DNA of 64,000 bases, taken from Cellulophaga sp. L1A9 (lineage in GTDB: Bacteria; Bacteroidota; Bacteroidia; Flavobacteriales; Flavobacteriaceae). The position numbers were made by a program, and so were the translations under genes. The DNA is taken from positions 124,001-188,000 of the forward strand of contig NZ_CP047027.1 in NCBI RefSeq assembly GCF_009797025.1. Direction: 5' to 3'. The notes beneath the pieces were generated by a model. That model saw only the letters and a list, made by a program, of their open reading frames with translations. It did no database searches and was not told the DNA's origin. Each line of letters starts with the position of its first letter. Position 1 is the first letter of the stretch. Shown here in pieces: positions 1-64,000 of the stretch.

Positions 1-657
1 TTAAAAGCGCAAGCGGAAGATCGTTTTCAAGACCAAATTGTACCTATTGATGTAGAACAAATTTACGTGGATGAAAACGGTAAAAAAGCTACAAGAAATT
101 ATACCGTTAACAAAGACGAAGGACCTAGAAAAGGAACGAGTAAAGAAGCATTAGCTGGCTTAAGAGCTGTTTTTGCTGCTGGCGGTAGCGTCACTGCTGG
201 TAACTCTTCACAAATGAGTGATGGTGCTGCATTTGTAATGGTGATGAGTGAAGAAATGGTCAAAGAATTAAATATTGAACCAATTGCACGTATGGTAAAC
301 TATGCTGCGGCTGGTGTTGAGCCACGTATCATGGGTATTGGTCCCGTTAAAGCAATTCCAAAAGCCTTAAAGCAAGCCGGATTGAAGCAAGAAGATATTG
401 AGTTAATTGAGTTAAATGAAGCTTTCGCTTCACAATCGCTTGCCGTAATGCGCGAACTTAAATTGAATCAAGATATCGTAAACGTAAATGGTGGTGCAAT
501 TGCACTAGGCCACCCATTGGGATGTACAGGAGCTAAGCTTTCCGTACAACTTTTTGACGAAATGCGTAAGAGAAATATGCAAGGAAAATATGGTATGGTA
601 ACCATGTGTGTAGGTACTGGGCAAGGTGCTGCAGGAATCTATGAATTTTTGAAATAA
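1..657 (+). CDS. Thiolase (acetyl-CoA acyltransferase), 3' part only
   Basis: C-terminal portion of a thiolase that cleaves 3-ketoacyl-CoA with CoA in the last step of beta-oxidation. The frame is open from base 1, so the N-terminal half with the acyl-accepting cysteine lies outside the window; the ATG at 67 is internal. Visible family motifs are the NEAFA block (near 421), the [14 protein letters not shown] block with the catalytic histidine (near 490-530), and the C-terminal [10 protein letters not shown] block with the second catalytic cysteine (near 607). The family usually has GGG or GTG in that last motif, so the site looks intact. An acyl-CoA dehydrogenase follows 124 bp downstream on the same strand, which supports a fatty-acid oxidation operon. 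Confidence 0.93.
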
Positions 658-781
658 TACATCCCCTCTAAATCTTCCCAAAAGGAAGACTTTTGAGAAA
701 AATAAAAAAATCTTAACTTAAAATAACACCTATCTGTTCTCTTTCCTTTGGAAAGGGTTAGAGATAAGAAAATTAATAACA

Positions 782-2581
782 ATGGCAGAAAAAGAAATAC
801 TACGTGGCGGTCAGTTTTTAGTAAAAGAAACGAATTGTGAAGATATCTTTACGCTAGAAGATTTATCGGAAGAGCAAAAAATGATGCGTGATAGCACTAA
901 AGAATTCGTAGACCGCGAACTTTGGGCACACTGGGAACGTTTTGAGAAAAAAGATTATGCATATACTGAGGAAACCATGCGTAAAGCGGGTGAACTTGGT
1001 TTATTAAGCGTAGCCGTTCCAGAATCTTACGGAGGAATGGGTATGGGTTTTGTATCTACCATGTTAGTATGTGATTATATTTCCGGTGCTACAGGTTCCT
1101 TTAGTACTGCTTTTGGTGCACATACAGGTATTGGTACTATGCCAATTACTTTATATGGTACTGAGGAGCAAAAACAAAAATATGTTCCTAAATTAGCTTC
1201 TGGGGAATGGTTTGGCGCTTATTGCCTTACTGAACCAGGTGCAGGTTCTGATGCCAACTCTGGTAAAACTAAGGCAGTTTTATCTGAAGATGGTAAACAT
1301 TACAACATTACTGGTCAAAAAATGTGGATATCTAATGCAGGTTTCTGTAGTGTATTCATAGTTTTTGCTAGAATTGAAGACGACAAAAATATTACAGGGT
1401 TCATCGTTGAGAATGACCCTAGTAATGGTATTTCTTTAGGTGATGAAGAAAAAAAATTAGGAATTCATTCTTCTTCTACCCGTCAAGTTTTCTTTAATGA
1501 AACTAAGGTTCCTGTAGAAAACATGCTTTCCGAGAGAGGAAACGGATTTAAGATTGCGATGAATGCGCTTAACGTAGGTAGAATTAAATTAGCAGCAGCT
1601 TGTTTAGATGCACAACGTAGAGTTATTGGTGAAGCTACTAAATACGCTAACGAGCGTATTCAGTTTAAAACACCTATCGTAAACTTTGGTGCTATTAAAT
1701 CTAAATTAGCAACTATGGCGACCAATTGCTATGCTGATGAATCTGCTGCTTACAGAGCTGCAAAGAACATCGAGGATAGAATTGCTATGCGTGAAGCTGC
1801 AGGAAATACTCATCAAGAAGCAGAACTTAAAGGTGTTGAGGAATACGCTATAGAATGTTCTATTCTTAAAGTAGCCGTTTCTGAAGACGTACAAAGTACT
1901 GCTGATGAAGGAATCCAGATATTTGGTGGAATGGGCTTTAGTGCTGATACGCCAATGGAATCTGCCTGGAGAGATGCTAGAATTTCTAGAATCTATGAAG
2001 GTACTAACGAAATTAACCGAATGTTAGCAGTAGGGATGTTAGTTAAAAAAGCCATGAAAGGTCATGTAGATCTTTTAGGTCCTGCAACTAAAGTGGGTGA
2101 AGAATTAATGGGTATCCCATCTTTTGATACTCCAGATTTTTCTGAACTTTTTGCAGAAGAAAAAGATTTATTAAAGAGATTGAAGAAAGTATTTTTAATG
2201 GTTGCTGGTTCTGCCGTTCAAAAATATGGCGCTGAATTAGAAAACCACCAACAATTGATGTTGGCTGCTTCTGATATCTTGATTGAAGTATATATGGCAG
2301 AATCTACCATACTAAGAACAGAGAAAAATGCAAAACGATTTGGAGAAGATGCGCAAGCTACTCAAATTGCAATGACTCAATTATATGTATACAACGCTAC
2401 AGAAATTATCATTCAGAAAGGTAAAGAAGCTATCGTTTCTTTCGCTGAAGGAGATGAGCAACGTATGATGTTAATGGGCCTTAAGCGTTTTACAAAATAT
2501 ACCAATAATCCTAACGTAGTAGCTTTACGCACAAAAATTGCGGATAAAGTAGCTGCAGACAACGGTTATACCTTTGACTAA
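782..2581 (+). CDS. Acyl-CoA dehydrogenase
   Basis: FAD-dependent acyl-CoA dehydrogenase of 599 residues, catalysing the first oxidation of fatty-acyl-CoA. The N-terminal alpha domain, the central beta domain with the LTEPGAGSDA motif (about residues 156-165), and the C-terminal helical domain with YEGTNEINR (about 405-413) are all present. It is about 200 residues longer than the classic 380-residue enzymes. The extra C-terminal helical region (about 430-599) is typical of the long FadE-like forms found next to thiolase genes in Bacteroidetes. It starts at an ATG 124 bp after the thiolase stop and ends before a clear hairpin terminator. Confidence 0.95.
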   Translation: MAEKEILRGGQFLVKETNCEDIFTLEDLSEEQKMMRDSTKEFVDRELWAHWERFEKKDYAYTEETMRKAGELGLLSVAVPESYGGMGMGFVSTMLVCDYISGATGSFSTAFGAHTGIGTMPITLYGTEEQKQKYVPKLASGEWFGAYCLTEPGAGSDANSGKTKAVLSEDGKHYNITGQKMWISNAGFCSVFIVFARIEDDKNITGFIVENDPSNGISLGDEEKKLGIHSSSTRQVFFNETKVPVENMLSERGNGFKIAMNALNVGRIKLAAACLDAQRRVIGEATKYANERIQFKTPIVNFGAIKSKLATMATNCYADESAAYRAAKNIEDRIAMREAAGNTHQEAELKGVEEYAIECSILKVAVSEDVQSTADEGIQIFGGMGFSADTPMESAWRDARISRIYEGTNEINRMLAVGMLVKKAMKGHVDLLGPATKVGEELMGIPSFDTPDFSELFAEEKDLLKRLKKVFLMVAGSAVQKYGAELENHQQLMLAASDILIEVYMAESTILRTEKNAKRFGEDAQATQIAMTQLYVYNATEIIIQKGKEAIVSFAEGDEQRMMLMGLKRFTKYTNNPNVVALRTKIADKVAADNGYTFD

Positions 2582-2617
2582 TTCTGATTATTATTTGTTT
2601 TTTAATACAGAAGGAAG

Positions 2618-2645
2618 AACCGCTCTTAATCGAGCGGTTTTTTTA
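2618..2645 (+). terminator. Rho-independent terminator after acyl-CoA dehydrogenase
   Basis: Perfect 8-bp stem AACCGCTC/GAGCGGTT with a 6-nt loop, followed by a T-rich run. It lies 37 bp after the acyl-CoA dehydrogenase stop and closes the beta-oxidation transcript. Confidence 0.85.
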
Positions 2646-2737
2646 TTTTCAATAATTTCGAGGTGCTACGCTACCTCATAACCCTATATTCTTATATCCC
2701 CATTGTAATCCTTTACCTAATCGACAAATTACGATAT

Positions 2738-2788
2738 AAAAAAACTAGTTTTATCCGCTGCATGTGCAACATCAAAAACTAGTTTATT
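2738..2788 (-). terminator. Terminator for the GH15 gene
   Basis: Two copies of the self-complementary block AAACTAGTTT, about 35 bp apart, can pair. Read on the minus strand the structure ends in a run of seven T. It sits about 20 bp beyond the stop of the minus-strand GH15 gene. Confidence 0.65.
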
Positions 2789-2808
2789 TATAAGTATACT
2801 TTTTTCAA

Positions 2809-4614
2809 TTAATCACGCATAGATTCTAATACGCTCTCTTCGGATGCTTTATTAGAAAAGTTTATTGCGCATTCTATTAATGCTAAATGTGAGTATGCTT
2901 GCGGGAAATTCCCTAACAAACGTTTTGTTTTAAAATCTACATCCTCACTAAACAATCCTAAATGATTACTGTAACTCAATAATTGCTCAAAATTTTTCAA
3001 TGCTTTTTCTTCCTGCCCTATTTTAAACAGACTGTTGATAAACCAAAACGTACAAATTGTAAAGGATGATGAAGGTTCTCCAAAATCATCTTCATTTTTA
3101 TAACGATACAATAAACCGTCATTACACAGATCTTTCTCTACCGCTAAAACTGTACTTACGTATTTAGGATCTTTAGCATCTATAAACCCATAAGATTCCA
3201 TTAATAATACCGAAGCATCCATATCTGTAGAACCATAGGATTGTGTAAAAGCTTGCTTTTCTTCATTCCAAGCATTGTCCATGATATCCTTTTTAATTTT
3301 TTGTTCTAAAGGCCTCCATTTATCAATCTTATGCTTCTTATCTAACAGCTCCGCAACTTTTATCGCTCTATCAATGGCTGTCCAGCATAAGACCTTAGAA
3401 AAAGTAAAGTGTCTATCTTCTGAACGAAACTCCCAAATACCTTTATCTGGTTCTTCCCAGTGCTTTTCTACAATCCAAACAATACCTTTGGTAATTCCCC
3501 AAAGTTCTTCGCCATTTTGGATGTCTATACTGAATTGAGAAATCATTTCATAGATTACATCCATTAGAATCCCATAAATATCATTCTGAACCTGCTCGTA
3601 GGCTGCATTACCTACTCTAACAGGTTTAGAGCCTTTGTAACCACTTAAGTGCTCTAAGGTTTGCTCTGTTAGCTTTTTCTCTCGGTTAATCCCGTACATG
3701 ATCTGTAGCTTTTCATCTTTATCAGGAATCAAATCTATAATAAACTGTAAATATCGCTTGGCTACATTTTTATGTCCTAATTGAGAGACTACTTTTATCA
3801 CCATGGAGGCATCACGAATCCAACAGAACCGATAATCCCAATTACGAACCTCTCCAATTGTTTCTGGCAAGGACGTTGTTGCTGCAGCCAATACAGCTCC
3901 TGTTTTATCGTAACTAAGTAATTTTAAAGTTAATGCGCTACGTTTAATTTCTTTGTCAAACTTCTTATAGGTTGGTGTTTTTTGTGACCAATCCATCCAA
4001 TAAATACGTGTACGCTCTAAGTTTAAAAATACTTTTTCCGTTGTAGGTGTAAATATTTTTTCATTATAAGCTAAAAGAAAGAAACCATTATCTTCTAAGG
4101 TTATTTCTTCTCCATTAAGTACTTTTTCTTTATCAAAAGATGTATATAAAAATACCGTATCAAATTTTACATCGTGTGTTAAACTCGCTATAAAATCTTT
4201 CTTGATGTATGATTTTGTTTTTCCTTGTGCATATTCTAACCTGGGATTATAAACCACCTTAAATTTTGGTTGCCCTGCTACAAGTTTTATGTAACGAATC
4301 ACTTCTGGTGGCGCAAAAAATGCATCATCATCTTTATGATAGCGTGGCATAAAATCATGAATTTCAAAACAATTTTCTTCGCCTTCCGTAAATTTCGTGA
4401 TTAATATTGCTGTTTCTGCATCATAAAACTGATGTATTTCATAAGAGTCCTCTACCTCAATCCCAAAACTCCCTCCTATTTCTTCATCGAGCAGTTTCGC
4501 AAACACTGATGGCGAATCAAATTCTGGTAAACAGCACCAATCCATTGAACCATTCTTAGAAATTAATGCTGCACTCCTGCAATTTCCTATTATTCCGTAG
4601 TCTAAATTATCCAT
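2809..4614 (-). CDS. Glycoside hydrolase family 15 (glucoamylase/trehalase-like)
   Basis: 601-residue cytoplasmic GH15 protein with no signal peptide. The N-terminal beta-sandwich-like region is followed by an alpha/alpha-barrel. Barrel hallmarks are NWDYRFCWIRDAS (about residues 258-270), a WEFR...HFTFSKVLCW...DRA block (about 400-425), and the C-terminal GNFPQAYSHLALI motif (about 573-585). GH15 enzymes hydrolyse alpha-glucosidic bonds by inversion; relatives include glucoamylases and bacterial trehalases. The gene is divergent from the trehalose synthase/phosphatase fusion, with a 104-bp shared upstream region, so trehalose breakdown is a reasonable role but is an inference. Glucoamylase activity cannot be excluded. 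Confidence 0.9.
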   Translation of the reverse strand: MDNLDYGIIGNCRSAALISKNGSMDWCCLPEFDSPSVFAKLLDEEIGGSFGIEVEDSYEIHQFYDAETAILITKFTEGEENCFEIHDFMPRYHKDDDAFFAPPEVIRYIKLVAGQPKFKVVYNPRLEYAQGKTKSYIKKDFIASLTHDVKFDTVFLYTSFDKEKVLNGEEITLEDNGFFLLAYNEKIFTPTTEKVFLNLERTRIYWMDWSQKTPTYKKFDKEIKRSALTLKLLSYDKTGAVLAAATTSLPETIGEVRNWDYRFCWIRDASMVIKVVSQLGHKNVAKRYLQFIIDLIPDKDEKLQIMYGINREKKLTEQTLEHLSGYKGSKPVRVGNAAYEQVQNDIYGILMDVIYEMISQFSIDIQNGEELWGITKGIVWIVEKHWEEPDKGIWEFRSEDRHFTFSKVLCWTAIDRAIKVAELLDKKHKIDKWRPLEQKIKKDIMDNAWNEEKQAFTQSYGSTDMDASVLLMESYGFIDAKDPKYVSTVLAVEKDLCNDGLLYRYKNEDDFGEPSSSFTICTFWFINSLFKIGQEEKALKNFEQLLSYSNHLGLFSEDVDFKTKRLLGNFPQAYSHLALIECAINFSNKASEESVLESMRD

Positions 4615-4718
4615 ATCAATAAATTGCTAACTCAAAAGGCTAATAAAATTGGCATTGCCCTTCTTTTTCACGAAATTTAGAGAAATTAATTCTAAAAAAC
4701 AGCAAAAAGAACCGAATT

Positions 4719-6926
4719 ATGGGCAAAACTATCATAATCTCAAACAGACTACCGATACAATTACAAATTCATAATGGAGGCATAACCGCTATACCAAGTG
4801 TGGGGGGATTGGCTACAGGAATGAAATCTGTACACTCTGGTGGAGATAGCCTTTGGATTGGTTGGAGTGGTTTAACCGATGAAGAAATTCCTGAAGAATT
4901 GGTGGGCGATATTGATGCAGCCTTAGCCAAACACGGATCTTCAAAGGTCAATTTATCGCAACAAGAAGTGGATGGTTTTTATTATGGATTTAGCAATAGA
5001 ACCATTTGGCCCTTATTCCATTATTTTTTAGAATATTCAGAATTCGAAATAGATAGTTGGGAAACGTATAAAAAAGTAAATCAGAAATTTGCAGATGCTA
5101 TCGTAGAAAAAGCAGAAGACGATGACACTATTTGGGTACATGATTACCAGTTAATGTTAGTACCACAAATGGTTCGTGAAAAACTACCTAATATCTCTAT
5201 AGGTTTCTTTTTACATATCCCCTTCCCTTCTTTTGAAATATTTAGAACCTTACCTTGGCGTAAAGAAGTTCTCGAAGGTTTGTTAGGCTCTGATTTAATT
5301 GGCTTTCATACCTACGACTACGAACGTCATTTTTTAAGTTCTGTGCGTCGTATTCTAGGCCTAGATGTTAGTTTTAATGACGTATACCTTGAAGACCGAA
5401 TCATTAAAGTAGATTCTTTCCCAATGGGAATAGATTACAAAAAGTTCAGCGAAGCTGCCAAAGAACATGAACAACTGACACCAGAAAATCAATCTGAATT
5501 ACAGCAACGCCTAAACGAACATAAAAAATCTACTCCAGACGCAAAATTCTTACTTTCTATTGACCGTTTAGATTATACTAAAGGTATTGCAAAGCGTTTG
5601 AACGCTTTTGAATATTTTCTAACTAAATACCCTCAATACAAGGAAAAGGTGCGTTTAATTATACTTGCCGTGCCTTCACGAAGTAATGTGCCACAATACC
5701 AATTGCTAAAAAGAGAAGTAGATGAACTTGTCGGTAGAATTAACGGAGAGTTTTCTACCGTAAGCTGGACGCCTATTTGGTATTTCTACAGATCAATGCC
5801 TTTTGAAAATTTAATCGATTTATACACCTCTTGTGATATTGCATGGTTAACACCAATCCGTGATGGTATGAATTTGGTGGCAAAAGAATATGTAGCTACT
5901 AGAACAGATAAAACGGGGGTATTAATCTTGAGTGAAATGGCGGGAGCGGCAAATGAGATGAATGAATCTTTATTGATCAACCCAAATAATTTTGAACAAA
6001 TTGCAGATACTATTCATCAAGCCATACAGATGCCTATAGAAGAGCAACAAGAACGGAATGATATTCTACAAAAAAGATTAGAACGCTATAATGTAGAACG
6101 ATGGGCAAATGATTTTATGAGTTCCTTAAAAGAACAAAAAGACAATAGTAGTAGCTATGTCTCTAGAAAACTTTCGGCTAAATTATTAGATAGAATTACC
6201 GATAATTATAAAAATGCCAAAAGAAGGTTATTATTTATTGATTATGATGGCACTTTAGCGGGCTTTCACAACAATCCGCAAAAAGCGAGTCCAGACGAAG
6301 AATTATATGAATTATTAGATGCTATTTCTTCTCAGGAAAATACAGATATGTATTTAATCAGTGGTCGTGATAAAGAAACTTTTACCAAATGGTTCTTGCC
6401 TAAGAAATACAACATGATTGTAGAACACGGGGTGTGGATCTCCGAAAATGGTGCTGACTTTAGCTTACTAGAGAATGTAAAGAAAGATTGGATGGAAAAA
6501 ATTCAACCCGTACTAGAATCTTTTGTAGATAGAACTCCTGGTAGTTTTATTGAAGAAAAGAACTATTCTTTAGCATGGCATTACCGCAAAACAGATCCTG
6601 ATTTTGGTCAGAAAAGAGCAACAGAGTTAAATACGGTGCTTACAAGCTTAATTGCTAATGATGATTTAAGTGTTTTAAACGGCAATAAAGTAATGGAAAT
6701 TAAAAGTAGTAATGTCAACAAAGGTCGTGCCGCCTTACGTATGTATGGGAAACATGATTATGATTTTGTTTTTGCTATTGGTGATGATTGGACCGATGAA
6801 TTTATGTTTCAAGAATTACCAGAATCTGCCGTAACCGTAAAAGTTGGACTTCAAAAAACATCTGCTAAATATTATGTAGATGGCACCAAAGATGTTCGAA
6901 AATTATTAAAGCGATTTATTGATTAG
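4719..6926 (+). CDS. otsAB: Bifunctional trehalose-6-phosphate synthase/phosphatase
   Basis: 735-residue fusion of OtsA (GT20, about residues 1-470) and OtsB (HAD phosphatase, about 500-735). It makes trehalose from UDP-glucose and glucose-6-phosphate in one polypeptide. OtsA motifs visible are the SNRLP start, GLATGM, WIGWSG, VHDYQLMLVP, HIPFPS, and SIDRLDYTKGI. OtsB shows the HAD motif I DYDGTL (about 509), SGRD, and the motif III/IV GDDWTDE (about 687-693), so both halves look catalytically complete. The gene is divergently paired with GH15, giving a likely synthesis/turnover module for this osmoprotectant. A TTG-started MFS gene follows 41 bp downstream. Confidence 0.96.
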   Translation: MGKTIIISNRLPIQLQIHNGGITAIPSVGGLATGMKSVHSGGDSLWIGWSGLTDEEIPEELVGDIDAALAKHGSSKVNLSQQEVDGFYYGFSNRTIWPLFHYFLEYSEFEIDSWETYKKVNQKFADAIVEKAEDDDTIWVHDYQLMLVPQMVREKLPNISIGFFLHIPFPSFEIFRTLPWRKEVLEGLLGSDLIGFHTYDYERHFLSSVRRILGLDVSFNDVYLEDRIIKVDSFPMGIDYKKFSEAAKEHEQLTPENQSELQQRLNEHKKSTPDAKFLLSIDRLDYTKGIAKRLNAFEYFLTKYPQYKEKVRLIILAVPSRSNVPQYQLLKREVDELVGRINGEFSTVSWTPIWYFYRSMPFENLIDLYTSCDIAWLTPIRDGMNLVAKEYVATRTDKTGVLILSEMAGAANEMNESLLINPNNFEQIADTIHQAIQMPIEEQQERNDILQKRLERYNVERWANDFMSSLKEQKDNSSSYVSRKLSAKLLDRITDNYKNAKRRLLFIDYDGTLAGFHNNPQKASPDEELYELLDAISSQENTDMYLISGRDKETFTKWFLPKKYNMIVEHGVWISENGADFSLLENVKKDWMEKIQPVLESFVDRTPGSFIEEKNYSLAWHYRKTDPDFGQKRATELNTVLTSLIANDDLSVLNGNKVMEIKSSNVNKGRAALRMYGKHDYDFVFAIGDDWTDEFMFQELPESAVTVKVGLQKTSAKYYVDGTKDVRKLLKRFID

Positions 6927-6967
6927 TTTTTAAGTTTTCTACGACTAAAATGATCAAATCATGACTT

Positions 6968-8137
6968 TTGAAGCATAAACCGCATATTTTACCTATTTTA
7001 ATTCTAGCACAATTTGCCTGCACCTCTTTATGGTTTGCAGGCAATGCTATTATAGATGATATTGCTTTAAAAACAGGTTTAGGTCCTGAAATTATTGGAT
7101 ACGTATTATCCTCTGTTCAATTTGGTTTTATTACCGGAACATTACTTTTTGCTTTTTTAATGATTGCAGATCGGTTTTCTCCTTCCAAAGTATTTTTTAT
7201 CTGCGCCCTGCTTGCTGCTGCTTGTAATTTGAGTCTTTTTACAGAGGTGCTTTCTAAATGGCAATTACTCTTTGCGCGGTTTGGAACAGGCTTTTTTCTC
7301 GCTGGCATTTATCCTATCGGGATGAAGATTGCAGCAGATTATTATGAAAATGGACTCGGGAAAGCTTTAGGCTTTTTGGTGGGTGCCCTAGTTTTAGGAA
7401 CCTCATTTCCCTACTTGTTAAAGGGGTTAGAATTAAATAGTAATTCGGATACTGTTTTGATCATCACGTCTACTATAGCTATAATTGGTGGCTTATTAGT
7501 GGTTTTATTTGTTCCTAATGGCCCTTTCAGAAAAAGAAGTACCAACATCAAAATAAAAGCAGGTATCTCGCTTTTTAAAATTCCAAAATTTAGGCAAGCG
7601 GCACTAGGTTATTTTGGCCATATGTGGGAGTTATATGCTTTTTGGGCGTTTACTCCCTTTGCTTTACAAACCTATTTGACCGTTAACAATTCCACATTTT
7701 CAATTCCCCTACTCACTTTTGTAATTATTGCTTTAGGCGGACTCTCCTGTGTATTGGGCGGTTATGTGGCCGATAAATTTGGAAGTCGTAAAATAGCTTA
7801 TTACGCCTTATTGCTTTCTGGCGTGTTTTGCGTCGTCTCTCCCTTGCTTTTTGAATTACCAGCCCTCTTATTTTTAATAGGGTGGAGTCTTTGGGGTATG
7901 GCGGTAACCGCAGATTCTCCTCAGTTTTCTAGTTTAATTGCAAACGCTGCACCCCCCGAATTAAAAGGAACAGGATTAACACTTGTTAATTGCTTTGGTT
8001 TTGCGATAAGTATTATTAGTATTCAACTGCTTACCGTTTTAGCAGCAGAAATAAATCCAACTTTAATTTTCTTATTTTTAAGCATTGGGCCACTCATTGG
8101 CTTATTTTTTATGACTAAGAAAACCATACACGATTAA
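6968..8137 (+). CDS. MFS transporter
   Basis: 389-residue major facilitator with about 12 hydrophobic segments spread over the full length and a basic central loop (about 180-200, FRKRSTNIKIK). The substrate cannot be read from the sequence. The start is a TTG at 6968: a stop codon lies two codons upstream in the same frame and no ATG or GTG precedes the first membrane segment. It lies 41 bp after the trehalose synthase/phosphatase gene on the same strand, so it could be co-transcribed, and transport of a sugar or related solute would fit. That link is inference only. Confidence 0.82.
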   Translation: MKHKPHILPILILAQFACTSLWFAGNAIIDDIALKTGLGPEIIGYVLSSVQFGFITGTLLFAFLMIADRFSPSKVFFICALLAAACNLSLFTEVLSKWQLLFARFGTGFFLAGIYPIGMKIAADYYENGLGKALGFLVGALVLGTSFPYLLKGLELNSNSDTVLIITSTIAIIGGLLVVLFVPNGPFRKRSTNIKIKAGISLFKIPKFRQAALGYFGHMWELYAFWAFTPFALQTYLTVNNSTFSIPLLTFVIIALGGLSCVLGGYVADKFGSRKIAYYALLLSGVFCVVSPLLFELPALLFLIGWSLWGMAVTADSPQFSSLIANAAPPELKGTGLTLVNCFGFAISIISIQLLTVLAAEINPTLIFLFLSIGPLIGLFFMTKKTIHD

Positions 8138-8158
8138 ACAAACTCAAACACTCAAAAA

Positions 8159-9496
8159 ATGAAAAAGAAATTACTTCTATGCCTCCTTACCGTTTTTGCG
8201 ACTCTCCCTATTTTAGCGCAAACAGATGCACGTATCTATGCTATTATTGATGCCGTATCTGAAGACCGAATTAAACAAGATGTAAAAACGCTAACCGAAT
8301 TTGGTACCCGAAATACTTTTAGCGATACTACTTCTAACACACGAGGAATTGGTGCTGCTAGACGCTGGATTAAATCTCAATTCAGTGAAATTTCAAGCAA
8401 CTGCTCCGATTGTATTGATGTCTTTTATCAGAAAGATTTTGTAACCAAAGATATGGGTACCCGCGTACCTAAAGATGCTTGGGTAGTAAATGTGGTGGCC
8501 ATACAAAAAGGGACCAAATACCCAAACCGCTATATTATTATGAGCGGTGATATTGATTCTCGTGCTAGTGATACGATGGATTTTACGACGGATGCCCCAG
8601 GTGCTAATGATAATGCAAGTGGAATGGCAGGTACAATCGAAGCTGCTCGTGTGCTTTCTAAATACAAATTTGAGAATAGTATTATCTATGTAGGACTATC
8701 CGGAGAAGAGCAAGGACTTTTCGGCGGTGGCGGACTAGCAAAATATGCAGTAGAAAAAGGTTGGGATATTATTGGAATTTTCAATAATGATATGATTGGT
8801 AATATCACTGGAGTAGATGGCGTGGTAAGCAATCGTGATTTTAGAATTTTCTCAGAGCCTGTTCCTGCTACAGAAACAGATAAACAACGTCAAATGCGTC
8901 GTTTTTATGGCGGAGAAGTAGACGGAATTTCTAGACAATTAGCGCGTTACATTCACAAAAATGTAAAAACCTACATGCCAGAAATGAATCCAATGATGAT
9001 TTACCGCTTAGATCGTTTTGGGCGTGGCGGACACCATAGACCTTTTAACGATGCCGGTTTTGCGGGTATCCGTATTATGGAAGCTCATGAAAACTATACC
9101 CAACAACACCAAGATATAAGAACTGAAAATGGCATTAATTATGGAGACGTATTTGAACATGTAAACTTTGGCTATGCTAAAAAATTAACGGCTGTTAATG
9201 CAATAAACCTTGCTTCTTTGGCGTGGGCACCTCCTGCACCAAAAGAAGTGAAAATTGGCGGTATTGTAGCCCCTGCGGCAAAATTTGAATGGAGTAAGGT
9301 TGATGGCGCTGTAGGCTATAAAATATATTGGAGAGATACTACCTCTCCTACTTGGGATCATAGCCGCTATGTAGGTAATGTAACCGAGTTTCTCTTAGAT
9401 GGTATTGTCATTGATAATTTCTTCTTCGGAATTTCATCAGTAGGAAAAGATGGTTTTGAAAGCCCTGTGGTTTTCCCGAACGCTATCCTGCGTTAA
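8159..9496 (+). CDS. Secreted M28-family zinc peptidase with Fn3-like tail
   Basis: 445-residue exported protein; signal peptide about residues 1-20 ending ILAQ. The M28 core shows PGANDNASG (about 147-155, metal-bridging Asp), LSGEEQG (catalytic/metal Glu pair), FNNDMIG (metal Asp) and a late HENYTQQHQ histidine region. Where most M28 enzymes have H-x-D (as in SGHLDS), this one has SGDIDS at about 129-134, so the first metal ligand appears to be Asp instead of His. The C-terminal 95 residues look like a fibronectin-III-type domain (WSKVDGAVGYKIYWRD). Likely role: periplasmic or secreted aminopeptidase. A bidirectional terminator follows. Confidence 0.88.
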   Translation: MKKKLLLCLLTVFATLPILAQTDARIYAIIDAVSEDRIKQDVKTLTEFGTRNTFSDTTSNTRGIGAARRWIKSQFSEISSNCSDCIDVFYQKDFVTKDMGTRVPKDAWVVNVVAIQKGTKYPNRYIIMSGDIDSRASDTMDFTTDAPGANDNASGMAGTIEAARVLSKYKFENSIIYVGLSGEEQGLFGGGGLAKYAVEKGWDIIGIFNNDMIGNITGVDGVVSNRDFRIFSEPVPATETDKQRQMRRFYGGEVDGISRQLARYIHKNVKTYMPEMNPMMIYRLDRFGRGGHHRPFNDAGFAGIRIMEAHENYTQQHQDIRTENGINYGDVFEHVNFGYAKKLTAVNAINLASLAWAPPAPKEVKIGGIVAPAAKFEWSKVDGAVGYKIYWRDTTSPTWDHSRYVGNVTEFLLDGIVIDNFFFGISSVGKDGFESPVVFPNAILR

Positions 9497-9516
9497 TTAT
9501 AAAAAATCAAAAACAA

Positions 9517-9545
9517 AAAACCACGCTCAGGCGTGGTTTTTTGTT
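9517..9545. terminator. Bidirectional terminator between M28 and DUF1080 genes
   Basis: Stem AAAACCACGC/GCGTGGTTTT with loop TCAG. It is flanked by A-rich sequence on the left and a T-run on the right, so it can act on both strands. It lies between two converging genes. Confidence 0.85.
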
Positions 9546-9568
9546 TTCAATTAAGTCAGCAATATGCC

Positions 9569-10510
9569 TTATTTAAGTTCTGGCGTAATCACGATGCTCC
9601 TAAACTCTATAGGACCGTGATCACCCTGAATCAACAAAGGCCCTACTTCAGATTCATTACTATCTAAAGCACCACCCGTAATTCCTGGAATAATTTGATC
9701 GGTTATAATAGCTTTCCCATTTGCGACAATACTCACGCGATTTCCATTTAATGTAATATCATAGGATTGCCACTCTCCTGCTGGCTTAGCCATCATTTCA
9801 TTAGGCGTTAAAAATCCATAGATACCTCCGAATAAAATAGCAGAAGGCTCTAAACCTATATTATCTTCAATTTGCACTTCGTGGCGACCACGTAAATACA
9901 CCCCACTATTGCTTCCTGAGGGATATTTAAATTCTAGATGTAATTTAAAATTTAAAAACTTTTCATCAGACACCAAATTAGACCCTGATTTTGGACTCGT
10001 TAAAATTCCGTCTTTCACCACCCATTGGTTATCGCCCATAGCGCTCCACCCGTTTAAATTGGTTCCATTAAAAAGTGCTTTTGGCGCAGCCCAAACAATA
10101 GCTTCATTATATACCGCTACTTTTGCTGGTGTAGCCGTCCATTTGTATTTTTTTCCATCAGAATACACCATAGTTCCGGAAAGTGTGGTACCAGTTAATG
10201 CCCCTTCAAACTTCATATCTTTATCTCCCGGCTCCCACTGGCGCGGAATAGCAAAACTAAAGACATCATTCTTTACGTTTACTTCGGCAATTGGTCTAGC
10301 ACTCCCAAAAGCATATACAAACCGCCCTACTAATGTAGATCTTCCCGATTTTGTAATCTCTAACCAAGAAGGTAATGCTTTGCCCTCTTGTTGGATGATC
10401 ATATCCCATCTGCCAATAAACGGACTTTTATCTTGTGCGGTTGCGGGAGTAGATGCGAATGATAAAAGGAATAGAAAACCTATTGCTAATGTTGTAGCGT
10501 AACATTTCAT
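9569..10510 (-). CDS. Exported DUF1080 (3-keto-disaccharide hydrolase-like) protein
   Basis: 313-residue protein with a signal peptide (about 1-25, ending ATAQ). The C-terminal 190 residues match the DUF1080 jelly-roll fold: LFNGTNLNGW, then NSGVYLRGRHEVQIED, then GEWQSYDITLNG. Members of this family occur in carbohydrate-processing loci, and some cleave 3-keto-disaccharides. The N-terminal 120 residues form a separate small beta-rich domain (GRWDMIIQQEGKALPSWLEI). The start at 10510 puts the signal peptide at the N terminus; an in-frame ATG at 10609 would add 33 residues before it and is less likely. Confidence 0.87.
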   Translation of the reverse strand: MKCYATTLAIGFLFLLSFASTPATAQDKSPFIGRWDMIIQQEGKALPSWLEITKSGRSTLVGRFVYAFGSARPIAEVNVKNDVFSFAIPRQWEPGDKDMKFEGALTGTTLSGTMVYSDGKKYKWTATPAKVAVYNEAIVWAAPKALFNGTNLNGWSAMGDNQWVVKDGILTSPKSGSNLVSDEKFLNFKLHLEFKYPSGSNSGVYLRGRHEVQIEDNIGLEPSAILFGGIYGFLTPNEMMAKPAGEWQSYDITLNGNRVSIVANGKAIITDQIIPGITGGALDSNESEVGPLLIQGDHGPIEFRSIVITPELK

Positions 10511-10660
10511 TTTTAAGTTATGTTTAAGTTGAAGAGTAAAGGTACTTATTCCGAAAGCAATTTTTAAAAATTCTAATACTATTTCAATCCTGTAGGACAA
10601 AGCCGACAAATTTTAAAAATTAGCTTAACTTTAGCCACATAATTATAGCAGCGTAGTACC

Positions 10661-12301
10661 ATGAAACATTTTACAGTAGTACTTTTTTTCCTTTTCCTTA
10701 GTATCTCAAGCCATAGTCAAGCCTTATTACAGGCCAAAGATTATTTTACAGCACAAGACAGCTTAAGAGGGAGCATCACCCCTGAACGTGCTTGGTGGGA
10801 TTTAAATTTCTATGATTTAAAAGTCACTATCAAACCAGAAGATAAATTTATATCAGGTAGTAACACCATAAAATATACGGTTTTAGAAGCACATCAAATC
10901 TTACAAATAGATTTACAACCACCGTTACAAATAGAAAAGGTAACTCAGGATGGAGAAGAATTAATTGTCTCATCAAAAATAAACGCACATTTCATCACCT
11001 TAAAAAAAGAGCAGAAAAAAGGAGACAAAAATGAAATCACCGTGTATTATTCTGGAAAACCGAGAGAAGCTAAAAATGCACCTTGGGATGGTGGTTTTTC
11101 ATGGAAGAAAGATAACAATGGGAAAGATTTTGTTGCTACCTCATGTCAAGGCTTAGGTGCTAGCGTTTGGTGGCCTAATAAAGACCACATGTATGATGAA
11201 GTAGACAGTATGGCTATTAGCGTCACTGTACCTAAGGGTTTAATGGATGTATCTAACGGGAGGTTAAAATCTGTTCAAGAGCATGAAACCACTACTACTT
11301 ACAACTGGTACGTAGCAAACCCAATAAATAATTATGGGGTGAATGTTAATGTGGGCGACTATGTGCATTTTGGCGAAAAATACCCAGGAGAAAAGGGTAC
11401 TTTAGATATGGATTATTATGTTTTAAAGGACGATTTAGAAAAAGCCAAAATTCATTTTGAAGATGCCCCAAAAATGATGAAAGCCTTTGAGCACTGGTTT
11501 GGCCCCTATCCGTTTTATGAAGATAGTTTTAAGTTGGTTGAAGTACCATATTTAGGAATGGAACACCAAAGTTCTGTAACCTATGGAAACCAATTTATGA
11601 AAGGGTATTTAGGCCGCGATTTATCAGATACTGGTTGGGGACTGAAGTTTGATTTCATTATTATTCACGAAGCTGGTCACGAATGGTTTGCCAACAATAT
11701 TACCTATAAAGATATTGCAGATATGTGGCTTCACGAAAGCTTTACCGCCTATTCCGAAAGCCTATTTATAGAATATTATTACGGGAAAGAAGCCGCAGAA
11801 GACTATGTTATTGGCACCCGAAAAATAATACAAAATGACCGACCAATTATTGGTGCCTATAATGTGAATAATGAAGGAAGTAGTGATATGTACTACAAGG
11901 GGGCTAACTTATTAAATACCATCCGCCAAGTACTAAATGATGATAAAAAATGGCGTAGTATTTTAAGAGGCTTAAACAAAGATTTCTACCATAAAACAGT
12001 TACCACTGCTCAAATAGAAAATTATATCTCTGAAATGGCAGGTATAGACTTTAGCACCGTGTTTGATCAGTATTTGAGAACTATTGAAATACCCGTTTTA
12101 GAATACCACTATGATGGTAAAAAATTAAAATACCGTTACACGCATGTGGTTAATGGTTTTGCATTACCCCTAAAAGTTTCTGCTGGAGATAAAACGCTTT
12201 GGATTGAACCTACGACGGAATGGAATACGAGTAAACTTAAAGGAGATATCGCTGCGTTTAAAGTAGGGCGTAATTTTTATATTGACGTTAAAAAATCATA
12301 A
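10661..12301 (+). CDS. Exported M1-family metallopeptidase
   Basis: 546-residue peptidase with a signal peptide (about 1-19, ending SHSQA). The zinc site HEAGH (about residues 336-340) is followed 18 residues later by the third ligand Glu in WLHESF, the classic HExxH-x18-E gluzincin arrangement. A LGMEHQSS segment replaces the GAMEN substrate-recognition loop. At 546 residues it lacks most of the C-terminal helical domain of 850-residue M1 enzymes, as is common for short Bacteroidetes M1 proteins. It probably releases N-terminal residues from peptides in the periplasm. Confidence 0.92.
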   Translation: MKHFTVVLFFLFLSISSHSQALLQAKDYFTAQDSLRGSITPERAWWDLNFYDLKVTIKPEDKFISGSNTIKYTVLEAHQILQIDLQPPLQIEKVTQDGEELIVSSKINAHFITLKKEQKKGDKNEITVYYSGKPREAKNAPWDGGFSWKKDNNGKDFVATSCQGLGASVWWPNKDHMYDEVDSMAISVTVPKGLMDVSNGRLKSVQEHETTTTYNWYVANPINNYGVNVNVGDYVHFGEKYPGEKGTLDMDYYVLKDDLEKAKIHFEDAPKMMKAFEHWFGPYPFYEDSFKLVEVPYLGMEHQSSVTYGNQFMKGYLGRDLSDTGWGLKFDFIIIHEAGHEWFANNITYKDIADMWLHESFTAYSESLFIEYYYGKEAAEDYVIGTRKIIQNDRPIIGAYNVNNEGSSDMYYKGANLLNTIRQVLNDDKKWRSILRGLNKDFYHKTVTTAQIENYISEMAGIDFSTVFDQYLRTIEIPVLEYHYDGKKLKYRYTHVVNGFALPLKVSAGDKTLWIEPTTEWNTSKLKGDIAAFKVGRNFYIDVKKS

Positions 12302-12542
12302 TCCCTTTTATAATTGAACCTAAAATATACATCTCGTTATATTGCAAGACTCTAAAAATTAATTTTATAACCTATAAAAAAAGGGCTTCGGGCTTAATCA
12401 GAAGGTTTTATCGCTGTTTATGAATTCCGCTAAAAGCTTCGGTTCCGTTTTAATTAAAAGTTCACTACTTTTAAATGCGCTACGGATTACGAGTTCACTT
12501 TTATATTCAATTAAACAAAGTCAAAAATCAAACAAAAATAAA

Positions 12543-13640
12543 ATGAATAAAAAAATTATTACATCAGTAACAACCTTCTTAATTCTTGCTTCATTTTCTA
12601 TATTAAATAGTTGTGGTGATTCCCCTAAAAAAAATAAAGAGACTAAAGAAGTTGTCGTTGAAGAAACCGTTTATGCAAGTGACGTTATTCCCTTTTTTAA
12701 TGATTGGAAATTAGTTTTAGGTGACGGTTCAAATGCAGGGATTGCAAATAATTTTGAAAACAAAGATTTCTTTTATACCGAAAACGATGGTGCTGGTGAT
12801 TGGATTGTTTTTAAGGCCCCTAATGCAGGAAGCACGCATGGCACATCAAATAATACAAGAACGGAATTGGCACAAATAAAAAAATGGTATCCAAAGACTG
12901 CTAATGATAAATTAACAGCTACGCTTAAAGTTATGAATGTGTCTGCAACCGGTGATGCCAGAGTAGCTGCTTCGTATGCCGTAGTAGTAGGTCAGATTCA
13001 TAGTGCTGATGCCTATGAAAATGAACCGCTTAAAATATTTTACAAAAAATTCCCTGGTCATACCAAAGGTTCCGTTTTTTGGCATTATGAAATTAATACG
13101 GCTGGTGATGATAATTCTAAAAGATGGGATTATTCTACAGCTGTTTGGGGCAATGACTTTTCTGTTGTTGGTAGTGAAGAAAACACTTACCCAGAAGAAC
13201 CTAAGGACGGAATAGCTTTAGGTGAGGAATTTAGTTATGAGATTGAAGTTAAAGATGGGATTATGAACTTAACATTTACTAGTGAAGGACATGATACTAA
13301 AACGTTTACAAAAAACTTAATCGAATCTGAATACACAACCACAGCAGCTATTCCTGAACAAACACAAAAATTATTTGTACCCATTGGTCAAGACGGAGTA
13401 GAACGCAAAGAGGCGTACACAGGCGAAGGCTGTTTCTTTAAGCTTGGTGCATACAACCAAACCAACGGAAAGTCTCCCGAAGTAAATAAAAACTGGTGTT
13501 CTGGTGCAGAAACGCATGGAGGCGACATTCACAAACAATATGAAGACGGAAACTATGCTGAAGTTTGGTTTAAAAAAGCAAGTATCGTTGTAAGTGATGC
13601 TGCCGTATCTAATGAAGGTTATTTTACTAAAAATGATTAA
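12543..13640 (+). CDS. PL7-family alginate lyase lipoprotein
   Basis: 365-residue lipoprotein (lipobox SILNSC at about residues 18-23) with a polysaccharide lyase family 7 jelly-roll. The three signature blocks are present: TRTELAQ (Arg about 106), GQIHSA with the catalytic QIH (about 151-153), and FFKLGAYNQ (about 298-306). PL7 enzymes depolymerise alginate by beta-elimination; surface anchoring fits initial attack on brown-algal polymer. I chose the ATG at 12543, right before the signal peptide; an in-frame ATG at 12420 would add 41 residues ahead of it. No SusC/SusD pair or other polysaccharide gene adjoins it, so it is a solitary lyase rather than part of a full utilisation locus here. 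Confidence 0.94.
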   Translation: MNKKIITSVTTFLILASFSILNSCGDSPKKNKETKEVVVEETVYASDVIPFFNDWKLVLGDGSNAGIANNFENKDFFYTENDGAGDWIVFKAPNAGSTHGTSNNTRTELAQIKKWYPKTANDKLTATLKVMNVSATGDARVAASYAVVVGQIHSADAYENEPLKIFYKKFPGHTKGSVFWHYEINTAGDDNSKRWDYSTAVWGNDFSVVGSEENTYPEEPKDGIALGEEFSYEIEVKDGIMNLTFTSEGHDTKTFTKNLIESEYTTTAAIPEQTQKLFVPIGQDGVERKEAYTGEGCFFKLGAYNQTNGKSPEVNKNWCSGAETHGGDIHKQYEDGNYAEVWFKKASIVVSDAAVSNEGYFTKND

Positions 13641-13799
13641 TTAAGTACGCTATTGAAATATCGCTCAAAAACAAATTAGTTTAGCGTCATTTTTTGCTAG
13701 CAGTACTGTTAACATTATTGGATTTGGATTCTTTTCGGCAATGGAAAATATGCCTTACCAGATCTTTGCTATATTTATGACTCTAATTTTAAGGTGATT

Positions 13800-13975
13800 C
13801 GTATTTTATTATCTATTCTTATTGAAGACAAACACATTTTCGTAGACTACCGTTTATTAAAAAAAATATTTCCGGTAGTCTACTATTGCGGAATCGCCAT
13901 AGATTAATGCTTCTGCATTCTCTAGTACAAACTGTAACCTAACCCAAAAATAGCAAGCCTAACATTGGAGGTTCA
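13800..13975 (-). pseudogene. Decayed minus-strand coding remnant, possibly beta-barrel protein tail
   Basis: On the minus strand, frames here read as plausible protein but are broken. One segment is NVRLAIFGLGYSLY (near 13970-13925), then after a frame change NAEALIYGDSAIVDYRK (near 13915-13860), then stops, then TVVYENVFVFNKNR (near 13850-13810). Alternating hydrophobic/aromatic residues resemble outer-membrane beta-strands, but I cannot name the family. The left part of the 673-bp gap after the alginate lyase (13641-13800) shows nothing else I can interpret. Confidence 0.3.
13842..13883. repeat. 11-bp perfect inverted repeat
   Basis: GTAGACTACCG and CGGTAGTCTAC are separated by 20 AT-rich bases. 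No T-run follows on either strand, so it is not a standard terminator. It lies inside the decayed region after the alginate lyase. Confidence 0.5.
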
Positions 13976-14236
13976 TCTTTAAACTTCAAGAGTCCGCATT
14001 TACACTCCTCGGCTATGATCCTGTTAGTACTGATAACCCGATAGCATACAGCGAAACAAGTATTCATTTTTTTAATCAAAAAACTAGAGAAATCCCCAAT
14101 CAAGGCGGTGATGTTTTTTTTTGAGGAAGCTGAAAAAAAACTTGAATAAAATGAATTCCTCAATTTATCTAAAATTGAAAAGTTCAAAGACTTAGGTATG
14201 AGTATAAATACTAAAAGTCTAAATGTAGAGTTTTAG
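13963..14236 (+). pseudogene. Decayed gene, C-terminal remnant
   Basis: A plus-strand frame beginning after the stop at 13960-13962 reads WRFIFKLQESAFTLLGYD, then PVSTDNPIAYSETSIHFFNQ, then KTREIPNQGGDVFF. A 9-T run at 14114-14122 shifts it into a stop. Removing one T restores VFFEEAEKKLE, then one TAA (14146-14148), then EFLNLSKIEKFKDLGMS to a stop at 14234. The pattern of GYD, YSETSIHF and a basic/acidic tail resembles the end of a flavobacterial lipoprotein-type hypothetical protein, but I cannot name the family. A strong terminator directly overlaps the end, as expected for a former gene. Confidence 0.55.
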
Positions 14237-14255
14237 TATTTATACTATCTTTTTT
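14201..14255 (+). terminator. Strong terminator ending the decayed gene
   Basis: Perfect 16-bp stem AGTATAAATACTAAAA/TTTTAGTATTTATACT with a 14-nt loop, followed by ATC and a T-run. No intact plus-strand gene ends here, so it probably terminated the pseudogene it overlaps. Confidence 0.7.
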
Positions 14256-14331
14256 CTATAGGTAGAAATTATTTTAATAACTCGTAGTACTACGTTTAAA
14301 ATAGTAAGCATACATGCCTGATCATCGATTT

Positions 14332-14934
14332 ATGAAGCCTATCGTAATCTTTATTATTGCAATTGTATGTAGTTCATGTAATGCACCTACGACGGACAAA
14401 AACATGGATATTGCACTACAAACTTCTGAACATCCATTAATCATAAGATACAGCCAAAAGTACAATGAAATTTGGAGAATTGACATCCCCTTAAAAGCTA
14501 CGCTAACAAACCAGAATTTTTTAAGAAAAACATTAGGTGCTGTAAACTTTAATTATAATAGAAAAGAGCTTTATGAAAATTTTTACCATGGCAAAAACAA
14601 TACTTTTGTTAAAATTTATTCTAAAGCACAAAAACGATTAGATAGAAACTCAAAAAACAAATATTTGTATTACAAAGAACCAAAAGAGTTTACTTTGTAT
14701 GCCCATACTTTTGTAGATACCACAAAAATTAGTCAAGCCTTATTTAGCAGGTATTTAAAAGAGATAAGCCCTTCTAATACTATCCCAGACAGTTTAGTTC
14801 TAGGTCCTGTTGAGATCTTAAAGAATTCGCATCCAGAATTAATTGATTATTTAAACCAAGGAGAAGTGTATTTTGAATTTGATCAAAATAATACGGTACA
14901 ACCAGATGTTATTCGTAAAAATGTGGCCTTATAA
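14332..14934 (+). CDS. Hypothetical lipoprotein
   Basis: 200-residue predicted lipoprotein: hydrophobic start MKPIVIFIIAIV, then lipobox CSSC (Cys about residue 16). The mature part is charged and Asn/Lys-rich with no family I recognise. The ATG at 14332 gives a compact signal peptide; the ATG at 14314 adds six residues. It is first in a run of three closely spaced genes (21-bp and 27-bp gaps) with a four-helix membrane protein and a BatD-like protein, which suggests one envelope-associated transcript. Confidence 0.72.
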   Translation: MKPIVIFIIAIVCSSCNAPTTDKNMDIALQTSEHPLIIRYSQKYNEIWRIDIPLKATLTNQNFLRKTLGAVNFNYNRKELYENFYHGKNNTFVKIYSKAQKRLDRNSKNKYLYYKEPKEFTLYAHTFVDTTKISQALFSRYLKEISPSNTIPDSLVLGPVEILKNSHPELIDYLNQGEVYFEFDQNNTVQPDVIRKNVAL

Positions 14935-14955
14935 AAAGTAAAGAAATATTGAATT

Positions 14956-15438
14956 ATGTTTAAAAAGTACCGTCAAAATTTATTAAGATTATTTAACCTC
15001 CTATTTTTTGCGCTATTTTATGGTTACATGTCATTTGCAATTACAGCGGGTACTAAACAGTATAGTGTTACCGCGGGAATTGTACTGTTATTGGTTATCA
15101 CCGCTTTAAATATTCTATTTGCTACAATCCTAAATAAGAAAAACAAAGATGTTCTTGGCTTCTTTTTTATTACCTACCTCCTATCTGCGATAGCAATGAT
15201 GGGTTTAGAATATTATGATTCAAACTATACCCGGCAACATCAAATAACGGATAGCATGTTACATTTTTTAGGATGGATAACTGTTACAGCAGATAGCGAA
15301 TCTTTTATGTTGAGTAGAATGTTTGGATTCGCCAATAGTATACTTCCCATTATTGTATTATTTTTTCTTATTTCGGTTTTCCTGTGCTATTTCTATACTC
15401 CTAACATCCAAAAAACAAAGCACATTAGATCTGTTTAA
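14956..15438 (+). CDS. Hypothetical four-helix membrane protein
   Basis: 160 residues with four hydrophobic segments (about 9-28, 38-58, 66-84, 118-142). Short basic N-terminal and C-terminal tails (KKYRQ, QKTKHIRSV) suggest an inner-membrane protein with cytoplasmic ends. No catalytic motif is visible. It sits between a lipoprotein and a BatD-like gene with small gaps. Confidence 0.7.
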   Translation: MFKKYRQNLLRLFNLLFFALFYGYMSFAITAGTKQYSVTAGIVLLLVITALNILFATILNKKNKDVLGFFFITYLLSAIAMMGLEYYDSNYTRQHQITDSMLHFLGWITVTADSESFMLSRMFGFANSILPIIVLFFLISVFLCYFYTPNIQKTKHIRSV

Positions 15439-15465
15439 TTTAAAACAAACTATTAAAAAATTTAA

Positions 15466-16269
15466 ATGAAATTACTACATTTTTTAACCTTAATAAGTGT
15501 ACTTCTTACGGGTCTTTTATCTGCACAAATAAAGTTTATAGCTAAAGTTGATAAAAAAGCAATAGGTATAGATCAGCATTTGCGGGTCGAATTTTCCATT
15601 AACGCAGAAGAAAATGCGAGTACATTTACACCTCCAGAATTTGAAAACTTTAAAGTAGTTGGAGGTCCCATGAGAGCAATGAGTACTACCATAATAAATG
15701 GCGTGAAGAATTTAGAAACAGTCTATAGTTATATCATTAATCCAAAAGCTTTAGGTACTTTTTCTATAGGAGCTGCCCAAATTACTATTGAGGAAAAAAA
15801 TTATAAGACAGTCCCTATTACCATAAACGTTAGTGAAGCGGTTAATAGTACTAGTGTGCCTAGTGCTCCTCATGAAAACATTTATTTGATTGCTGAAGTT
15901 TCAAAAGAAAAAATAAGACTAAAAGATTCCCTTATTGTTTCCTACAAGGTTTATGTTTCACCGGATGTTGGTATTATGGATTGGAAATTAATAGCTAAGC
16001 CCTCGTATTCTAACTGTACTTCAAATACTATTGAAATTAAAAAATTAAAGGTGGAGAATGTAATATATAACGCTAAAGAATTTAGGGCATCAACTTGGCA
16101 ACAAACAGTATTAAAGCCTAAAAAGAAAGGAACTATAATTATTAACCCAGTGAATATGGAAATTCAGTTTAAATATTTAAGTGGTACGTACGATATTTTT
16201 AGAAAACCTATCTACGATACTAAGACAATACAGTTAACATCAGATGAAGTAAATATACCTGTATTATAA
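15466..16269 (+). CDS. Short BatD-like exported protein
   Basis: 267 residues with a signal peptide ending LLSAQ (about 20). The N-terminal domain matches the start of BatD (Bacteroides aerotolerance) proteins: IKFIAKVDKKAIGIDQ, then FENFKVVGGPMRAMST, then YSYIINPKALGTFSIG. Full BatD proteins are about 550-600 residues with several Ig-like domains and a C-terminal membrane helix. This copy keeps about two domains and lacks the membrane anchor. The usual BatA/BatB/MoxR neighbours are absent, so it is an orphan form of unknown role. Confidence 0.78.
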   Translation: MKLLHFLTLISVLLTGLLSAQIKFIAKVDKKAIGIDQHLRVEFSINAEENASTFTPPEFENFKVVGGPMRAMSTTIINGVKNLETVYSYIINPKALGTFSIGAAQITIEEKNYKTVPITINVSEAVNSTSVPSAPHENIYLIAEVSKEKIRLKDSLIVSYKVYVSPDVGIMDWKLIAKPSYSNCTSNTIEIKKLKVENVIYNAKEFRASTWQQTVLKPKKKGTIIINPVNMEIQFKYLSGTYDIFRKPIYDTKTIQLTSDEVNIPVL

Positions 16270-16370
16270 CTATTTAGAGCCCCCTTGTCCTTTATCAAAT
16301 ATTTATCCTAAATCTTATCTATAAGAAAATACCTTAAAATTTCAATTTTCACCCTAAAAACCTACTAAAC

Positions 16371-16832
16371 ATGACCAAAATCAATTCTTTAAAAAAATTC
16401 ATCCTTTTGTACTTCTTAGGTATGCTCATCATCTGTACTTCTTGTAATTCCCCTATAAAAGACAAAGAAGTAGCACCCATTGATCCAATTGAAGGCGTAT
16501 GGGAATTAAGCCATTTCTATCACGTTGCAAATGGAGACACCCTTATTACAGATACCTCTAAGGTGCAACATAAAATTTATTTAGACGGACACGTTATTTG
16601 GAATACAAACCCTGCTGCGGATGCTTCTGAGTGGCACGGATATGGTATCTACACTTTTAAAAATGACACCATTACCGAAGTCTTAACCTCTATGTCTTAT
16701 ACTATGAAAAGTGACTATGACACCTATATTATCCCTATAGAACGCACTGAAAATTCATACAAACAAGTAAATACCTATAGCCACAATGACACCATTTTCC
16801 ATAACATTGAAATTTATAAGAAATTAAATTAA
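16371..16832 (+). CDS. Lipocalin-like lipoprotein
   Basis: 153-residue lipoprotein; the lipobox lies in IICTSC (Cys about 25). The mature domain begins EGVWELSHFYH and continues as alternating beta-strands (HVIWNTNP, YGIYTFKND), ending NIEIYKKLN. This is the layout of small lipocalin-like proteins common in Flavobacteria. Function unknown. Confidence 0.72.
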   Translation: MTKINSLKKFILLYFLGMLIICTSCNSPIKDKEVAPIDPIEGVWELSHFYHVANGDTLITDTSKVQHKIYLDGHVIWNTNPAADASEWHGYGIYTFKNDTITEVLTSMSYTMKSDYDTYIIPIERTENSYKQVNTYSHNDTIFHNIEIYKKLN

Positions 16833-16994
16833 GGCACTATTTACAAAATTTTAGTAGTACGGAAATCAACTTAAATACTTTACTGTTCAAAAATTTCTAA
16901 ACAAAAATTACAGAAATCATTGTATTTGAAGTGTTCATAATTTTGAGGATAATTTTTATTAGCTATGCTGCTATTAGTAAAGTATTAAAAATAC

Positions 16995-17427
16995 ATGAGC
17001 TTACTAACTAAAACACCAAAGAGCTATTCGCAGCTATTCAAAAGAAATACCCTGATGCTCCATTTGAAGTTCAAATCTTTAGCATTATACTTTGCTGGCG
17101 AGGGGCTAAAAAATGCAACGGATATAAAAACACATTACTATCTAAACGGAAAACTTATAAATAGCATACTACAAAAAAAACAATTTAGAGGCATTTAATA
17201 GCACCCAAATTATCAGTAATTCAAATACTATACAACATTGGTGATCCAAAAATTCCTATAAGGAATACCAACTATTTTTTAACGACATTTCAATTAGACT
17301 ATGCAATTGGATAGCAAGTTCGAAAGAAAATTTTAGCTTTTTTTTCTTAAAAAATACTATCTTCAAACTATATCACATACACACGAATAAAACTGTTCAC
17401 TGCAAGCGGGTAAAAACTAAAAAATGA
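16995..17427 (+). pseudogene. Decayed plus-strand gene before LysE
   Basis: This 433-bp stretch contains several coding-like pieces in different plus frames. One frame gives TKELFAAIQKKYPDAPFEVQ (near 17015-17075). Another gives NATDIKTHYYLNGKLINSIL (near 17115-17175). After an A-run at 17173-17180 a third frame gives NNLEAFNSTQIISNSNTIQ, then a TGA, then NSYKEYQLFFNDISIRLCNW to a stop at 17425-17427, one base before the LysE start. The pieces line up end to end if single-base shifts are allowed, so I read it as a frameshifted remnant. Family not recognised. The 162 bp between 16833 and 16994 show nothing clear. Confidence 0.42.
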
Positions 17428-17428
17428 A

Positions 17429-18061
17429 ATGAACGGAATTGAAAACTATTTGGGGTTTTTATTGGCTGGAATTATTATGAATTTGACACCAGGAGCAGAT
17501 TCTATTTATATAATTACGCGCAGTATTGCTCAAGGAAAAAAAGCAGGTATATATTCTGTCCTTGGAATTGGAAGTGGTGCTGTAATTCATATTATACTTG
17601 CCGCATTTGGGTTATCAGTACTATTAGCCAAATCAATTATACTCTTTACTATTGTAAAATGGACTGGAGCTGCTTATCTAATCTATTTAGGTATTAGAAT
17701 GCTTATGGATAAATCTAATTTATTTGACCGTGAAAAAGCTGAATTTAAAAAGGTAGATTTATGGAAAATATATCGAGAAGGGTTTCTAACGAATGTACTA
17801 AACCCAAAAATTGCTATCTTTTTCCTATCGCTATTACCTCAATTTATTAAACCTGAACATGTAAATAGTGCTATCCCTTTTCTTATTCTTGGCGGTACAT
17901 TTTTATTGACCGGAACCATCTGGTGCTTATTTCTGGCTTATTCTGCATCTTTTATGACAGATACACTAAGGAAAAATGACAAGATTGGAAAAATAATGAA
18001 AAAAGTAAGCGGATATGTGTTTATCGGATTAGGTATTCAGCTTTTAATTAAAAGAAACTGA
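17429..18061 (+). CDS. LysE/RhtB family amino-acid exporter
   Basis: 210-residue inner-membrane exporter with six hydrophobic segments. The N-terminal LysE/RhtB signature is clear: GIIMNLTPGADSIYIITRSI, then KKAGIYSVLGIGSG. The FLTNVLNPKIAIFFLSLLPQ block in the middle is the second family hallmark. Members export amino acids or homoserine-lactone-like compounds; the substrate is not evident. The start is the ATG at 17429; an ATG five bases upstream (17424) runs straight into a stop. Confidence 0.93.
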   Translation: MNGIENYLGFLLAGIIMNLTPGADSIYIITRSIAQGKKAGIYSVLGIGSGAVIHIILAAFGLSVLLAKSIILFTIVKWTGAAYLIYLGIRMLMDKSNLFDREKAEFKKVDLWKIYREGFLTNVLNPKIAIFFLSLLPQFIKPEHVNSAIPFLILGGTFLLTGTIWCLFLAYSASFMTDTLRKNDKIGKIMKKVSGYVFIGLGIQLLIKRN

Positions 18062-18138
18062 TGAAAAAATCTACCTAAAATAGTATTGCGCGAATAATAG
18101 TTAACGCTAGCTACAAGCAAAAATTGACTTCAACGAAA

Positions 18139-18774
18139 ATGAAATATTTAGCAGCTACCTATTATTTTGACTTTGAAAATGAATCCGTTCAAAAGTTGAT
18201 CTCTGAATTTAAAAATGACAGGCTATCTGATAAAGAAAAAACAATTGGAATATATACCAAAGTACGTGATTATTGGAAATACGACCCTTACAGTATAAGT
18301 CTTTCAAAAGAAAAGTACACTTCAAGTCATATTGCTAAAAAGCATTCAGGAAATTGTGTTGAAAAATCAATACTATTAATTGCTTGTCTTCGTGCCTTAG
18401 AAATACCTGCTAGATTGCATTTAGGGAAAGTTAAAAATCATATCGCCGTAGATAGGTTAACCGAAAAATTTGGCTCAAATGAATTAACACCACACGGAAT
18501 GGTTAACGTCTATCTCGGGAATAAATGGTTAAAAATGTCGCCCGCATTTAACAAATCATTATGTGAGAAATTGAAGGTGGAACCTTTAGAATTTGACGGA
18601 GAAAACAATTCTTATTTACAACTGTATACTAGCGAAGGATCTCGGTTTATGGAATACACAGACGATTACGGCTATTTTGAAGATGTGCCACTTAATTTTA
18701 TGAAAAAAAATATAAAAGAACACTACCCACATATTTTTGATACGAATGAAAACAAAACAGAATTTAGACTTTAA
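18139..18774 (+). CDS. Transglutaminase-like cysteine-protease-fold protein
   Basis: 211-residue cytoplasmic protein with a transglutaminase-like core. The Cys is in KHSGNCVEKSILL, the His in TPHGMVNVYLGNKW, and a downstream acidic/Asn position near MSPAFNK completes the triad region. It is preceded by the helical IYTKVRDYWKYDP block typical of the family. Such domains act as proteases, peptide N-glycanase-like enzymes or crosslinkers; the substrate is unknown. I prefer the ATG at 18139; a TTG at 18124 would add five residues. Confidence 0.85.
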   Translation: MKYLAATYYFDFENESVQKLISEFKNDRLSDKEKTIGIYTKVRDYWKYDPYSISLSKEKYTSSHIAKKHSGNCVEKSILLIACLRALEIPARLHLGKVKNHIAVDRLTEKFGSNELTPHGMVNVYLGNKWLKMSPAFNKSLCEKLKVEPLEFDGENNSYLQLYTSEGSRFMEYTDDYGYFEDVPLNFMKKNIKEHYPHIFDTNENKTEFRL

Positions 18775-19001
18775 CAAAGTTAATGTCCAACAAAGTACTT
18801 TGGTTTCTTGATAAACGTGCTATCCGTAAAATATTTATTCCCAAGCAATTACATCACTCAAGTAAAAAAACATATCCAATCTTTATAACTCTAATAGATT
18901 ACCTTTCTCTTTAGGCTTTAAAATACCTAATTTCGTACTTCAAACAGGCAGTGAACTGTAAATCTGCTACCGACTCTCTGAGTTGATATACCTCAATAGG
19001 A

Positions 19002-19871
19002 ATGAATAACGAAGAGACTGCAATACGAACCACTTATTTCAGTATAATTGGAAATACAGCATTGGCCTTGATAAAAGGGTTTGCCGGATTTTTCGGGAAT
19101 TCTTATGCGCTAATTGCAGATGCTATTGAATCGGCTACTGATATTTTCACTTCTTTCATGATTTTATTAGGCTTTAAATATGCAAAAAGACCTGCCGATG
19201 AAAACCATCCTTATGGACACGGAAAAATAGAGCCCTTAATTACATTTGCTGTCGTTGCTTTTCTTGTTGTTTCTGCCACAATAATTGCTTCTGAAAGCAT
19301 TGAAAACATACAAACACCTCATAAAACTCCAAAAGCTTGGACTTTAATTGTGCTTAGTTTAATCATAATCTGGAAAGAAATCTCCTATCAAATTGTCATT
19401 AAAAAAAGTAAGCAAACAAATAGTTCTTCATTAAGAGCAGATGCTTGGCACCATAGAAGTGATGCTATAACTTCAATCATGGCATTTATCGGAATTTCTA
19501 TAGCCATCATATTCGGTGAAGGTTATGAAACTGCAGATGATTGGGCTGCACTATTTGCTTCCGTATTTATTTTATACAATAGCTACTTAATTTTAAGACC
19601 CGCCTTAGGCGAAGTGATGGATGAGCAACTTTATGATGACCTAATTATAGAGATTAGAGCTAAATCTACTGAAGTTGAAGGAGTCTTAGGTACCGAAAAA
19701 TGTTTTATCCGAAAATCTGGAATGAAATTTCATGTAGACTTACATGCCATTGTAAATAGTGAAATTACCGTAAAATCTGGTCACGATATTGCTCATAAAT
19801 TAAAAGACTATTTACGAAAAGAAATACCAAATTTAGGGCACGTTTTAATCCATATTGAACCTAACGAATAA
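19002..19871 (+). CDS. Cation diffusion facilitator (CDF) transporter
   Basis: 289-residue metal/proton antiporter with six membrane helices in the first 200 residues and a cytoplasmic ferredoxin-like C-terminal domain (about 205-289, VEGVLGTEKCFIRKSG). Metal-site pairs of the zinc/iron type are visible: DAIESATD in TM2 (D-x(3)-D spacing as in FieF) and HHRSD in TM5. It probably exports Zn2+, Fe2+ or a related divalent cation. It stands alone; 227 bp upstream hold no feature I can identify. Confidence 0.94.
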   Translation: MNNEETAIRTTYFSIIGNTALALIKGFAGFFGNSYALIADAIESATDIFTSFMILLGFKYAKRPADENHPYGHGKIEPLITFAVVAFLVVSATIIASESIENIQTPHKTPKAWTLIVLSLIIIWKEISYQIVIKKSKQTNSSSLRADAWHHRSDAITSIMAFIGISIAIIFGEGYETADDWAALFASVFILYNSYLILRPALGEVMDEQLYDDLIIEIRAKSTEVEGVLGTEKCFIRKSGMKFHVDLHAIVNSEITVKSGHDIAHKLKDYLRKEIPNLGHVLIHIEPNE

Positions 19872-19976
19872 AAAAGAAACACCTCACCAATTAAGAAGCG
19901 AATATGTGGATTATAGCGCATTCGTTACATAGATGAGATTGGGTACTCAGGTAGTATTAGAAAATAGTATTTGTTT

Positions 19977-20177
19977 TTAGTGTTGATTTAAACCATATCC
20001 TTCCAATTCCTCAATACACCTTTTGCGTATTTCAGTTTTTAATTACACGGAATCTTGCTCATTAAAGGTTTCTTATAGCTCCTTAACTATCAAGGGCTCT
20101 TTATGTTCTATGTAATTTCTAGTTATAAAATTCCATAAAATTGGCACAACTAATCTTCTATAAACACGTTTACTGTG
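19977..20177 (-). pseudogene. Decayed minus-strand gene remnant
   Basis: On the minus strand one frame reads coding-like through two stop codons: KRVYRRLVVPILWNFITRNY, then IEHKEPLIVKEL, stop, ETFNEQDSV, stop, LKTEIRKRCIEELEGYGLNQ and a final stop at 19977. The composition (charged helices, few rare codons) is unlike chance translation, and the two internal stops stay in a single frame. I cannot name the family. It fills most of the 336-bp gap between the CDF transporter and a small membrane protein. Confidence 0.5.
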
Positions 20178-20207
20178 TTATAGTTATTTAATACACCTAA
20201 AAAAAAT

Positions 20208-20411
20208 ATGAGAATACGATTGAAATATTTGTTCGGGAAAGGAACCATTGTATTTGGTGTTTTTTCCATATTCCTATATTTCAAAGAAGGTATCAAGTAT
20301 ACCTCCCCTATTCTAATCCTATTTATCGGCTGTTTCTTGGGCTACTTATTAATGTCCACATTGATAAATAAAAAAAAATTGAATAGCCATTCCATTAAAA
20401 AAATCAAATAA
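20208..20411 (+). CDS. Small two-helix membrane protein
   Basis: 67 residues with two hydrophobic stretches (about 12-25 and 32-50) and a Lys-rich tail (NKKKLNSHSIKKIK). The leader contains an A-run (AAAAAAAT-ATG). It lies 11 bp before a larger membrane-anchored protein, so the two are probably co-transcribed. No family recognised. Confidence 0.6.
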   Translation: MRIRLKYLFGKGTIVFGVFSIFLYFKEGIKYTSPILILFIGCFLGYLLMSTLINKKKLNSHSIKKIK

Positions 20412-20422
20412 ACCTAAAAATT

Positions 20423-21142
20423 ATGACTTACATTATTCCATTACTGATCATGGTATGCATTGGTGCGTACTTTCTTTACATGAAAAAAACAGGTAAATTC
20501 GATGCTTTAGCAAATAACTATGTAGAAGCGGAGAAAGATGTCACAGAAAATTTTGACACCTATTTTAAAGACTTTAAAGCAGATGAGCATACTTTTAAGC
20601 CTATTGTTGCTATTGTTGGAGGAGATTTTAATGCTATTGCAGCCTGTAAAAAACCTAAAAGTATTTTAGGTGCAGTTGCAGACACCACAAAAACAATGCT
20701 TACTGGTATCGTGGTTGAAAATACCAATCATCATTTATTAGTAGTACAAGATCATAAATTTCATTATATAGAATACAATTCCAATAGCAAAACTTCAGCA
20801 GAGCATTGGGAGTTTGACCAACAAAATATCAATACGTTGGAGTTTGAAAAAGGAAAATTAACTGACAACCTTAAACAATCAATGTCTTTTCAATTAAAAA
20901 GTGGCGGAGAAAGCGGTGACGCTACTAAAAATAGTGATTTACATAAATTATCCTTTGAAAGTAAAGGAAAAAAATATGAGTTTTTCGTTTACAATATGAT
21001 AGGTTTTGGTGCTGGTTTTGAAGTTGAAAACAGCGTTGGAAATTTATCGATGACCCAAACTATTGATGATATAGTGAGAGGAACCCTTCTACCTTTAAAA
21101 TTTGGGACGCTATTCTTTGACAAGATAAATACCTTAAAATAA
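20423..21142 (+). CDS. Hypothetical membrane-anchored protein
   Basis: 239 residues. A single N-terminal helix (about 2-19, TYIIPLLIMVCIGAYFLYM) is followed by a soluble domain rich in beta-strands (FKPIVAIVGGDFNAI, HHLLVVQDHKFHYIEY, EFFVYNMIGFG). The layout suggests a small cytoplasm-facing domain tethered to the inner membrane, possibly PH-like, but no motif proves it. It is second in a likely two-gene unit and ends before a terminator. Confidence 0.68.
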   Translation: MTYIIPLLIMVCIGAYFLYMKKTGKFDALANNYVEAEKDVTENFDTYFKDFKADEHTFKPIVAIVGGDFNAIAACKKPKSILGAVADTTKTMLTGIVVENTNHHLLVVQDHKFHYIEYNSNSKTSAEHWEFDQQNINTLEFEKGKLTDNLKQSMSFQLKSGGESGDATKNSDLHKLSFESKGKKYEFFVYNMIGFGAGFEVENSVGNLSMTQTIDDIVRGTLLPLKFGTLFFDKINTLK

Positions 21143-21152
21143 AATTAATGTT

Positions 21153-21188
21153 AAAAGGAGAGGAATAGTATTTGTCTCCTTTTTTTTT
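21153..21188 (+). terminator. Rho-independent terminator
   Basis: Stem AAAAGGAGA/TCTCCTTTT with a 13-nt loop, running into eight T. It lies 11 bp after the preceding stop. Confidence 0.85.
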
Positions 21189-21286
21189 AGTAAATTGAGT
21201 ATTAAATACTAGTATCGTAACAAAATTGAGAGTCATACGGTAACAATTATTAAAAAAGGAATACTAATTCTGTAAAATCCATTACA

Positions 21287-21472
21287 TTGAAAAAAATATC
21301 CAAAAGAAAAATACTTATTTTAATAGCCCTTGGAATGTTTGCAATTGCGGCTTCTCAGGTATTTTCTCATTATATAAGCTTATCAGATTTAGTTCAAGGT
21401 TTATGTACTGGAACTGGAATAGGACTGCTATTGACTGCTCTAGTTTTTGGAAATTTAAAAACAGAACACTAA
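21287..21472 (+). CDS. Small two-helix membrane protein (TTG start)
   Basis: 61 residues beginning with a Lys-rich start (MKKISKRK), then two hydrophobic segments, the second with a Gly-rich GTGIGLLLTALVFGN motif common in small flavobacterial membrane proteins. The start is TTG at 21287; no ATG is available before the first helix. Role unknown. Confidence 0.58.
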   Translation: MKKISKRKILILIALGMFAIAASQVFSHYISLSDLVQGLCTGTGIGLLLTALVFGNLKTEH

Positions 21473-21643
21473 TTTTTTTTTGAGAATTTACACCTATAAA
21501 AACAGTCCCAAAGGGTGAAAATTGCATCATATTTTAGTTTTAAAAAGCCGCTAGAGGTTGGTCAACCCTATACATTCATGGTAATTTAAAACCTACTGTA
21601 ACAACTACACTTTTAGTTCGTCTTTAAGAAAATAAGATGTCCT

Positions 21644-22135
21644 ATGAACACCGCAAAATTTTTATGGAGTAGTGCACTACCCCTACTCTTCCTTATTTCT
21701 TGCAAAACAACCAAAATAGAAGGCAACTCCATTACTATTCCTAAATATTCTCCTGTAGACGCTGCGCTGTACCAAAGTATTGTTGCACACGATGCTATTT
21801 TTTTTGACGCCTACAACAACTGCGATTTAGTAAAACAAGCTTCTATATATTCGGAGGATATTGAATTTTACCACGATAAAGGGGGCTTGATGACGTCCAA
21901 GGAAAAAATTATTGAAGGAACAGAAAAAAATATATGTGGAAAAGTAACTAGAACCTTAGTTGAAGGTAGTATTGAAGTATATCCTATAAAAGACTATGGC
22001 GCGGTAGAAATAGGCTATCATAAATTCTACAACAATCAGGAACCAGAAGCTATTTCTATACCCAGTAAATTTATAATCATGTGGCAACACACCAACGATA
22101 CTTGGAAAATCACTAAAGTGATTAGCTTACACTAA
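21644..22135 (+). CDS. SnoaL/DUF4440-like lipoprotein
   Basis: 163-residue lipoprotein (lipobox FLISC at about 17-21). The mature part follows the DUF4440/NTF2-like pattern: HDAIFFDAYNNCDLVKQASI, then SEDIEFYHDKGGLMTSKEKI, then a C-terminal WKITKVISLH strand. These cone-shaped domains bind small ligands or act as enzyme scaffolds; no active site is evident. Confidence 0.78.
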   Translation: MNTAKFLWSSALPLLFLISCKTTKIEGNSITIPKYSPVDAALYQSIVAHDAIFFDAYNNCDLVKQASIYSEDIEFYHDKGGLMTSKEKIIEGTEKNICGKVTRTLVEGSIEVYPIKDYGAVEIGYHKFYNNQEPEAISIPSKFIIMWQHTNDTWKITKVISLH

Positions 22136-22292
22136 TTCTTCATCAATAAGTATTTTTTAGATCTTAAAGCGTAGCCTATACCTTATTTTAGCCTTTTCAT
22201 AACACCAAATTGGGAATCTAATTGATTTTTTAGCGCTATCTTTAATAGTACATTCGCTCCGTGTATTGGACGCTAAGAATCCAAACATAAGT

Positions 22293-22498
22293 ATGAAAGA
22301 TAGATTGGTAAGTTGGTTGCTATTTGCATAAGCCATTATTGGTATTATTTTTTCAGGTATCATACCCTAAAAGGGAACAGAGCTTGGTCTGGAGACGGCT
22401 GTCTTATTACATTGCTGCTGCTTCCCGTAGTTTTAGTATTCATTCCTTCGGTGCTCATTGTGCTGTATATTCTTGTACAATCTTTACGAAGAAAATAA
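22293..22498 (+). pseudogene. Frameshifted small membrane protein
   Basis: The ATG at 22293 opens MKDRLVSWLLFA and then hits TAA (22329-22331). One frame over, without interruption, is ISHYWYYFFRYHTLKGNRAW, then SGDGCLITLLLLPVVLVFIP, then SVLIVLYILVQSLRRK to the stop at 22498. A single-base deletion near 22328 would explain both halves as one protein of about 68 residues with two membrane segments. Alternatively the second half starts on its own at the TTG 22313. The preceding 157 bp (22136-22292) show nothing clear. Confidence 0.45.
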
Positions 22499-22515
22499 CT
22501 CTTTAAAAATTAATA

Positions 22516-22998
22516 ATGACCATATTAAAAAACATAGTACTAGCCCTTATCGTTATTTCATTTGCTGCATGTAAAAATCAAAACAATAAGCTAAAAGACG
22601 GTCCTAGAAGTCCTGGCCCAAATGGTCCTTTAAGTGCTTCGGATTTTAATAGAGATGGCACCGTTACCAAAGCAGAAATGAACGAGTTTATTGCTATGGG
22701 ACCAGAAAGAAAAGTGGGTTTAGTCGCGTATTTTGATCAATTTGATACCGATGAAAATGGCACTTTAAGTTCCGCAGAATTAGCCCAAGTTACACCTTCT
22801 TTTGCTTTTGATGGTACTGATGCTAATGGAGACGGGAGTGTGTCTAAAAACGAAGTAGAAGATTATGTTAAAGATAGACTGTACCGCCAAATGGGCTTAG
22901 ATGAGTTTTTTGATTTGATAGATGCCAATCATGACGGAGAAGTATCTCCTTCTGAGATGGCAGCAGCGCATAAAAATGGTCAATTACCGCAAGAATAA
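22516..22998 (+). CDS. EF-hand lipoprotein
   Basis: 160-residue lipoprotein (lipobox SFAAC at about 15-19). It carries four EF-hand-like calcium loops: DFNRDGTVTKAE, DTDENGTLSSAE, DANGDGSVSKNE and DANHDGEVSPSE, each starting with Asp and ending with Glu at loop position 12. It probably binds Ca2+ in the periplasm; the partner is unknown. Confidence 0.88.
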   Translation: MTILKNIVLALIVISFAACKNQNNKLKDGPRSPGPNGPLSASDFNRDGTVTKAEMNEFIAMGPERKVGLVAYFDQFDTDENGTLSSAELAQVTPSFAFDGTDANGDGSVSKNEVEDYVKDRLYRQMGLDEFFDLIDANHDGEVSPSEMAAAHKNGQLPQE

Positions 22999-23115
22999 CG
23001 AGGCATATTGTCTATAGAAGGGCCTTTTATTTCTTTAAAAAACATATGTTATTTTAAATACTTATTTTCATACGCTAGCGTTCAAACCATAGCAACTGCT
23101 TTTTAAAACCAAGTC

Positions 23116-23775
23116 ATGAAAAAAATTACAGTCCACTTTCTTATTCTCTTCATCATGGTTTTTTCCTGTTGCAATGCCCAATCCCCTAAAAGAGAGAAAG
23201 TTAAAATGAATAAAGAGGTCAGAACACTGGTGAATTTAGGGAAAGATTCTATCATCCAACAAGCATTAACAGCTTTAGATAAAAAAGCTAGCCTAGTTAA
23301 TTTTTCTACGACTAGCCTACAAACCAACGGCAAAGAAGTCTATGTAGTGTTTTCTAATCCTGTACTCTACTTGCCCATAAATTCTATTTTTCAATATACG
23401 ATGGGTGTTAACCTTATGACGGGCGCACAGTTTTCTAATACTGTTGCAAATCCTGAAAATTTTACAAACACAAATGCTATTCCGTTTTACCAAGAAACGG
23501 AAGTCGCTAAGAAAAATAGTTCTTTTGTTCTGGAAGCCATCCCTAATTTAGATGCGTCTGCCCTTAAGGATTATGAAGGTACATTGATCATCCGTGAAAA
23601 AGAAGATCATTATGCTGTTCGTTTGGTTTCTGAAACGCAAGAGTCTTGGTATAAGATAAAAAAAGATACGGGAAAAATGTATGACGAAGGGCATGCGCAT
23701 CTTGAGCCTCAACCTTTTGCAGAAGAGGATCCTGAAGCTTTTAGAGAGATAGCATTTAACACGAAAAATGAATAA
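23116..23775 (+). CDS. Hypothetical lipoprotein
   Basis: 219-residue lipoprotein with signal MKKITVHFLILFIMVFSCC (lipid Cys about 18-19). The mature region has no motif I recognise; it contains alternating strand-like segments (KEVYVVFSNPVLYLPI) and an acidic C-terminus. It stands alone, 118 bp before the AraC-type regulator. Confidence 0.68.
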   Translation: MKKITVHFLILFIMVFSCCNAQSPKREKVKMNKEVRTLVNLGKDSIIQQALTALDKKASLVNFSTTSLQTNGKEVYVVFSNPVLYLPINSIFQYTMGVNLMTGAQFSNTVANPENFTNTNAIPFYQETEVAKKNSSFVLEAIPNLDASALKDYEGTLIIREKEDHYAVRLVSETQESWYKIKKDTGKMYDEGHAHLEPQPFAEEDPEAFREIAFNTKNE

Positions 23776-23893
23776 AACTATGGAACTTCATTTTCAAATA
23801 TCGTTATGAGGTAATAATGAAAAATTGAAGATCGTCCATCTCATACACAAACACATCACACTAAAAAAAGTATAAAAATTTCACCTCATCGGA

Positions 23894-25033
23894 ATGAATT
23901 TAAATGTGCTAGAAATTCTAGTTTTTGTAAGCTTAATACAAGGTCTGCTTTTCGCTGTAGTTCTTTTAACTCAGAAAACCTTCCGCGTTAAAGCAAATAA
24001 ATATCTAGCGTACAGTACTTTTTTGTTATCCTATATTGGCGTGGTAGAACTTTTGGTCGCAAAAGATTTTGATGAAAAATATTATTTCATTGATTATTTT
24101 GGAGATGATATCCCATGGCTTTTTCTCTTTTATATTCCCATGTTGATTTACTTTTTAAAATCTACAAAAAACAGCTATGCGAAGAGCAAAAAAATTTGGA
24201 TTCTTACCGTACCATTTTTCTTCTTTTGGCTCCTGTATTCTATTATTGATTTGCAATTAGATTTTCAGCTTCTAGAATGGGACTTGATTGCCAATAACTA
24301 CCGACTGGTGTATGAAACCGAATTTTATACGTCTATCCTATTCAATACCGCATTGATCACTATATCCTATTTTATTATTAAGAGAAGCGCGATTAGTCCT
24401 GATGAAAAAAAATGGTTAAAAAATATATGGGCATTTAATGCTGGTCTATTGTTCATTTGGGTAATTAATACTTTTATTCCCGATGATCTATACCCTATTC
24501 CACATAGTGATATTACTTACCCTGTGTGGTTAGGGGTTTCATTTTACGTGTATTGGCTCATATTCAGAGGACTACTACAATTAAAACTCTCTCAAGATAA
24601 ATCAGAAATTCATGAATTACGCAAACGTCCAGAATTAGTACCTAATGACGTTATCGCTACGGAGAACTCTGAACCTTCCATTGAACCTCAAAACAACTAT
24701 TTTCAGGAATTTACCGCATTAATGACAGTAGAGAAATTATATAGAAATCCGGAATTAAGCAGGGACCTGATTGCCGAAAAACTAAAGGTTAGTCCTGGCT
24801 ATCTTTCACAATTAATAAGTGCATCCGTTCATTCCAATTTCACTTCATTAATTAACGATTATCGCATTAGCGATGCCAAACAAATGCTACTAGATTCAGA
24901 CTTTGACAAGTATAGCATTGTTGCCATTGGTTTAGAGGCGGGCTTTAAATCTAAATCTACATTTTACACTGCCTTTAAAAAGCATACAGGATATACTCCC
25001 AATCAGTTTAAAGCGCTAAAGAATGAGTCCTAA
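23894..25033 (+). CDS. Membrane-bound AraC-family transcriptional regulator
   Basis: 379 residues. The first 225 residues hold about seven hydrophobic segments. After an acidic linker, the C-terminal 110 residues form an AraC double helix-turn-helix: SRDLIAEKLKVSPGYLSQLI, then LINDYRISDAKQMLL, then SIVAIGLEAGFKSKSTFYTA, then FKKHTGYTPNQFKAL. This 7TM-AraC design is common in Flavobacteria and likely senses a membrane or periplasmic signal. The two genes immediately downstream (25116 and 25894) are the obvious candidate targets, by position only. Confidence 0.92.
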   Translation: MNLNVLEILVFVSLIQGLLFAVVLLTQKTFRVKANKYLAYSTFLLSYIGVVELLVAKDFDEKYYFIDYFGDDIPWLFLFYIPMLIYFLKSTKNSYAKSKKIWILTVPFFFFWLLYSIIDLQLDFQLLEWDLIANNYRLVYETEFYTSILFNTALITISYFIIKRSAISPDEKKWLKNIWAFNAGLLFIWVINTFIPDDLYPIPHSDITYPVWLGVSFYVYWLIFRGLLQLKLSQDKSEIHELRKRPELVPNDVIATENSEPSIEPQNNYFQEFTALMTVEKLYRNPELSRDLIAEKLKVSPGYLSQLISASVHSNFTSLINDYRISDAKQMLLDSDFDKYSIVAIGLEAGFKSKSTFYTAFKKHTGYTPNQFKALKNES

Positions 25034-25115
25034 TTAATCATATTCTAACTTTTTGGGACTCCTAATGTTTTGGTTGATCGTACTATTGAGCTATCAATCA
25101 AAACCTTAAGAACTC

Positions 25116-25892
25116 ATGAAAACAGCGCTTACCTTATTCTTTTTACTCTTCTATAAAAACACTAGTGTATTTGCACAAGCCCAAGATTCTTTTCCTACCC
25201 ATTATATAGGCATAGGTATAGGCTATAGTTTTGATCATATCAGCGATAAGAATTTCTCGCCTTTACACCAGAAAGGTCAAGGACTATTTTATACTTTATT
25301 TTATGAACAACGAAAGGAAAATATTTTAAAAATTGCCCTTACCTACGGAAATAATTCTTTAAAATCTGGCGCTAATAATGACTTCACTAGCGCTCACTAT
25401 TTTGTGGATGTAGGAATCTCATACTTAAAAAATTTAGCTGCTCCAGATGCTGTAACAAAATTTTATTTAGGTGGTGCCTATGGTTTGAGAATAACCTATT
25501 TAGATTGGAAAGACCAAGATGCTTTTAGCTATATCGCCACTAATGGATTATCGCTTTCTGGAGCAGTAGAAACCAAAATAAAGGACAGACAACGAATAGG
25601 AACTACGGTGGCTATTCCTGTAGTACAATTTTTGAGTAGACCTCCATACAATGGCATCGACGAGTTTATCATAGCACACCAAGACAATCCTGCAGCTATT
25701 CTTTTTAATGGAAAATTAGTTTCATTTGAAAGCTACAAGGCCATTACCTGGAACATCAATTATAGTAGGGAAATTTTAGCACATTTTAATTGGAATGTAA
25801 ACTATGACCTCCGTCTTCAAAAGGTAGACCAAGAACAAGAATACAAAAGCATTTCTAACCGCATTTCTACAAGTGTACTTTATAAATTTTAA
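25116..25892 (+). CDS. Exported, probably beta-barrel, hypothetical protein
   Basis: 258 residues with a signal peptide ending VFAQA (about 21). The mature protein has amphipathic strands with alternating aromatics (THYIGIGIGYSFDHI, KFYLGGAYGLRITYLDW, ITWNINYSREILAHFNWNVN) and ends ISTSVLYKF, a C-terminal Phe as in outer-membrane barrels. It lies 83 bp after an AraC-type regulator and ends one base before the S41 peptidase start, so the two probably form an operon. Confidence 0.7.
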   Translation: MKTALTLFFLLFYKNTSVFAQAQDSFPTHYIGIGIGYSFDHISDKNFSPLHQKGQGLFYTLFYEQRKENILKIALTYGNNSLKSGANNDFTSAHYFVDVGISYLKNLAAPDAVTKFYLGGAYGLRITYLDWKDQDAFSYIATNGLSLSGAVETKIKDRQRIGTTVAIPVVQFLSRPPYNGIDEFIIAHQDNPAAILFNGKLVSFESYKAITWNINYSREILAHFNWNVNYDLRLQKVDQEQEYKSISNRISTSVLYKF

Positions 25893-25893
25893 T

Positions 25894-26928
25894 ATGAAAA
25901 AGACCATCCTAATAGCTACTCTAGTACTACTCGTTTCTTGTGCCAAAACTTTTTTACCCAAGGAAGAACCACTGACCAATAACACTACTTTTGAACTTTT
26001 CTGGACTGATTTTGACCAGCACTATAGCTTATTTGACATCCGAAATATAGATTGGGATGCCCTCTACAGCAGCTATCAACCTAGGGTAAATGAAGAACTC
26101 TCGGAAACCGATTTTTGGGACCTACTCTCTAGCCTCATTGAAAATTTAGACGATAGTCATACGGTCTTGTATGATGGTAACGGACATAGCTACCGTTCTG
26201 GCTATGCTTTAAACGAGCAATCTATTGCTGAAATTAGTGAAGAAGTGATACGCTCTACCTATGTAGAAGCGCTAAAAGAAGTTAGGTCTGAAGAGCAATT
26301 GGCGTACGGGATGATAAAGGGCAAAAACATAGGATATATCTACTTAGGCGCAATGGATGGCCAAAACCCCTCAATTATCCATACCATTATAGAGGAATTT
26401 TCAAATGTGGAGGCTATTCTACTAGATGTACGGCAAAATACAGGAGGAGATGATCGGTATGCCGCCGCAATTGCAAAAGCTTTTTCAGATGGGGAGCATT
26501 TGATTTATTCGGTAGCTACCAGAAATGGACCAAACCATGATGATTTTGATGCAAAAAAGAACTATTACACTGCCTATGATGCGAACCAAACATTTTCTAA
26601 ACCTATTGTAGTGCTCACGGATAGGAAGACCATTAGTGCAGGAGAGATCTTTTTGCTACATATGCAATCTTTCGAAAATGTAATTCAAATTGGTGATACC
26701 ACCGCGGGCGATTTCTCTACGGTAAGCAATATGCGCTTTTTACCCAACGGTTGGCATTATAGGTATTCTATCCAGAAATTTTTACTCCCAAATGGCGAAA
26801 GCTTAGACGGTGTTGGGCATATCCCGGACATGTACGTAAAAAATACAGCAGAAGATATTGCCGCTAAAGAAGATAAGGTATTAGATACCGCCCTAGAATA
26901 CCTATTAGACACCCATAGTATTGATTGA
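25894..26928 (+). CDS. S41-family peptidase lipoprotein
   Basis: 344-residue lipoprotein (lipobox LLVSC, Cys about 16) with an S41 (tail-specific protease) core: IGYIYLGAM, then ILLDVRQNTGGDDRYAA, then TDRKTISAGEIFLLHMQ with the nucleophile Ser, then GDTTAGDF and GVGHIPDMYV. The short N-terminal helical region (about 25-95) replaces the PDZ domain. I chose the ATG at 25894, one base after the previous stop; an in-frame ATG at 25873 would overlap the upstream gene and precede the signal peptide. Confidence 0.88.
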   Translation: MKKTILIATLVLLVSCAKTFLPKEEPLTNNTTFELFWTDFDQHYSLFDIRNIDWDALYSSYQPRVNEELSETDFWDLLSSLIENLDDSHTVLYDGNGHSYRSGYALNEQSIAEISEEVIRSTYVEALKEVRSEEQLAYGMIKGKNIGYIYLGAMDGQNPSIIHTIIEEFSNVEAILLDVRQNTGGDDRYAAAIAKAFSDGEHLIYSVATRNGPNHDDFDAKKNYYTAYDANQTFSKPIVVLTDRKTISAGEIFLLHMQSFENVIQIGDTTAGDFSTVSNMRFLPNGWHYRYSIQKFLLPNGESLDGVGHIPDMYVKNTAEDIAAKEDKVLDTALEYLLDTHSID

Positions 26929-27152
26929 ATTTTGAACAAAAAATTAATTATAACACACTCATAACCAAGCGGTCATCTGTTTACAAAAAAAACAGAAAAA
27001 TATATTCCTAGCTAAGGTATTCTCTTAAATACATTTTAGACCTTTGTTGTAATTTCTAAGGCTTCAAAACGACTAAATTCAATGAAATTATCATTAGATT
27101 TTCTTTTGAAGAATCTATTCCTTTGTATCATTTTTACAAAACAAAAAACATT

Positions 27153-28169
27153 ATGTCCACAACACCTATAGCATACTCCGTATTAGACCTTGCGATACTC
27201 TCAAAAGGCAGTACTTTACAGGAGACCTTTAAAAATAGCCTTAAGCTGGCTCAAAAAGCAGAAGAATTTGGCTACACCCGTTTTTGGTTAGCAGAGCACC
27301 ACAACTCCGCCTACATTGGCAGTTCGGCTACCGCTGTTCTTATTGGGTATGTAGCAGAAGGCACCAAAACTATTCGCGTAGGTTCTGGGGGTATTATGCT
27401 CCCAAACCACTCCCCGCTTATAGTAGCAGAACAATTTGGAACTCTAGGTGCGCTTTATCCTAACCGCATAGACTTGGGTTTAGGAAGAGCCCCAGGAACC
27501 GATCAAGAAACCGCGCACGCCATACGTTCAGATCATAGACAAGCAGCATTTACCTTCCCGGAGGAGATTTCCGAAATACAGAAATACTTTTCGTTCGATA
27601 ATTTAGATGCTAAAGTACGTGCTACGGTGGCCGAAGGTATAGAAGTACCATTGTATATTTTAGGCTCTAGTACAGATAGTGCGCATTTATCGGCAAAAAA
27701 AGGATTACCCTATGCTTTTGCGAGTCATTTTGCTACCGCTAAGTTATTTGATGCCTTAAAAATTTACCATGAAGAATTTATGCCTTCAGAATATTTAGCA
27801 CAACCCTACACTATGGCAGGGGTTAATATTATTGTAGCAGATACCGATGAAGAGGCAGAACGTATTTCTACCTCGCTATACAAAATAATTATTGGCTTGC
27901 TCTCTGGAAAAAGAGATTTTATGCAACCGCCTACTGCTATGACGCCCGAGTTAAAAGAAATGGCAAAACACCCTGCAGTAGACCAGATGCTTAAATATTC
28001 TTTTATAGGCAGTAAAGCAACTGTAAAAAAACAGGTAGCCGAATTTTTAAACCAAACGAAGGTTGATGAGCTTATTGCGGTGACCAATATTTACAGTGCA
28101 GAAGACCGTATAAAATCGTATCAATTATTTGCGGAAATCATGCAAGAGCTAAATGCGGAAAGTGCATAA
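27153..28169 (+). CDS. Luciferase-like (LLM class) flavin-dependent oxidoreductase
   Basis: 338-residue single-domain TIM-barrel oxidoreductase that uses reduced flavin, related to bacterial luciferase alkanal monooxygenases. Hallmarks are AEEFGYTRFWLAEHHN (about 40-55), the RVGSGGIMLPNHSPL strand-loop (about 87-101), and RIDLGLGRAPGTD (about 116-128). It lacks the variable insertions of true LuxA. The ATG at 27153 matches the family's N-terminus; a TTG at 27123 would add ten residues. It is followed by an unusually long terminator hairpin. Confidence 0.92.
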   Translation: MSTTPIAYSVLDLAILSKGSTLQETFKNSLKLAQKAEEFGYTRFWLAEHHNSAYIGSSATAVLIGYVAEGTKTIRVGSGGIMLPNHSPLIVAEQFGTLGALYPNRIDLGLGRAPGTDQETAHAIRSDHRQAAFTFPEEISEIQKYFSFDNLDAKVRATVAEGIEVPLYILGSSTDSAHLSAKKGLPYAFASHFATAKLFDALKIYHEEFMPSEYLAQPYTMAGVNIIVADTDEEAERISTSLYKIIIGLLSGKRDFMQPPTAMTPELKEMAKHPAVDQMLKYSFIGSKATVKKQVAEFLNQTKVDELIAVTNIYSAEDRIKSYQLFAEIMQELNAESA

Positions 28170-28217
28170 GCTATAAACGATAGCTGTTATGAGTCCCTCT
28201 CTAGGGTAACGTATTCT

Positions 28218-28271
28218 AAAGTGTTGGCTGTAGTTTGTTTTGTCAAACGAACTACAGCCAACACTTTTTTT
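28218..28271 (+). terminator. Long terminator hairpin
   Basis: Perfect 18-bp stem: left arm 28218-28235 (AAAGTGTTGGCTGTAGTT), right arm 28250-28267, with a 14-nt loop, running into seven T. It closes the luciferase-like gene. The remaining 240 bp up to 28512 show no feature I can support. Confidence 0.88.
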
Positions 28272-28512
28272 ATGCGGCAATAATTTCAACCATGGAAATA
28301 TACAATACTCTGATGATCTACAACTACGGCATATACCCATTATAGCCTTAGTTCTGAATGACCCTAAATAAATCAACTATAGAAAACAATTCAATTTCTT
28401 CGTCTAAATGCTGAATTAATAAAGAAAATAATAGTTATTTTTAGAAGCAGCTTTTGCTCCTCGATGTTAATTCATCTAAGAGTACTACTTTAAAAAATAG
28501 ACGCTATTAGTT

Positions 28513-29094
28513 ATGTCACAAGAATTACCTGAGAATAAAACTCCTGTTGAAAAATTCATGGATCATCTAGACAGAATTTTTCAGGTCGAACCCGAATACT
28601 TTAGAAACGTATCTGAAATAGATGGAATTGCGGGTGTTACGAGTATAGTGTATAAAGATGTTCCTGATAAAGGAATGATCACTGGAATTACCTATGGCCT
28701 TTCCCTCGTAGATCATCCTGCCTGGAAATTTGGAAGACCAGAATTAATTATAACGGTTGATTCTAAAGACACGACTTGGGCACAAGTGGCTGGATATTTA
28801 GCAAATAGCTTAAGAGGTAATTGTCCTTTTAGTTATAATAATACCATCAACTTTAGAGAAAAAATATCTGAAGAATCTAATATGGATTCATTTCTTGTTT
28901 TTGCGCCATCAATTTTAGATAAAAAAGACTTCACGAATATAGACGTTGGATTAGATTATAATATTACCATTGCCGGCCTTTATCCAATCTATGCTTCTGA
29001 AATAGCGTATATCAACCAAAATGGTCTTGAAAAATTTTGGAAACATCCTAATTTTGATATGTATGATGTGAATAGAAAACTAATTTCTGAATAA
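28513..29094 (+). CDS. Suppressor-of-fused (SUFU) domain protein
   Basis: 193-residue soluble protein with a SUFU-like domain: FGRPELIITVDSKDTTWAQV, then an aromatic CPFSYNNTINF strand, then FLVFAPSILDK, and a C-terminal YPIYASEIAYINQNGLEKFW. In bacteria this superfamily often serves as immunity proteins for polymorphic toxins. No toxin gene is adjacent, so an orphan immunity role is possible but unproven. Confidence 0.83.
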   Translation: MSQELPENKTPVEKFMDHLDRIFQVEPEYFRNVSEIDGIAGVTSIVYKDVPDKGMITGITYGLSLVDHPAWKFGRPELIITVDSKDTTWAQVAGYLANSLRGNCPFSYNNTINFREKISEESNMDSFLVFAPSILDKKDFTNIDVGLDYNITIAGLYPIYASEIAYINQNGLEKFWKHPNFDMYDVNRKLISE

Positions 29095-29130
29095 AATCAT
29101 TAACCTAAACATCTATTTTTAAACATTAAA

Positions 29131-29718
29131 ATGAAGATCAAATTAATAGCATCAAAAATCAAAGGCTACCTAAAAGAACTTACGATAATTACGGCTGGCG
29201 TGCTCATTGCATTACTTATTAGCAACTATAAAGAAAATAGCCAAGCGAGAGCGTATTATAGGACATCTGTAGAAACCGTTATCAACGAAGTGCAATCCAA
29301 TTTCTCAAATTTAAAAAGTATTATAGAAACACAGAACGTGTTAATAGATTCCATTAAGAAATATAGTGCTGATACAATCACGATTAGCGATCTTATTATT
29401 GAAAAAGGTGGAGGTATTCAAGGGATTACGCTGAGTAATTCCGGATTGGAATTTTACAAGAAAAATCAAATAAATGCAATTGATTTTAAAATGATGTCTA
29501 GACTCATAGAAATAGAATCTACTTCAAAACTTATAGATACCAAAATGGACAAGCTTATGGATTATTTGTATCCAAACCTTTTTGTAGCTTCTGAAGAAAG
29601 TAAAAAACTAATTGTCTTACATCTCAAAAACTTACTAAATAGTGAACTTAAATTAGAACAGTTGTATAAGGAATTCATTACTGAATATGATCTTGAAAAA
29701 AATAGTCCAAATAAATAA
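29131..29718 (+). CDS. Single-helix membrane protein (DUF6090-like layout)
   Basis: 195 residues: a short basic N-terminus, one membrane helix (about 18-33, TIITAGVLIALLISNY), then a helical soluble domain (RAYYRTSVETVINEVQSNF). This arrangement of a helix followed by a helical bundle resembles the DUF6090 proteins common in Flavobacteria. Function unknown. It follows the SUFU gene by 36 bp. Confidence 0.62.
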   Translation: MKIKLIASKIKGYLKELTIITAGVLIALLISNYKENSQARAYYRTSVETVINEVQSNFSNLKSIIETQNVLIDSIKKYSADTITISDLIIEKGGGIQGITLSNSGLEFYKKNQINAIDFKMMSRLIEIESTSKLIDTKMDKLMDYLYPNLFVASEESKKLIVLHLKNLLNSELKLEQLYKEFITEYDLEKNSPNK

Positions 29719-29776
29719 CCAAAAATAAACATTGTAAACGTCCAGTATAATCATAGCAACAACTTAAAAACAACCC

Positions 29777-30985
29777 ATGAAAAAACTAATCCTTCTTCTC
29801 TTCATTGTCACATACACTAATTATTCTTTCGGTCAAGAAATTATGGCTGCTATTGAATCAAATGAACCCGATGAATCAAATTTTTCTAACAACACTATTT
29901 TAACCGCAGAAGACTGGTTGCATAATACTTCCCACAAAAAACTAACCTACAATACAGCAGTTAAAGAGTTGTTACTTATAAATAGGTATGATGGCACTTT
30001 GGAATGCTACAACTTAAATTTAGACAGGCAGTGGTCTTTTACGCCTGCAGATACGTTAAGACTTAGCAACGGTGGCAATCAGTTTTTCTATAAAGATGGC
30101 GTTGTGTTTACCGCCTATATGACAGGATATATTTATGCCATAAAGGCAACAGACGGTACACTATTCTGGGAAGATAAAGTAGGTATGGACCAGGAAAAAT
30201 TACACTTTACCTCTCAATCCTTAACTCCGGTAAACAACAAATTAGTACTTACCTCTAGAACCAATAGTAACGTCTATGCGATAAATGCTTCTAACGGTAC
30301 ATTAGCATGGAACTATAGCTTAGGATCACCGCATAGCTATGAACCAAGGTTAATTGTAAATGATATAGTATCCATAAACAATGATCCGCTAATAAATACT
30401 TTTGAACTAGCTACCGGTAAAGCTTTATACCAAAAGAATTTTAGTACCAACCTTGGAAAACCAGCCACAGACGGAAATTTAATTATTGTTCCTTTTAGTC
30501 GCGGTGATAAAATAGTTGGTCTATTGCCTGAAGCATTTGAGCAACAATGGGAGTTTGTATTTGATGAAGAATACTATAAAGTAGGCGATAAGATTTTTGT
30601 AGCGAACAATGCCGTTTATTTTGCTACAGAAACTAACGGGGATGAATCCGGCATATATTGTCTAAATGCAACTGACGGCAGCCTAACTTGGAAAAAAACA
30701 ATTGAGGGCGATATCAAACATTTTGAAAAAATAAATGAAACCTTATATGGGTATACCAACGATAAGCTGATTTTTTCTATGGCTACTGAAGATACCGTCT
30801 TGAACAAAATAAAGGTCAATCACCAGCCTAGCTCGAATATTCAAATACATAATGGCTCTTTATATTTTTATGCGAAAGAAGGCTTAATTACCTATAATCT
30901 TAAAACTAAAACCGAAAAAATTGCCATTCCCTATGACGGTAAAGAAAGTTATAGTAGTGATACGCAGCTCCTATTTATTGAGTAA
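29777..30985 (+). CDS. Exported PQQ-like beta-propeller protein
   Basis: 402 residues with a signal peptide ending SFGQ (about 20). The mature protein contains repeated PQQ-type blades: YAIKATDGTLFWEDKVG, YAINASNGTLAWNYSLG, YCLNATDGSLTWKKTIE. These AxDGxxxW repeats build a propeller. No alcohol-dehydrogenase catalytic residues are apparent, so a scaffold or binding role is more likely than an enzyme. Confidence 0.86.
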   Translation: MKKLILLLFIVTYTNYSFGQEIMAAIESNEPDESNFSNNTILTAEDWLHNTSHKKLTYNTAVKELLLINRYDGTLECYNLNLDRQWSFTPADTLRLSNGGNQFFYKDGVVFTAYMTGYIYAIKATDGTLFWEDKVGMDQEKLHFTSQSLTPVNNKLVLTSRTNSNVYAINASNGTLAWNYSLGSPHSYEPRLIVNDIVSINNDPLINTFELATGKALYQKNFSTNLGKPATDGNLIIVPFSRGDKIVGLLPEAFEQQWEFVFDEEYYKVGDKIFVANNAVYFATETNGDESGIYCLNATDGSLTWKKTIEGDIKHFEKINETLYGYTNDKLIFSMATEDTVLNKIKVNHQPSSNIQIHNGSLYFYAKEGLITYNLKTKTEKIAIPYDGKESYSSDTQLLFIE

Positions 30986-31121
30986 GCCAATGCTAAGTGC
31001 TTTCTTTTTAGCGTAGGGTTGTTTTTAGAAAACAGCTGCTGCGAAAATATATAATCTTGAAATAAATTTTTATAGCCCTTGAGTTCTACCAAATAAAAAA
31101 GTACTAATTTATCAAAGCTCC

Positions 31122-31705
31122 GTGATTAGTGGTAACAAAATACACACGGCGCTAACTACTTGGTTAAAGCAAAAAGGACAACAAGGAGGTAGCGGTTTTT
31201 TAGAGGTAACTTCTGATAAAGATAGCAACATAAATATGCGATGGCTTAATGACTCGCTCGCAGAAGTTGTAATTCCGCCATATGCAGAGGTCCTTAGAAA
31301 ACTGATTTTGTTTATTTTTATGGAAGAAAAATTACCATCCGCTATCCTACAGAAACCAGTAGTACTAACTTAAACTTTGATATGGCAAAAGAATTTAAAG
31401 AGACCGTAGAAAACATAAAAAACTCTGCTGTTTATGAAAAGAAACAGTATTGGGAAGAAAGAGGATTAAACCAATCTGATGCCGAAGTAGTTCATATATT
31501 ACGGACTTCAACCAATGATTTTCTTGACAAACTCAGCACAATTGTAAACGCTAACACCCCCAAAGAATCTAAGCTTACAGCTATCCAGAATATCGTTGAT
31601 AAGCTCCCTTGGGACGATTTGGATACGGAGGAAAAAGAATTTTTAAGCGAGGTTATAGCTCCTGCCATTGAAGCTGCGGGTTTTGATCCTTGGAGTATTA
31701 TTTAA
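31122..31705 (+). pseudogene. Frameshifted hypothetical protein (possible first cassette)
   Basis: Two frames join into one plausible protein of about 195 residues. Part one (GTG 31122) reads through MRWLNDSLAEVVIPPYAEVL to about 31298. Part two, in the next frame, reads TDFVYFYGRKITIRYPTE, then TSSTNLNFDMAKEF, and continues to the stop at 31705 (ending AIEAAGFDPWSII). A single-base loss in the A-run at 31298-31301 reconciles them. The second part has its own ATG at 31382 and may still be translated as a 107-residue protein. Its tail resembles the DUF4844-type end, but I am not sure. The GTG start is uncertain because the frame is open upstream to 31083. Confidence 0.55.
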
Positions 31706-31708
31706 AAA

Positions 31709-31780
31709 GAATAAAAAATTTATAGTTGATCTAGTTGACATTTATAACCTCTAATTTAACACCATCCCTACGTTTCTTAT
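31709..31780 (+). repeat. Cassette-boundary element R1 (degenerate)
   Basis: The 3' end CCCTACGTTTCTTAT (31766-31780) is the conserved 3' arm found in R3 and R4 and abuts the ATG of the next gene. The matching 5' arm GAATAAAAAATTTATAG (31709-31725) is weakly complementary. Best regarded as an eroded copy of the element family. Confidence 0.35.
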
Positions 31781-32896
31781 ATGTTCAGTACTTCAACAAG
31801 CAAAAAAGTAAAATCCCAAGACACACCCACTATAGATAAACAACCACTAAGGGTTAGTGATGGTAATACTCATTATATAGAGGAGCAAGGAGTTGCGTAT
31901 TTAAAACCAACAATAGGTATTAAGATTCTTATTTTATGCTTTAAACTATTGTTGCTTGGGGTATGGGGTGTACTTTTTTATGACCTTTTTATAGAAGACT
32001 TGAAGATGTCAAACTCTTTCTGGTTTTATGTGATTTACATTTGTATAAGTTTGCTACTATCTATTACTTTTTTGTTCGCTTATACAGATCATAGCACCAA
32101 ACGATACTTTAATAAAAATAATGGGAAATTTAAATTGAGTAGTATTGATTTCTCAAGGAAAGAGAAAAAAATTAAAAAAATTATAGGCATACAAATTATA
32201 GGCTATCAAAAACATCAAAAGGTTCCTAGCGGAGCATCAGGAAGTATAAAAGGTCTTTTTACCTATTTTCAGTTAAATGTTGTTATGAAAAATTATAAAA
32301 GGTATACTATAGCAACTTTTAAAAAACGTGAAAATGTCATGGAAGTAGCCCAGAAACTTTCTGTTTTTCTAACAAAACCAATATTTAATGAAATAGAAAA
32401 ATTTGAAGGCATTGATGAAGAAACTGAAAGATTAAGCAATAACTTCCATTCTAGATTAATACTGCAAGATGATTTTGAAATTAAGATGACCAAAGATGAG
32501 TTTCTAGAAAGATTAATCCATCATAAACATTATGAAATTATACAAGTCAATAAAAGCAGCTTAACAATTGACTCCACCCCATTAAACCTATTTAACTTCT
32601 CTTTAGGTAAGTTTATAAATCAAGGGCTATTTAAACCTTATATAGCCTATGTAGAATTGGAACAAAAAAATCATGTGATAAAAGTTACTATGAAAACTAA
32701 ATTCAGGTATGAATTTCTGCTCTACATTTCTGTCTTTTTAATACTGCTACTCTGTAACTTTTACGGTGTAGCAATGATAGTAATTATGAGTACGTTATTA
32801 TTTTGGTCCTTTCAACGTGGTGATGAAAAAGTGTTTTTTCAACTGATAAAAAAAGATGCCTTAGTAGAAGACAAAACTTCAAATATTATGGAATGA
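31781..32896 (+). CDS. Hypothetical protein with two membrane-helix pairs
   Basis: 371 residues. A soluble N-terminus (about 1-45), two helices (about 50-68 and 80-100), a large charged middle domain (about 105-300), and a final hydrophobic hairpin (about 312-342) before an acidic tail. No family recognised. The start lies directly on the conserved 3' arm of element R1, and the gene probably belongs to the cassette array. It is followed by 326 bp containing a possible remnant and element R2. Confidence 0.65.
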   Translation: MFSTSTSKKVKSQDTPTIDKQPLRVSDGNTHYIEEQGVAYLKPTIGIKILILCFKLLLLGVWGVLFYDLFIEDLKMSNSFWFYVIYICISLLLSITFLFAYTDHSTKRYFNKNNGKFKLSSIDFSRKEKKIKKIIGIQIIGYQKHQKVPSGASGSIKGLFTYFQLNVVMKNYKRYTIATFKKRENVMEVAQKLSVFLTKPIFNEIEKFEGIDEETERLSNNFHSRLILQDDFEIKMTKDEFLERLIHHKHYEIIQVNKSSLTIDSTPLNLFNFSLGKFINQGLFKPYIAYVELEQKNHVIKVTMKTKFRYEFLLYISVFLILLLCNFYGVAMIVIMSTLLFWSFQRGDEKVFFQLIKKDALVEDKTSNIME

Positions 32897-32910
32897 AAAT
32901 TAGATTTTAA

Positions 32911-33045
32911 GACATAGTACTATTCTTTATTTTCAACCATAATGGTGTTGTTGGCCTTCTAAAATACCTACCGTACATTGCAGGCTTTATATTTGATGTA
33001 ATTTTGATGCTAAAAAGTAATTTCGAGGTGTATAATGCTACTTAG
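32911..33045 (+). pseudogene. Possible small coding remnant
   Basis: A 45-codon open stretch after a TAA reads DIVLFFIFNHNGVVGLLKYL, then PYIAGFIFDVILMLKSNFEV, then YNAT and a stop. It has a membrane-protein flavour but no start codon; an ATG five codons before the TAA (MKIRF) suggests a nonsense-mutated small protein. Chance translation is possible. Confidence 0.25.
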
Positions 33046-33067
33046 TTTACTTTACGTACTAAAAATA

Positions 33068-33212
33068 AACACTAAAAAAGCTGTAGTAAAACGGTAAAAA
33101 CAAACAACTCTTAAAAAAATAGCCAATTTCTTACGCTCCATGTGGAAAACCGCAGACAACTATAAAAAATAGCAATTACTTTTGTAGGGAGTACCTGCTA
33201 TATTTTTAAGTT
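33068..33212 (+). repeat. Cassette-boundary element R2 with duplicated leader
   Basis: The core arms are AACTATAAAAAATAGCA (33158-33174) and TGCTATATTTTTAAGTT (33196-33212), 14 of 17 positions complementary, with AAC and GTT as the outer ends. The preceding 90 bp plus the left core (33068-33193) are nearly identical to 37711-37836 before another gene. The next gene starts 10 bp after the right arm. Confidence 0.6.
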
Positions 33213-33221
33213 ACCTACAAT

Positions 33222-33740
33222 ATGAAAAAACTGATATCTAGAGAAGAAAGAAATGAAAGATTGATAAGCTTTGGAATTTCAAAACAATTTTTATCTAACA
33301 TTGGAAACATTGATGAATTAGAATTTTTGGTTGAAGACCCTAAAGGAGCTTATTTCTATTTCCCTACAATGGATTATAAAATATTTTCTGGTTTTGAGAT
33401 TACACCAATTTTCGATTCTGGTGAGACGTTTTATGCATTATTTGAGAATAATAATATGAGCAAAATAGTCAAATTTGAACTTGAAAATGATGAAATTTAT
33501 TTTGATTATGGACAAAATTGGAATTTGCTACTACTAAGTATTATGATTGACCTATTTGACCAATATCTAGAAGATGAAATAAGTGAAAATAGATTTATTG
33601 AGATTGGGAACAAAATAGGTTTCGAAAAATCTTCTGAATTGTTTAATCTTAGGGATTTATCCGTTGAAGAATTAAATGAAAAATTTAAAGATAATAAAAA
33701 ATGGGAACTTGAAATAGCAGAAAAATTAAAAATATTATAG
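33222..33740 (+). CDS. Hypothetical protein (cassette cargo)
   Basis: 172-residue soluble acidic protein, no signal peptide or membrane helix. Aromatic, beta-rich central part (GAYFYFPTMDYKIFSGFEIT) and a Glu/Lys-rich helical C-terminus. Family not recognised; the composition resembles small immunity-type proteins, but that is only an impression. It is bracketed by elements R2 and R3, 9 bp after one and 7 bp before the other. Confidence 0.68.
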   Translation: MKKLISREERNERLISFGISKQFLSNIGNIDELEFLVEDPKGAYFYFPTMDYKIFSGFEITPIFDSGETFYALFENNNMSKIVKFELENDEIYFDYGQNWNLLLLSIMIDLFDQYLEDEISENRFIEIGNKIGFEKSSELFNLRDLSVEELNEKFKDNKKWELEIAEKLKIL

Positions 33741-33747
33741 GTAATAA

Positions 33748-33892
33748 GGTATAAAAAACATAGGGCGTTTGTACTAAATCTAAAGGTCTATGTATATTTG
33801 TAATGTAGCAAAATATTTATATTTAGCTAAGTAATAAACCGAAACGAAAGTGCTTATCTCCTAGCCTACGTTTCTTATACTGAACGTTAAAT
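33748..33892 (+). repeat. Cassette-boundary element R3
   Basis: 5' arm GGTATAAAAAACATAGGGC (33748-33766); 3' arm GCCTACGTTTCTTATAC (33864-33880), about 15 of 18 complementary with one gap. It ends with AACGTTAAAT, which fits the integron GTTRRRY core. The 3' half from 33811 on is about 85% identical by eye to R8 from 41521. Confidence 0.65.
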
Positions 33893-33924
33893 GCGACTAT
33901 GATAAACATCCTACCAACAATAGA

Positions 33925-35187
33925 ATGAACAATTTAAAAGACTTAAATATAGAAAAAGAACTTTTGCCATTGTTCGACCATTCTCTGAATAAGTTCGCTA
34001 AGAATAAAATTCTTAAAATTTTAGAAACACCTTTACAATCGACGAACGAGATTATCAAACGTCAAAACATATTAAAAGGTTTTACTGCAAACAATAAGGT
34101 TTTAAAAGATTACTCCTATACTGTATTATACTTAAATGAAGTATATTATTTTCTCGACGAAGAAAAAATAGAAGACTTATCGCAAAAGAAACTTAAGTAC
34201 AAATTATTTGCCTCTAAACAAGAAAAAACTAGATACATAAGTAGATTCAATCAATTAGTCTTATTTTTTCATCGTCTACAATCAAAATATTTTTTAAGAC
34301 TAGATTTAGAACAATTCCCAAAAGAATATAGCTCTAAAATAAACCAGATTTTACAATTTCTATCAAATTTCGAACTTCACAAATACGAACATATTATTAG
34401 AGAAGACAGGCTAAAAGATAAACATGTAATAGAGTTAACTGAAAAAATTAATGACCTGAAAGAAAAGGAATTGATAGCGCCTTTTTGGGAAAATTTATTT
34501 CTGTTTGAGGCTTATCTATCAATCAATTTAGGAATTAATAAAAATAATTTTAAATTTCCAAATTTTGACAAGAAACACATTAAATTAAAGGACTTTTATC
34601 ATCCATTAATCAATAAACCTGTAAAGAACGATTTTGAGACCGAGAGCAACGTAATTTTATTAAACGGACCTAATATGTCAGGTAAGTCAACTTTTCTGAA
34701 AGCTGTTGGTATTTGCATATATTTTGGACATTTAGGAATCGGAATACCTGCATCTTTTGGAGAAATTCCGTTTTGTAATCACTTTTCTATACAAATCAAT
34801 AGACGTGATGATATTCTAAATGGTTACAGTCATTTTATGACAGAAATAATGAATCTAAAAAATGTTGTTCAAAACGCTTCAAATGGAAAACAATGTTTTG
34901 CGATTTTCGATGAACTATTTAGTGGTACAAATGTAGAAGATGCGTACGAAATTTGCCAAACAACCATAAATGGTCTGAGTAAATTTAAAAATTCATATTT
35001 TTTTATATCAACTCACATTCAAGAATTGAAAAATGTTTCTAGTAACCAAATATCAAATTATTACATAGATTGCGAACTTATAGAGGACAAACCAACCTTT
35101 ACTTATAAACTTAAAAAAGGTTGGTCGGACATTAAAGTTGGGCGAATTTTATTTGACAAAGAAGGGCTAAATGAATTATTGAACTGA
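33925..35187 (+). CDS. MutS-family ATPase (short, cassette cargo)
   Basis: 420-residue protein with the MutS ATPase domain at its C-terminus: Walker A GPNMSGKST (about 248-256), the FSIQINRRDDILNGYSHF segment, Walker B CFAIFDELFSGTN (about 323-335), and the THIQEL His-switch region (about 357-362). The N-terminal 230 residues are helical, like a shortened MutS lever/clamp. It lacks the mismatch-binding domain I and is half the length of MutS, so it is not a canonical repair protein. It probably acts as a DNA-binding ATPase of unknown role. It lies between elements R3 and R4. Confidence 0.87.
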   Translation: MNNLKDLNIEKELLPLFDHSLNKFAKNKILKILETPLQSTNEIIKRQNILKGFTANNKVLKDYSYTVLYLNEVYYFLDEEKIEDLSQKKLKYKLFASKQEKTRYISRFNQLVLFFHRLQSKYFLRLDLEQFPKEYSSKINQILQFLSNFELHKYEHIIREDRLKDKHVIELTEKINDLKEKELIAPFWENLFLFEAYLSINLGINKNNFKFPNFDKKHIKLKDFYHPLINKPVKNDFETESNVILLNGPNMSGKSTFLKAVGICIYFGHLGIGIPASFGEIPFCNHFSIQINRRDDILNGYSHFMTEIMNLKNVVQNASNGKQCFAIFDELFSGTNVEDAYEICQTTINGLSKFKNSYFFISTHIQELKNVSSNQISNYYIDCELIEDKPTFTYKLKKGWSDIKVGRILFDKEGLNELLN

Positions 35188-35216
35188 AACAAAACATAGA
35201 AAAACGGCTTACAGCA

Positions 35217-35330
35217 GTGTATAAAAAACATAGGGCTAAGGCTTTCAAAAAGGTTTGTACTTGCTTACAAAGTCCGCCAAATAATAAACCAAAACGAATG
35301 TGCTTATCTCCTAGCCTACGTTTCTTATAT
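35217..35330 (+). repeat. Cassette-boundary element R4
   Basis: 5' arm GTGTATAAAAAACATAGGGC (35217-35236); 3' arm GCCTACGTTTCTTATAT (35314-35330). The 3' half (35281-35330) matches R3 almost base for base (TGCTTATCTCCTAGCC then the arm). The expected terminal GTT is not obvious. Confidence 0.6.
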
Positions 35331-35385
35331 TTAACTTCTGTAAACCATGTCCTTTAACGAACATTTAAAACAACTTCAGAACTGA

Positions 35386-36054
35386 ATGAAAATATATGGA
35401 ATTAGTGGACTTGGTGCTGATAAAAGAGTGTTTAGATATTTAACTCTTGAACACGAATTAATTCCAGTTGATTGGATTAAGCCAAAGAAGAATGAAACTC
35501 TGATTGGGTATTCAAAACGGTTGATTGAAGAATATGAAATTGGAAATGAAGCAGAGTTTGGTATTCTAGGAGTAAGTTTCGGAGGATTAATTGCAACAGA
35601 AATAAGCAAACTAACAAAGCCCAAACTCACCATTTTAATATCGTCTGTAGAAACAAGAACCGAATTAAGTGGAATTATTAAGCTTGCTGGAAAATCTAAA
35701 TTGATTGACCTAATTCCTGAAAAATTATTAAATCCACCAAAGGCAGCTGCTCATTTTATGTTCGGAACTGAAAACAAAGAATTGTTGAACTCAATTTTAG
35801 ACGATACAGATTTGAATTTTACAAAATGGGCAATTAGAGAATTAATGAATTGGAGTAACGAATCGCGACTGAATAATTTGATTAAAATAGGCGGGACGAA
35901 AGATAAATTACTTCCACCAAAAGGAGAAAACACAATTTTAGTTGAAAATGGAGCGCATTTTATGATAGTTGATAAAGCAAAAGAAGTAAGTGATATAATA
36001 AACGATCGAATAAAAACGTACTACAATCGCGTAGACGCCCCAATGGAAACGTAA
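35386..36054 (+). CDS. Alpha/beta hydrolase (cassette cargo)
   Basis: 222-residue alpha/beta-hydrolase with the nucleophile elbow GVSFGG (Ser about 67), preceded by an N-terminal strand MKIYGISGLGADKRVF. A late Asp (GTKDKLLPP) and His (NGAHFMIVDKA) complete the triad. It lacks a cap-domain insertion, so it is a minimal esterase/lipase-like enzyme with unknown substrate. The last residues (TYYNRVDAPMET) are encoded in sequence with a partial element-like look (TACAATCGCGTAGACG), which may be an eroded boundary. Confidence 0.85.
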   Translation: MKIYGISGLGADKRVFRYLTLEHELIPVDWIKPKKNETLIGYSKRLIEEYEIGNEAEFGILGVSFGGLIATEISKLTKPKLTILISSVETRTELSGIIKLAGKSKLIDLIPEKLLNPPKAAAHFMFGTENKELLNSILDDTDLNFTKWAIRELMNWSNESRLNNLIKIGGTKDKLLPPKGENTILVENGAHFMIVDKAKEVSDIINDRIKTYYNRVDAPMET

Positions 36055-36144
36055 AATGCTGTGTTATAATATTTCTCCTAGCTAAAGAAAGGTAATTTAA
36101 TTCTGTATTTTTAGATAAACTAACATGTACTTAAAAAAGAAATC

Positions 36145-36585
36145 ATGAGCAATATTTTTAGAACCCTATTCATCATCATGGTAATGGCTGCTACTGTTAA
36201 AGTAGCCCATGGTCAGAAAAAATTAGACCCACAAGCTATTACAGATTTACAAAAGACACCTAAATATGCTTTTATCCTTACTACAGAAAAGCATTTTAAG
36301 GGGGTATTAAGTATGTATGATTTGCTCATTGAAAATGGTGTCTTAATCGAAGATTATGAGATTGTGGTCAAAGGTAAGGTTGTTACCCAATTGGTAAAAG
36401 ATTCTGAATTAGAAGAATTGTTTCAAAAATATAAGGGAAAAGTTAAGGTAAGCGTATGCAGCGTCGCCATGGAAAAATTAGGAGTATCAGAAGAGATGCT
36501 TTTTGAAGGTCTCAATGTTACCTCAACGGCCTCAGTACGGATGCTTCAATTACAAGCAAATGGGTACAACACTTTAACGTACTAG
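36145..36585 (+). CDS. Exported DsrE-family protein
   Basis: 146 residues with a signal peptide ending AHGQ (about 24). The mature part follows the DsrE/DsrF-like fold: KYAFILTTEKHFKGVLSMYD, IVVKGKVVTQLV, VKVSVCSVAMEKLGVSEEML (one Cys, about 112). DsrE-like proteins handle sulfur or persulfide chemistry, and the single Cys could carry it. No clear boundary element flanks it, so it may be resident chromosome rather than cassette cargo. Confidence 0.75.
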   Translation: MSNIFRTLFIIMVMAATVKVAHGQKKLDPQAITDLQKTPKYAFILTTEKHFKGVLSMYDLLIENGVLIEDYEIVVKGKVVTQLVKDSELEELFQKYKGKVKVSVCSVAMEKLGVSEEMLFEGLNVTSTASVRMLQLQANGYNTLTY

Positions 36586-36940
36586 TAAGAACCTTTTTTT
36601 GTATTTACCCTGCGGCATTAACAATGGTTTTACTCCTAGTGCTAGAATCTAAAAAGAAAATAATACGGTAGGTATCGGATTGATTTTAACTTCTAGTTTG
36701 GTTTCATTCGATAGCAATGGAGGCTGTTTTGAAAATTCTGTCCAATTATATTTCTCAAAATAATGTAAAAAGATACATTGATTAGAATCGAAAAATAAGT
36801 ATAGTTAGAGTCTAAATAAAAGAATGGGATTTCTTATTTAAGATACAATCATTTAATAGCCTTGAACTTAGAATATTCACCGCGTGGTATGCCTACATTT
36901 AAATCAAAAACAAATCCAATAGATTAGTATACATAAAGTG
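36586..36940. other. 355-bp gap with weak coding traces
   Basis: No intact gene. Plus-strand pieces such as NTVGIGLILTSSLVSFDSNG (36661-36720) and GCFENSVQLYFSK (36723-36761) look protein-like but have no start and are interrupted. Minus-strand pieces are equally short. A decayed gene is possible; the strand cannot be decided. Confidence 0.25.
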
Positions 36941-36968
36941 TGGATAAACGTACCAATACGTTTATCCA
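36941..36968. promoter_or_regulatory. Perfect 12-bp palindrome upstream of YwqG-like gene
   Basis: TGGATAAACGTA and TACGTTTATCCA separated by CCAA, 24 bp before the ATG at 36993. No T-run follows, so it is not a terminator. It could be a dimeric repressor operator or an mRNA leader hairpin. Confidence 0.45.
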
Positions 36969-36992
36969 TATATTGCCAGTAATTACGAAAAA

Positions 36993-37700
36993 ATGACACT
37001 AGAGGAAATTCAAAATAAGATAGCAAAACCGATAACGAAGTTTACTACTGGTGGATTTAGACCTGAAAACACGATTGAAGAAAGTTGGATTGGACGCGTT
37101 TTTGCTTTTTATGAAGATGAGGATATCCCGACTGATAAAAATGGTGATTTAATGATTCCATTGGGACAATTTCACATCCAAAATCTTCCTTTAATTCATA
37201 AAAATATTCAAGACACAAAATTAATTACGGTATTTATATCTAAGGAATTTCCCGACTGTCTTGAAAAAATGGGAGATAATTGGTTACTAAGAGAATATAA
37301 GACGCTAGAAGGAATAAAAATTAAAGATTTAAAGAACCCTGAATCTTTTTTAAAACCATTTCCGTTAAAACCTCAATTTATTGAAAAAGATTTCCCCATT
37401 TGGGATGGTGGTGGACTATCAAGAAAATTGGAAGATGAAATAATCAAATTGGAAAATGACGGTTTTATCGATTGTTATTATGATATAACTGAACACACTT
37501 ACGAACATAAAATAGGTGGTTATCCTTCTTTTTGCCAACCTGGAATTGGCGATTCTGATGGTTTTGGTGAAGGTTTTGAATTTGTTTTTCAAATCTCTTC
37601 TGACGGAAAAGCTAATTTAAATGTGGTAGACAGTGGTAGTTTTATGTTTGCAAAAAACAAGGAAACCGAAGAATGGAGTATTTATTATGATTTTTATTAA
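36993..37700 (+). CDS. DUF1963/YwqG-family protein (cassette cargo)
   Basis: 235-residue soluble protein of the YwqG/DUF1963 family. Hallmarks are IPLGQFHIQNLP (about 51-62), the HKIGGYPSFCQPGI motif (about 169-182), and the C-terminal FVFQISSDG...DSGSFMFAKN strands. These proteins are widespread, of unknown biochemical function, and often found beside toxin/immunity genes. It is preceded by a 12-bp palindrome and followed by element R5. Confidence 0.85.
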   Translation: MTLEEIQNKIAKPITKFTTGGFRPENTIEESWIGRVFAFYEDEDIPTDKNGDLMIPLGQFHIQNLPLIHKNIQDTKLITVFISKEFPDCLEKMGDNWLLREYKTLEGIKIKDLKNPESFLKPFPLKPQFIEKDFPIWDGGGLSRKLEDEIIKLENDGFIDCYYDITEHTYEHKIGGYPSFCQPGIGDSDGFGEGFEFVFQISSDGKANLNVVDSGSFMFAKNKETEEWSIYYDFY

Positions 37701-37710
37701 TGAAAAAATG

Positions 37711-37867
37711 AACACTAAAAAAGCTGCACGACAACCGTAAAAATAAACAACTCTTAGAAAAATAACCAATTTCTTACGCTCCATGTGGAAAACCGCGGAC
37801 AACTATAAAAAATAGCAATTACTTTTATAGGGAGTATATTAGGAGTAATTAACTATATATATAAGTT
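37711..37867 (+). repeat. Cassette-boundary element R5 with duplicated leader
   Basis: Core arms: AACTATAAAAAATAGCAATTAC (37801-37822, two parts) and GTAATTAACTATATATATAAG (37845-37865, then TT). About 16 of 22 positions can pair, with outer AAC and GTT. Bases 37711-37836 are close to identical to 33068-33193 at R2. Confidence 0.6.
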
Positions 37868-37915
37868 ACTTGCAAGCTGAAAAAAATAATAAGAAATCAA
37901 ACAGTCAACCCAAAA

Positions 37916-39163
37916 ATGAAAAAGCTATTTTTAATAATCTTCCTTTTTACAATTATATTTTCGTGTAAACAGAAAAATGAGACCAAAAACACGACCGAAA
38001 AAAATAATACTGCAATAAACGATACATTGACTAACAACTTGCAACTAGCTTACGATAAAGATGCAATTATCGGGTTTTCAGTATCTGTGGTAGGCGAAAA
38101 TGGATTAATTTATGATAAAGGATTTGGATTTACAGATATTGAGGGACATAATTCTTACAAATCAAGTACAATTCAAAACATTGCCTCAATATCAAAAACA
38201 CTTTTAGGGATTTCCATTTTAAAAGCACAAGAATTGGGAAAATTAAATATTAATGACCCTATCAATAAATATTTGCCTTTTGAAATTATCAATCCAAATT
38301 ATCCTGAAAATCCAATTTTAATTAAGCATCTGGCATATCATACATCTTCAATAATTGACCTAGACGAGATTTACGGAAAATCATATGTTTTAGAAAAATC
38401 TGAACACGCAGATAATGAAGGAGTATTTGATTACTTTAACAAACCCGAAACAAAGATTTCATTGTTAGAGTTTATTCAAAATAGCCTGACTGAAAACGGA
38501 AAGTGGTACACTAAAGACACATTTTCTGACACAAAACCGGGAGAACATAGGGAATATTCAAATATTGCTGCTGCTCTTTGTGCACAAATAATAGAATCTG
38601 CAACTGGACAGAATTATCAGTCCTTTACAAAGGACAACATACTAAACCCATTAAATATGCTAGCTTCTGGTTGGTCATCAGAAGATATCGACATCGCAAA
38701 ACGTTCTAAATTGTTTGCGAACAAGGAAATGATGATAGCCGATTATTCACTAATTACTTATGCTGATGGTGGATTTATTACATCAAGTGAAGATTTGGGA
38801 TTATTCTTATCTGAATTAATTAAGGGTTACAAAGGCAAAGGAGTTTTGCTAAAAAAGGACAGTTATGATAAATTGTTTGAAAAACAAAAATTTTCGCGTG
38901 AAGAAACTGACGGAGAATTTGGAATCTTTATGGAGTTTAGAGATGAATTCTTGGGTGTGAAGGAAGAACTGATTGGTCATAATGGTTCTGACCCAGGAGT
39001 AATGACAGCTATGTATTTCAATCCTAAAACAGAAATTGGAAAGATATTAATTGTAAATACGGACACGAATTTTACCGATAATGTGTGGCCAGAAATACAA
39101 TCAATTTGGAAATCCTTAAACGACTACGAAACGGAATTAAGCAATGGAAAAGCCAGCAGGTAA
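37916..39163 (+). CDS. Serine hydrolase, class C beta-lactamase fold, lipoprotein (cassette cargo)
   Basis: 415-residue lipoprotein (lipobox IIFSC, Cys about 17) of the beta-lactamase/D-alanyl carboxypeptidase superfamily. Active-site motifs: SISK (Ser-x-x-Lys, about 92-95), YSN (about 219-221) and HNGSDPG in place of KTG (about 355). Relatives are esterases, peptidases or beta-lactamases; activity is not predictable. The stop TAA overlaps the start of element R6 (GGTAACCGTG). Confidence 0.88.
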   Translation: MKKLFLIIFLFTIIFSCKQKNETKNTTEKNNTAINDTLTNNLQLAYDKDAIIGFSVSVVGENGLIYDKGFGFTDIEGHNSYKSSTIQNIASISKTLLGISILKAQELGKLNINDPINKYLPFEIINPNYPENPILIKHLAYHTSSIIDLDEIYGKSYVLEKSEHADNEGVFDYFNKPETKISLLEFIQNSLTENGKWYTKDTFSDTKPGEHREYSNIAAALCAQIIESATGQNYQSFTKDNILNPLNMLASGWSSEDIDIAKRSKLFANKEMMIADYSLITYADGGFITSSEDLGLFLSELIKGYKGKGVLLKKDSYDKLFEKQKFSREETDGEFGIFMEFRDEFLGVKEELIGHNGSDPGVMTAMYFNPKTEIGKILIVNTDTNFTDNVWPEIQSIWKSLNDYETELSNGKASR

Positions 39164-39167
39164 CCGT

Positions 39168-39350
39168 GTATATAAAAAATAGCGCAAGTCTTTGCAAACA
39201 TTAAGGTTTAAGCATTTTAGGAAGTAGCCAAATTTTTAAATTTGACGATTTCCCAAAAATAAAATAAATAATAAATTTAAAAATCCGATTTTTGTTTAAT
39301 CCGAAAAGTAATCAGTTATTTGAGCGCTACTTTTGATATACGAGCTGTTG
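39168..39350 (+). repeat. Cassette-boundary element R6
   Basis: Best-paired copy: 5' arm GTATATAAAAAATAGCGC (39168-39185) and 3' arm GCGCTACTTTTGATATAC (39324-39341) are complementary at 16 of 18 positions, 138 bp apart. AACC precedes the left arm and GTTG follows the right one at 39347. The middle is AT-rich and not shared with other copies. Confidence 0.65.
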
Positions 39351-39379
39351 GAAATAATTTAAAAGAAACCAAAAAACAT

Positions 39380-40553
39380 ATGAATAAATTACTTACTTAT
39401 CTACTATTATTTTTTGTTTTATCTAGTTTTACTCCAAGAAATGAATTGTTAAAAACTAACTATATTAAAGAGATTCCGTTCAATTTTGATTACGGAGTAC
39501 CAATTATTAAAGCCTCAATTAATGATATAGAATACAACTTCCTATTTGATACAGGAATGCCAACTGTTCTTTCAGAAAACATAACTAAAGAGCTTAAATT
39601 AGAAAGTATTCGTACTGCAATGGGAATGGATGTTAATGGTAACAAAAAACAGGAAAGTTATGTTATAGTTAATGAAATTATTGTTGGAGGAATTAGTTTT
39701 AAAAAAATTGAAACCCTTACAACTGATTTAAGCGCTGGTTTCGAAATTGGTTGTCTAAATTTAGATGGAGTAATTGGAAATAATTTAATCAAGAATGCCA
39801 TTTGGGAAATAGATTATGAAAAAAGGGTAATTCGCCTCACTGACAATATTGATAATTTTAAAATTCCCGAAAGCGCTGATATTATTAAGTTCAAAACAAA
39901 TGAAAAAAAAGGATATTATTCGCCTAATATAGATGTTAAAGTAAATAAAAAGAAAAGGTGTGAAATTTGACACTGGCTCTAATGGTGGAATTAAATTACC
40001 ATTGGATTTTTACTCAAATGTTCTTGACACCAATAAAAGTGTTGAATATTATGGTAAGGCTTCTACTGCAATATATGGTAAAGGCGAAAACAAAAACTAT
40101 GTAGATTCAAAAGTAAATTCTATTGAAATAGGTGATTTACAACTGCAAAATCAGATTGTGACCTTTGACGAAAACTTTCCAAAAATTGGCAATAAATTCT
40201 TTAAAAATTTCAAAATTATCATAAGCTATGATGAGAATAACATATATATGATAAAGCAAAAAGAATACAGTAATACAGTATTGGAAAATTTTGGTTTTCA
40301 AACTGGTATAATTGACCAAAAAGCAATTGTCTCTCTCGTGTATAAAAATTCTAACGCTGAAAAAAAAGGAGTTCAATTGGGCGATGAAATAGTAAGCGTT
40401 AATGATTTGAATTTTTCAGAATTGATATCGAAAGATGCTTGTAATATTTTATTTAATAATCCTATCAAGGAAATGGACTCAATGAATATTCTTTTTTCAA
40501 GAAACGGAAATAAACAATCCTTACAGCTGGAAAAAGAGACTTTAATAAATTGA
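39380..40553 (+). pseudogene. Frameshifted retropepsin-like aspartic protease with PDZ domain
   Basis: Two frames make one protein of about 390 residues. Part one (ATG 39380, signal-like start MNKLLTYLLLFFVLSSFTP) has the first protease half with LFDTGMPT. It runs to about 39952 and stops at 39970. Part two continues in the next frame as VKFDTGSNGGIKLP, with a second DTG half, then a C-terminal PDZ-like region (GVQLGDEIVSVNDLNFSELI) to 40553. One extra A in the run at 39953-39956 explains the shift. Double-DTG proteases with PDZ tails are a known periplasmic type. It may be a recent mutation, a sequencing artefact, or true decay. Confidence 0.8.
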
Positions 40554-40572
40554 AAAACTATTACCAGCAATT

Positions 40573-40690
40573 CATATAAAAAATTGCTAAATTCAACAAT
40601 ATAGAATGTGTATAAAATATAAAAATACGAACCTTAAACATTGGAAAATTGCGTTTTAAAAATCGCAACTATTCATACACAAGACTGTTA
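40573..40690 (+). repeat. Cassette-boundary element R7 (divergent)
   Basis: 5' arm CATATAAAAAATTGC (40573-40587) and 3' arm GCAACTATTCATACA (40665-40679) pair at about 10 of 15 positions; GTTATAGGGC follows. The weakest copy, accepted mainly because its position after one gene and 19 bp before the next matches the other copies. Confidence 0.42.
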
Positions 40691-40708
40691 TAGGGCATAA
40701 AAAACAAA

Positions 40709-41425
40709 ATGGGACATATTTCAATAGTTTATGGAATGATTAAATTGAATGATGTTAAATCATTTCATAAAACCATATTAGATATGAAACCTGACGAAAA
40801 TTATCCTTGGATAAGAGCTGAGATGTTTAACACTAAATCAATTGAATCCCCATATTATTACGAGAATCCAATAACAACTTTTGGGACTACTTATAAAAAT
40901 TTAAGTGGTGGAAATGATTGGTCTGAATTCATTTTAAAATTTGAATATTTACTTGATAAAATTGACTTTAATTATGCAAGAATTAGATTTGAAACTGAAT
41001 TTTTAGGAGATTTTGAATTCTTTTGGGGTAGAAAAACTGGAAAAAACCCTGAATTTTACAAAAAAGATGATTTAATAGAACAAAATAAATGGTTCTTTGG
41101 TTATGGATTTAGACATATGTACGGTGACCTAATTTGTAAAAACACTCCTGACGTCCCTTTTGATTTTAAGTACCCTATTGAATTTGATATAGATGCAAAA
41201 AACAGTTTTAATGAAATAATTCCTGAGCTCAATAAAATTCAAATTAACACAAAAGAATACTTTGATAACCAGGCTAGAATACTTAAAAATGACGGTTCAA
41301 ATCTGATTTTGACTTATTTAAAATTAAATGAAGTGATAGAATATGGTTGGGAATTTAAAAAAGGATTCTTTTTGAAAAGACTAAAAAAAATAAAAAAAAT
41401 AAACACGCCCTACAACGCGGTATAA
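40709..41425 (+). CDS. Hypothetical protein (cassette cargo)
   Basis: 238-residue soluble protein, rich in aromatic residues and Lys/Asn, with no signal or membrane helix. Begins MGHISIVYGMIKLND; a Phe/Trp-rich centre (GDFEFFWGRKTGKNPEFY). Family not recognised. Its C-terminal codons TPYNAV and the TAA stop are supplied by element R8 (the stop is the TAA inside GTATAAAA), showing that gene and element are joined tightly. Confidence 0.68.
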   Translation: MGHISIVYGMIKLNDVKSFHKTILDMKPDENYPWIRAEMFNTKSIESPYYYENPITTFGTTYKNLSGGNDWSEFILKFEYLLDKIDFNYARIRFETEFLGDFEFFWGRKTGKNPEFYKKDDLIEQNKWFFGYGFRHMYGDLICKNTPDVPFDFKYPIEFDIDAKNSFNEIIPELNKIQINTKEYFDNQARILKNDGSNLILTYLKLNEVIEYGWEFKKGFFLKRLKKIKKINTPYNAV

Positions 41426-41604
41426 AAAACATAGGGCGTTTGTGCTCGCCGAAAGGTCCGTGAATATTAACAAAGGCCGCTAAAGATAAAATTTGGCGTT
41501 TATAAAGGAAAAGGTAAACTCAAAATATTTATATTTAGCTAATAACAAACCGAAACGAGAGTGCTTATCACCTGCCCTACGATTTCTTATATTTAATGTT
41601 AGGC
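41411..41604 (+). repeat. Cassette-boundary element R8
   Basis: TACAAC, then 5' arm GGTATAAAAAACATAGGGC (41419-41437); 3' arm GCCCTACGATTTCTTATAT (41574-41592), 15 of 19 complementary; then GTTAGGC (41598-41604), an exact match to the integron GTTRRRY core. The left 25 bp match R3, and the right 80 bp also match R3. The middle (41445-41520) is unique. Confidence 0.68.
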
Positions 41605-41622
41605 AACATATCAACAAACTAA

Positions 41623-42078
41623 ATGAACTGGACAGAATACCGTGAACAACTAATAAAAAATATAGTTGTTCTTTCTTCAGAACATAGATTAGATTTTGCT
41701 ATTAAAATTTGTGAAAAACTTCTACCTGATTATAAAACTTTCTACAATGAATGTAAATGGGGAGACTTAGATTTACTCACAGATGGACTCATCTTGTGTA
41801 AGCAGAACGCAAATGGACTTGACTCCGATGTAAAGACAGTTGAAAGACTGATATCTAGAATTGAAGAAATCACACCTGATATGGAGGATTTTGAAGAAGT
41901 TAGTGGTTCTTTAGCTTTGAACTCTGCCAACGCTATGAGTGAAACGTTAAATTTTATTCTGGACAACAAAACTGAACGAATAACGGACATCGGGAGTTTT
42001 AGTTATGATTCGGCTTTCTTTAAAGCAGGCGAATTTAATACTAAACTCTCTGACGCTGAAGTTGAAAACGAAATTTAA
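41623..42078 (+). CDS. DUF416-family protein (cassette cargo)
   Basis: 151-residue soluble protein matching the DUF416 pattern: SSEHRLDFAIKICEKLLPDY, then TFYNECKWGD, then an acidic helical C-terminal part (LALNSANAMSETLNFILDN). DUF416 proteins are small, helical and functionally uncharacterised. It is flanked by an exact 10-bp inverted pair, GTTAGGCAAC at 41598 and GTTGCCTAAC at 42133, which delimits the candidate cassette. Confidence 0.8.
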   Translation: MNWTEYREQLIKNIVVLSSEHRLDFAIKICEKLLPDYKTFYNECKWGDLDLLTDGLILCKQNANGLDSDVKTVERLISRIEEITPDMEDFEEVSGSLALNSANAMSETLNFILDNKTERITDIGSFSYDSAFFKAGEFNTKLSDAEVENEI

Positions 42079-42132
42079 AAGATTACTCTTGTTTTATAGG
42101 GGTCAAAACAGCAGTTAGAAAAAACAAAATAC

Positions 42133-42275
42133 GTTGCCTAACAATACCAATGAAGTAATACGAGGTATGGTATTTAATTTAATGTTTTGCGTATATTTAC
42201 TATGTCCGCAAAATCTTTCCGCTTTTGCTCTGGAAAATAAAAATAAATCAAAACAAAAAGCTTTAGCTTCGTATT
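42133..42275 (+). repeat. Cassette-boundary element R9 (different subfamily)
   Basis: Begins GTTGCCTAAC, containing the RYYYAAC core GCCTAAC (42136-42142), then inner complementary octamers TAATACGA (42156-42163) and TCGTATTA (42268-42275). The sequence between the arms differs from R1-R8. It follows the DUF416 gene by 54 bp and is the last element before the toxin-antitoxin pair. Confidence 0.45.
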
Positions 42276-42355
42276 AAGACTATATCGAAAAGTTTCCTTC
42301 CCCCCTCCCTTCGCTTAGCTCAAGCGTTAGCAGTTATTAAAAACATTTCGAATAT

Positions 42356-42387
42356 TTTGTTTATTTCGTTTATTTCGATTAATTTTG
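42356..42387 (+). promoter_or_regulatory. Candidate Bacteroidetes-type promoter for the TA operon
   Basis: TTTG (42356-42359) and TAATTTTG (42380-42387, fits TAnnTTTG) with 20-bp spacing, the -33/-7 pattern of the flavobacterial primary sigma factor. The ATG at 42403 is 15 bp downstream. The repeated TTTATTTCG units between the boxes might bind the antitoxin. Confidence 0.45.
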
Positions 42388-42402
42388 ATTAAATTAATTA
42401 TT

Positions 42403-42861
42403 ATGGAACCTTTAATCAGAAGAACTACAAAAGATGACCAAAAGATTGCATTAAAATCTTTACAAGGTTTTCAAGTTGTATCACAAAGAATAAAATCTTC
42501 TCGTAAAAAAGGGGTTAAAATAAAAATACAAGAGACCGGAGAATTTATTACTATCCCTAAAAAGGCTCTGACATTACTTTCTGCAATAATTCAAAATATG
42601 GCTGAAGGAAAAACAATTTCAATTGTCCCTTCTAATTCGGAAGTAAGTACACAACAAGCTGCTGATATGTTGAATGTATCAAGACCTCATTTAATAAAAC
42701 TTCTTGAAGCTAAAAAAATCCCCTTTAATAAAGTAGGTAGTCATAGAAGAATTTTATTAAATGATATTATGGAATATAAAGAACAACTCGCTAAACAAAG
42801 AGAGGCTCAACTTGATTTCTTATCCAATCAAGCGCAAGATTTAAACCTTGGTTACGAATGA
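42403..42861 (+). CDS. HTH (excisionase-type) antitoxin
   Basis: 152 residues. The C-terminal half has an excisionase-family winged HTH (STQQAADMLNVSRPHLIKLL, then a KVGSHRRILLNDIMEY recognition segment). The N-terminal half is basic and helical. It overlaps the PIN-domain gene by four bases (ATGA), the classic coupling of an antitoxin-toxin operon, so it likely neutralises the nuclease and autoregulates. Start ATG 42403 is preferred to TTG 42385. It lies at the end of the cassette array. Confidence 0.87.
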   Translation: MEPLIRRTTKDDQKIALKSLQGFQVVSQRIKSSRKKGVKIKIQETGEFITIPKKALTLLSAIIQNMAEGKTISIVPSNSEVSTQQAADMLNVSRPHLIKLLEAKKIPFNKVGSHRRILLNDIMEYKEQLAKQREAQLDFLSNQAQDLNLGYE

Positions 42862-43466
42862 TACATTCACCTAGATTTACTGTTGTATTAGATGCCTGTG
42901 TTTTATATCCAGCGCCAATTAGAGATATCTTATTATCTCTCGCAGCAGAGGGTTTGTTTAAAGCGAAATGGTCTGATATAATTCAGGATGAGTGGCTACG
43001 AAATCTTTTGAAAAATCGGGCAGATTTGAAAAAAGCACAATTAAATCAAACTATTAAAGCTATGAATCAAGCTTTTCCTGATGCCAACGTTGAAAACTTT
43101 GAAGACCTAATACCAAGTATTAAACTCAAAGATAAAGATGACAGACACGTAGTGGCTTGTGCTATAAGATGTAATGCTGATTTAATAGTTACATTTAACA
43201 TAAAGGATTTTCCTAAGAAAGAACTATCAAAATATGATATAGAAATACAAAATCCTGACGAGCTGATTTCGAATTTAATTGATATCAACCCCAAACTAGC
43301 CTGTAAAGCTTTTAGCAAAATGGTAAAAAGACTTAAAAACCCAAGGAAGACAATAGATGAGGTTTTAAACACATTAGAAAATTGCGGATTAAAGAAAAGT
43401 ATAGAAAAATTAAAAAACAACTGCCAACCAAGAACTGAATCTAAAAACAAGAAAATTCTTCTTTAA
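42858..43466 (+). CDS. PIN-domain toxin
   Basis: 202-residue PIN-domain ribonuclease. The acidic metal site is visible: VVLDACVLYP (Asp about 11), EWLRNLL (Glu about 45), KDDRHVVACAI (Asp about 93), and VTFNIKDFP (Asp about 116). The C-terminal helical extension (about 140-202) is typical of PIN toxins paired with excisionase-type antitoxins. It probably cleaves RNA when free of the antitoxin encoded just upstream with a 4-bp overlap. Confidence 0.88.
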   Translation: MIHSPRFTVVLDACVLYPAPIRDILLSLAAEGLFKAKWSDIIQDEWLRNLLKNRADLKKAQLNQTIKAMNQAFPDANVENFEDLIPSIKLKDKDDRHVVACAIRCNADLIVTFNIKDFPKKELSKYDIEIQNPDELISNLIDINPKLACKAFSKMVKRLKNPRKTIDEVLNTLENCGLKKSIEKLKNNCQPRTESKNKKILL

Positions 43467-43548
43467 TCTTAGACAATATAGAAACGTAGGTTTCATCATA
43501 TGTTCTTCCAAATTTTACAATAAAAAAAGGTTATTAAGTAGAACAAAG

Positions 43549-44100
43549 CTATTTTATTTTCAATGCATTATTGGAAGCATACATCATCTTATTAATTTCT
43601 TGCTTAATTTCGTGAAGCTTATCTATTTCATTGGGTATGGTTACCACATCGCCTATTAAACCAGAAACCTTAAACCGAAGTCCTTTCCTTGTTTGATTGA
43701 TCGATTTAATTTTACGCGCATAAAAGGTTTTATCATCATGCGTACCAAAACGGTTTACCCGATTGTAAAAATACTTTTGCACATAATTAAGCTCCTCCAT
43801 AAACCTTGCACTTGTACCTATGGTAATTGCTTCATCGCCGATGGTAACAAATCTATGTTTGCTTAATTTAAACAACATATCATTTATTTGTTTTACTAAT
43901 AGAGAAAAAAGCACCGCAAATAATAAGACTACTAAAATTAAGGGAATCACAGGGATTTTCGCTCCGTCTTCTGAGAATAAAAAAACGGTAAAACCTATAA
44001 TCAAAGTCAATATAATTCCTGTAGAAATAATCGTGACTTTTTTCGTTTTTTTAGCTAATTCCTTAATTTTCCTTTGATCTGTGATTGTATACGTTTTCAT
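43549..44100 (-). CDS. Hypothetical membrane protein
   Basis: 183 residues: a basic N-terminus (MKTYTITDQRKIKELAKK), two membrane helices (about 22-42 and 48-67), then a cytoplasmic domain with a beta-rich part (HRFVTIGDEAITIGTSARFM) and an amphipathic C-terminus. The layout resembles PH-like membrane proteins, but no family is certain. I use the ATG at 44100; one at 44121 adds seven residues. Confidence 0.65.
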   Translation of the reverse strand: MKTYTITDQRKIKELAKKTKKVTIISTGIILTLIIGFTVFLFSEDGAKIPVIPLILVVLLFAVLFSLLVKQINDMLFKLSKHRFVTIGDEAITIGTSARFMEELNYVQKYFYNRVNRFGTHDDKTFYARKIKSINQTRKGLRFKVSGLIGDVVTIPNEIDKLHEIKQEINKMMYASNNALKIK

Positions 44101-44230
44101 TATATCTTTTTTAGTCAACATACGATTTCCATACTCTTTAGTACTAGTTATCCAGACTAAACTATATGGAGAAATATGACGACACCGTTAAAAACAAGTT
44201 TATAAAAATACTAAATGTGGCATAGGCTCT

Positions 44231-45094
44231 TTAAAGCACCTCACCGACGTGTTTTTCAATATTCTCCGCTATTTTTTTAATCGGTAAATCATTGGCATCA
44301 AACCCGAAGGGGTCTTCAATTTCTTCTGCAATTAATTCTAAACTCGCCAATACATAAAACACAAAAATAACCACCGGAATGGCGTAATACCCTAAACTAA
44401 ATACATAACCAAAAGGCAAGGTCATCACATAGAAAAAGATAAACTTTTTAATAAAGGCACTGTACGAATACGGGATAGGGGTGTTTTTAATACGCTCACA
44501 TGCGCCACAGATATCCGTAAACGATTGTACTTCGCTATTTAAAACAATAAGCTGGTCGCCCGTAATTACTTTCTGCTCGTACAAATCATACACGCGCTGG
44601 TAAATCATTTTCGCCACTTGGTTAGGGCGGTGTTTGTGGTGATCTATTTCTAGGTCTAAATCATCATAAAGCTGTAAGCCCGTTTCTTTGTTGGTTAAAT
44701 GTTTTACTAAGATAGCGGCATAACTAGGTATGGTACGTTTAAAATAAAACCGGTCTTGGTCATTCTTTAAAATTACACTTAATTTAAGCGCTAAATTTCT
44801 ACTATTATTCACTAAGGCTCCCCATAATTTTCTGCCTTCCCACCAACGGTCATAGGCCGTATTGGTTCTAAATACTAACAATAAAGATATCACGAACCCC
44901 AACATACTATGCATCACGGTTATATTGGACAAATGGTTTTTACTGGACAATTTCCAGTATTCTAATTCTAAATACCCAACTCCATACGTATAAAAGCCAA
45001 TAAAAATCATCATAGGGATGAGTTTTCTAAAGGTATCTGATTTGTGAAATCTAAAAATAAATGTTATCCAATCTTTGGGGTTGTATTGTATCAT
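44231..45094 (-). CDS. Bestrophin-family channel (UPF0187)
   Basis: 287-residue membrane protein with four main helices. Family blocks: VMHSMLGFVISLLLVFRTN, then AYDRWWEGRKLWGALVNNSR (about 80-99), and the C-terminal LELIAEEIEDPFGFDANDLP (about 246-265). Bacterial bestrophins form pentameric ion channels. It is divergent from the lipoprotein gene at 45329 with 234 bp between them that hold no feature I can identify. Confidence 0.93.
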   Translation of the reverse strand: MIQYNPKDWITFIFRFHKSDTFRKLIPMMIFIGFYTYGVGYLELEYWKLSSKNHLSNITVMHSMLGFVISLLLVFRTNTAYDRWWEGRKLWGALVNNSRNLALKLSVILKNDQDRFYFKRTIPSYAAILVKHLTNKETGLQLYDDLDLEIDHHKHRPNQVAKMIYQRVYDLYEQKVITGDQLIVLNSEVQSFTDICGACERIKNTPIPYSYSAFIKKFIFFYVMTLPFGYVFSLGYYAIPVVIFVFYVLASLELIAEEIEDPFGFDANDLPIKKIAENIEKHVGEVL

Positions 45095-45328
45095 GAAGCC
45101 TTAAATATGTTGAGCGGTAAAATTAGAGAATGTTAAAACGATATGGTATATAAATTAAATAAAATAACAGGCTTCAAATTACCAAAGCTGAGTTCTAAAT
45201 GCTAAACATCTGATTAAGCTGTAACTTTGGAAGCGCTAAAATGCATCATATACTATTTTTTTCTAAATTACGTTTACATTAGGAGATCCTTGTGGCCCAG
45301 AACCACATAACTCTAATAGTCCCCCAAA

Positions 45329-46231
45329 ATGATAAAAAAAATAAGTATTGCTTTATTCGTTGTCTTCCTACTCTCTTGTCAGTCTAAAGCAACTAAAGAC
45401 GAAATAGCTAAACTAAAACTAGAAACCAAAGACCAACAAATACTAATAGATTCCTTAAAGAATTTTAATCAAGGTTTGATTGGATTTCAAGATTATTTCA
45501 AGAATGAACGAGAGACCTATTATCTGGATAAGGATAAGCTTTTATTTCTTTTGGAAGGCACGTCCTGGTTTTCTTTAAACAATAGAAAGCTAGTTCAATA
45601 TTTTTTTGATGACTTTAATCTAAAAGAGTATGACGTCTATAGAGGTATTGAAAATAGTAGCGTACTCTACCCTGCCTCTCATGATGTCCTAGATATCTTT
45701 GATTCGGAATCAAGTTTTGTAGTTCATATGGTTTCTAAAATTGATAGAAGTCCTGAATCGTTAGAAAAGTTGTGTACTCCAGAACTAAAAGAAATGGCAT
45801 ATTCTTTATTAAGAAAAAATAACCTGTATAAAGCTTCTGGCGCCTATGCCGCAGTTAAAGGTCTATTATTATCGTATGAAGATATAAAAGATGATAAAGA
45901 TTTTTTAGCTACTATATATAAAATAGCCGAAAAGGCTAATGATGTATATTATTATGAAGAAAGTAATGGAGACTTTCTAAATGCGATTTCAGAAAAAACT
46001 ACTGATGAAATTAGAGCGGTTTTAAGTGACGAAAACTACACCACGTACTATGAAAACACTAGGTCTACTGTAGATAGTAGACTTATTAATACCTACTGTT
46101 TTTGGGCAAGACGCAGCAAAGAAAATAATATGGCTTTTACGTATTCATTATTAAAGGAATTACACGAAAACGTAGCGCATGAAATGGTACTTGATGACGA
46201 AAATTTGGCTCTAGATGAACCTAATTCCTAA
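45329..46231 (+). CDS. Hypothetical lipoprotein with coiled coil
   Basis: 300-residue lipoprotein (lipobox FLLSC, Cys about 17), followed immediately by a predicted coiled coil (ATKDEIAKLKLETKDQQILI) and then a helical, acidic domain. No family recognised. It stands alone, followed by another unknown gene. Confidence 0.68.
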   Translation: MIKKISIALFVVFLLSCQSKATKDEIAKLKLETKDQQILIDSLKNFNQGLIGFQDYFKNERETYYLDKDKLLFLLEGTSWFSLNNRKLVQYFFDDFNLKEYDVYRGIENSSVLYPASHDVLDIFDSESSFVVHMVSKIDRSPESLEKLCTPELKEMAYSLLRKNNLYKASGAYAAVKGLLLSYEDIKDDKDFLATIYKIAEKANDVYYYEESNGDFLNAISEKTTDEIRAVLSDENYTTYYENTRSTVDSRLINTYCFWARRSKENNMAFTYSLLKELHENVAHEMVLDDENLALDEPNS

Positions 46232-46341
46232 ACTGTAATCTGCTTTTGTTTTTAGTTTACAATTCTGAAATTGATTAGAAAGACTGCTTTACCTCCTTTA
46301 ATTAAACTTAAAAACGTTCTCAATTTATATAATACCCTACG

Positions 46342-46845
46342 ATGTCAAATATTATAGCATTGAACGATTTACATCATTTTAAGCTTAAATTGGTATATAG
46401 AAATGTCTTTCTTAGAAATTTGAAACGAATTGAAATTACCAATGATTTTAATAAGGAAATAGCTTCTCTGAACATTTCAAAGCAGAACATAAAAGAAAAG
46501 TTATTTGTGCTAGACTTTCACCATAAAAAAATCACCCTACAAGGAAATAATTATTTAGATTTTGATATTATCGATACTGAAAAAGAGGAGTATTGGAGAT
46601 TTATCAATCCCATAAAATGTATAGCTACCTCCGATAAATCATACTATGCACACAAGAATCTTAAATTACGTTTAAGCCCTAATGGTTTCGGATTAATGCT
46701 ATCTTGCAATTCCAATTTTATCGGAAGGATTAGAACAACAGAAATTGATGTTAAAAACGATACTTTTGCTGATCTTATATTGGCAATTTGCTGTGTAAAT
46801 AGCATTAGAAATTATGTCTATAAAGTAAATGAATCTAACGGTTAA
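46342..46845 (+). CDS. Hypothetical soluble protein
   Basis: 167 residues without signal peptide or membrane helix, predicted beta-rich (FKLKLVYRNVFLRNLKRIEI, KKITLQGNNYLDFDIID, NLKLRLSPNGFGLMLSC). Family not recognised. Its stop is 4 bp before the open frame of the pseudouridine synthase. Confidence 0.6.
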   Translation: MSNIIALNDLHHFKLKLVYRNVFLRNLKRIEITNDFNKEIASLNISKQNIKEKLFVLDFHHKKITLQGNNYLDFDIIDTEKEEYWRFINPIKCIATSDKSYYAHKNLKLRLSPNGFGLMLSCNSNFIGRIRTTEIDVKNDTFADLILAICCVNSIRNYVYKVNESNG

Positions 46846-46849
46846 CTAA

Positions 46850-47728
46850 ATTATCAAACCAACAGAAATCCATATCGTCCCGCCACGCCCTACTCCTATT
46901 CGGTTTCAAGAATATGGCGTGGGAATATTTAGTGCTGCCTTGACCAAATCTGCCTTAAAAAAAGCGATCAAAAAAAAGTACATTACTATTAATGGTACCG
47001 TAGCAACTACCGCTACCTTTATTCATGGCGGCGAGCGTATAGAATTATTCATTCCTGAAGAAACTACTGCGAGCAAAACATTAATTTTTCCATTAAAGGT
47101 CCTGTTTGAAGATGATTATTTGGCCATTATTTACAAACCAGCAGGTATTTTAGTGAGTGGCAATAGCTTTAAAACCATTGCGAATGCACTGGTGCAAAAT
47201 CTTAGTCCTAGCGCCCTCCCTGATGCTACAAAACCACAACCGGTTCACCGCTTAGATTATGCCACCACCGGTATTTTATTAGCCGGAAAAACAAGCAGTA
47301 GCATCCGTGCTTTAAACAAAATGTTTGAAGATAAAGAAGTAGCTAAAACCTATTATGCCGTAACCATAGGCACTATGAATGCGGAAGGAGAAATAAGCAC
47401 TACAATAGATGACAAACCATCTTGCTCTACATACTCCGTGATAGCATCCGCGCCTTCTGAACGCTTTGGTATGCTTAATTTAGTACAGTTAGATCCTAAA
47501 ACCGGACGAAGGCATCAATTGCGCAAACATCTTGCTAGTATTGGAAACCCCATTTTAGGAGATAAAGAATATGGCACAGCATCCTTAATTTTGAATGGTA
47601 AAGGCATGTACCTACACGCCTACTCCTTGCAGTTCATTCATCCGTTTACGGAAAAAGAAATGAGCTTAACAGCTAATTTCCCAGAGCGATTCAGGAAATT
47701 ATTTCCAGTGGATACTGCGACTAAATAG
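46850..47728 (+). CDS. RluA-family pseudouridine synthase (no canonical start codon)
   Basis: About 290-residue pseudouridine synthase with an N-terminal S4-like region (SALKKAIKKKYITINGTVA) and the RluA catalytic block HRLDYATTGILLAGK (Asp is the nucleophile), then GRRHQLRKHLASIGNPILGD. The family's conserved N-terminal segment (IHIVP...IRFQEYGVGIF) is encoded upstream of the first usable start, GTG 46919. Between the in-frame stop at 46847-46849 and 46919 there is no ATG, GTG or TTG. Translation must therefore use ATT at 46850 or another rare start, or the N-terminus has been lost to a mutation after ATG 46829 (which reads MNLTVN, then a stop). Confidence 0.85.
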   Translation: MIKPTEIHIVPPRPTPIRFQEYGVGIFSAALTKSALKKAIKKKYITINGTVATTATFIHGGERIELFIPEETTASKTLIFPLKVLFEDDYLAIIYKPAGILVSGNSFKTIANALVQNLSPSALPDATKPQPVHRLDYATTGILLAGKTSSSIRALNKMFEDKEVAKTYYAVTIGTMNAEGEISTTIDDKPSCSTYSVIASAPSERFGMLNLVQLDPKTGRRHQLRKHLASIGNPILGDKEYGTASLILNGKGMYLHAYSLQFIHPFTEKEMSLTANFPERFRKLFPVDTATK

Positions 47729-47853
47729 TGTCTTGTATAGAATTTAATACGAAGTTTTGCGTTAAAATTATAGATCATCAAATAGGAACACCTTATTTGC
47801 GAAGACGAATAACGTCCAATCATTTGGTGTCATTGCGTTAAAACACATAATTT

Positions 47854-48474
47854 ATGGAACCGAAAACCGTACTGCTCTTACTCGCCATAATTGCCCTGTT
47901 AGCCGGGAGCTATACGGTCTATGCCTCCATTAAAAATAAGCATAAAGACTATTCGCATCGAAAACTAAAACACAGAATTATTCAAAATGTCTTAGGGGTT
48001 GATGGCGCTCGAGTTTTTTATGGCTTTTTAGGAATAGGACTTATTATTTTCGGGTTCTTCATTTTGTTTCAATTTTATGTAAAACCCAACCTAGGAAACG
48101 AATACAATAACAAAACAGACCAATTTACTTTAGTTTCTAAAACAATTAATACAGGAGACTATACTATGACCTCCAGCACAACGAGTACCTTAAAACAATT
48201 AGAAACTACTCTGAGGGTTACTGGAGAAGAAAAATTAGAAGACTATGTTTCGGCAGATTTCAGTAATAATTACCTCAACCAGATTCCTGAAATTGTCTGG
48301 AAGATGAAAAACCTAAAGCGGATGGACTTCACCTATAATAACATTACTGATATAGACCTATCTCAACTATCGAAAATGGACAGTTTAACCACAATTATTC
48401 TAAGCAACAACCCTATTACTACTGCCAAAATTGAAACCTTAAAAGCAAACACCAACCTAGAAATAATCCACTAA
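47854..48474 (+). CDS. Membrane protein with leucine-rich-repeat-like tail
   Basis: 206 residues: two N-terminal helices (about 5-24 and 50-74), a linker, then a C-terminal domain with LRR-like periodicity (LNQIPEIVWKMKNLKRMDF, then YNNITDIDLSQLSKMDSLTT, then IILSNNPITTAKIETLK). Probably an inner-membrane protein presenting an LRR patch for protein binding; partner unknown. Confidence 0.72.
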   Translation: MEPKTVLLLLAIIALLAGSYTVYASIKNKHKDYSHRKLKHRIIQNVLGVDGARVFYGFLGIGLIIFGFFILFQFYVKPNLGNEYNNKTDQFTLVSKTINTGDYTMTSSTTSTLKQLETTLRVTGEEKLEDYVSADFSNNYLNQIPEIVWKMKNLKRMDFTYNNITDIDLSQLSKMDSLTTIILSNNPITTAKIETLKANTNLEIIH

Positions 48475-48500
48475 GAATCACACCCCAAATTGATTTACAA

Positions 48501-49121
48501 ATGATTAAAAAAACCCTACTATTATCATGCCTTGCATTAGCATTTTCATGTAATGATCAAGTACCAAAACAAAACACGCCACTAAAATCTGTACAGGAAG
48601 AACTGAATAAAAGAGATAAGGCACTAGAAAAACTAGCTGCACTTGAAGTGCCCGTGCCCCTAAACAATTTTTCTTACAGAAATGAAGCTTCTCCAGAAAT
48701 TAATGCCATCATTAAAATCTACGAACAGATAGATTATTCATTTTGGGAGGAAAATCCTAGTTTTAAACTTGAATTAGTTCATGGTAATGAACACTTAATA
48801 GTCTATAATTCTGCAGAAAGTATCCCGATAATGATTTCGGTAGAAAACGAAGATGAAACTACAAAAAATGACTTTGAAATCTACATGAGTGAAACTATGG
48901 AGACCATACTAGTCATAGAGAAAGAGTCACCTAAAGATAAAGCGCTGCCTACAGTAGAGAATCACTTTTATTTCAAAAACAATAAGCTGATAAAAAAAGT
49001 ATCTAATCAAGATTACAAAGCTAAAATTTCTGCAAGTACTTTAGAGAAAGAAGAAAAGAGAATTAAAATTGCTTGTACACATCACGTAGATAAAGCCTTG
49101 ATGGAACTCATGAAGAGTTAA
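48501..49121 (+). CDS. Hypothetical lipoprotein
   Basis: 206-residue lipoprotein (lipobox ALAFSC, Cys about 17). An acidic, helical mature part with no recognisable motif. It lies 26 bp after the LRR-like membrane protein, so the two may be co-transcribed. Confidence 0.66.
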   Translation: MIKKTLLLSCLALAFSCNDQVPKQNTPLKSVQEELNKRDKALEKLAALEVPVPLNNFSYRNEASPEINAIIKIYEQIDYSFWEENPSFKLELVHGNEHLIVYNSAESIPIMISVENEDETTKNDFEIYMSETMETILVIEKESPKDKALPTVENHFYFKNNKLIKKVSNQDYKAKISASTLEKEEKRIKIACTHHVDKALMELMKS

Positions 49122-49182
49122 TTTTAAAAGATAGTTAAGCTACAACAGCACACTGAAATTTAGGTATAACTATGGCTACCGT

Positions 49183-49206
49183 AGAGGATAATACCCTCTG
49201 ATTTTT
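49183..49206 (+). terminator. Possible weak terminator
   Basis: 5-bp stem AGAGG/CCTCT with a 7-nt loop, then GA and six T. It lies 62 bp after the lipoprotein stop; a short stem makes it uncertain. The rest of the 229-bp gap shows nothing. Confidence 0.35.
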
Positions 49207-49350
49207 TCTATTTTTATAGCGCTTATAATATTAGTTGTGGCTCTTTTGTCATAAGTTTGAAAAGAAAGTTTAAACTATTTTTATGGGCTCTTCCCATTAA
49301 TTAGAGGTAATTACCAGCTAAAAAACGGTTTAAAACCTTAAAAGAATACT

Positions 49351-49905
49351 ATGGAATTTGATTCTGAAAAATTTGATTGGTTGATTAATGAGTCGATTCT
49401 CACCTTTAATCTAGGTGCAGATCTTTTTATGCATTATCATAATCCAAAAGCGGTAGAAAATAAACAAGATCCTTCTTGGCAAAACCAAGCCGTTTATTTC
49501 TGGTATGAAAAGGAGCCTTTTGAACGAAAATCGCTCCCCGATGAATTTGATAATTTTGAAAAACAGGTGTTTATGATCAATCAAATTCCGGAAGGAATAA
49601 AAATAAAATCAGGAGAAGCAATGCCTTGGTTTGGCAAACCTGGTGGCGGTACAAAATTGTTCTTTTCTTATTTAGACAATCCTATTACCTTAGAAGAAGC
49701 GCATAAACTAAATGCCATTAGTTCTGTTGAAAAAGTATCTTTGACGATAGAAAATCTGGGGATTCTTCAAGACCGTGATAATTATAGATTTATTACGGAA
49801 AAAGGAATCACCTTTGATGGTTCTTTACCAGTCTTTGAAGGAAAAAAAGTATCCCTATCAGAATTGTATGCCGCAGGAAAAATAAGTATTCTTAAGTTAA
49901 AATAA
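49351..49905 (+). CDS. TNT-like (NAD-glycohydrolase-fold) protein
   Basis: 184-residue soluble protein. The segment PFERKSLP (about 56-63) followed by MPWFGKPGGGTKL (about 91-103) matches the core of TNT (tuberculosis necrotizing toxin) domains, whose members hydrolyse NAD+. In TNT the residue two after GGG is usually the essential Gln (GGGxQ); here it is Lys, so activity is doubtful. There is no secretion signal, toxin delivery domain or obvious immunity gene next to it. It could be an inactive relative or a standalone domain. Confidence 0.62.
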   Translation: MEFDSEKFDWLINESILTFNLGADLFMHYHNPKAVENKQDPSWQNQAVYFWYEKEPFERKSLPDEFDNFEKQVFMINQIPEGIKIKSGEAMPWFGKPGGGTKLFFSYLDNPITLEEAHKLNAISSVEKVSLTIENLGILQDRDNYRFITEKGITFDGSLPVFEGKKVSLSELYAAGKISILKLK

Positions 49906-50027
49906 CCTCCATTTAGTACGTCCTACAGTGCTAAACTGTTAGCGTAACAATAATGAAATGGGAAAGTACTCCTTGGCCTTTCTTACTTTACAGAGTCCAA
50001 ATGAGACAAAACCGTTACCTTTAAAGC

Positions 50028-50957
50028 ATGATGAATAACGGACTCTTTATACTATCTCTCTTTATAACCTCAGCACTTTTTGCACAGACCGAAGCTGCTA
50101 TTACTCCCTTTGATGCGGTATTGAATCAGTTTACGAACGTGCGTGATTTTTGTATTTCAAAAGACGGACAAGAAGCTTTTTTTACGGTACAGAGTCCCAG
50201 CCAAGAACTCTCACAACTCGCCTATATTAAAAAAGAAAAAAAGGGATGGTCTGCACCAGAATTACTACCTTTTAATGCTGCTTACAAATACCTAGAACCT
50301 TTTCTTTCCTATGATAATAACAAGTTATTTTTTGTTTCAGACCGGCCTTTAGAAAACACCACTAACGAAAAAAAAGATTTTGATATTTGGTATGTAGACC
50401 GAAAAAATAACACCGCAGAATGGTCTAGTCCTAAAAATCTAGGAGCTCCTGTAAATTCTACCTTAGATGAATTTTACCCTTCTGTAAGTAAGAACAATAA
50501 TTTATATTTTACCATGGTAGCCCCCGAAGGTTTAGGTGAAGACGATCTGTACCTGTGCACTTGGAAAAATGGCAAGTACTCAAAACCCGTATTATTGAAT
50601 GAAAACATCAATAGCGCTGGGTATGAATTTAATGCCTTCATTGCTGAGGAAGAAGATTTTATAATCTTTTCTAGATACAACGAAGCTGATGGGCAAGGAA
50701 GTGGAGACCTTTATCTTGCAAAAAAAGACAGGAATGGCGTCTGGCAAAAAGCAAAGAATCTAGGAATTCCTATCAATACCATATACATGGACTATTGCCC
50801 TTTTTATGATGCACAACATCAGCAATTATATTTTACCAGCAAACGAAATACACTTACGCCTAGAGAATTTGAATCAATGGCTGCATTTAAAACCTATCTA
50901 GAAGATAGTAAAAATGGCTTGAGCAAAATTTACCAAGTACATTTAAATATAGATTAA
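50028..50957 (+). CDS. Exported WD40-like (PD40) beta-propeller protein
   Basis: 309 residues with a signal peptide ending ALFAQ (about 20). The mature part has PD40/WD40-like blades: YLEPFLSYDNNKLFFVSDRP, then FYPSVSKNNNLYFTM, then SGDLYLAKKDRNGVWQKAKN, then DAQHQQLYFTSKRN. These build a periplasmic TolB-like propeller with a binding role. It starts at ATG 50028 (a second ATG follows directly). Confidence 0.83.
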   Translation: MMNNGLFILSLFITSALFAQTEAAITPFDAVLNQFTNVRDFCISKDGQEAFFTVQSPSQELSQLAYIKKEKKGWSAPELLPFNAAYKYLEPFLSYDNNKLFFVSDRPLENTTNEKKDFDIWYVDRKNNTAEWSSPKNLGAPVNSTLDEFYPSVSKNNNLYFTMVAPEGLGEDDLYLCTWKNGKYSKPVLLNENINSAGYEFNAFIAEEEDFIIFSRYNEADGQGSGDLYLAKKDRNGVWQKAKNLGIPINTIYMDYCPFYDAQHQQLYFTSKRNTLTPREFESMAAFKTYLEDSKNGLSKIYQVHLNID

Positions 50958-51001
50958 GAATTGACGGATCGTTGTCTACCCTTTAAAATTGTACCCCTAA
51001 A

Positions 51002-51994
51002 ATGAAAAAACGTTTACTACTGCTTCTCGGAATACTACCGGTACTAGCAACAGCTCAACTTACGTATACGATAACCGACTTTTCAACCACCTATAATGCT
51101 ACCATAGAAATTGAAAAAGGGTTTGAAAATCATGACTTTAAAAAAGGAAGTTTTTCTATATTTAATACTACTACTGCTAAACAAGTGTTATTTATAGCAA
51201 GTGATGAACTCATTATTGAAACCGACGATAATACGGAAGAAAAAACCAATGCTACTTCTCTACCTTACGGCCGCCAAAACTTTTTGATTTTTCAAGATTT
51301 TAATTTTGACGGGCTAGAAGATGTCGCCTATATGGATGGGCGTAATAGTTGCTACGGCGGGCCTTCCTATCAAATTTACCTGCAAGAGCATCAGACTTTT
51401 GTTCTCAGTCCTGAATTTACAAGGCTTTCTTATGAATATCGTGGCATGTTTCAAATAGCGGAGAAAACGAAAACCATACATACCACGACCAAAAGTGGTT
51501 GTTGCTGGCATCAATTTTCTGAATTTAAAGTCCAAAATAATAAACCCATTGCTCTTAAAATAAGTGAAGAATCCATGAACCCCAATGGTATGCTGTTAGA
51601 TTATGTAGAAAAAGTACGGGTAAATGATCAAATGGTAGAAACCAAGTATAGCGTTTTACCAGATAGTGGCTTTGACATACAAACAATTTTCTCCTTTCAA
51701 TTTAAAAACGGCAAAAAAATGAATTTGGTTCATGCCTTTTCAAATCAACTATACTATGTCTTCACCGACAAAGAAAATAAAGTAGAACTTTTCTATGACG
51801 AGGATTTTATTTACCATAAAGATAAAAACACCTTAACATTTACCCGTAAGAATACAAGTTATCAAATTAGTGCTACGGGCATTACAGTACTTACTCCTAG
51901 CAAAAATATCCCTATGAATGCAGATGCTGAAACCATAGAAGGTGAATTAGCCAGCTTATTAAGTTTAACCCTTAGTAATATGCATATAGAATAG
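51002..51994 (+). CDS. Exported hypothetical protein, XAC2610-like
   Basis: 330 residues, signal peptide ending ATAQ (about 19). A central motif FQDFNFDGLEDVAYMDGRNS resembles the XAC2610/VCBS-type Asp-rich loops, followed by Cys residues (SCYGGP, SGCCWHQF) that may pair. Function unknown. It lies 44 bp after the PD40 protein. Confidence 0.7.
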   Translation: MKKRLLLLLGILPVLATAQLTYTITDFSTTYNATIEIEKGFENHDFKKGSFSIFNTTTAKQVLFIASDELIIETDDNTEEKTNATSLPYGRQNFLIFQDFNFDGLEDVAYMDGRNSCYGGPSYQIYLQEHQTFVLSPEFTRLSYEYRGMFQIAEKTKTIHTTTKSGCCWHQFSEFKVQNNKPIALKISEESMNPNGMLLDYVEKVRVNDQMVETKYSVLPDSGFDIQTIFSFQFKNGKKMNLVHAFSNQLYYVFTDKENKVELFYDEDFIYHKDKNTLTFTRKNTSYQISATGITVLTPSKNIPMNADAETIEGELASLLSLTLSNMHIE

Positions 51995-52128
51995 CTAGTA
52001 GACTTTAGGAACTTTAACGCATAGCAATCTAACCAATGAAAATGTTAGTTGTAATGGATGTCTAGTTTACTAAATTCTTTGCAAAAAAATCAGTATCTTA
52101 TAAAGAGAATAACCAAAAAACCATTTGT

Positions 52129-52542
52129 ATGAATCCGACTTTAAGGAATATTCTAGCAGTAGCTGCTGGAATACTCATCGGTAGTATGGTAAATATGGGA
52201 ATTATTATGAGTAGCGGTTTTATTGTTCCCCCACCAACCGATGTAGATGTGACGACTATGGAAGGCTTAAAAGCTTCCATGCATTTGTTTACTCCCAAAC
52301 ATTTTATAATGCCTTTCTTAGCCCATGCGCTAGGAACTTTAGTGGGGGCTTTGGTTACCGCAAAAATAGCGGTCACCTACCGCGTTGAAGCCGCACTTAT
52401 TATTGGTATTTTTTTCTTGATAGGCGGTGTCGCTAATACGTATATACTCCCATCTCCTACTTGGTTTACCATTTTAGATATTTTGGTGGCTTACATTCCA
52501 ATGGCATGGTTGGGCGGCAGAATGGGGATTAAAACACGATGA
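52129..52542 (+). CDS. Four-helix membrane protein
   Basis: 137 residues with four hydrophobic segments (about 8-30, 60-78, 86-101, 110-130), Gly/Ala-rich helices and no catalytic motif. Small flavobacterial membrane proteins of this type have no known function. It precedes the phosphatidyltransferase by 111 bp. Confidence 0.72.
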   Translation: MNPTLRNILAVAAGILIGSMVNMGIIMSSGFIVPPPTDVDVTTMEGLKASMHLFTPKHFIMPFLAHALGTLVGALVTAKIAVTYRVEAALIIGIFFLIGGVANTYILPSPTWFTILDILVAYIPMAWLGGRMGIKTR

Positions 52543-52653
52543 AACTTTTAGAAAATGTTAAATTAATGTTACTTTTGCGCCCACCGCTTTGAAAAGTGGA
52601 CCAAGCAAGCGTGTTTCCGTTATTGGTTTCTCTTCTCAAGTGCGACTCTTTAA

Positions 52654-53421
52654 ATGTCAAAATTACCTCAGAAAAATCAGTTTTTAGACTTGTCTGATTA
52701 TGGAAGACCATGTGCTAGAATCATTGCTCAGTCCTTAAAAAATACATCCTTTACTCCCATTCATGTAACTATTGCTTTTGTCTTTTCTGGACTCATAGCT
52801 ATCGTATGTATTTATCATCACTATTACTGGGCTACCGCATTTTTCTTAATCCTTAAATCTATTCTAGATGCTGCAGATGGCGAACTGGCTCGTATAAAAG
52901 AAACACCATCCTATACCGGCCGCTATCTTGATTCTGTTTCAGACATCCTATTGAATCTCTTATTAATTGGTACCATCTGGTATGTAACAGACGGATCTCT
53001 ATTTTATGCATTTTTAGCGTTTATAGGTTTACAACTTCAAGGAACCTTATACAATTACTATTATGTCATCTTAAGGAATAAATATAACGGAGATACTACA
53101 AGTCGTATTTTTGAAGACAGTATTCCTATAGCCTTAGCAGGCGAAAAACAGCAAAATGTAAATATCTTATTTTTCATGTACAAAGTGCTTTATGGTGCTT
53201 TTGATAAGATTATTTATATCCTAGATAAAGATGCCGTTAAAAGTAGCAAACTACCAAATTGGTTAATGACTGCTGTCTCTACTTTTGGTCTTGGCTTTCA
53301 ATTGCTGCTAATTGCCTTAATGCTGGTGTTTGGTTTAAAACATTATATAGTTCCATTCTTTATAGGCTTCTCTGTTTTTATTCTTATTTTTATAGGCATT
53401 AGAAGGTATATAAATAGGTGA
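52654..53421 (+). CDS. CDP-alcohol phosphatidyltransferase
   Basis: 255-residue integral membrane enzyme with the complete CDP-alcohol phosphotransferase signature, D-x2-D-G-x2-A-R-x8-G-x3-D-x3-D (DAADGELARIK, then YTGRYLDSVSD; first Asp about residue 72). It transfers a phosphatidyl or similar group from a CDP-activated donor to an alcohol in phospholipid synthesis. The particular alcohol cannot be told from the motif. Confidence 0.93.
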   Translation: MSKLPQKNQFLDLSDYGRPCARIIAQSLKNTSFTPIHVTIAFVFSGLIAIVCIYHHYYWATAFFLILKSILDAADGELARIKETPSYTGRYLDSVSDILLNLLLIGTIWYVTDGSLFYAFLAFIGLQLQGTLYNYYYVILRNKYNGDTTSRIFEDSIPIALAGEKQQNVNILFFMYKVLYGAFDKIIYILDKDAVKSSKLPNWLMTAVSTFGLGFQLLLIALMLVFGLKHYIVPFFIGFSVFILIFIGIRRYINR

Positions 53422-53587
53422 AAACGGAGGGAAATAGTCTTATTTAAGGAGTAATTATGAGCTTATATTAACAATTCAGAGTTTTTAAGTTTTTAAAAAA
53501 TGAGATAGCTATAATTACTAAAAAGGTATCTTAGCGAAAGTTCCAAGTTCAATTGATCAAAATAGTGCCTATAAACCTATATTTTTA

Positions 53588-56026
53588 ATGAGAGTATATA
53601 CCCTACTACTATCCTTACTATTTACATATATAATTCAGGCTCAAGTTACCCCTGCTGAAAAAGCTGCATTACAAGCTTTTTACACAGCTACAGGTGGTAG
53701 TAATTGGACTAGTGAAACAGATGCAGACCCAACAAATGATTGGGATTTTTCGGGTCCAGTGACTAATGATTGGCATGGAATTACTATTTCTGGTGGGAAT
53801 GTGATACAATTGTTATTGGATAATAACTCAAATTCAGGAAATAATTTAATGGGCACAATACCCACTGAATTTGGAAATTTACAGTATTTAATTGATTTGG
53901 ATCTTTCTGATCAAAATAATCTAACAGGTCCTATTCCTGATAGTTTTGGTAATCTTTTGAATCTGAAAACACTTCTTCTTAACAATAATCAGTTTACAGG
54001 ACTTATCCCACCTGTATTAGGAAATTTAAGTAATTTAAATACATTGTGGTTAAGCGCAAATAATTTTATTGGCCAGATACCGTCCTCTCTAGGAAACTTA
54101 GGTTTTTTAGAATCATTACTGCTCGCAGGAAATCAACTCACAGGAGACATCCCTGTTGAATTAGGAGATTTAAATAATTTATTAGAATTGCAACTTTCTT
54201 ACAATGAACTTACTGGAAAAATACCGTCTGAATTAGGTTTACTCTCAAATCTAATCACCCTGTCGTTGAGATATAATAATCTAACAGGAGAAATACCTGA
54301 AACGATTTATGGGTTAACTAATCTAGTCTCTTTATTGTTAGAATTTAATAAATTGGAAGGAGCTATTTCTCCGATGGTTGGAAATTTAGTTGTATTAGAA
54401 AAGCTGATACTTCGGAATAATCAGTTTGTAGGGAATTTACCAGAGGAAATTGGTACTATTTCTTCTTTACTAATTTTGATGCTTGGTCATAATAATTTTA
54501 CGGGAACTATTCCCGATTCTTTCTCTGGGTTAACAAATCTTGGGACGTTTGAAATTAATGATAATGATATAGAAGGGGTCTTGCCCGCAGGTTTAGTTAA
54601 TTGGACCAATATTAGTTCCTTAGACCTTATGAACAATAGAATTGAGGGAGATATACCTAGTTTTGTTTTTTTAAATACTACTATTATTAGAATTTATGGA
54701 AATCGCTTTCAATTTGGGGATTTCGAAGATGAATTTAGTTATTATGAAGGCTTTACTTTTTTTGTTGACAACCCTCAAGCCAAAGTAAATTCTGCTGAAA
54801 ACTTAAGCAGTTGCGTGGGGTCTTCTACAACACTTTCTACAATAGTTAGTGGTAACGCCAATGTATACCAATGGCTCAAAGATGGTACGGCAATTGCTGG
54901 TGCAACTAATGCAGATTTAGTATTAAACCCTGTAGCTATTTCCGACGCTGGAGTTTATACTTGTTTGATTACAAGTACGATTGTCACCGACCTTACTTTA
55001 GTGCGCAACCCAATTACATTAACGGTAAGTGCTAATGGTCCAACCGCAAATACTGTTAATGATATTCAAGCTTGTGACTTAGATGCTGATGGCTTTGCTA
55101 CTTTTTCCTTAAATCTTGCGGATATAGAGGCACAAGCTTTTGGTTCACAAACGGGTCTAACTATTTCCTATTTTGACACCCTTGGCAACCCTCTAAGTCT
55201 TACCAGTAGTTATATCAACACCACAGCTAGCAATCAAGTAGTCACCGTGAGAGTTTCTGATACAGGGGGATGTTATGATGAAAGTACTTTTAATTTAATC
55301 ACTACTTTACCCGCAGTAGCAGATACCAATGCCGATGTAACTTCTTGTGAAAATTATACCTTACCGCCATTGAATGCAGATAGTAACTACTTTACAGCAA
55401 CAAATGCTAGTGGAACACCATTACAAGAGGGAGATATTATTACCACAACACAGACAATTTATATTCATGCAGGAATAGGAAGTTGTGCTGATGAAACCAG
55501 TTTTACGGTAACCATTGAGCAACCTGTAACCGCAGACCAACTTGAGGATGTATCGGAATGTGAATTTTACACATTACCCCCTCTTACCACTAGTAATTAT
55601 TTTACAGAAAGTAACGGACAAGGGACAATGATAAATGAAAGTGACAGAATAACTGAAACGCAAACTATTTACATTTATACGGAATCTGGAGTTTGTGCTG
55701 ATGAATCTAGTTTTACAATTTCTATTGATTTATTAGCCTGTGAAGACTCTGAGGAAGCCATAAAATCAAAATTTCCAAATTTCTTCACCCCAAATGCAGA
55801 TGGCATTAATGACACTTGGAAGGTTAATCAAGAGTTATTTACATTAGAAGGCACCGTATCTATTTACGACCGTTACGGCAAGCTTATCTCACAATTTGAT
55901 GCCATTAATGGCGAATGGGATGGGTACTCCAATGGACGAAGATTACCAGCGAGTGACTATTGGTTTAAATTTGAAGGAATAGATGGTAACATTAACACCA
56001 CAGGGCATTTCGCTTTAAAAAGATAA
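53588..56026 (+). CDS. T9SS-secreted leucine-rich-repeat surface protein
   Basis: 812-residue exported protein: signal peptide ending IIQAQ (about 20). About thirteen plant-type LRRs follow (about 75-370; LxxLxLxxNxLTGxIPxxLGNL pattern), then an Ig-like domain (about 405-480, SCVGSSTTLSTIVSGNANVY) and two tandem Cys-bearing repeats (about 570-700, SCENYTLPPLN / ECEFYTLPPLT). The C-terminus is a type B T9SS sorting domain (about 725-812, FPNFFTPNADGINDTW...YDRYGKLISQF). It is secreted by the gliding-associated system and probably acts in adhesion or binding. Confidence 0.93.
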   Translation: MRVYTLLLSLLFTYIIQAQVTPAEKAALQAFYTATGGSNWTSETDADPTNDWDFSGPVTNDWHGITISGGNVIQLLLDNNSNSGNNLMGTIPTEFGNLQYLIDLDLSDQNNLTGPIPDSFGNLLNLKTLLLNNNQFTGLIPPVLGNLSNLNTLWLSANNFIGQIPSSLGNLGFLESLLLAGNQLTGDIPVELGDLNNLLELQLSYNELTGKIPSELGLLSNLITLSLRYNNLTGEIPETIYGLTNLVSLLLEFNKLEGAISPMVGNLVVLEKLILRNNQFVGNLPEEIGTISSLLILMLGHNNFTGTIPDSFSGLTNLGTFEINDNDIEGVLPAGLVNWTNISSLDLMNNRIEGDIPSFVFLNTTIIRIYGNRFQFGDFEDEFSYYEGFTFFVDNPQAKVNSAENLSSCVGSSTTLSTIVSGNANVYQWLKDGTAIAGATNADLVLNPVAISDAGVYTCLITSTIVTDLTLVRNPITLTVSANGPTANTVNDIQACDLDADGFATFSLNLADIEAQAFGSQTGLTISYFDTLGNPLSLTSSYINTTASNQVVTVRVSDTGGCYDESTFNLITTLPAVADTNADVTSCENYTLPPLNADSNYFTATNASGTPLQEGDIITTTQTIYIHAGIGSCADETSFTVTIEQPVTADQLEDVSECEFYTLPPLTTSNYFTESNGQGTMINESDRITETQTIYIYTESGVCADESSFTISIDLLACEDSEEAIKSKFPNFFTPNADGINDTWKVNQELFTLEGTVSIYDRYGKLISQFDAINGEWDGYSNGRRLPASDYWFKFEGIDGNINTTGHFALKR

Positions 56027-56063
56027 GTATCATTTTTGCACTTTAATAACTAAATAGGAAAGA

Positions 56064-56660
56064 ATGCTCAATCAAGAAGAATCATACTGGACTACGCGTT
56101 ACAAAGAACATAGCACGGGTTGGGATATTGGTTACCCCTCTACTCCTATTAAAAGCTATATAGACCAACTTGAAAATAAGGATATAAAACTTTTAATTCC
56201 TGGTGCCGGTAATGGCTACGAGGCAGAATATTTAATCCAACAAGGTTTTACAAACGTTCATATCCTCGATATTTCTAAAATTCCACTTCAGGAATTCAAA
56301 AAAAGGAATCCGACTTTCCCAGATAGCCATTTACATCATGGCAATTTTTTTGACTTTAAGGGTGCATTTGACTTAATTCTAGAACAAACTTTTTTCTGCT
56401 CTTTTGTACCAACAGACCAAAACCGTTCTGCCTATGCCAAACAAATGGCATCCCTTTTAAAGGAAAACGGTAAATTAGTCGGACTCTGGTTTTCAATTCC
56501 CCTTACAGATGATTTAGAAAAAAGACCTTTTGGTGGCGATAAAGAGTTGTACTTAACGTATTTAAATCCATACTTTAACTCAAAAACCTTTCAATCCTCT
56601 TATAATTCCATTTTACCTAGACAAAACCGTGAATTGTTTGGCATTTTCATAAAAAAATAG
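56064..56660 (+). CDS. Thiopurine-methyltransferase-like SAM methyltransferase
   Basis: 198-residue SAM-dependent methyltransferase of the TPMT family. The N-terminal WTTRYKEHSTGWDIGYPSTP, motif I LLIPGAGNGYEAEYL (about 46-60), and DLILEQTFFCSF are typical. Chemical substrate unknown. It is 37 bp after the LRR protein. Confidence 0.9.
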   Translation: MLNQEESYWTTRYKEHSTGWDIGYPSTPIKSYIDQLENKDIKLLIPGAGNGYEAEYLIQQGFTNVHILDISKIPLQEFKKRNPTFPDSHLHHGNFFDFKGAFDLILEQTFFCSFVPTDQNRSAYAKQMASLLKENGKLVGLWFSIPLTDDLEKRPFGGDKELYLTYLNPYFNSKTFQSSYNSILPRQNRELFGIFIKK

Positions 56661-56765
56661 CCTTATTTTTTGCATTTTACACGGACTTCCTTAACATCTT
56701 TTTAAGAATTCTTCTTTATGCTTTTGGTATATTTAAACCGACTAATTAAACCAAAACTAGAACGA

Positions 56766-59700
56766 ATGAAAAAACTACTATTTTTAATGGTGCTATGCGC
56801 ATCATTTTCCACCTTTGCACAAGATTTTACAATGGATCTGATTCAAGATCTGAAACCTAGAAACATAGGCCCTGGAGGTATGAGTGGCCGTGTTACTTCT
56901 ATTGATGCTGTACATGACAACCCTGAAATTATGTATGTGGGTACCGCTTCTGGCGGACTCTGGAAATCTACTTCTGGAGGTATCAAATGGGAACCTATAT
57001 TTGATAAAGAAGTAACTGCCTCTGTTGGTGCCGTTGCCATTCAACAAAGTAATCCATCGGTCTTATGGGCGGGTACCGGAGAAGGTAACCCAAGAAATAG
57101 CTTAAATGGTGGGTATGGTATTTTTAAATCTCTAGATGGCGGAAAAAGCTGGAAATCTATGGGCTTAGAAAAAACAAGACATATTCACAGAATTGTAATA
57201 GACCCTACCAATCCAGACATTGTTTATGTGGGTGCTATTGGTTCTCCTTGGGGAGAACATCCAGAACGTGGTGTTTTTAAAACTACCGATGGCGGAGTCA
57301 CTTGGTCCAAAATATTATTTACTAATAACAAATCTGGTATTGCAGATTTAGTAATGGATCCTACCAACCCAAACAAATTAATTGCTGCTATGTGGGAGCA
57401 TAAAAGAGATCCTTGGTTTTTTAAATCTGGTGGAGAAGGTAGTGGTTTGTATATGACCCATGATGGCGGTAAAAACTGGAAAAAATTAACAGAAGAAGAT
57501 GGCTTACCTGCTGGCGAACTGGGAAGAATTGGAGTAGCAATAGCCCCTGGAAAGCCAAATATTGTTTATGCACTTATAGAATCAAAAAAGAACGCCCTTT
57601 ACAAATCTGAAGATGGTGGTTTTAAATGGAAAAAAATAAATGATAAAGAAGATATTGGCAACCGTCCTTTTTATTATTCTGAAATCTATGTAGATCCTCA
57701 GAATGAAAACAGAATATATTCTGTTTTCACCTATATCAACGTATCTGAAGACGGGGGTAAAAACTTTACGCAGTTAATGCCCGCTTATGGCGCGGATAAT
57801 GGCGTTCACCCCGATCACCATGCGTGGTGGATTCATCCTAAAAATGGCCAATTTATGATGGATGGTAATGATGGCGGAATGAATATTACAAAAGATGGTG
57901 GAAAATCATGGCGTTTTGTGGGGAATATACCCGTAGCGCAATTCTACCATATTAATACAGACAATGAATATCCATACAATGTATATGGAGGGATGCAAGA
58001 TAATGGTTCTTGGAGAGGACCTGCTTATGTATGGAAGGCACAAGGAATCCGCAACAGCTACTGGCAAGAGATTGCTTTTGGAGATGGTTTTGATGTTGTT
58101 CCTGATCTAGAAGATTCTCGCTTTGGTTATGCTATGAGTCAGCAGGGTTTTGTATCGCGCTATGATCATGAAACAGGTAACAATTACATTGTTCGCCCTA
58201 CCCCTCCAGATGCTAAAACTGAGTTACGTTTTAATTGGAATTCTGCTATTGGCCAAGATCCTTTTGACACAAGTACCGTTTATTTTGGAAGTCAGTTTGT
58301 GCACAAAAGTACAGACAAAGGCTTAACATGGAGTGTTATTTCTACCGATTTAACTACAAACGATCCTGAAAAACAAAAACAAAGTGAAAGTGGTGGATTA
58401 ACCATGGATGCTACCGGAGCAGAAAATCACTGTACCATTTTAGTTATTGAACCTTCTCCACTTGAAAAAGATATGTTATGGATTGGTACTGATGACGGTC
58501 GCGTACATATCACTCAAAATGGAGGTACCGCTTGGACCGATGTTACCGCGAATATAAAAGGCTTACCAAAAGGTAGCTGGATACCGCAAATAAAAGCATC
58601 GAACAAAAATAAAGGAGAAGCACTTTTAATAGCCAATGATTACCGCAGATTTAACTATACTCCTTATGCTTATAGAACTAAAAATTACGGAAAAACTTGG
58701 GAACGTATTGTAGATGCTGCAGATGTTAAAAGTTATGCGCTTTCTATTATAGAAGATATCGTAAACCCTAATCTAATGTTTTTAGGTACTGATGATGGTT
58801 TATATATTTCCTTAAATGCCGGTGAAAAATGGCAAAAATGGACGGAAGGTTTCCCTACGGTTTCTACTAAAGATTTAGCAATACAACCAAGAGAACATGA
58901 TTTGGTGATTGGTACCTTTGGTCGTGCTGCCTGGGTATTAGATGATATTCGCCCTTTGAGAGCTTTAGCAGCAGATGCTACTATTCTTCAGAAAGACGCA
59001 CAATTATTTACTCCGCCTACAGCATACCAAGCCGCGTACCAACAAGCTACTGGGAGCAGGTTTGGAGCAGATGCCATGTTCAATGGTGAAAATAGAAAAT
59101 CTGGGGCTATGATTACCTACTACTTAAAAGAAGGAAAGAAGAAAGTAGCCGGAAAAAAAGAAGATAAAGACGAAGATGATAAGGCTGATAAAGAGGACGA
59201 TGAAAATTTTGAAGATACCGCTGAAAAGAAAGAAAAAAGAACAGGGGTACAAAAGAAAGATTCTGTGCAGTTTGATATTTATGATGGTACTAGATTAATT
59301 AGAACCTTAAAATATAAAACGCCAGAAAAAGCAGGATTCCACCGCATCTATTGGAGAATGGATGAAAAAGGCCCAGACAGACCATCTAGAAAAATTAGCA
59401 AGCGTAAAAACGAGTCTGGCGGTACAGATGTTAAGCCTGGTACCTATACCATTAAAATGTCTTTTGGCACGGTATCTAACGAAGCTACAATAGAAGTAAA
59501 ATCTGATCCTAGAATAGAAACCTCTACCGCATCTATTAATGAGGTGTATACCCACTCTAAAACCATAGAGACATATATGGCCACTGCTGCAGATGCCGTA
59601 AAACAATTGGTAGAAAGTAAAAATACAGCTAGTAAATATCAAAAAGAATTAAAAGAACTAGACAAAGATAAATACGAAGCAGAACTTAAAGCATCTAAAG

Positions 59701-60011
59701 AAATTATTAAAAAAATAGATGATGTTATGGCGCTTTATTTAGGCAAAGAAGACAAAAGACAAGGGATTACTAGAAATCCTGAAATAACGGTAATGGAACG
59801 TATTGGTAATGCAAGACGTTATGTTGGCAGCAGAAAATCTGGTATTACTAGCACTGAAACTAACTTGATGGCATTTGCAAAGGAAGAATTAGAATCGGCC
59901 TTAGAAAAGACAAATGCATTTTTCAATGACGATTGGAAAGCCTATAAAACAGCTATGGAGAAGTTGAACAATTCTCCTTTTAAAGCGACTAAAGAAATTA
60001 CTATACATTAA
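56766..60011 (+). CDS. Exported BNR/sortilin-like beta-propeller protein
   Basis: 1081-residue exported protein with a signal peptide (MKKLLFLMVLCASFSTFAQ) and many Asp-box/BNR repeats: SLDGGKSWKSMG, TTDGGVTWSKIL, THDGGKNWKKL, SEDGGFKWKKI. These build two large propellers (about 25-740), as in VPS10/sortilin-like and Bacteroidetes glycosidase-like proteins. A Lys/Glu/Asp-rich linker (about 790-830) precedes a small beta domain and a helical C-terminus. No glycosidase active site is evident. ATG 56766 gives the signal peptide; ATG 56718 would extend it. Confidence 0.88.
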   Translation: MKKLLFLMVLCASFSTFAQDFTMDLIQDLKPRNIGPGGMSGRVTSIDAVHDNPEIMYVGTASGGLWKSTSGGIKWEPIFDKEVTASVGAVAIQQSNPSVLWAGTGEGNPRNSLNGGYGIFKSLDGGKSWKSMGLEKTRHIHRIVIDPTNPDIVYVGAIGSPWGEHPERGVFKTTDGGVTWSKILFTNNKSGIADLVMDPTNPNKLIAAMWEHKRDPWFFKSGGEGSGLYMTHDGGKNWKKLTEEDGLPAGELGRIGVAIAPGKPNIVYALIESKKNALYKSEDGGFKWKKINDKEDIGNRPFYYSEIYVDPQNENRIYSVFTYINVSEDGGKNFTQLMPAYGADNGVHPDHHAWWIHPKNGQFMMDGNDGGMNITKDGGKSWRFVGNIPVAQFYHINTDNEYPYNVYGGMQDNGSWRGPAYVWKAQGIRNSYWQEIAFGDGFDVVPDLEDSRFGYAMSQQGFVSRYDHETGNNYIVRPTPPDAKTELRFNWNSAIGQDPFDTSTVYFGSQFVHKSTDKGLTWSVISTDLTTNDPEKQKQSESGGLTMDATGAENHCTILVIEPSPLEKDMLWIGTDDGRVHITQNGGTAWTDVTANIKGLPKGSWIPQIKASNKNKGEALLIANDYRRFNYTPYAYRTKNYGKTWERIVDAADVKSYALSIIEDIVNPNLMFLGTDDGLYISLNAGEKWQKWTEGFPTVSTKDLAIQPREHDLVIGTFGRAAWVLDDIRPLRALAADATILQKDAQLFTPPTAYQAAYQQATGSRFGADAMFNGENRKSGAMITYYLKEGKKKVAGKKEDKDEDDKADKEDDENFEDTAEKKEKRTGVQKKDSVQFDIYDGTRLIRTLKYKTPEKAGFHRIYWRMDEKGPDRPSRKISKRKNESGGTDVKPGTYTIKMSFGTVSNEATIEVKSDPRIETSTASINEVYTHSKTIETYMATAADAVKQLVESKNTASKYQKELKELDKDKYEAELKASKEIIKKIDDVMALYLGKEDKRQGITRNPEITVMERIGNARRYVGSRKSGITSTETNLMAFAKEELESALEKTNAFFNDDWKAYKTAMEKLNNSPFKATKEITIH

Positions 60012-60052
60012 TATTTTTCCTTGAGTATTGTCGAGAGGATTTAAAACAAATA

Positions 60053-60088
60053 GGTCAGGTTTCGACCAAACTCAACCTGGCCATTTTT
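60053..60088 (+). terminator. Terminator abutting the next start codon
   Basis: Stem GGTCAGGTT/AACCTGGCC (one G-U in RNA), 11-nt loop, followed by ATTTTT. It ends three bases before the ATG of the DUF2490 gene. Confidence 0.6.
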
Positions 60089-60091
60089 GCT

Positions 60092-60769
60092 ATGAAAAGA
60101 ATTCTATTTTTTATTTCGATTATTATAACCACAACGACTATTAAAGCCCAAGAATCAGGAGAAGAAAATTGGGGGGCTTGGTATATGTATTTTGGCACCA
60201 ATAAGGTAAGTGATAAGTTGAGTATCCATACTGAAGCACAGTTTAGATATTATGAAACCACGAGTAATTTCAATCAACTATTACTGCGTACGGGTTTAAA
60301 TTATCATATCAACCCTGAAGCTATAGCCACGCTAGGCTATGGCTATATTACTACAGATGGTTCTTTTGACGAATTACCAAATGAAGAGAACAGCAAAGAA
60401 CATCGAATTTTTGAGCAATTCATTTTAAAAAACAAAGTAGGCGAATTTCATTTTGAACACCGCTATAGATTAGAACAACGCTTTTTGGAATCTGTGGGTG
60501 AAACAGACACGCAACATAGAGCCCGGTACCGTTTACAAGTAACACTACCCTTAACCGATATTTTCTTTTTGAATGTTTACGATGAAATCTTCATTAATTT
60601 ACAAGATGATGCCTTTGGTCAAAATAGATTGTATGGAGCCCTGGGTGTGAATGTTACAGAAAACTTGGCGGTACAAGCTGGATATTTAAAGAATCATTTT
60701 TCTGATGCCAATTATGATCGTATACAAGTAGGCGTATTTTACAGTCCCGATTTAAGAAGGAACAAATAG
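60092..60769 (+). CDS. DUF2490 outer-membrane protein
   Basis: 225 residues, signal peptide ending IKAQ (about 19). The mature protein matches DUF2490: WGAWYMYFGTNKVSDKLSIH, then RYYETTSNFNQLLLRTGLNY, then a C-terminal set of strands. DUF2490 proteins form outer-membrane barrels of unknown function. The gene start lies three bases after a terminator-like hairpin, which may act as an attenuator or overlap a promoter. Confidence 0.88.
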   Translation: MKRILFFISIIITTTTIKAQESGEENWGAWYMYFGTNKVSDKLSIHTEAQFRYYETTSNFNQLLLRTGLNYHINPEAIATLGYGYITTDGSFDELPNEENSKEHRIFEQFILKNKVGEFHFEHRYRLEQRFLESVGETDTQHRARYRLQVTLPLTDIFFLNVYDEIFINLQDDAFGQNRLYGALGVNVTENLAVQAGYLKNHFSDANYDRIQVGVFYSPDLRRNK

Positions 60770-60857
60770 CAAATCATTCAGAAATCTGTGGCGTTTGAAT
60801 TAGAATACGGCCTAAAATAAGCGTAATTTTATCCTATTAAATAAAAAATTTACAGTA

Positions 60858-61493
60858 ATGAAAAAAACACTTTTAATTTTATCGTTCGCAATAGGTATGT
60901 TCTCTTACAGTTGTAAAGAGGCCAAAAAGGAAAATACTACCGAAGAAAAAGAAACTGTTACTGCAACAGAAATGTATACTCTAGTTTCAGACTCTACTAA
61001 AGTTAGCTTTACAGCTTACAAAACGACAGACAAGCTTCCTGTTGGAGGAACTTTTAAAGCTATCAATATTAAAAATGCTACTCCCGCAGCTTCTGCTTTA
61101 GAGGCTTTAAACGGCTTAGAATTTGGAATTCCTGTAAGTAGCTTGTTTACAAATGACCCTACTGGTACAAGAGATCCAAAAATTACAGAATTCTTTTTTG
61201 GTGCTATGAAAAATACCGAAATAATTTCTGGAACTTTTAAGGTTGATGGTGAAGCATGTTCATTAGAAATTGAAATGAATGGTGAGACTGGTTCTATTCC
61301 ATTAGAAACAACGATGAACTCTGACACTAGTTATACTTTTAATGGGGTAATGGATTTAAAGAATTGGAACGCTACGGAAGCTGTTGCTTCTTTAAACAAA
61401 GTATGTGAAGTATTACATACTGGTAAAGACGGTGTAAGTAAAACTTGGGATGAAGTTGCTATAAAAGGTGATGTGTTGTTTGCTAAAAAATAA
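60858..61493 (+). CDS. YceI-like lipoprotein
   Basis: 211-residue lipoprotein (lipobox FSYSC, Cys about 19). The mature domain has the YceI beta-sandwich start VSDSTKVSFTAYKTTDKLPV, then GGTFKAINI, and a C-terminal EVAIKGDVLFAKK strand. YceI proteins bind lipids or isoprenoids. A Cu/Zn-SOD lipoprotein follows 110 bp downstream. Confidence 0.85.
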   Translation: MKKTLLILSFAIGMFSYSCKEAKKENTTEEKETVTATEMYTLVSDSTKVSFTAYKTTDKLPVGGTFKAINIKNATPAASALEALNGLEFGIPVSSLFTNDPTGTRDPKITEFFFGAMKNTEIISGTFKVDGEACSLEIEMNGETGSIPLETTMNSDTSYTFNGVMDLKNWNATEAVASLNKVCEVLHTGKDGVSKTWDEVAIKGDVLFAKK

Positions 61494-61603
61494 TTCTAGC
61501 CACCGCATTTGTGTTAGTTTTAATAGCTATTAGAGTACTTATTTTCTTTTAGTAGGTTTAGTTTTGTGTATTAAGTAAAACACTTTAATTAAAACTATAC
61601 AAC

Positions 61604-62203
61604 ATGAAAAAAATAATAGGTACCCTAGCGCTTGTTGCAATAAGTCTTTCTTATAGCTGCAAGGACACAAAAAAAGAGGTTAAAGATACTTCTGACGATA
61701 TAGAAAATAACATGGATGACAGCTCTGATGAAATGGACAATACCATGGAAGAAAAAACCATGACCATTTCCTTAGAACCTAAAAGTGATTCTGAAGTAAA
61801 AGGCGAAGTTACTTTCACCGAAAAAGATGGTGAAGTTATGATGGTAACTAAAATGTCTGGATTATCTGAAGGTGAGCATGCCATTCATATTCATGAAACA
61901 GCAGATTGTTCTTCTGCCGACGGAAAATCTGCAGGTGGCCATTGGAACCCAACATTCCAACAACACGGAAAATGGGGGGATGAAGTAGGCTACCACAGAG
62001 GTGATATCGGAAACTTTATGGCAGATGCAGAAGGTAATGCTACAGTAGAATTCAGCACTGACGAATGGTGTATGGATTGTGATGATGACACAAAAAACAT
62101 TATCGGTAAAGGGGTAATTGTACACCAAGGAGTAGATGATTTTACATCACAACCTAGTGGCGATGCAGGTGCTCGTGTAAGTTGTGCCGGTATTATCCAA
62201 TAA
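61604..62203 (+). CDS. sodC: Cu/Zn superoxide dismutase lipoprotein
   Basis: 199-residue lipoprotein (lipobox YSC, Cys about 19) with an acidic linker (about 27-50), then a Cu/Zn-SOD domain. Metal ligands: HAIHIHE (Cu pair), AGGHWNP and HGKW (bridging and Zn ligands), and VIVHQGVDDF near the end (Cu His). It removes superoxide in the periplasm. The metal-site pattern appears complete. Confidence 0.93.
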   Translation: MKKIIGTLALVAISLSYSCKDTKKEVKDTSDDIENNMDDSSDEMDNTMEEKTMTISLEPKSDSEVKGEVTFTEKDGEVMMVTKMSGLSEGEHAIHIHETADCSSADGKSAGGHWNPTFQQHGKWGDEVGYHRGDIGNFMADAEGNATVEFSTDEWCMDCDDDTKNIIGKGVIVHQGVDDFTSQPSGDAGARVSCAGIIQ

Positions 62204-62226
62204 GAATCTACCACAACATTGAAATT

Positions 62227-62253
62227 AAAAGCTGCTCTTTAGCAGCTTTTTTT
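62227..62253 (+). terminator. Terminator after sodC
   Basis: Stem AAAAGCTGCT/AGCAGCTTTT with a CTTT loop and a T-run. It lies 24 bp after the sodC stop and 29 bp before the ECF sigma start. Confidence 0.85.
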
Positions 62254-62281
62254 ATATATCTTTAATTTGTAAACCTAGTCA

Positions 62282-62812
62282 ATGGAATTAGAAGAATTAG
62301 TAGAAAAGTTCCGAATGAAAGATGCCAAGGCTTTTGAAAAGCTGTACAGCATGTATGCAGATAATATATGTGGCGTTATTTACAACATTGTAAAGAATAC
62401 GGATATAGCTCAGGAAATTTGCCAAGATGTATTTGTAAAGGCATGGAATAATTCTGAGAGCTATAATATCTCTAAAGGGCGCTTTTTTACATGGATGTTG
62501 AATATTGCACGTAATGCTGCAATCGATGAAGTGCGCTCTAAATCCCACAAAAACAGCAAACAAAACCTATCTTCTGATTTTTTCGTAAATATCCTGGAAG
62601 ACAAAAACGACCTTAATATGCAAGTAGATACCATTGGTATAAAGAGCCTGTTAACGAACCTCAAAGAAAAATGTGTTCAGATCATAGACTTATTGTACTT
62701 TAAAGGATATACGCAAAAGGAAGCTGCTGAAGAATTGGAGATCCCTATAGGGACGGTAAAAACAAGGAACAGAAGTTGCATTTCACAAATTAGGGGAAAC
62801 ATAGCACTATAG
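62282..62812 (+). CDS. ECF RNA polymerase sigma factor
   Basis: 176-residue extracytoplasmic-function sigma factor. Region 2 holds the helices FEKLYSMYADNICGVIYNIV and QDVFVKAWNN...FFTWMLNIARNAAID. Region 4 carries the HTH GYTQKEAAEELEIPIGTVKT. It is immediately followed by its anti-sigma factor (1-bp gap), so the pair forms a signal-responsive unit. The target promoters are unknown. Confidence 0.93.
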   Translation: MELEELVEKFRMKDAKAFEKLYSMYADNICGVIYNIVKNTDIAQEICQDVFVKAWNNSESYNISKGRFFTWMLNIARNAAIDEVRSKSHKNSKQNLSSDFFVNILEDKNDLNMQVDTIGIKSLLTNLKEKCVQIIDLLYFKGYTQKEAAEELEIPIGTVKTRNRSCISQIRGNIAL

Positions 62813-62813
62813 C

Positions 62814-63614
62814 ATGGATACAGAAAAATATATAGCATCAGGAATTCTAGAACTCTACGTTGCTGGTATCTTATCTGAGGTAGAAAACTTAGATATCGCC
62901 AGGTACGCAGCAGAATACCCTGAAATACAAAATGAAATTAAAGCCATTGAAACTGCCGTTTTAGCATTGACTAAAGCAGCTGCACCGAAAGAAGGCGCAC
63001 AAATTCATTTGGCAAAGGTTCAAGCTAAAATAGCCGCAGCAGAAGCTCCAAAAGTAATTACACTACAACCAGAGAAAACAAATTGGAGTGCTTACATCGG
63101 GTGGGCAGCATCTGTTTTATTAGCCGTAGGCTTTTTTTGGATGTACACCCAAAATAATGCGCTAAAGTCTAATTTAAATAGCACTACACAGGCAAACAGC
63201 GCTTTAGAAGAAAAAATAGAAGAAGCAAAAACATCATTAGAAAAAACAGAAGAATTACTAAGTACCATTCGGGATAAAAATATACAAGTGGTAGCTTTAG
63301 GCGGCCAAGCCGTAGCTCCTAATTCATATGCAAAAGCCTACTGGAATAAAAGTGAGCAGAAAGTTTTTATAGATGCCCAAGGGCTACCAGAACCACCAGA
63401 CGGAATGGTATACCAAGTATGGTCTTTAAGATTAGAGCCTTTAACTCCAACAAGTATGGGGCTGTTAGAAGATTTTATTACGGATGATAACAAAGTATTT
63501 GCTTTAAACAACCCTAATGAGTCTGAGGCTTTCGGTATTACCTTAGAACCTGCGGGAGGTAGTGACGCTCCTAACTTAGCGCAACTATATACCTTGGGGG
63601 TAGTGAGTTCTTAG
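62814..63614 (+). CDS. RskA-type anti-sigma factor
   Basis: 266 residues: a cytoplasmic N-terminus (about 1-90) binding the sigma factor, one membrane helix (about 93-110, YIGWAASVLLAVGFFWMY), a coiled-coil segment (ALEEKIEEAKTSLEKTEELL), and a periplasmic RskA-like domain (about 155-266, YQVWSLRLEPLTPTSMGLLE). It probably holds the ECF sigma factor until a periplasmic signal releases it. The start lies one base after the sigma stop. Confidence 0.9.
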   Translation: MDTEKYIASGILELYVAGILSEVENLDIARYAAEYPEIQNEIKAIETAVLALTKAAAPKEGAQIHLAKVQAKIAAAEAPKVITLQPEKTNWSAYIGWAASVLLAVGFFWMYTQNNALKSNLNSTTQANSALEEKIEEAKTSLEKTEELLSTIRDKNIQVVALGGQAVAPNSYAKAYWNKSEQKVFIDAQGLPEPPDGMVYQVWSLRLEPLTPTSMGLLEDFITDDNKVFALNNPNESEAFGITLEPAGGSDAPNLAQLYTLGVVSS

Positions 63615-63625
63615 TATACTTAAAC

Positions 63626-64000
63626 TTATAGATTCCGCTTAATCCGGTGCACCTGCATAGCTTTTACAAGCCATTTAGGTAACGGGTTAAGCGGATTTCT
63701 TTTTTTTAAGTTGATAAAAATTCCTAATTTTTTTAGGATGGGCACTTTATGGGTTTCTACAAATTCTATTAAGGTTCCGTCTGGATCCTCTATATAACTA
63801 AAATGTCCTGCAGCGTCGCCCATATCAAAACTATCAGCACTATCAACTGTAAACGGAAACCCTAGGTTTTTTGCTTCGTCACGTAGCGTTTTCATGCCAT
63901 TAATATCAAAACAAAGGTGAATGTAGCCTAGATCTCCCCACAGCCTATCTTTATAGACTTTAACAGGTTCCCGATCTAATACTTGTATTAATTCTATTTC
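63626..64000 (-). CDS. Glyoxalase/VOC-superfamily protein, 5' end outside window
   Basis: C-terminal part of a vicinal-oxygen-chelate metalloenzyme-fold protein. The minus-strand frame stays open to base 64000, so the start is missing and the ATG at 63895 is internal. Motifs: GDLGYIHLCFDING, then FSYIEDPDGTLIEFVE (with the late metal-ligand Glu). Converges with the anti-sigma gene. A large-loop inverted pair (TTCCGCTTAATCC at about 63633 and GGGTTAAGCGGA at about 63684, then T-run) inside this gene may terminate the sigma operon, at low confidence. Confidence 0.87.
   Translation of the reverse strand, partial: EIELIQVLDREPVKVYKDRLWGDLGYIHLCFDINGMKTLRDEAKNLGFPFTVDSADSFDMGDAAGHFSYIEDPDGTLIEFVETHKVPILKKLGIFINLKKRNPLNPLPKWLVKAMQVHRIKRNL

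Follow-up and report, generated by a model that had tools for sequence, protein, structure and literature searches.

What kind of process brings about ten unrelated genes together on one strand, with similar short elements between them, and which enzyme would act on such elements? This question is raised by a locus of the marine flavobacterium Cellulophaga sp. L1A9, which lies in a stretch of 64,000 nucleotides (contig NZ_CP047027.1, positions 124,001 to 188,000), referred to here as the window. All coordinates below are counted from its first letter. The original prediction regarded the locus as an integron-like cassette array with no integrase in view, comparable to the integrase-less clusters known as CALINs, and described nine members of one element family.

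Layout of the array in the window

The long open frames between 31382 and 42078 all lie on the plus strand, as had been described. In a Pfam scan of ten of these frames, five had a match and five had none. Genes and elements are listed in order.

31382–31705, +, cassette gene, 107 aa, no Pfam match
31766–31786, +, right half of an att site (exact right arm at 31767, then GTTC); left half not seen
31781–32896, +, cassette gene, 371 aa, no Pfam match
33061–33193, +, first copy of a 133-nt repeat that may be a decayed att site; 92% match to 37704–37836
33210, +, box GTTACCTACA after copy 1; opens the cassette of the 172-aa gene
33222–33740, +, cassette gene, 172 aa, no Pfam match
33739–33892, +, att site with a clean stem (13 of 14 positions) and the two fixed A.C pairs
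33925–35187, +, cassette gene, MutS domain V protein (Pfam), 420 aa
35206–35346, +, att site with a clean stem (13 of 14 positions) and the two fixed A.C pairs
35386–36054, +, cassette gene, 222 aa, no Pfam match
36145–36585, +, gene, DsrE family (Pfam), 146 aa
36993–37700, +, gene, DUF1963 (Pfam), 235 aa
37704–37836, +, second copy of the 133-nt repeat that may be a decayed att site; box GTTACTTGCA follows at 37865
37916–39163, +, cassette gene, Beta-lactamase family (Pfam, PF00144), 415 aa
39157–39357, +, long-class att site that retains only one of the two fixed mismatches; 84% match to sites of loci L031 and L008
39320–40553, +, overlapping frames of 216 and 197 aa, by eye resembling one frameshifted gene
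40560–40696, +, doubtful, decayed att site with box GTTATAGGGC (40687) at its end
40709–41425, +, cassette gene, 238 aa, no Pfam match
41407–41607, +, att site with 1 nt inserted into its right arm; box GTTAGGCAAC (41598) at its end
41623–42078, +, cassette gene, DUF416 (Pfam), 151 aa
42133–~42345 (right end approximate), +, last att site, decayed, of another arm class; similar to loci L004 and L007

Two arm sequences recur among these elements. The 18-nt left arm, GTATAAAAAACATAGGGC, has exact copies at 33749, 35219 and 41420, and a further copy, at 39168, differs from it in three positions; these 4 matches compare with a mean of 0.17 in shuffled sequence, and 0 of 100 shuffles reached 4. Exact copies of the 15-nt right arm, CCTACGTTTCTTATA, are located at 31767, 33865 and 35315. 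Ahead of the arms stand boxes of the form RYYYAAC and behind them boxes of the form GTTRRRY, as in attC, exemplified by GGCTTACAGC and TCTGTAAACC (read by eye) at the site 35206–35346, and by the closing box AGCAGGTAAC (39155) and the next opening box GTTGGAAATA (39347) at the site 39157–39357. A looser arm scan of the window gave 14 matches against 5–8 in five shuffles, so that the 12 weak matches are regarded as mostly noise.

The proposed family of nine elements holds in part: shared arms were found, but only two sites are clean, and the rest consist of three variants, a half-site and three elements of doubtful status. Copy 1 of the 133-nt repeat has a weak match to L004 only. The last site matches an L004 site that passes the site rule (81% over 159 nt) and a site-like stretch in the main array (L007) that fails it (93% over 118 nt).

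Cassette units and their boundaries

A complementary pair of opening and closing boxes around a gene is the signature expected of a former circle. In the window, the boxes of the 172-aa cassette, GTTACCTACA (33210) and TATAGGTAAT (33736), are complementary at 8 of 10 positions (counted by eye), those of the 238-aa cassette, GTTATAGGGC and GCCCTACAAC (41407), at 9 of 10, and those of the DUF416 cassette, GTTAGGCAAC and GTTGCCTAAC (42133), at 10 of 10. As a whole, the complementarity of cassette boxes in the window alone is not significant (39 pairs on the plus strand, 39 on the minus strand, 16–27 in ten shuffles); the significance stems from other arrays. In the better arrays of the same genome and its relatives, opening and closing boxes were complementary at 7 of 8 positions in 35 of 54 pairs, neighbouring sites separated by more than 2.5 kb being omitted. 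The boxes within one site showed complementarity at chance level only.

Gene-plus-site units recur whole, and in repeated cassettes the identity stops at GTT in 9 of the 11 pairs whose ends were examined out of 40 listed, several of the others sharing just an insertion sequence. The units have a single orientation in each array, as in integrons. All 120 sites in 20 recombinase-bearing loci are downstream of the recombinase and on its strand, with 0 on the opposite strand; L012–L023, which overlap with later loci, are left out of these counts. Behind a recombinase locus with a conserved upstream side the cassettes differ, rather than keeping a fixed gene order. As far as sequence footprints go, the original prediction of site-specific recombination and its comparison with CALINs are supported by these arrays.

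The R'' (RYYYAAC) and R' (GTTRRRY) boxes flank a palindromic site, the site rule itself demanding AAC and GTT. Two fixed A.C mismatches on the top strand, equivalent to T.G on the bottom strand, were present in 117 of 127 ungapped stems, although mismatches were not required by the search. As described in a passage of PMC3053210, the bottom strand of an integron attC site, once folded, has two extrahelical bases; no such bases were seen in the arms found here, which are of equal length under an ungapped-arm scan that would miss bulged sites.

The circle signature, the GTT ends and the co-directional downstream sites look like the product of integron cassette recombination, with the window as a CALIN-like relic. 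Judged from these sequence footprints, the window is very probably a decayed, integrase-less, CALIN-like cluster of a flavobacterial integron-type system whose arrays are headed by an XerA-like recombinase without I2. The attC-type boxes, the fixed A.C pairs, the non-IntI kind of recombinase and the decay of the window array had not been part of the original prediction.

The recombinase at the head of the arrays

In several genera, an XerA-like tyrosine recombinase heads the arrays, co-directional with the sites. It is usually an open frame of 378–418 aa with a HARP-like N-terminal domain. An attI-like dyad, recognised by eye, lies behind 13 of 16 recombinase genes and ends in AATTG^TT or TACG^TT; a recombinase and an attI-like site stand at one end, as in integrons, though the recombinase is not IntI. 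At E 1e-60 the window has no recombinase of the array-head family, in agreement with the reported lack of an integrase there. The genome of Cellulophaga sp. L1A9 has one elsewhere, at C1:3.903 Mb, split by a frameshift.

It is improbable that the arrays are ordinary integrons, with a classic IntI working the sites and the window being a plain CALIN. The RYYYAAC and GTTRRRY boxes, the circle signature and the CALIN layout do match integrons, the generic NCBI name of many array recombinases includes 'integron integrase', Bacteroidota appear among integron-bearing phyla in reviews (a passage of PMC8618304), and the insert is reportedly not fully conserved in an integron-like subgroup (a passage of PMC8138268). 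However, no place in 60 genomes, Cellulophaga sp. L1A9 included, rose above the curated IntI cut-off, and two array recombinases scored 209 against a cut-off of 265, compared with 373–442 for four true IntI. In the alignment, the segment that holds I2 in IntI measured 67–68 residues in 19 site-associated recombinases and 90–110 in the same four IntI. No integrase with the IntI-specific I2 domain was found among the site-associated ones. In a tree from which 14 near-identical, short or odd recombinases were omitted, the site-associated recombinases fall outside the IntI clade. The fixed stem mismatches also argue against ordinary integrons. As the recombinases are without the I2 insert, outside the IntI clade and in many cases provided with a HARP-like N-terminal domain, the system is not a classic IntI system.

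Slightly less probable still is that XerC/XerD of the host recombine the sites, as they do for IMEX phages, and that the array-side recombinase is a passenger. PMC4792948 describes XerCD as able to act on the folded strand of a phage (CTXphi) that has no extrahelical bases, and 12 of 71 genomes have sites with no recombinase match. Against this, the array-head recombinase with its attI-like dyad occurs in several genera, and the close recombinase family and the sites go together (26/34 versus 45/165, Fisher 1.6e-7). MITEs with imperfect terminal repeats, lying by chance between genes, can hardly be credited: the arms alone resemble terminal inverted repeats, but the elements of each locus have one orientation instead of either, the units contain genes and end at GTT, and the boxes pair across the gene rather than across the element. 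Equally implausible are conserved transcribed RNA structures or terminators of ordinary operons, since the elements, intergenic, stem-forming and on one strand as they are, gave no Rfam match above the gathering score in the window, have fixed positions that are mismatched (A.C) in the sense strand and paired only in its complement, and belong to whole units that recur with ends at GTT, by which this explanation is largely contradicted.

Proposed mechanism and relation to integrons

For the integron-type system with an I2-less recombinase, a cassette usually consists of one gene and an attC-like site of about 120–200 nt. The substrate is predicted to be a folded single strand: the bottom strand of the site would fold, with formation of the R''/R' and L''/L' stems. 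The two fixed T.G wobbles may replace the bulged bases, marking the strand and the box for cutting. The recombinase, perhaps aided by its HARP-like domain, would then cut the GTT box and link a single strand to attI or a further site, and the junction would be resolved by replication. The footprint expected of such events is seen in units that start and end at GTT and recur whole elsewhere, and in complementary opening and closing boxes, which suggest former circles.

Compared with IntI/attC integrons, the flavobacterial system has the same tandem, mostly one-gene cassettes in single orientation with R''/R' boxes, the same complementary cassette boxes, a tyrosine recombinase and attI-like site at the head end, and recombinase-less clusters elsewhere in the genome. 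It differs in its recombinase, which is without the I2 insert, is placed outside the IntI clade, points the same way as the array and in many cases is HARP-like at the N-terminus; in box complementarity that spans 10 nt; and in the fixed A.C/T.G pairs that, in the stems found, replace extrahelical bases. The Salinibacter ruber integron and the In0 elements in Bacteroidetes, reported in a part of the IntegronFinder 2.0 paper (PMC9024848), belong to the same broad phylum group as used there, but their integrases were detected by an IntI-specific profile (as a passage of PMC9668308 indicates), whereas the recombinases here are without the segment. IMEX phages such as CTXphi (XerCD) share a folded single strand without extrahelical bases, predicted here, and a Xer-like enzyme without I2; unlike the flavobacterial system, they have no cassettes, dedicated recombinase or array in the account drawn from PMC4792948.

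Whether Bacteroidota hold a separate integron lineage, without I2 domain or extrahelical bases, with a T.G-marked strand and, in most members, a HARP-like grip on branched DNA, is an evenly balanced question; such a lineage might be a parallel invention or a living pre-I2 stage. How I2 and the extrahelical bases arose is treated by Escudero et al. 2016 (PMC4792948) as a chicken-and-egg paradox, to whose solution intermediate forms would contribute. A cassette system that is widespread and seems to have neither offers natural enzymes and sites for testing, and may show how integrons work or arise without I2. These findings also suggest that searches with IntI-specific profiles miss cassette arrays in a mostly marine bacterial family, in which the long-site pattern was found in 71 of 199 genera sampled, and that the missed arrays are a largely unread reservoir of mobile genes.

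The likeness of the N-terminal domain to HARP of SMARCAL1 and the XPB N-terminal domain lies in the sequence profile (4O66, E 1.3e-4) and in the strand-helix order of the N-terminal 75 residues; there HARP is part of helicases, and here the domain is fused to a tyrosine recombinase. Weak matches to HARP PF07443, at E up to 1, were given by 4 of 15 N-terminal segments and by none in the Cellulophaga protein, and the curated cut-off was exceeded in L075 (29.4 versus 25), a locus without sites. In many loci, a small zinc-ribbon-like gene adjoins the recombinase divergently.

Sites, stems and the array in the window

The window covers bases 124001-188000 of a single 5.07-Mb contig of Cellulophaga sp. 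L1A9, which also carries dnaA at 111-1502. Its array is a relic, and the wider system is the actual finding. The paired arms of the repeated element described in the original prediction are real, yet the window contains just two clean sites, the others being variants, one half site or doubtful elements. Outside the arms lie 2 boxes, RYYYAAC on the left and GTTRRRY on the right, which that account lacked. A Pfam family was found in 5 of the 10 cassette-region proteins (MutS_V, DsrE, DUF1963, Beta-lactamase, and DUF416) and none in the other 5. Further arrays are present in the same genome, including a large minus-strand one at 3.83-3.90 Mb. Elsewhere in the window, a 23-nt inverted repeat at 28218-28267 (arms 96% complementary, 4 nt between) is probably a terminator. 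Directly after the array, at 42385-43466, two adjacent open frames of 158 and 202 aa are seen; the first is helix-turn-helix-like by eye, and the pair is perhaps a toxin-antitoxin.

Sites were defined by AAC followed by A at +9 and +14, the mirrored C and C before GTT, and complementarity of the arms at a minimum of 11 of the remaining 14 positions. According to this rule, 82 sites exist in 586 kb of L1A9 and related loci, and no site was found in this set with the mismatch letters swapped or on shuffled sequence. A wider scan, which let the spacers vary by one base and required 12 of 14 positions, gave 163 sites in 1.75 Mb, 0, 0 and 0 with swapped letters, and 1 on shuffled sequence. When no demand was placed on the two special positions, 127 ungapped stems complementary at 13 or more of 14 positions were obtained: 117 had A.C at both, 6 had A-T plus A.C, and 4 were otherwise different. 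Among the 50 different arm pairs that have both A.C mismatches, position 7 is paired in every one, and all four base pairs occur there.

Read on the bottom strand, the A.C mismatches of the stem become T.G wobbles. In predicted folding of 163 distinct sites, the bottom strand was more stable in 143, and the best fold included the L stem (at least 12 of 16 pairs) for 115 bottom versus 74 top strands, the sites having been picked by the A.C rule, which itself favours the bottom strand in this comparison. For one long site, the L stem folds only as bottom strand (z -2.38 versus -1.40 for the top).

Cassettes as recurring units

Where successive sites lie within 2.5 kb of each other, the boxes opening and closing a cassette agree at 7 of the 8 scored positions in 35 of 54 pairs (mean 5.85). 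The two boxes within one site score 2.67 (79 sites), about the same as random pairs (2.68), and the observed sum was reached by none of 10,000 permutations. A circle closed at GTT would be expected to leave such a footprint.

In a set of 134 cassettes taken from 17 arrays, 40 pairs have most of the body in common, several of them solely because of an insertion sequence. The Cellulophaga algicola array has three identical copies of a 644-nt body, two L1A9 arrays share a 650-nt body without a difference, and a 741-nt body is 99.5% identical across two genomes. At the closing end, identity stops 3-6 bases beyond the G of GTT in 9 of 11 examined pairs and 4 bases before it in the other 2; at the opening end, it starts 1-8 bases ahead of GTT in 10 pairs and 49 in one. 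The median unit is 848 nt (77 units below 4 kb, 7 arrays).

An insertion sequence starting TGACCCGTCCTG was found in 7 copies: three in the main L1A9 array (L006-L009), one in each of the loci L024, L026, and L031, and the seventh in L003. Six of the 7 sit at an att or attI site, exactly 14 nt past the G of its GTT, as if the element were targeting these sites.

Recombinase and small divergent gene at the array head

Open frames of 378-418 aa, the XerA-like recombinases, lie upstream of the arrays on the same strand. In 20 recombinase loci, all 120 sites are downstream of the gene and none upstream, with only 343-1158 bases of upstream sequence available in five of these loci. In the main L1A9 array, five more sites lie downstream of the broken recombinase gene. 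As this gene is split by a frameshift, the arrays of L1A9 may be frozen. Of 16 recombinase genes viewed by eye, 13 have a dyad 3' of the stop codon, followed by AATTGTT, TACGTT or similar where the first cassette opens; no dyad was seen in L030, L032, and L064.

The upstream side of the gene is kept between L1A9 and some relatives, with 6.8 kb at 84% in G016 and 2.0 kb at 85% in G005; pieces at 71-83% were found in Winogradskyella ursingii and Seonamhaeicola aphaedonensis. Downstream of the gene, the sequences in common are mainly sites, a few pieces and an insertion sequence.

The arrays of L034 and L040 are headed by 305-aa recombinases that lack the N-terminal domain, again with an attI-like dyad 3' of the gene. 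Plasmids of Persicobacter, Chryseobacterium, and Pontibacter (records H1-H4) carry relatives of the recombinase at 37-43% identity over 93-98% of its length. PF22823 is a precomputed Pfam accession on the protein P0001 and most of the 120 listed relatives; it is absent from the Pfam scan of three proteins.

A small-protein gene directly adjoins the recombinase gene:
L009, 9959-10339, divergent to the recombinase: small-protein gene, with matches in 23 further loci.
The protein, of 127 aa in L1A9, weakly resembles a treble clef (DUF2116, E 6e-4, below the cut-off). The 24 loci, L1A9 included, comprise both with a 305-aa recombinase; no match was found in the site-bearing loci L032, L049, L064, L073, and L082. 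The protein may regulate the system or serve as an accessory to it.

Relation to known integrons and distribution

Reviews and surveys place Bacteroidota, or the Bacteroidetes/Chlorobi group, among integron carriers (PMC8618304, PMC9668308, PMC2426708), and the attC models of Ghaly 2021 cover 11 taxa with no Bacteroidetes (PMC8352920). Searches of an open library listed no account of the present arrays. The IntI-specific (I2) domain is presented as the recognition mark of integron integrases (PMC9668308), and PMC4792948 states that it was not identified elsewhere and co-evolved with the extrahelical bases. On testable sequence footprints, the flavobacterial system appears to work like an integron. 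It is not placed in the IntI/attC family as defined, because the I2 domain and extrahelical bases that define that family were both tested and neither was found, the result for the bases holding only for ungapped sites findable by scan.

In one genome per genus of the family Flavobacteriaceae, the long-class site pattern was found in 71 of 199 genomes and the reversed pattern in 1. Phylum-wide, it was found in 17 of 395, mostly of the same family, and the reversed pattern again in 1. Members of the close recombinase family were detected in 34 of the 199 genomes; sites occur in 26 of these 34 versus 45 of the 165 without it (Fisher 1.6e-7). With a looser recombinase cut-off, the counts are 59 of 125 versus 12 of 74 (7.8e-6). 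In L1A9, the long-class pattern gives 11 matches on the plus strand, at 0.22-1.86 Mb, and 23 on the minus strand, 9 of which are listed, at 3.66-3.87 Mb. If replication starts near dnaA, as is assumed, the 20 listed of these 34 sites run with the fork, as leading-strand genes do. In Rufibacter (L054, 13342-20120), a run of short attC-like sites of about 75 nt, another class, follows a recombinase whose N-terminal domain is HARP-like.
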